Below are positions 1-15,759 of a stretch of DNA of 15,759 bases, piece after piece. How positions within the stretch are numbered: the stretch's first letter is position 1; each line of letters opens with the position of its first letter. This DNA is from Planctomycetaceae bacterium (GTDB taxonomy: Bacteria; Planctomycetota; Phycisphaerae; Phycisphaerales; SM1A02): positions 1 to 15,759 of the forward strand of contig CANHFL010000002.1 in assembly GCA_947459855.1 (NCBI GenBank), written 5' to 3'. Under the pieces are notes generated by a model. The model worked only from the letters and a program-made list of their open reading frames with translations. It had not been told where the DNA came from and did no database searches. Position numbers and translations under genes: made by a program.

Positions 1-573
1 GCGCGCGCTCGGCTTCGAGTGGCCCAGCTGCACCAGCACCTCGACGGCGTCGTGCGCGGCGGCCATGAGCCTGGACTCGGCCGAGACCGCACGGCGCGGG
101 GCGGCGCCGGGCTTCGCGCCGGGCGCGGGCCGTGCGCCGAGGTCGCGGACGAACGGGTCGACCTTGCCCTTCAGCTCGACGCAGATCGTCTCGGCGGTGC
201 GCTTGCCGATCTCGGGAAGCGACTGCAGCAGCGCATGGTCGCGCGCGGCGATCGCCTCGGCGACCTGGTCGAACGGCAGCTGCAGCGCGCGCAGCGCCTT
301 GCGGGTGCCGATGCCCTTCACCGTGGTGAAGAGCTCGAAGAACGCGCGGTCGGTCGCGGCACGGAAGCCGATCAGCCGCGGCCAGAAGCTGGAGCCCTGC
401 CCCTGCCCCTCCAGATAGTGCAGCGTGTGGAAGCGCACCGGCTGGCCGATCGACGCGGCGAGCGCCATCGTGTCGGCCGCGGGGACGAGCACCTCGTAGA
501 CGAGGTCGCCGCACTGGACGTGGGCGGCGCCGTCGTCGATGGCGATCAGGGTGCCGGTGAGCTGGGTGATCAT
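1..573 (-). CDS. ruvA: Holliday junction branch migration protein RuvA, 3' end cut by window edge
   Basis: RuvA binds the four-way Holliday junction and recruits the RuvB helicase motors for branch migration in recombinational repair. I see 191 codons without a stop. Residues 1-65 read as the N-terminal OB fold (MITQLTGTLIAI..., with FHTLHYLEG near 48-56). Two helix-hairpin-helix motifs follow, around 80-97 (FTTVKGIGTRKAL) and 115-137 (LLQSLPEIGKRTAETICVEL). The last visible residues (DAVEVLVQLGHSKPSA) look like the start of domain III, which contacts RuvB. Typical RuvA is about 200 aa, so only about 10-20 residues are missing. ATG at 573 is chosen because the protein begins with the conserved MI.xLxGxL pattern; manC starts 31 bp away on the other strand. 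A TAGGAT box at 598-593 lies 19 nt before the start. A ruvB gene would be expected just outside the window, but that is inference. Confidence 0.93.
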   Translation of the reverse strand, partial: MITQLTGTLIAIDDGAAHVQCGDLVYEVLVPAADTMALAASIGQPVRFHTLHYLEGQGQGSSFWPRLIGFRAATDRAFFELFTTVKGIGTRKALRALQLPFDQVAEAIAARDHALLQSLPEIGKRTAETICVELKGKVDPFVRDLGARPAPGAKPGAAPRRAVSAESRLMAAAHDAVEVLVQLGHSKPSAR

Positions 574-604
574 GCGTGGGACGCCGGTCCGTATCCTACG
601 ACCC
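574..604. promoter_or_regulatory. 31-bp divergent promoter region between ruvA and manC
   Basis: The whole spacer is 31 bp. On the plus strand TATCCT (592-597) matches the TAnnnT form of a -10 element and ends 7 nt before the manC ATG, which would place the transcription start at or next to the A of the ATG, giving a leaderless mRNA. On the minus strand the overlapping TAGGAT (598-593) is a -10-like box 19 nt before the ruvA ATG. I see no convincing -35 box on either strand and no Shine-Dalgarno sequence before manC. The two -10 boxes share five bases, so the two promoters should compete. Confidence 0.5.
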
Positions 605-1684
605 ATGCGCCACGCGATGATCATGGCCGGCGGCTCCGGCACCAGGCTGTGGCCGATGAGCCGACGGGCCGTCCCCAAGCAGCTGCTGCCGATCGCCGGC
701 GGGAGCGGCCTGCTTGCCGCGTCCGCCGCGCGCGCCGAGCGCGTCGTGCCGGCGGGGAACCGCTGGATCTGCGCCGCCGAGGCGCATCGCGCGGCCGTGC
801 GGGCCGCCGTGCCCGGCGTGGACGACGCGCACTTCCTCGGCGAGCCGTGCGCGCGCGACACCGTCAACGCCGTCGCGCTGGGCGCGGCCGTGGTCGAGCG
901 CGCGGACCCCGGCGCGGTCATGGCCGTGCTGACCGCCGATCACCTGATCGAGCCGACCGCGGAGTTCGTGCGCGCCATGGACCTGGGCTTCCGGCTGGCC
1001 GAGGAGGACGCTCGGCGCCTGGTGACGTTCTCGATGACCCCGACGTTCGCCGCCACCGGCTTCGGCTGGGTGGAGCACGGCGAGGCGGTCCCCGGGCAGG
1101 AGGGCGCGTTCCGCGTCCGGCGCTTCGTCGAGAAGCCCGACCGCGCACGGGCCGAGGAATTCCTGCGCGCCGGGACGTTCGGCTGGAACGGCGGGATGTT
1201 CGTCTTCCGCGCGCGCACGGTGCTCGAGGCGCTCGACCGCCTGCACCCCGCGGTGAGCGCCGGCGCCCGCGAGGTGGCCGCCGCCTGGGGCACGCCGGCG
1301 GCACGGGCCACGATCGAGCGCGTCTATCCCGCGCTGCCCGCGACCAGCTTCGACTATGCCGTGATGGAGCCCGCGGCGCGCGACGCCGCGCTGGAGGTCT
1401 GCACCGTGCCCATGGCGGTGGAGTGGCGCGACATCGGCAGCTGGGCCGCATACGCCGGCACGCTTCCTGCGGACGCCGCGGGCAACCGCGGAAACGCGCG
1501 CACGGTCCACCTGGACGGCGCGCGCATCGTTGCGGTGAGCGACGACCCGTCGCACGTCATCGCGACGATCGGGCTGCAGGACGTGGTCATCGTGCGGACC
1601 AAGGACGCGACGCTGGTCGTGCGCGCGGACCTGGCCGAGCGCGTCAAGGAGATCGCCGCCATCGTTCCGGAGGACGTGCGCTAG
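605..1684 (+). CDS. manC: Mannose-1-phosphate guanylyltransferase (GDP-mannose pyrophosphorylase)
   Basis: Transfers GMP from GTP to mannose-1-phosphate to make GDP-mannose, a precursor for polysaccharide, glycan or compatible-solute synthesis in the cytosol. The 359-aa protein opens with the nucleotidyltransferase signature AGGSGTRLWPMSRRAVPKQLLP (residues 8-29, with the signature Arg14 and Lys25). It continues with LTADHLIE (109-116), TGFGWVEHG (151-159), FVEKPD (174-179), WNGGMFVFRA (194-203), FDYAVMEPA (249-257) and WRDIGSW (274-280), in the usual order. There is no C-terminal phosphomannose isomerase domain, so this is the short monofunctional type; residues 285-345 are a short beta-rich C-terminal domain. 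The start at 605 gives MRHAMIMAGGSGTR; an in-frame ATG at 539 would run into ruvA. The TAG stop at 1682-1684 abuts the ruvX start. In place of the common RNTAPA stretch it reads CARDTVNAVALGA (82-94), so exact sugar specificity is inferred from family. Confidence 0.9.
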   Translation: MRHAMIMAGGSGTRLWPMSRRAVPKQLLPIAGGSGLLAASAARAERVVPAGNRWICAAEAHRAAVRAAVPGVDDAHFLGEPCARDTVNAVALGAAVVERADPGAVMAVLTADHLIEPTAEFVRAMDLGFRLAEEDARRLVTFSMTPTFAATGFGWVEHGEAVPGQEGAFRVRRFVEKPDRARAEEFLRAGTFGWNGGMFVFRARTVLEALDRLHPAVSAGAREVAAAWGTPAARATIERVYPALPATSFDYAVMEPAARDAALEVCTVPMAVEWRDIGSWAAYAGTLPADAAGNRGNARTVHLDGARIVAVSDDPSHVIATIGLQDVVIVRTKDATLVVRADLAERVKEIAAIVPEDVR

Positions 1685-2104
1685 GTGCGTTACCTCGCGG
1701 TCGACCTCGGCGCCAAGCGCACCGGCATCGCGGCCGGCGACGACGTGACGCGGCTGGTGCAGCCCGTCGAGGTGCTGCAGGTCCCGCGCGGACCCGCGCT
1801 GATGGACGCGCTGGCGAAGGCCGTGGACCGGCACGGGCCGGACGCGATCGTCCTGGGTATCCCGATCAACATGGACGGCACCGAGGGCGCGGCCGCGAAG
1901 GACGTGCGCACGTTCGCCGCGCAGCTCGCGGCGCGCACCGGCCTCCCGGTGCACCTGCAGGACGAGCGCCTGACCAGCTTCGAGGCCGACGCGCGCATGG
2001 CGCAGTCGGGCCGGACGCACAAGCAGAAGAAGGAGCTCCGCGACGCCCTCGCCGCGGCGGCGATCCTGGAGGACTGGCTGGACGCGAAACAGGGTTCGGG
2101 ATAA
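1685..2104 (+). CDS. ruvX: RuvX/YqgF-family putative pre-16S rRNA nuclease / Holliday junction resolvase
   Basis: Members of this RNase H-fold family process the 5' end of 16S rRNA in E. coli and have been proposed as alternative Holliday junction resolvases. The 139-aa protein has the expected length. It begins with the signature MRYLAVDLGAKRTGIA (Asp7 as first acidic ligand), followed by VLGIPINMDGTEG (57-69), LQDERLTSFEA (91-101, Glu94) and DALAAAAIL (120-128, Asp120), the acidic positions expected for metal binding. The start is GTG, immediately after the manC TAG with no spacer. GGAGGA at 1669-1674, inside manC, is a plausible ribosome binding site, so the two genes are probably co-transcribed and translationally coupled. 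The last residues (QGSG) and the TAA stop are encoded inside a long inverted repeat, so the natural C-terminus may have been altered by the repeat. Confidence 0.92.
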   Translation: MRYLAVDLGAKRTGIAAGDDVTRLVQPVEVLQVPRGPALMDALAKAVDRHGPDAIVLGIPINMDGTEGAAAKDVRTFAAQLAARTGLPVHLQDERLTSFEADARMAQSGRTHKQKKELRDALAAAAILEDWLDAKQGSG

Positions 2105-2149
2105 CCCGTACCTATTTCGCCCGAATTGGGTACGGGTTATCCCGAACCC
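2092..2149. repeat. Perfect 21-bp inverted repeat at the ruvX / autotransporter convergence; probable bidirectional terminator
   Basis: Arms 2092-2112 and 2129-2149 are exact reverse complements over 21 bp, around a 16-nt loop (2113-2128). The loop is itself nearly palindromic (ATTTCG against CGAATT). Each arm can also fold alone, with GGGTT paired to AACCC around six bases, so the element is a double hairpin nested in a large stem. It contains the ruvX TAA (2102-2104) and ends 11 bp before the autotransporter stop on the other strand. No T-tract follows either side, so a role as a terminator for both convergent genes is inferred from position and stem strength. A REP-like mobile palindrome is the other reading. 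Confidence 0.8.
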
Positions 2150-2160
2150 AATTTCCGGCG

Positions 2161-5100
2161 TCAGAACGGGATGTTCAGCCCGATCTGACCGCCGTACTGC
2201 TGCGAGTCGGTCATGAACAGGCCGTTGAACGACGCGTAGGCGGTCAGGCCGCTGGGCATCGCCCATTCGAGGCCGGCCTCGAGCGAGCCGCCGTAACGGG
2301 ACTCGGGATCGTTGAACACCGTGAACCCGGGCAGGCCGCTGAAGGAGTTCGTTGCCGTGGTCGACCAGTCGCCCAGCGGCACCAGCGCGGTGAATCCGCC
2401 GCCGACGTAGGGCGTCAGGACGGATCCGCCCATGCGCATGCCGTGCATGACCCGGGCACCGGCCGATGGCTGGATCGAATAAGCCTGCTGGTTGCCGACG
2501 GTCAGGTTCGCGCTGCCCGCGCCCGACTCGGTGTAGCCCTCGCGGTTGAACATCCCGAAGAAGGCGCGGGCGTACGGCTGGAGGTAAGTGTCGCCGCCAA
2601 GCCACATGTTCAGGCCGGTCTCGCCGCCCGCGGCGAGGCCCCACTGGTTGTTGCTCGAGTTCGCGACGCGGACGACGCCCGGCACGTACAGCGTGCGCGA
2701 GCGGTCGACCATGCCGAACTGCCCGACCGCGGAACCCTCGACGTACCAGCGGCCCTTGCCGGGCACCCAGCTGCCGTAGACGCCGAAGTCCGCGCCGTTG
2801 AGGTTGTTCGACTCGTCGACCAGGCCGGTCGTGATGTCGACCGAACCGGGCGCGTAGCCGACGAACCCGCCCAGGATCGCGCCGTTGCCCAGGTACGTGT
2901 CGGCACCGAGCATCGCGCCGCCGGAGACGACCGAGTACTGCGACTGCGCCCACGTGTCGTTCGTGACGTTCGCGGTGTAGCCGAAGCCGCGGGTCCAGAC
3001 GCGCGAGGCGATGTCGGGCGTCGCGCCGTTGAGCTCGGCGCCGAAGGGCCGTGACGCACGCAGGACGCCCTGCTGCGGACCCTGGCCGGAGGCGGCCTGC
3101 GCGGTGCCGGCCGGACCGTCGGGCGGCAGCAGGCCGCTGCGCAGCTGCATGAGGCGCTTCATCGCGACGTCACCGGCCTGGAACAGCTGTCCCATGGTCG
3201 CGTTCGGCATCGCATAGGGGTTCGCGAGCGTCGAGACCGCGACAGTCGCGCTGGCGTACGGACCGGCGGAGTTCAGAAGCAGCTGCGTGCCGACGTACTC
3301 GACGTCCGCCGAGGATGCGGGGTCCGTGATCAGCGCGTTCATCGCCACCACGGATGCGTTGATCTGCGAGTTCTGCACGATGCCGATGTTGGCGTTGCGG
3401 CGTACGGTGCCCGAGCCGTAAGGCACGTCCACGACGACGTTCGTGCTGGTGGTCCCGGGCCCCAGCGGATCCGGGCCGGGGAAGCCGGTGATGGTGAGCG
3501 AGAAGTCGTTCGCGCCGTAGACGACCTCGAAGACGCCGCCCAGGAAGCGGGTGCCGTTCGCCTGGTCGATGGTGCGCGACGTCTCGATGCCGGTGAGCGG
3601 GTCGACCGTCACGAAGTTCACGGTGCCGAACGTGCCGCCCAGGCCGCCTGCGGCCAAGACGACCTGGTAGGTCGTGGTCGCGCCGGCCGCCGGGATCAGG
3701 GTGCCGGTGTAGAAGTCCTGGTCGTAGTAGAGCTTCGCGGTCGCGCCCCCCGCCTGCACCGCGCCCGTGGCGACGAGCTTGTCGGCGACGCCGGCGTCGT
3801 CGATGAGGTAGGAGCGCAGCGTCGCGCCGGCCGCCAGGTTGGCCGCCCCGGCGACGTTCAGGACCGAGAGCGCCGAGTCCCCGCGGTCGCCCACGGAGAG
3901 GGTGCCGTTGAAGTCGCGCGCGACGCCGATCGAGGCGAGCGTGCCGACGCCGGAGATGGTGAGGGAACCGGCCGCGGCACCGGCCGAGCCCGAGACCGCC
4001 GCGTTGGAGAGGACCGCGCCGTCCAGGATGAGCGACGCGCCGTCCGTCAGCGTGATGCTTCCGTCGAAGCTCGACGCCGCGCCGTCGCCGACGGTGAACG
4101 CGACCCTGCCCAGCGTCAGGTCCGCGCCCGCACCGGCGCTGTTCAGGCCGCCGGCCGCGCCCAGCGTGCGCGAGGCCGCGCTGCCCGTGAGGGTCGCGGT
4201 GCCGTCGACCAGCAGGTCCGCGGTTCCCGCCAGCGCGGCGTTCGCGCCCAGCGTCACCTGGGCACCGCCTCCGACGGTGAGGCCTGCGGTACCGAAGGAC
4301 GCCGCGGTCGAGATGCTGCCGTCGATGCCGTCGACGACCGTGCGGCCCGTGAACGAGCCGGACGTGAAGGCGAGGTTGAAGGTGCCGGTGCCCGCGACGC
4401 CGTTCGACAGCTTGATGTCGCCGGTGCCGGCCACCGCGCCGGTGAAGGCGAGGTTGCCGGCGCCGGACAGCGTGACCGCGGCGGTGCCGGTGCCGACCGT
4501 GACGTCGGCGGCCGTCGTGGCGTTCCCGGCGCCCGAGTAGTCGAGCGAGGTCGCCGCGCCGTCGGCGTTCATGCCCAGCGCGTCCAGCCCGCCGATCCAG
4601 GCGGCGCTGGCGACGGTCGCGGCGGAACCGCCGCGCAGCTGGAGGCCGCCGGTGAAGGTCGCGCCGGCGCCGGCGCCGACGGAGAGGTCGACGTTGTCAA
4701 GCACCAGCGTGCCCGCGCCCGACACGGCGCCGTTCAGCGTCAGGCCGCCGGCGCCCGTGGCCTTGATGGTTGCGGTGCCGGTGCCGACGTCGAGCGTCGC
4801 GCCGGAGGTGACGTCGGGCGCGCCCGAGTACTCGAACGACGTTGCCGTGCCGTCGCCGCCGAAGGACAGCGTGGTGATCGCGGCGAGCCAGGTGTCGTTG
4901 GCGCTGGTGACCGTGGACGTGTCGCGCAGGATGAGTCCGCCCGTGAAGGCGCCCGTGGCGCCGGCCCCGACGGTGAGGTCGATGTTCGCCAGCTGGAGCG
5001 TGCCGGTGCCCTGCATGTCGCCGTCGACCGTGAGCGCGGTGCCCGTGCCGGCGGTGACGTTGGTCAGGCCGTCGAGCCGCAGCTGCTGCCCGGCGCCCAG

Positions 5101-6558
5101 CGTGAGGTCCGTGTTCAGCGTGACGTCGGCCCCGTCGTTCAGGTCCAGGCCCAGCGCGCCGATCGATGCCGCCGTGCCGATGCCGACCTTCGCGCCGTCG
5201 ATCACGGTGCGGCCATCGAAGCCGCCGCCCGTGAAGGCCAGGTTGATCGTTCCGGTGGCGCCGGCGTTCGAGGTGATCACCAGGTTGCCGACCGTGCCGG
5301 GGGCCTGGGCGACCGTGCCGCCCAGCGTGAGGTTGCCGGTCGCGCCGGCGCCGTTCAGCGAGATGCCGTTGTTGCCCTCGCCCAGGGTGAGCGTGCCCGC
5401 GAACGTCGCCGCGGCGCTGCCCGTGTAGGCGAAGGACGTCACCAGGCCATCGGCGTTCATCGTGAGCCCGCCGAGCTGGCCGACCCACGCCGCGTTGCCG
5501 GTGCTCACGGTGGATCCGCCCTGAAGAGAGACGGACCCCGTGTACGTCGAGGTGGAGCCGCCGACGACGAGCGCGGTGTTCGAGAGCGCCAGGCTGCCGC
5601 TGCCCTGCATCTCGCCGTTCACCGTGAGGGTCGATGCCAGGCCGCCGCTGCCGGTGAAGCTGTTGGTGCCGTTCAGGGAGAACGTCTGGGCGCCGCCGAT
5701 CAGCAGGTTGGTGTTCGACGTGACGGTCGCGGTCTGCATCGTCAGTCCCTGCGAGCCGATCGAGGCCTGCGTGTTTATCGCGGCGGTCGCGCCGTCGATG
5801 ATCGTCCGGCCCGTGAATCCGCCCGTGAGCGCCAGGGTGACGGCCGCCGTGGAACCGCCTTCCGTGCCGATCAGCAGGTTGCCCGTGCCGGAGACCGCGC
5901 CGGAGAGCGTCAGGTTGCCCGCCCCGGCGCCGCTCGTGAGGATCGCGGAGGTGTTGCCGCCCGAGAGCGACAGCGCTCCGGCGTAGTTGACGTCGACGGT
6001 GCCGGCGTAGATCAGCGACGCGGGGTCGGCCGGCACCAGGTAGTTGCCGGCCAGCTGGATCGACGTCGCGTTCTGCAGCCAGCGCTCGTCGATGATCGCC
6101 AGCGAACCGGTGGACTGCACGTCGAGCGTTCCGTTGAAGCCGACGAGGAACGAGTTCGATCCCAGCGTGAGCGAGCCGTTGGTGACGCCGATCGAGCACG
6201 TGCCGGTCGCGGTGTTCGTCGTGCCCCCACCCGGCGCGATGGTGAGGAAGCCGCCGTTCATGTCGAACACGCCGATGGCGTTGCTCATCGTCCACGAGCC
6301 GTTGTAGATGCCGCCGCCCGTGACGGTCAGCGTGCCGGCGGTTCCGTCACCCTGCGTGAAGTCGAGGTTCGCGCCGATCGAGCCGGCGTCGGCGACCACT
6401 TCGCTCGTGCCGCCTGCCACGACGACGTCCGCGCGCGCCGCGGCCGCCGGGAACAGGACAAGCACGGCGGCGGGAATGGCCCAACCACCGGCAGCGAGCG
6501 CGGTGCGGGCACGCGAGGCGACGAAGCAGCGCGGGGCAGTCGGGTCTGGACGCAGCAT
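2161..6558 (-). CDS. Large autotransporter with repetitive beta-helix-like passenger and C-terminal outer-membrane barrel
   Basis: A 1465-aa type V secretion protein. An Arg-containing, hydrophobic signal peptide (residues 1-43, PAAVLVLFPAAAARA, AxA cleavage before DVVVAGG) would send it through Sec. Residues 44 to about 1080 form a Gly/Ala/Thr/Ser/Asn-rich passenger with repeated short strands (GNLTLSG, TLTVDG types), typical of a right-handed beta-helix. Two recurring modules occur (A at 248, 447, 736; B at 339, 538, 635). After a linker with a Pro/Gly/Thr stretch, an autotransporter barrel begins near residue 1180 (SRVWTRGFGY) and runs to the terminal Phe (QIGLNIPF), about 285 aa, a normal barrel length. 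The start at 6558 is chosen because AAAGGAG (6570-6564) lies 5 nt upstream and the signal peptide begins there; the open frame extends upstream to 6681 but overlaps the pgl end. No protease or lipase catalytic motif was recognised, so adhesion or surface-display is inference. Confidence 0.88.
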   Translation of the reverse strand: MLRPDPTAPRCFVASRARTALAAGGWAIPAAVLVLFPAAAARADVVVAGGTSEVVADAGSIGANLDFTQGDGTAGTLTVTGGGIYNGSWTMSNAIGVFDMNGGFLTIAPGGGTTNTATGTCSIGVTNGSLTLGSNSFLVGFNGTLDVQSTGSLAIIDERWLQNATSIQLAGNYLVPADPASLIYAGTVDVNYAGALSLSGGNTSAILTSGAGAGNLTLSGAVSGTGNLLIGTEGGSTAAVTLALTGGFTGRTIIDGATAAINTQASIGSQGLTMQTATVTSNTNLLIGGAQTFSLNGTNSFTGSGGLASTLTVNGEMQGSGSLALSNTALVVGGSTSTYTGSVSLQGGSTVSTGNAAWVGQLGGLTMNADGLVTSFAYTGSAAATFAGTLTLGEGNNGISLNGAGATGNLTLGGTVAQAPGTVGNLVITSNAGATGTINLAFTGGGFDGRTVIDGAKVGIGTAASIGALGLDLNDGADVTLNTDLTLGAGQQLRLDGLTNVTAGTGTALTVDGDMQGTGTLQLANIDLTVGAGATGAFTGGLILRDTSTVTSANDTWLAAITTLSFGGDGTATSFEYSGAPDVTSGATLDVGTGTATIKATGAGGLTLNGAVSGAGTLVLDNVDLSVGAGAGATFTGGLQLRGGSAATVASAAWIGGLDALGMNADGAATSLDYSGAGNATTAADVTVGTGTAAVTLSGAGNLAFTGAVAGTGDIKLSNGVAGTGTFNLAFTSGSFTGRTVVDGIDGSISTAASFGTAGLTVGGGAQVTLGANAALAGTADLLVDGTATLTGSAASRTLGAAGGLNSAGAGADLTLGRVAFTVGDGAASSFDGSITLTDGASLILDGAVLSNAAVSGSAGAAAGSLTISGVGTLASIGVARDFNGTLSVGDRGDSALSVLNVAGAANLAAGATLRSYLIDDAGVADKLVATGAVQAGGATAKLYYDQDFYTGTLIPAAGATTTYQVVLAAGGLGGTFGTVNFVTVDPLTGIETSRTIDQANGTRFLGGVFEVVYGANDFSLTITGFPGPDPLGPGTTSTNVVVDVPYGSGTVRRNANIGIVQNSQINASVVAMNALITDPASSADVEYVGTQLLLNSAGPYASATVAVSTLANPYAMPNATMGQLFQAGDVAMKRLMQLRSGLLPPDGPAGTAQAASGQGPQQGVLRASRPFGAELNGATPDIASRVWTRGFGYTANVTNDTWAQSQYSVVSGGAMLGADTYLGNGAILGGFVGYAPGSVDITTGLVDESNNLNGADFGVYGSWVPGKGRWYVEGSAVGQFGMVDRSRTLYVPGVVRVANSSNNQWGLAAGGETGLNMWLGGDTYLQPYARAFFGMFNREGYTESGAGSANLTVGNQQAYSIQPSAGARVMHGMRMGGSVLTPYVGGGFTALVPLGDWSTTATNSFSGLPGFTVFNDPESRYGGSLEAGLEWAMPSGLTAYASFNGLFMTDSQQYGGQIGLNIPF
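4279..5817 (-). repeat. Modular A-B-A-B-B-A repeats of about 100 codons inside the autotransporter passenger
   Basis: Module A reads F(T/D)GRT(V/I)(V/I)DG...I.T.AS(I/F)G..GL and occurs at 5743-5817, 5146-5220 and 4279-4353 (residues 248, 447, 736). Module B reads (F/Y)TG...L...S....(N/S)..W...L..L.....G..TS..Y(S/T)G and occurs at 5419-5544, 4822-4947 and 4531-4656 (residues 339, 538, 635). A1 to A2 and B1 to B2 are both exactly 199 residues apart, and A to B is 91 residues in both pairs, so an A-B block was duplicated as one 597-bp unit. B3 then follows 97 residues after B2, and A3 101 residues after B3. Confidence 0.8.
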
Positions 6559-6644
6559 GGCATCTCCTTTGTCGGCGAAAGCCGGGGCGAAACTTCGCCA
6601 AGGACCGGAAACCCCCGGCCGAAACCACGGCGCGGCCGGAAATC
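6559..6644 (-). promoter_or_regulatory. pgl-autotransporter spacer with a strong Shine-Dalgarno and a small hairpin
   Basis: The 86-bp gap follows the pgl stop. AAAGGAG at 6570-6564, 5 nt before the autotransporter ATG, is the strongest ribosome binding site in the window and fixes the start. GGCGAA (6586-6591) pairs with TTCGCC (6594-6599) as a short hairpin upstream of it. CCGGAAA/CCGAAA-type short repeats fill the rest. I do not see a clear -10/-35 pair, so the gene may be read through from pgl or from an unrecognised promoter. Confidence 0.5.
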
Positions 6645-7445
6645 TCAGGCTTGGCCGCAGGCGGCGGGGTCGAGGTACCACCGGAGCTCGCCCGCGGCGG
6701 GCCGCAGGCCGGCGGCCGGGACCTCGGAGGGCGCGGCGCCGGCCGCGATCCGGGCCAGCGCCGGGGCCTTGTCCGCGCCCATCACGAACGCCGCCACGAA
6801 CCGGGACGCGTTCAGCGTGCGCAGCGTCAGCGTGCAGCGCGGGACGGCGGGCTTCGCGGTGGTCGGGGCCGGGACGTCGACGGCCAGGCGGTCGGCGGCG
6901 GCAAGCGCCGGCGAGCCGGGGAAGAGGCTCGCGGTGTGGCCGTCCGCTCCCATGCCCAGCAGCACGAAGTCCAGCCGGTCATGGCCCTTGGGGCGCCAGC
7001 CGAGCGCCTCGCGCAGCTCGCGCTCGTACCGGTCGGCGCACTCGGGCAGCGCGGCCAGCATCGGGTGCACCTGCTGCGGCGGGATGTCGGAGTGGTCGCC
7101 GATGACCTCCTTGATGCGCCCGAAGTTCGAGTCGGGGCTGTCGAAGGGCACGGCGCGCTCGTCGACGATCCACAGGTGCGTGCGGCGCCACGGGATCGCG
7201 CGGTAGCGCGGGTCGTACATCAGCAGCTCGTAGAGCGGGAACGGCGTGCGGCCACCGCTGAGCGCCAGGTGGAAGTCGCCGAACTCGCGGACGCAGTTCA
7301 GCGCCTGGACCATCAAGTCCGCGGCGATCGCGTCGTGCAGCTCATCCACCGTGCGGCGGGCGACGACGCTTCCGGGGAGCGCCGGGGCCGGGATGTCCGG
7401 TTCGGGCTCGACCAGGCGGATCTCGTCGTCGGTGCCGTCGCTCAT
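6645..7445 (-). CDS. pgl: 6-phosphogluconolactonase
   Basis: Hydrolyses 6-phosphogluconolactone to 6-phosphogluconate, the second step of the oxidative pentose phosphate pathway, in the cytosol. The 266-aa protein carries the DevB-type signatures: LALSGGRTPFPLYELL (60-75, phosphate-binding loop), WIVDERAVPFDSPDSNFG (92-109) and FVLLGMGADGHTASLFPGSPAL (160-181, including the catalytic-loop Asp168 and His170). Near the C-terminus a VMGADKAPAL stretch (221-230) matches the family's conserved (T)G..K motif. The ATG at 7445 is preferred over an in-frame upstream start at 7499, which would lie inside trpS; TAGGAT (7458-7453) sits 7 nt before it. The first 25 residues are acidic and Pro-rich, an ordinary variable extension. 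No zwf or gnd is in view. It lies upstream of the autotransporter gene on the same strand, with no functional link suggested. Confidence 0.93.
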   Translation of the reverse strand: MSDGTDDEIRLVEPEPDIPAPALPGSVVARRTVDELHDAIAADLMVQALNCVREFGDFHLALSGGRTPFPLYELLMYDPRYRAIPWRRTHLWIVDERAVPFDSPDSNFGRIKEVIGDHSDIPPQQVHPMLAALPECADRYERELREALGWRPKGHDRLDFVLLGMGADGHTASLFPGSPALAAADRLAVDVPAPTTAKPAVPRCTLTLRTLNASRFVAAFVMGADKAPALARIAAGAAPSEVPAAGLRPAAGELRWYLDPAACGQA

Positions 7446-7486
7446 GCCCGGGATCCTAGCCGTGCCGGGCGTATCCTCCCCTTCCC
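7446..7486. promoter_or_regulatory. 41-bp divergent promoter region between pgl and trpS
   Basis: Plus strand: TATCCT (7472-7477) ends 9 nt before the trpS ATG. Minus strand: TAGGAT (7458-7453) ends 7 nt before the pgl ATG. Both are TAnnnT -10 boxes close enough to the start codon to give leaderless or near-leaderless transcripts. No purine-rich Shine-Dalgarno is present before trpS, whose upstream bases are CCCCTTCCC. The same hexamers occur in the ruvA-manC spacer. No -35 box is evident. Confidence 0.5.
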
Positions 7487-8557
7487 ATGACCGCCGCACG
7501 ACCGCGCATCCTCACCGGCGACACCCCCACCGGACAGCTGCACCTGGGCCACTGGGTCGGCAGCGTGAAGCGCCGCGTCGAGCTGCAGGACACGCACGAC
7601 TGCTACTTCATCCTGGCGAACTACCACGCGTTCACCACGCGCAGCGACAAGCCGCAGGAGATCCGCCGCGACACGATCGCGATCGTCAAGGACTACCTGG
7701 CGATGGGGATCGACCCGGAGAAGTCGACGATCTTCCTCCAGAGCGAGATACCGGCGATCCACGAGCTGGCGTTCCTGTTCGCGATGCTGCTGCCGTTCAA
7801 CCGCGTGATGCGGAACCCGACGCTCAAGACCGAGATCGAGACGAAGGGCCTGGGCGACACGTACTCGTTCGGCTTCCCGCTGTACGCGGTCGGACAGTGC
7901 GCGGACATCCTGGCGTTCCGCCCGGTGGGCGTGCCCGTGGGCGAGGACCAGGTGCCGCACCTCGAGCTGACGCGAGAGGTGGGCCGTCGCTTCAACCAGA
8001 TGTACTGCGGCGTGCCGACCGACGCGAGGGACGAGGATCACGAGAAGCTGGGCGGCGTGTGGCCGGTTCCGCGCGCCGAGGTCGGCAAGGTGGGCCGGCT
8101 GGTGGGCATCGACGGCAAGAACAAGATGTCGAAGAGCCTGGGGAACGCGATCTTCATCGGCGACACGCCGAAGGAGGTCGAGAACAAGGTGAAGAAGATC
8201 TTCACCGGCCGCCAGAGCCCCACGGAGCCGGGGGACACGGGGAACGCGCTGTTCCAGTACGTCGAGGCGTTCATCGAGGACCCCGAGCGCGTGGCCGAGC
8301 TGAAGCGGCGCTACGCGGCCGGCGACAACCTGGGCGACGGGCACGTGAAGGTCGAGGTCGCGGCGGCGATCAACCGGCTGCTCGAACCGATGCGCGAGCG
8401 ACGGGCCAGGATCGGCGACGACGACGCGGTGGTGCTGGACATCCTGAAGAAGGGCTGCGCCCGCGCGAACGTGACGGCGGAGGAGACGCTCGAGCGCGCG
8501 CGCAAGGCGGCGGGGCTGCATTTCTTCCAGCGTCGGCTGGAGTACGGAACCCGGTAA
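7487..8557 (+). CDS. trpS: Tryptophanyl-tRNA synthetase
   Basis: Class I aminoacyl-tRNA synthetase that charges tRNA-Trp. The 356-aa protein has the HIGH-type ATP motif TGQLHLGHWVGS (15-26), the tryptophan-pocket and dimer region (NRVMRNPTLKTEI 105-117; SFGFPLYAVGQCADIL 127-142), GEDQVPHLELTREVGRRFN (152-170) and the KMSKS motif NKMSKSLGN (212-220). An anticodon-binding helical region follows to the end. Length is normal to slightly long for a bacterial TrpS (about 330-350). The ATG at 7487 directly precedes the start of the Rossmann fold. No Shine-Dalgarno is visible; a TATCCT box 9 nt upstream suggests a leaderless transcript. The TAA stop and last codons (GGA ACC CGG TAA) lie inside the inverted repeat at 8545-8646. 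No T-box leader was seen, consistent with the very short upstream region. Confidence 0.95.
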   Translation: MTAARPRILTGDTPTGQLHLGHWVGSVKRRVELQDTHDCYFILANYHAFTTRSDKPQEIRRDTIAIVKDYLAMGIDPEKSTIFLQSEIPAIHELAFLFAMLLPFNRVMRNPTLKTEIETKGLGDTYSFGFPLYAVGQCADILAFRPVGVPVGEDQVPHLELTREVGRRFNQMYCGVPTDARDEDHEKLGGVWPVPRAEVGKVGRLVGIDGKNKMSKSLGNAIFIGDTPKEVENKVKKIFTGRQSPTEPGDTGNALFQYVEAFIEDPERVAELKRRYAAGDNLGDGHVKVEVAAAINRLLEPMRERRARIGDDDAVVLDILKKGCARANVTAEETLERARKAAGLHFFQRRLEYGTR

Positions 8558-8646
8558 ACGGGGTGTACCGGGTTCACATGCCCGTTGCCCGCGTTGCCAC
8601 CTGCTTTGGGCGGGTGGACCCGGTCGACACGGTTAACCGGGTTCCG
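8545..8646. repeat. Double-hairpin imperfect inverted repeat at the trpS / membrane-operon convergence; probable bidirectional terminator
   Basis: The outer arms (8545-8577 and 8614-8646) match as reverse complements at about 27 of 33 positions. The left arm alone folds as a perfect 10-bp stem (8547-8556 with 8566-8575, 9-nt loop) that contains the trpS TAA. The right arm alone pairs ACCCGGT (8618-8624) with ACCGGGT (8636-8642) and includes the palindrome CGGTTAACCG. CCACC (8597-8601) and GGTGG (8613-8617) could add a central hairpin. It ends 2 bp before the stop codon of the convergent minus-strand gene. This resembles a REP/BIME-type element; a terminator role for both convergent operons is inferred. 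Confidence 0.75.
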
Positions 8647-8648
8647 TC

Positions 8649-9764
8649 CTAATGCCTCTTCGTCGGGTCGATCAGCCATAGCCAGTCGTCGAAGAGGAAC
8701 TCGAAGCGCGCGGCGAGCAGCGCGATGCGGCCCATCACGGTGAACCCGAAGCTCGCGCCGAAGGTGATCATCAGGTACCAGATGCCGACCTTCGCGGTGC
8801 GGCCCAGCACGCCCTTGTGCTCGGCGGAGAAGAAGAAGTACGCCAGCACGCTCAGCACGCCGACGAAGATGAGGATCGCCGAGAGCGACGAGCCGATCGT
8901 CGCCGGCCAGTCGACCGGGGCCGTCGCGGGGTCGCCCGGCAGGTGCTGCACCACGATCAGCGGCTGCGCCATCGTCGCCACCTGCGCGACCAGGTCGGCG
9001 TTCACGACCTCGACGAACTTCAGCCCGGCGAACGTCCCGACGATGAAGGCCAGCGGGAAGACACCCAGCCATCCGGCCTTGGACGACAGGCGGCTGAGCA
9101 GCATGACGCCCAGCAACAGAGAGACAAGCGCACCCGCGACCTCCATCGTCCCGATCGAACCCACGTCGAACGCCGGCATCAGCGTCGATGCCGTGAAGCC
9201 GGGCGCGAGCGGCCCCACCAGCTTCGGCACCAGCGTGTCCCACACGCTGACGATCATCCAGTACCCGGCGCTCACGCCCACGACGACCGATTCGGCCAGC
9301 TTGTAGACCGGGTTGTCCCGCCACAGGAAGCTCAGCACCGCGAGCGTCAGCAGCGCGCCGATCCACACGCCCGCGGTGCGCGGCCAGCTGACCACGATCG
9401 ACTCCTGCGAGGAGTCCTCCATGCTTGCGGCGGCCCACTCCGTGGCGCTCGATTCCTTCCAGTCGGTCCACGCGAACTGCGGCACCTGGCCCGGCGCGGG
9501 CGCGACCCACTGGGCCTCGGCAGGCTTGCCTTCGGTGCCCGCCGCGGCCGGCGCGCGCACGAACGCCTGGTCGGCGCGCTCGACGTACACCAGGCCGTAG
9601 CCATGGACGCGGCGCGCGGCCTCGCCCTCGCCGACCTCGGTGCCGACCCAGCCGCGCACCACCAGCAGCGCGCCGACGAACGCCAGCACGGCGATGAGCA
9701 TGCGCTGCGCGCGGCGCTCGACCGCGGGATCGCGCGTCCCCTGCACGTCACCGCCCTGGCTCAT
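8649..9764 (-). CDS. Polytopic membrane protein of unknown function, last gene of the DUF6754 operon
   Basis: I do not recognise a named family for this 371-aa protein. It has one N-terminal TM segment (22-38), then a roughly 90-residue soluble loop rich in Ala, Trp and acidic residues (40-128), then six hydrophobic segments near 130-147, 157-178, 207-226, 232-253, 289-312 and 324-350, ending with a Trp/Phe-rich amphipathic stretch (FEFLFDDWLWLI). No transporter signature, nucleotide-binding loop or metal-binding cluster was seen. The ATG at 9764 overlaps the previous gene's TGA in an ATGA, and a purine-rich GGGAAGGGGG lies just upstream, so translation is probably coupled. The open frame continues further upstream to 10577 but that extension only shadows the neighbouring gene. 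The stop TAG at 8651-8649 lies beside a strong inverted repeat. It is likely the integral core of a membrane complex with its three neighbours. Confidence 0.78.
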   Translation of the reverse strand: MSQGGDVQGTRDPAVERRAQRMLIAVLAFVGALLVVRGWVGTEVGEGEAARRVHGYGLVYVERADQAFVRAPAAAGTEGKPAEAQWVAPAPGQVPQFAWTDWKESSATEWAAASMEDSSQESIVVSWPRTAGVWIGALLTLAVLSFLWRDNPVYKLAESVVVGVSAGYWMIVSVWDTLVPKLVGPLAPGFTASTLMPAFDVGSIGTMEVAGALVSLLLGVMLLSRLSSKAGWLGVFPLAFIVGTFAGLKFVEVVNADLVAQVATMAQPLIVVQHLPGDPATAPVDWPATIGSSLSAILIFVGVLSVLAYFFFSAEHKGVLGRTAKVGIWYLMITFGASFGFTVMGRIALLAARFEFLFDDWLWLIDPTKRH

Positions 9765-10678
9765 GCCCGCGCCCCCTTCCCGCGCCCGAACAGGAAGATC
9801 ACGTTGCCGACCAGTATCAGCCCGACCATCAGCACGTGCGCGAAGAGCTGCGGCGCCATCCGGCGCTGCGCCTCCTGGTACTTGGCGGGCACCGGCTTCG
9901 ACGCGTCGGTGCCGCGCGCGGCGTCGTTCACGAGCGTCTCGTACTCCGCGGCGCCCTTGATCGCGCCGAGGATTCCGGCCATCTGGTGGGGGTAATAGGG
10001 GATCAGCTGCGGGGTCTGGACGCCGGTCGTGCCGGTGATGAACGGCAGGGGCTTCTCGCTGGTGAGCGTCGGCGACACGGCATACTGCACCCACTCCTTG
10101 GAGCCGGGATAACCGGCGCTGATGCTGATCAGCAGGTCGAAGTCCGACGACCGGGCGACCCCCTGCATCATCGGGATGCGCGCGACCGGCGTGCCGCGCG
10201 AGTCGTTCGGGTACGTCTGCGCCATGTCGGCGCCCATCTGCTTGATGACGCCCTCGTTGCCGGACTGGAACCCCAGGTCGACCCACGTCTCGCCGTAGCG
10301 GTACCACGGGTCGTCCGCGATCACGTCGTTGAGCGTCGCCCCGATGATCGGGCTGCCCGGCGCCCACAGCGTCATGCCGTAGATGCGCAGCCTGCGCATC
10401 GCGCAGTGGTGGACGAAGGCCGTCGCCATCGGCTGCAGCTCGCCGGCGCTGGCGGGGTCGAAGTCGAAGCTGATGAGCACGCGGCTGCCCTCGGGCAGGC
10501 GGTCGATCGCGTCGAACGCGCCGCGCACGGCGGGCGTGGGCGTCTCGGGGAACGTCTTCCCGGTCACGCCGACCCACAGGATCGGGCCCGCGACGGCCAG
10601 CGCCATCAGCAGGAAGATCCAGCGGCGGTCGATGCCGTCGAGGCGCTGGAGCAGGGGCTTCGCGGGTGCGCCGGACAT
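9761..10678 (-). CDS. Bitopic membrane protein with a large domain between two TM anchors, unknown function
   Basis: A 305-aa protein with TM segments at 20-38 and 278-297 and about 235 residues between them, which topology suggests lie outside the cytoplasm. The domain opens with a beta-alpha pattern, SRVLISFDFDPASAGELQPM (65-84), then LRIYGMTLWAPGSP (97-110), FDLLISISAGYPG (180-192) and LPFITGTTGVQTPQLIPYYP (211-230). This looks like a Rossmann-like alpha/beta fold, but I cannot name the family. The acidic FDFDP segment and the GTTGVQ loop are the best candidates for a functional site; both are inference. The ATG at 10678 follows the previous TGA by one base (TGACATG) and its own TGA overlaps the next ATG. 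It is a fixed part of the four-gene membrane operon. Confidence 0.77.
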   Translation of the reverse strand: MSGAPAKPLLQRLDGIDRRWIFLLMALAVAGPILWVGVTGKTFPETPTPAVRGAFDAIDRLPEGSRVLISFDFDPASAGELQPMATAFVHHCAMRRLRIYGMTLWAPGSPIIGATLNDVIADDPWYRYGETWVDLGFQSGNEGVIKQMGADMAQTYPNDSRGTPVARIPMMQGVARSSDFDLLISISAGYPGSKEWVQYAVSPTLTSEKPLPFITGTTGVQTPQLIPYYPHQMAGILGAIKGAAEYETLVNDAARGTDASKPVPAKYQEAQRRMAPQLFAHVLMVGLILVGNVIFLFGRGKGARA

Positions 10679-10679
10679 G

Positions 10680-11384
10680 TCAGTCGCCGCTCCCCAGGTA
10701 GCTGCGGTCCATGCCCACCAGGATCTTCAGGCTGGTGGCCGCGATGCCGATCGCGATGCCGATGATCATCGCGCGCGTGCCGGCGTTGTTGAACACGCTC
10801 ATGATGATGTTGCTGAGGTTCTCGAGCCGCAGCCACGAGACCCAGCCGTTGTCGGCCGGGATCCAGCTGGTGAGCAGCACGCCCACGTACACGCGTCCCA
10901 GCAGCACGATGAACGCGGTGCCCAGCAGCAGGACGGCCGCGGCGTTCTTCGCGCGGAAGGCGCGGAACGCCGCGCTGGCCACGTAGAACGCCAGCAGCGC
11001 GAAGAGCGTGCTGGTGATCGGGCTCATCGCGTATTCGTAGAGCCACCAGAAGGCGCCGCCGACCGCTTCCTTGTTGCCGGAGAGCGCGACGTCGGGGAAC
11101 TTCGGGTCGGGATGGACGCCGATCTTGAACGCGCCCACGGTGATCATCACCAGGAACGCCAGGATCGTGACGGCCGAGTAGCCCCAGCCCTCCTCGCGCG
11201 CGCTGATCTTCAGCAGGTTGACCTTCAGCAGGTTCGCGCCGCCCAGGACGAAGGCGATCGCCGCGAGCACGTTGAACCAGTCGACCACCGCGGTGCCGAG
11301 CGGCTCCCACGGCTTCACGAACGCCGTGAGCACCATCACGAGGCCGGCAAGCGACGCGACCAGCGCGGCGACGGTGCGGCTCAT
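10680..11384 (-). CDS. Six-TM membrane protein of unknown function, DUF6754 operon
   Basis: A 234-aa, mostly hydrophobic protein with predicted TM segments near 5-23, 35-55, 69-89, 121-143, 148-171 and 203-223. Charged loops lie between them (KVNLLKISAREEGWG 54-68; RAFRAKN 141-147). No enzyme motif is visible. A soluble loop of about 30 residues (KIGVHPDPKFPDVALSGNKE, 87-106) separates the two halves. I chose the ATG at 11384 because it follows the upstream stop as TGACATG, the same spacing seen at the next gene boundary; an in-frame ATG eight codons upstream (11408) would overlap the DUF6754 gene. It is probably one of the integral subunits of the putative complex encoded by the operon. Confidence 0.78.
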   Translation of the reverse strand: MSRTVAALVASLAGLVMVLTAFVKPWEPLGTAVVDWFNVLAAIAFVLGGANLLKVNLLKISAREEGWGYSAVTILAFLVMITVGAFKIGVHPDPKFPDVALSGNKEAVGGAFWWLYEYAMSPITSTLFALLAFYVASAAFRAFRAKNAAAVLLLGTAFIVLLGRVYVGVLLTSWIPADNGWVSWLRLENLSNIIMSVFNNAGTRAMIIGIAIGIAATSLKILVGMDRSYLGSGD

Positions 11385-11385
11385 G

Positions 11386-12243
11386 TCAGCCACCCCCCAT
11401 CGCGGCACGGACCGCGTCGACCAGGCCGGAGAGCGACTCGGAGTGCGTGAGCGCCGCGACCGTCGCGGCCAGCGCGAGCAGCACGGCCAGCACCCACACG
11501 ATCGCCTTCACGATGTCCTGCGCGAGCAGCGTGCCGAGCTGGTCGGGCTCGCCGCTCAGGTAGGCGCTTGCGGCGAAGAACTCCTCGCCCAGCAGCGTGT
11601 AGTCGCAGCTTGCGACGAAGAACGGGAGCTGGCTGGTCTCGGCGGTGCCGGCGATCTGGATCGCGCCGACCGAGTTGCCGTTCTCGGCCAGGATGAGGCT
11701 CTCCGCGAAGAAGCAGCCGAAGTAGAAGCAGGCGGCGGGCTTGCGGCGCACCATCAGGCCGCCGGCATAGGCGACGTACGCGAACTGCTCGTCGCTGACG
11801 TAGTAGATGCGGTCGGGGTTGTAGCTGTCGCTGCGGCCGGCGCCCAGGTACGCGGCGTGCACGGCCTCGCGGGCGCTCGTCATGACCAGCGAGCGCGTGC
11901 AGGGAACCTCGATCTCGGCGTCGTACTCGGCGGCGGTGCGCGCGACGCGGCTCAGCACGGTGATGCCCGCCACCGTCTGGATGTTGTCCATGTCCTGGAT
12001 GCCCGGGACGAAGAGCATCGGGCGGCCCATCTCCGTCGCGCGGCCGACGGCTTCGTCGACGGCGTCGAGGCCGGCGATGCGCCGGATGCGCACGCGGCCG
12101 CCGCTGCGCGCCCACAGGATCGACCCGATCACGAGCGCCGCGACGACGAAGAGCGATGCGGCCAGCACGCCCTTGCCGGGCGTGAAGAACGTGGCGGGAT
12201 TCTCGGCCCCGGCGACCTGCGCCAGGAGGCTCGGGAGGGGCAT
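11386..12243 (-). CDS. DUF6754 domain membrane protein
   Basis: A 285-aa protein with one TM segment near each end (25-44, VLAASLFVVAALVIGSILWA; 243-265, DIVKAIVWVLAVLLALAATVAA) and a soluble core between. The core starts VRIRRIAGLDAVDEAVGRATEMGRP (51-75), followed by MLFVPGIQDMDNIQTVAGITVLSRVA (76-101), YYVSDEQFAYVAYAGGLMVRRKPAACFYFGCFFAES (147-182) and IQIAGTAETSQLPFFVASCDYTLLGEE (196-221). I recognise this pattern as DUF6754, a family without assigned function; that recognition is from memory of the family and not a search. The clustered Cys172, Cys177 and Cys213 may be structural or metal-related (inference). It is the first gene of the four-gene membrane operon and starts about 26 bp after a stem-loop; TACAAC (12258-12253) is a possible weak -10 box 9 nt before the ATG. 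Confidence 0.8.
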   Translation of the reverse strand: MPLPSLLAQVAGAENPATFFTPGKGVLAASLFVVAALVIGSILWARSGGRVRIRRIAGLDAVDEAVGRATEMGRPMLFVPGIQDMDNIQTVAGITVLSRVARTAAEYDAEIEVPCTRSLVMTSAREAVHAAYLGAGRSDSYNPDRIYYVSDEQFAYVAYAGGLMVRRKPAACFYFGCFFAESLILAENGNSVGAIQIAGTAETSQLPFFVASCDYTLLGEEFFAASAYLSGEPDQLGTLLAQDIVKAIVWVLAVLLALAATVAALTHSESLSGLVDAVRAAMGGG

Positions 12244-12328
12244 GCGCTGCGTGTTGTACGCGAAATCACGCCCCGCTTCACTTGCCGATCCGTCGTCGGA
12301 AATCGGTGACTGGAGCGGGGCGCGCTTC
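12244..12328 (-). terminator. Stem-loop between the MutL/KOW gene pair and the DUF6754 operon
   Basis: CGCCCCGCT (12269-12277) pairs perfectly with AGCGGGGCG (12314-12322). The pairing extends inward with mismatches to CCGAT (12285-12289) / ATCGG (12301-12305), about 17 of 21 positions, around an 11-nt apex. It lies just after the stop of the upstream minus-strand gene. No T-tract follows on the minus strand, so this may be a partial terminator, an RNA-stability element, or a boundary that sets different levels for the two halves of the cluster. A weak TACAAC box lies between it and the DUF6754 ATG. Confidence 0.45.
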
Positions 12329-13465
12329 CTACCCCTCGATCAGCTCCACGTTCGCGCGCGGCACGGTGATGCGACGGCCGTCCGGCATCGACACCTCGAG
12401 CACGCGGGCCTTGCTGCCGGAGCCCAGCACCGCGGGCTGCTCGGGCAGCGCGGCCACCGTGCCCAGGACGCCGAAGTGCGGATCGCGGATCACGCGCACG
12501 GGCGTACCGATCTCCAGCACCCCAGCCACCGCGCCGCCGGCCGCCGCGCTCTCGCCGGCGCCGCCGCGGCCGTCCTCCAGCGGGATCACGATTTCCGGCC
12601 GCATCACGCCGGCGCGGATCTGCGTCGCGCCGTTGACGCTCGCCATCCGCCCCGCGTGGCCGCCGAGCAGCGCGAACGTGCGCTGGGCCATCGCGATGTC
12701 GCCGAAGCCCTCGGTAACGATGATCGTGATGCCGAGCTTCTCGCTCCCCGTCACCGCCACGCCGATGTCGTGACCCAGGAAGTCGCGCAGGTCCTGGTCG
12801 TCGATGCCGCCCGAGACGATCGCCGCGGCGCCCACCGCCTTCGCCTTGCGGATCGCCCCCGCCGTCATGCGCGCGCCGCCCACGACGATCGCGTCCTTCA
12901 TCGCGGGCGTCACGTGCTTCTCGTCCAGCGTCTCGCCGGCGGCCGCGCAGGCCATGGCCAGCAGGCCGTGCGTCTCGCCGCCCACGCCGAAGATGCCCTG
13001 CACCAGCGCGACCGCGTTCTCCACCACGACGCCCTCGCTTGGCAGCACCTCGACCACGTCGCCCGCGATGTACGCGCGCACCGCCACGGGCTGCGCCGGG
13101 CCGCGCACGATGACCATGCCTGTCGAGTCGCTCACGCTCTCGAGCGTCCCGTCGGCCGAGCTCTTCACGTCGGTGCGCATCATGCCGAAGATGCCCTTCG
13201 AGCGCGCGATCGGCATGTCCTTCGTCACGCGTTCGCCGACCTTCACCAGCATCAGCGACGGCAGGTCCTTCGGGTTCGCGCCCATCAGGTTGGCCGCGCG
13301 GATCGGGAACGCGTCGCCCTCCATGAACGTCTGCGCGACCACCGCGTCGGCGCCGACGCGGTCTCCCACCTTCACGACGACGTCGCCCGCGATGGGCAGC
13401 ACGCGCCGCGCGCGGTAGCCGGTGCGCGCGCTGACCTTGAGTCCGGGGGTGAATGCCTTTGCCAT
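12329..13465 (-). CDS. Barrel-sandwich/KOW-like protein paired with the MutL-type ATPase, unknown function
   Basis: A 378-aa soluble protein with no named family that I recognise. Residues 20-165 look like barrel-sandwich-hybrid (lipoyl/RnfC-like) strands: LPIAGDVVVKVGDRVGAD (23-40), LVKVGERVTKDMPIA (73-87), GTLESVSDSTGMVIV (106-120), then PVAVRAYIAGDVVEVLPSEG (126-145). No biotinyl/lipoyl Lys site is evident. A middle alpha/beta part follows (KDAIVVGGARMTAGAIRKAK 190-209; GAAAIVSGGIDD 212-223; LGITIIVTEGFGD 244-256). The C-terminus (319-376) is KOW/SH3-like: GTPVRVIRDPHFGVLGTVAALP, then ARVLEVSMPDGRRITVPRANVELIE. The ATG at 13465 has GAGGAA upstream, overlapping the MutL-like gene's stop (gap of 10 bp), so the two are probably co-expressed at related levels. 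No TM or signal sequence. Adaptor or scaffold for the ATPase is inference. Confidence 0.75.
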   Translation of the reverse strand: MAKAFTPGLKVSARTGYRARRVLPIAGDVVVKVGDRVGADAVVAQTFMEGDAFPIRAANLMGANPKDLPSLMLVKVGERVTKDMPIARSKGIFGMMRTDVKSSADGTLESVSDSTGMVIVRGPAQPVAVRAYIAGDVVEVLPSEGVVVENAVALVQGIFGVGGETHGLLAMACAAAGETLDEKHVTPAMKDAIVVGGARMTAGAIRKAKAVGAAAIVSGGIDDQDLRDFLGHDIGVAVTGSEKLGITIIVTEGFGDIAMAQRTFALLGGHAGRMASVNGATQIRAGVMRPEIVIPLEDGRGGAGESAAAGGAVAGVLEIGTPVRVIRDPHFGVLGTVAALPEQPAVLGSGSKARVLEVSMPDGRRITVPRANVELIEG

Positions 13466-13475
13466 GGTTCGTTCC

Positions 13476-15302
13476 TCACTCGTACACGCTCAGCGCGTCC
13501 AGCCAACGCTGGATGGTGGCGCGGCGTGCGCCCTCTTCCCCGGGCACCTCGATCGCGCGGCCGCGCGCGTCCAGGATCAGGCCCACGGTGCCGCCGCGCA
13601 CGGTGCGCGTGACGGCCTTGCCGGGCCCGGCCCCCATGTCGAAGCCCTTCTCGGGCGTCACGGTCATCTCGCACTGCGCGTCGTGCGCCAGGGGCACCAG
13701 CTGCATGTCGCCGACGTTCATCGTGCCCTTCGCGTTCACCGCGCCGCGCAGCTCCCACGCGAAGCACGGCTTGCCGGCCTTGCCTTGGCCCCGCGGCGCG
13801 ACGCAGGTGCCCAGGTAGATCAGGCAGTCCTTCTCGAAGACCTCCATCGCGGCGTCGGGGTGCACGCTCGCCAGCACGCCCAGGTGCGGCATCATGAAGA
13901 TGCTGTCCTTCGCCAGCTCGGTGAAGCCCTCGGGTTCGAAGCTGTCGATGAGCATGAGCGCGGTCTGCTCCATGCGCGGCGCGTGGCTGAGAACGCCGCC
14001 CGACGCGACCAGCAGGTCGAGCTTCATGTTGTCGACCAGCGTCGCGCCGGCGGCGGCCTGCGAGAAGGCGTCGCCCACCGTGCGCTGCTGCTGCACGCCC
14101 TTCAGCGTGGTGGCGAACGCCTTGTGCTGCTCGTAGCTCAGGCGCAGCGCCTCGCGCGCGACCGCCTGCTCGAAGACCAGCGCCTCCAGCGTCTGCGGGA
14201 TCGTGGTCGGGCGGATCATCTTGTTCTTGACTCGGTTGCGCAGCTCGCGCTCGTCCATGGGCAGGTGCACCCAGCGCAGGATGCGCGGCATCGTCGCCTC
14301 GGCGCACACGTTGCTGATGCTGTAGCTCATGCCCAGGTTCGCGCTGACGGTGCGGTTGAAGGCGCCGTCGAAGACGCTGAAGACGTCGGTGGTGGCGCCG
14401 CCGATGTCCACGCCCACCGCGTTGATGCCGCGCTTCCGGGCGATCGTCTGCAGGATGTCGCCCACCGCGCCGGGCGTCGGCATGATGGGCGCGTCGGCCC
14501 ACGCGATCAGCTTGTCGTAGCCGGGCGCATGCGCCATGACGTGCTCCAGGAAGACGTCGTGGATGCGGTCGCGCGCGGGGCCCAGGTTCTCCTGCTCGAG
14601 CGTGGGGCGCAGGTTGGGCACGACGCTCAGGTCGAAGCCCTGGCCGAAGACGCGCTGCACCGCCGGCGCGGCATCCTTGTTGCCGGCGAAGATCACGGGC
14701 AACTGGTACTCGCCGCCGAAGCGCGGGCGCGGCTTCGCGGGCGCGATCAGCTCGGCAAGCTCGACCACCTTCTTCTGGTCGCCGCCGTCGGTGCCGCCCG
14801 AGAGCAGCACCATGTCGGGCCGCAGCTCGCGGATGCGCTGGATCTGCTCGTAAGGCTTGCGCTGGTCGTTCGAAGCGATCGTGTCCATGACGATCGCACC
14901 CGCGCCCAGGGCCGCGCGCTTGGCGCTCTCGGCCGTCATCTGCCGCACGACGCCCGCGACCATCATCTGCAGGCCGCCGCCCGCGCTCGAGGTCGAGATG
15001 TAGACGTCGCAGCCGTCCGGGTCGGTCGGCGACGTGCGCCGGATCACCGTGCCGTCGTCGGCGATCAGCCGGCGGCCCGAGAGCTCCTGCAGCTCGGTCA
15101 CGGAATTGGTCACGCCCAGCGTCACGTCGGCGAAAGGTTCCTCGACCGTCGTCGGCGCCTCGCCGCGCTGCGTCTGCCGGTAGTGCCCGTCGACGCACTC
15201 GATCAGGATCGCCTTCGTCGTGGTCGATCCGCAGTCGGTGGCGACGATGACCTGGATGCGGTCGGGCGGGGGTGGGGACTTCGCGGCGTGCGGGAGGCTC
15301 AT
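13476..15302 (-). CDS. MutL/GlmL-family ASKHA ATPase, extended, not adjacent to a glutamate mutase
   Basis: This is the family annotated as glutamate mutase accessory protein MutL/GlmL, actin/Hsp70-like (ASKHA) ATPases thought to reactivate or chaperone B12-dependent mutases; it is unrelated to the mismatch-repair MutL. The 608-aa protein shows phosphate-1 motif ATDCGSTTTKAILIE (21-35), GGTDGGDQKK (169-178), phosphate-2 motif VDIGGATTDVFSV (298-310) and adenosine motif LLVASGGVL (430-438), in order. Classical GlmL proteins are about 460 aa; here residues beyond about 500 form an extra C-terminal part (VNAKGTMNVGDMQLVPLAHD 522-541, then GTVGLILDARGRAIEVPGEEGAR). The ATG at 15302 is the natural start; TAACCT (15318-15313) lies 10 nt upstream as a possible -10 box. 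No mutase, aminomutase or methyltransferase is encoded nearby, and its partners here are the KOW-like protein and membrane genes. Confidence 0.85.
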   Translation of the reverse strand: MSLPHAAKSPPPPDRIQVIVATDCGSTTTKAILIECVDGHYRQTQRGEAPTTVEEPFADVTLGVTNSVTELQELSGRRLIADDGTVIRRTSPTDPDGCDVYISTSSAGGGLQMMVAGVVRQMTAESAKRAALGAGAIVMDTIASNDQRKPYEQIQRIRELRPDMVLLSGGTDGGDQKKVVELAELIAPAKPRPRFGGEYQLPVIFAGNKDAAPAVQRVFGQGFDLSVVPNLRPTLEQENLGPARDRIHDVFLEHVMAHAPGYDKLIAWADAPIMPTPGAVGDILQTIARKRGINAVGVDIGGATTDVFSVFDGAFNRTVSANLGMSYSISNVCAEATMPRILRWVHLPMDERELRNRVKNKMIRPTTIPQTLEALVFEQAVAREALRLSYEQHKAFATTLKGVQQQRTVGDAFSQAAAGATLVDNMKLDLLVASGGVLSHAPRMEQTALMLIDSFEPEGFTELAKDSIFMMPHLGVLASVHPDAAMEVFEKDCLIYLGTCVAPRGQGKAGKPCFAWELRGAVNAKGTMNVGDMQLVPLAHDAQCEMTVTPEKGFDMGAGPGKAVTRTVRGGTVGLILDARGRAIEVPGEEGARRATIQRWLDALSVYE

Positions 15303-15348
15303 CGAGCCGTGAAGGTTACGCGCAGGCGCTCCCGGCGATCGGTTCCCG
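15303..15348 (-). promoter_or_regulatory. Possible start-proximal promoter of the MutL-like gene
   Basis: In the 46-bp gap after the small gene at the right edge, TAACCT (15318-15313) matches TAnnnT and ends 10 nt before the ATG. This is the same geometry as the manC, pgl and trpS boxes. No clear Shine-Dalgarno is present. It could let the ATPase gene be expressed independently of the upstream gene. Evidence is motif and position only. Confidence 0.35.
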
Positions 15349-15759
15349 TCACGCGCCGGTCGCGGTGTCCCGCTGCAACTCCCCCACCACCCACGCCACG
15401 CTCCCGCGCCGCTCCAGGTACTTCGCCAGCGTCGCGTAGCGCACCGGGTCCAGCACGGCGGTCGCGATCGGCTGCATGAAGTGGAGCGCCTGCGCGCCGA
15501 CGTTGTTGAGCGGCGCGACGCTCTCGAGGAACAGCACCGCGGGGCCGACGAGGCCGCGCTTGCGGACTTCGCGCAGGAGCGGCTCGAGGGCGGCGCGTTC
15601 CTCGGGGGTGGGTTCGGCGGGGCCGGGCTTCTCGACGGCGAAGGCGTGGCGCAGCTGCGCGCGCCAGCCGCGCGGGGGCTGGGGCGGCGCGGGGTGCGCC
15701 GGCGCGGGGTCCTGCCGCGGTGACGACGCCCGTTCGCCGGGGTTTCCTTCTGGCGTGCC
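15349..15759 (-). CDS. Small protein of unknown function, N-terminus beyond the window edge
   Basis: The minus-strand frame is open from the right edge to the TGA at 15351-15349, giving 136 visible residues. The first roughly 50 are Pro/Ala/Gln-rich and look like a disordered linker (PAPAHPAPPQPP). The rest is a compact, more conserved-looking segment: a charged helix (ERAALEPLLREVRKRGLVGP), then VLFLESVAPLNNVGAQALHF, MQPIATAVLDPVRYATLAKYLERRGSVAWVVGELQRD. There is no clear TM helix, although VGPAVLFLESVAPL is hydrophobic. I do not recognise a named family. It is on the same strand as the ATPase gene, 46 bp upstream, and may be part of the same unit. A GTG at 15537 would give only 62 aa and would leave out the preceding helix, so a start further upstream is more likely. 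Confidence 0.6.
   Translation of the reverse strand, partial: GTPEGNPGERASSPRQDPAPAHPAPPQPPRGWRAQLRHAFAVEKPGPAEPTPEERAALEPLLREVRKRGLVGPAVLFLESVAPLNNVGAQALHFMQPIATAVLDPVRYATLAKYLERRGSVAWVVGELQRDTATGA

Follow-up and report, generated by a model that had tools for sequence, protein, structure and literature searches.

Proteins of the MutL family (PF13941) are ASKHA ATPases whose named relatives, judging from the family names, are accessory proteins of mutases; the GlmL/MutL models NF040745 and NF040744 belong with glutamate mutase and ornithine aminomutase. FtsA and PilM are actin-like partners for division or pili. In group II ECF transporters, one common ATP-using unit serves many scattered, diverged membrane modules. 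A literature search, with most subscription journals outside its coverage, returned no paper on DUF6754 and none that places a GlmL/MutL-type ATPase in a membrane role, including one with FtsX. Here we describe a gene set, A to G, that joins such an ATPase to four membrane proteins. We regard the set as new at the level of the system; the fold of its ATPase is already known.

The window, a stretch of 15,759 nucleotides, carries the set on the minus strand. Genes A to F had been predicted as six open genes of one strand, and this was confirmed in its sequence. Gene A (13476..15302) encodes a MutL-family ATPase of 608 residues, and gene B (12329..13465) a soluble partner. These are followed by gene C (11386..12243), a DUF6754 protein, by gene D (10680..11384), by gene E (9761..10678) and by gene F (8649..9764), whose start overlaps the stop of E. 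The junction words TGACATG (C/D), TGACATG (D/E) and ATGA (E/F) are present as claimed. The gap from B to C is 85 bases, so these two genes are not translationally coupled. The original prediction began the unit at 15302, which is too short, because a conserved gene for a small protein, G (15349..15759), sits 46 bases upstream of A; its 5' end is cut where the contig ends at 15759. Beyond F, a short intergenic stretch (8560-8648) contains repeated GGGT/ACCC-like words, as seen by eye. Further along, 2161-6561 encodes a large, repetitive autotransporter, whose beta-domain matches PF03797 over the full length (E 3e-39); the genome is of Planctomycete-like character.

Protein A matches the whole PF13941 profile (433.8 bits against a cut-off of 27, residues 19-493) and extends about 115 residues beyond the match. 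The motifs DCGSTTTK and DIGGATTD, which we take to be nucleotide-binding, are present in A and kept in its homologues. Membership in PF13941 would fit a GlmL-type reactivase of a B12 mutase that lies beside a membrane operon by chance. However, A falls below the GlmL cut-offs (235.5 against 475 for NF040745, 207.2 against 600 for NF040744, and 172.1 against 204.05 for TIGR01319), and it co-occurs with B and C far too regularly for this reading, as described below. The glutamate mutase family PF06368 was not found in the window's genome, which is 69.7% complete. It exceeded its cut-off in 4 of 274 genomes of the phylum, all four with MutL, and none of them carries C; this draw need not include all 76 C-positive genomes, and the search covered PF06368 alone among the B12 mutases. 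Since PF06368 was found in no C-positive genome and the GlmL cut-offs failed, A was rejected as a reactivase of glutamate mutase, and the broader chance-neighbour explanation is extremely improbable. An ornithine aminomutase-like cluster, recognized by eye in one genome (G306), has a shorter MutL and is without B.

Protein B consists of a part like a barrel-sandwich hybrid and a KOW/SH3-like C-terminal part, and the hydropathy scan predicted no helix in it. Its barrel-sandwich part weakly resembles RnfC_N and NQRA_N; the score against RnfC_N was 21.1 bits, below the cut-off of 25.6. Among 30 homologues of B, matches at E <= 1 included Biotin_lipoyl in 26, RnfC_N in 17 and KOW in 8. The modified lysine of biotin and lipoyl domains is not conserved across these 30 rows, as the window's B reads GMMRTD where others have lysine or another residue (the place was assigned by eye), and B was consequently dropped as a biotin or lipoyl carrier. 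In the collected loci, A is followed by B in 58 of 77 A genes, and paralogues of the two are fused in L113:7310-9817 and L114:7275-9749 (824 and 835 residues). C-D-E-F is absent from the stretch read at both fused loci. A secreted-looking protein of about 260 residues lies between A and B in L078:2832-3632, L085:6505-7269 and L090:4668-5450, and the L078 copy has no Pfam match. Genes judged by eye to be ExbD- and ExbB-like are found near the B-A pair in L077:1-1048 and L090:1-1030. Protein G is without a predicted helix, and the window's copy scores 128.9 bits in an HMM search. Homologues of G were found in 34 loci in addition to the window and lie upstream of A everywhere but in L103, an Actinomycetota-titled MAG in which G is directly upstream of C instead; in L049, G is about 6 kb away from A.

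The four remaining proteins are all predicted to be integral to the membrane, with two helices in C, six in D, two in E and five in F according to a simple hydropathy scan. These counts agree with the earlier claims of two polytopic proteins, D and F, and of a DUF6754 protein with two helices. C is a full member of PF20539 (369 bits, cut-off 27), a family whose description states no function. Its structure model (pLDDT 92.7) shows a Rossmann-like domain between the helices, which probably lies inside the cell. The N-terminal part of C is longer in other lineages, for some of which Fn3 (PF00041) is annotated. E had been described as bitopic, and this is wrong: the scan and the structure model (pLDDT 95.7) put a helix at both ends. 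Between them, the predicted structure and the homologue alignment place a second Rossmann-like domain, of about 220 residues, which presumably lies outside the cell. D contains a conserved FRAR stretch, and the first ~125 residues of F fall outside the portion common to distant homologues. Pfam gave no match above cut-off for D, E, F or G, and no transporter fold or motif was recognized in D and F by profile. Profile searches of A to F likewise gave no match to a known transporter or respiratory complex, in line with the original prediction.

The Rossmann-like folds of C and E could equally bind nucleotide. Conceivably, C-D-E-F acts as a membrane enzyme or as an ion channel that is controlled by a nucleotide bound to the inner C domain, in the manner of transhydrogenase domain III or an RCK-gated channel. 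Against this, Foldseek gave no hit under E 1e-3, and any likeness of C to transhydrogenase dIII, RCK or Sir2-type domains would be that of arrangements common among Rossmann-type folds. By eye, C lacks a GxGxxG motif, and conserved charged residues are few within the D and F helices. We consider this explanation unlikely.

To describe the distribution of the module, we used an exact-pattern scan of named genomes, in which 92 loci were found with C. The best 80 of these 92 are titled mostly Planctomycetota, with further titles from Zixibacteria, Latescibacterota, Cloacimonadota, Calditrichaeota, WOR-3 or Stahlbacteria, Bacillota and one Actinomycetota; the phylum names are those of the record titles, some of which are plainly wrong (a close relative is titled Chitinophaga). 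Anammox bacteria are among the C matches. Names of close protein matches suggest that two of the families, f48 and f30, are Brocadiaceae and Planctomycetaceae. Of 119 C genes in runs that lie clear of locus edges, 108 keep the order C-D-E-F, and the commonest runs are CDEF (57) and GABCDEF (25); open reading frames were picked here by length rather than by a gene finder, and a few genes in overlapping loci may be counted twice. Other arrangements include three tandem C-D-E-F modules beside a divergent B-A pair (L077, L078) and separate loci for G-A-B and C-D-E-F in a genome that is of anammox type by its protein relatives (G088). In two single-contig genomes (G024, G283), A, B-C and E are all present and lie about 0.5 to 3 Mb apart. 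Overall, the gene set A-G is conserved as a unit.

Co-occurrence across genomes leads to the same picture. Among 294 genomes of the phylum, C was found in 76, E in 77, B in 72 and PF13941 in 86, with C and E shared by 76, B and C by 68, and A and C by 71. E is thus present in all 76 C-positive genomes. The pairs A-B, A-C and B-C co-occur with p < 1e-45 (Fisher test, with related genomes treated as independent), and co-occurrence is strong even where the genes are dispersed, as in the two single-contig genomes. Eight of the 76 C-positive genomes gave no B; completeness is rated at 90-95% for four (G037, G050, G099, G263) and at under 90% for the other four (G014, G145, G222, G292). One genome of 99% completeness (G153) has A and B, and C and E are absent. 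Both A and B were present in 17 of 17 genomes from named C loci, chosen for having C, even where they are not beside it. In the window's class, 20 of 198 genomes carry C, including 11 of 11 in the window's family, and the genomes sampled from its sister families f2, f3 and f4 gave no C match. These results support the part of the original prediction that tied the ATPase pair to the four membrane proteins in a new complex; this complex may, as was further proposed, reactivate or move a substrate.

A further indication of how the parts may be related came from one Bacillota class (that of G308, 101 genomes), in which C is found in 40 genomes, E in 41 and B in 47. Across the 41 genomes that have C or E, the copy numbers of the two correlate at r = 0.993, or at 0.989 if G304 is left out, and 30 of the 41 have as many C as E. 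Strongly amplified genomes have at least 23 C and at least 25 E (G304) or 14 of each (G563). B gave a match at E <= 1e-3 in 40 of the 40 C-positive genomes. Exactly one B match above 460 bits was counted by eye in 40 genomes, 35 of them C-positive, and in the remaining 5 of the 40 C-positive genomes every B match is weaker or partial. The number of B matches rises weakly with the number of C (Spearman 0.38, p 0.014). Because many C-E modules stand against a single high-scoring B, one A-B looks common to many C-D-E-F modules, and the scattering of the modules points to a pair that acts in trans. The same genomes also carry weaker B' paralogues, which counts against a firm conclusion that a single A-B is shared.

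The modules themselves diverged as units. Over 121 modules, the distances of C, D, E and F correlate at 0.88-0.93, compared with at most 0.18 in permutations. The same holds within one genome, G563, where the correlation is 0.53-0.73 and 0 of 500 permutations reached as high. Among within-genome paralogues in the four genomes tested, C is clearly the most conserved (0.44-0.48), D and F follow (0.35-0.40), and E is slightly the least conserved (0.34-0.375). Such an order would fit an E that encounters varied substrates and a C that contacts a shared partner.

The neighbours of the modules were analyzed for functional hints. Around 47 Bacillota C modules, we found 20 same-strand genes within 200 bases, so that at most 20 of the 47 have a tight neighbour. 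Eighteen were scanned, and 10 of the 20 are amide or peptide hydrolases: four Beta-lactamase2, two amidohydrolases, a creatininase, an M24, a gamma-glutamyltranspeptidase and an M23 protein; this list stands without a matched background. Two other tight neighbours are RpiR or IclR regulators. The Beta-lactamase2 (PF13354) serine hydrolases stand directly in line with C-D-E-F in L221, L246, L247 and L254. Hydrolases and regulators beside the modules are the usual company of a transporter. However, a wider census found no enrichment (amidohydrolases in 9 of 136 near and 5 of 123 far, p = 0.42). Neighbours that recur in Planctomycetota are each lineage-specific and resemble housekeeping genes; they offer no functional hint. 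With company of the transporter type and a wider count that is not significant, we rank transport first among the possible functions, at somewhat less than an even chance.

Diverged paralogues of the ATPase pair, A'-B', occur in another setting. In Bacillota, such pairs are lined up with genes for FtsX permeases and ABC ATPases, as confirmed by Pfam at two loci, and FtsX-like genes are seen in 9 of 20 further A'-B' loci. A same-strand FtsX-type permease lies within 3 kb of 10 of 26 Bacillota B' genes, or of 8 of 23 if L200 and L208 are set aside, from which the FtsX queries were taken and which count by construction. The corresponding numbers are 0 of 40 for C in Bacillota and, for high-scoring B, 0 of 4 in Bacillota and 0 of 61 in all. 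The A'-B' loci beside FtsX-type ABC transporter genes are L200, L208, L257, L258, L259, L260, L263, L266, L268, L269 and L274; L208, L257, L258 and L259 appear to be one lineage. Together with the A-B pairs of C-D-E-F, this finding suggests that such pairs accompany membrane machines in at least two settings. The ABC transporters have an ATPase themselves; A-B is thus not necessarily an energiser.

This last point bears on a different explanation, in which A-B uses ATP to assemble large membrane complexes or to control their quality, and C-D-E-F is one such client with a non-transport function, such as sensing or an envelope role. A-B would then load, reset or repair its client, as reactivases do for soluble enzymes. 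Such a role is consistent with the mutase accessory proteins among the named relatives of A, with A'-B' pairs beside transporters that already have an ATPase, and with one high-scoring B beside the many C copies of G304. On the other hand, the presence of B in every C genome of the Bacillota class is stricter than would be expected of a chaperone, and the many diverged copies resemble substrate diversification. An assembly or reactivation role for A-B ranks close behind transport, although in itself it is doubtful.

The proximity of A'-B' to FtsX-type permeases, the ASKHA kind of A and the Fn3-like part on C in some lineages would also suit a cell-envelope machine that exerts force or serves as a scaffold, in which A-B would be the actin-like partner, comparable to FtsA or PilM. 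Nevertheless, a Pfam search with A gave no PilM or FtsA match at E up to 1, and no envelope gene recurs beside the set across lineages, as judged by eye. The many divergent Bacillota copies and the missing matches in the sampled genomes of f2-f4 also speak against an envelope machine, which we regard as very unlikely.

Of these explanations, we tentatively favor a new membrane transport complex, C-D-E-F, that A-B remodels or powers. In this model, C, D, E and F would make one multi-subunit membrane complex. D and F would supply most of the helices, with the Rossmann-like domain of C inside and that of E outside the cell, and the complex would most likely move a substrate across the membrane. 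A would hydrolyse ATP in the cytoplasm and, with B and with G as a possible link, dock on the inner face of the complex, probably on C. The docked A-B may then activate, reset or power the complex. A bolder version, that the set represents a new superfamily of primary transporters in which an ASKHA (Hsp70/actin-type) ATPase, in place of a P-loop ATPase, and a barrel-sandwich partner form one shared unit driving many substrate-specific four-subunit modules, seems to us improbable, more so than nucleotide control through C.

The conserved system joins D to G, which lack Pfam matches above cut-off, and the DUF6754 protein C with a known type of ATPase, and bacteria of many phyla, including anammox bacteria, share a gene set that may form a new transport machine. 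For the MutL-type ATPase family, this would mean a role at the membrane, alongside two kinds of complex and separate from the B12 mutases. Should A power transport, the transporter would run on ATP and have no P-loop engine. The model may be testable by genetics in Planctomycetota, for example in Planctopirus limnophila, if the genes are present there; a transposon library and essential genes of this species are reported in a published study (PMC10632474).

Compared with known systems, A has the same ATPase domain family and motifs as GlmL/MutL and differs from these proteins in its length of about 600 residues with a C-terminal extension and in its partner B. The weak likeness of the barrel-sandwich part of B to RnfC/NqrA stays under the cut-off, and no other subunit of Rnf or Na+-NQR, membrane subunits included, was matched in the set. 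MacB/FtsX-type ABC transporters are adjoined by A'-B' paralogues, and A-F have no ABC_tran or FtsX domain match in Pfam. Unlike group II ECF transporters, A-F contain no P-loop ATPase or ECF component (ECF ATPases, EcfT) by Pfam, and the membrane module here is the four-subunit C-D-E-F. The likeness to group II ECF transporters would instead lie in a possible working mode, which the copy-number pattern of C, E and B fits.
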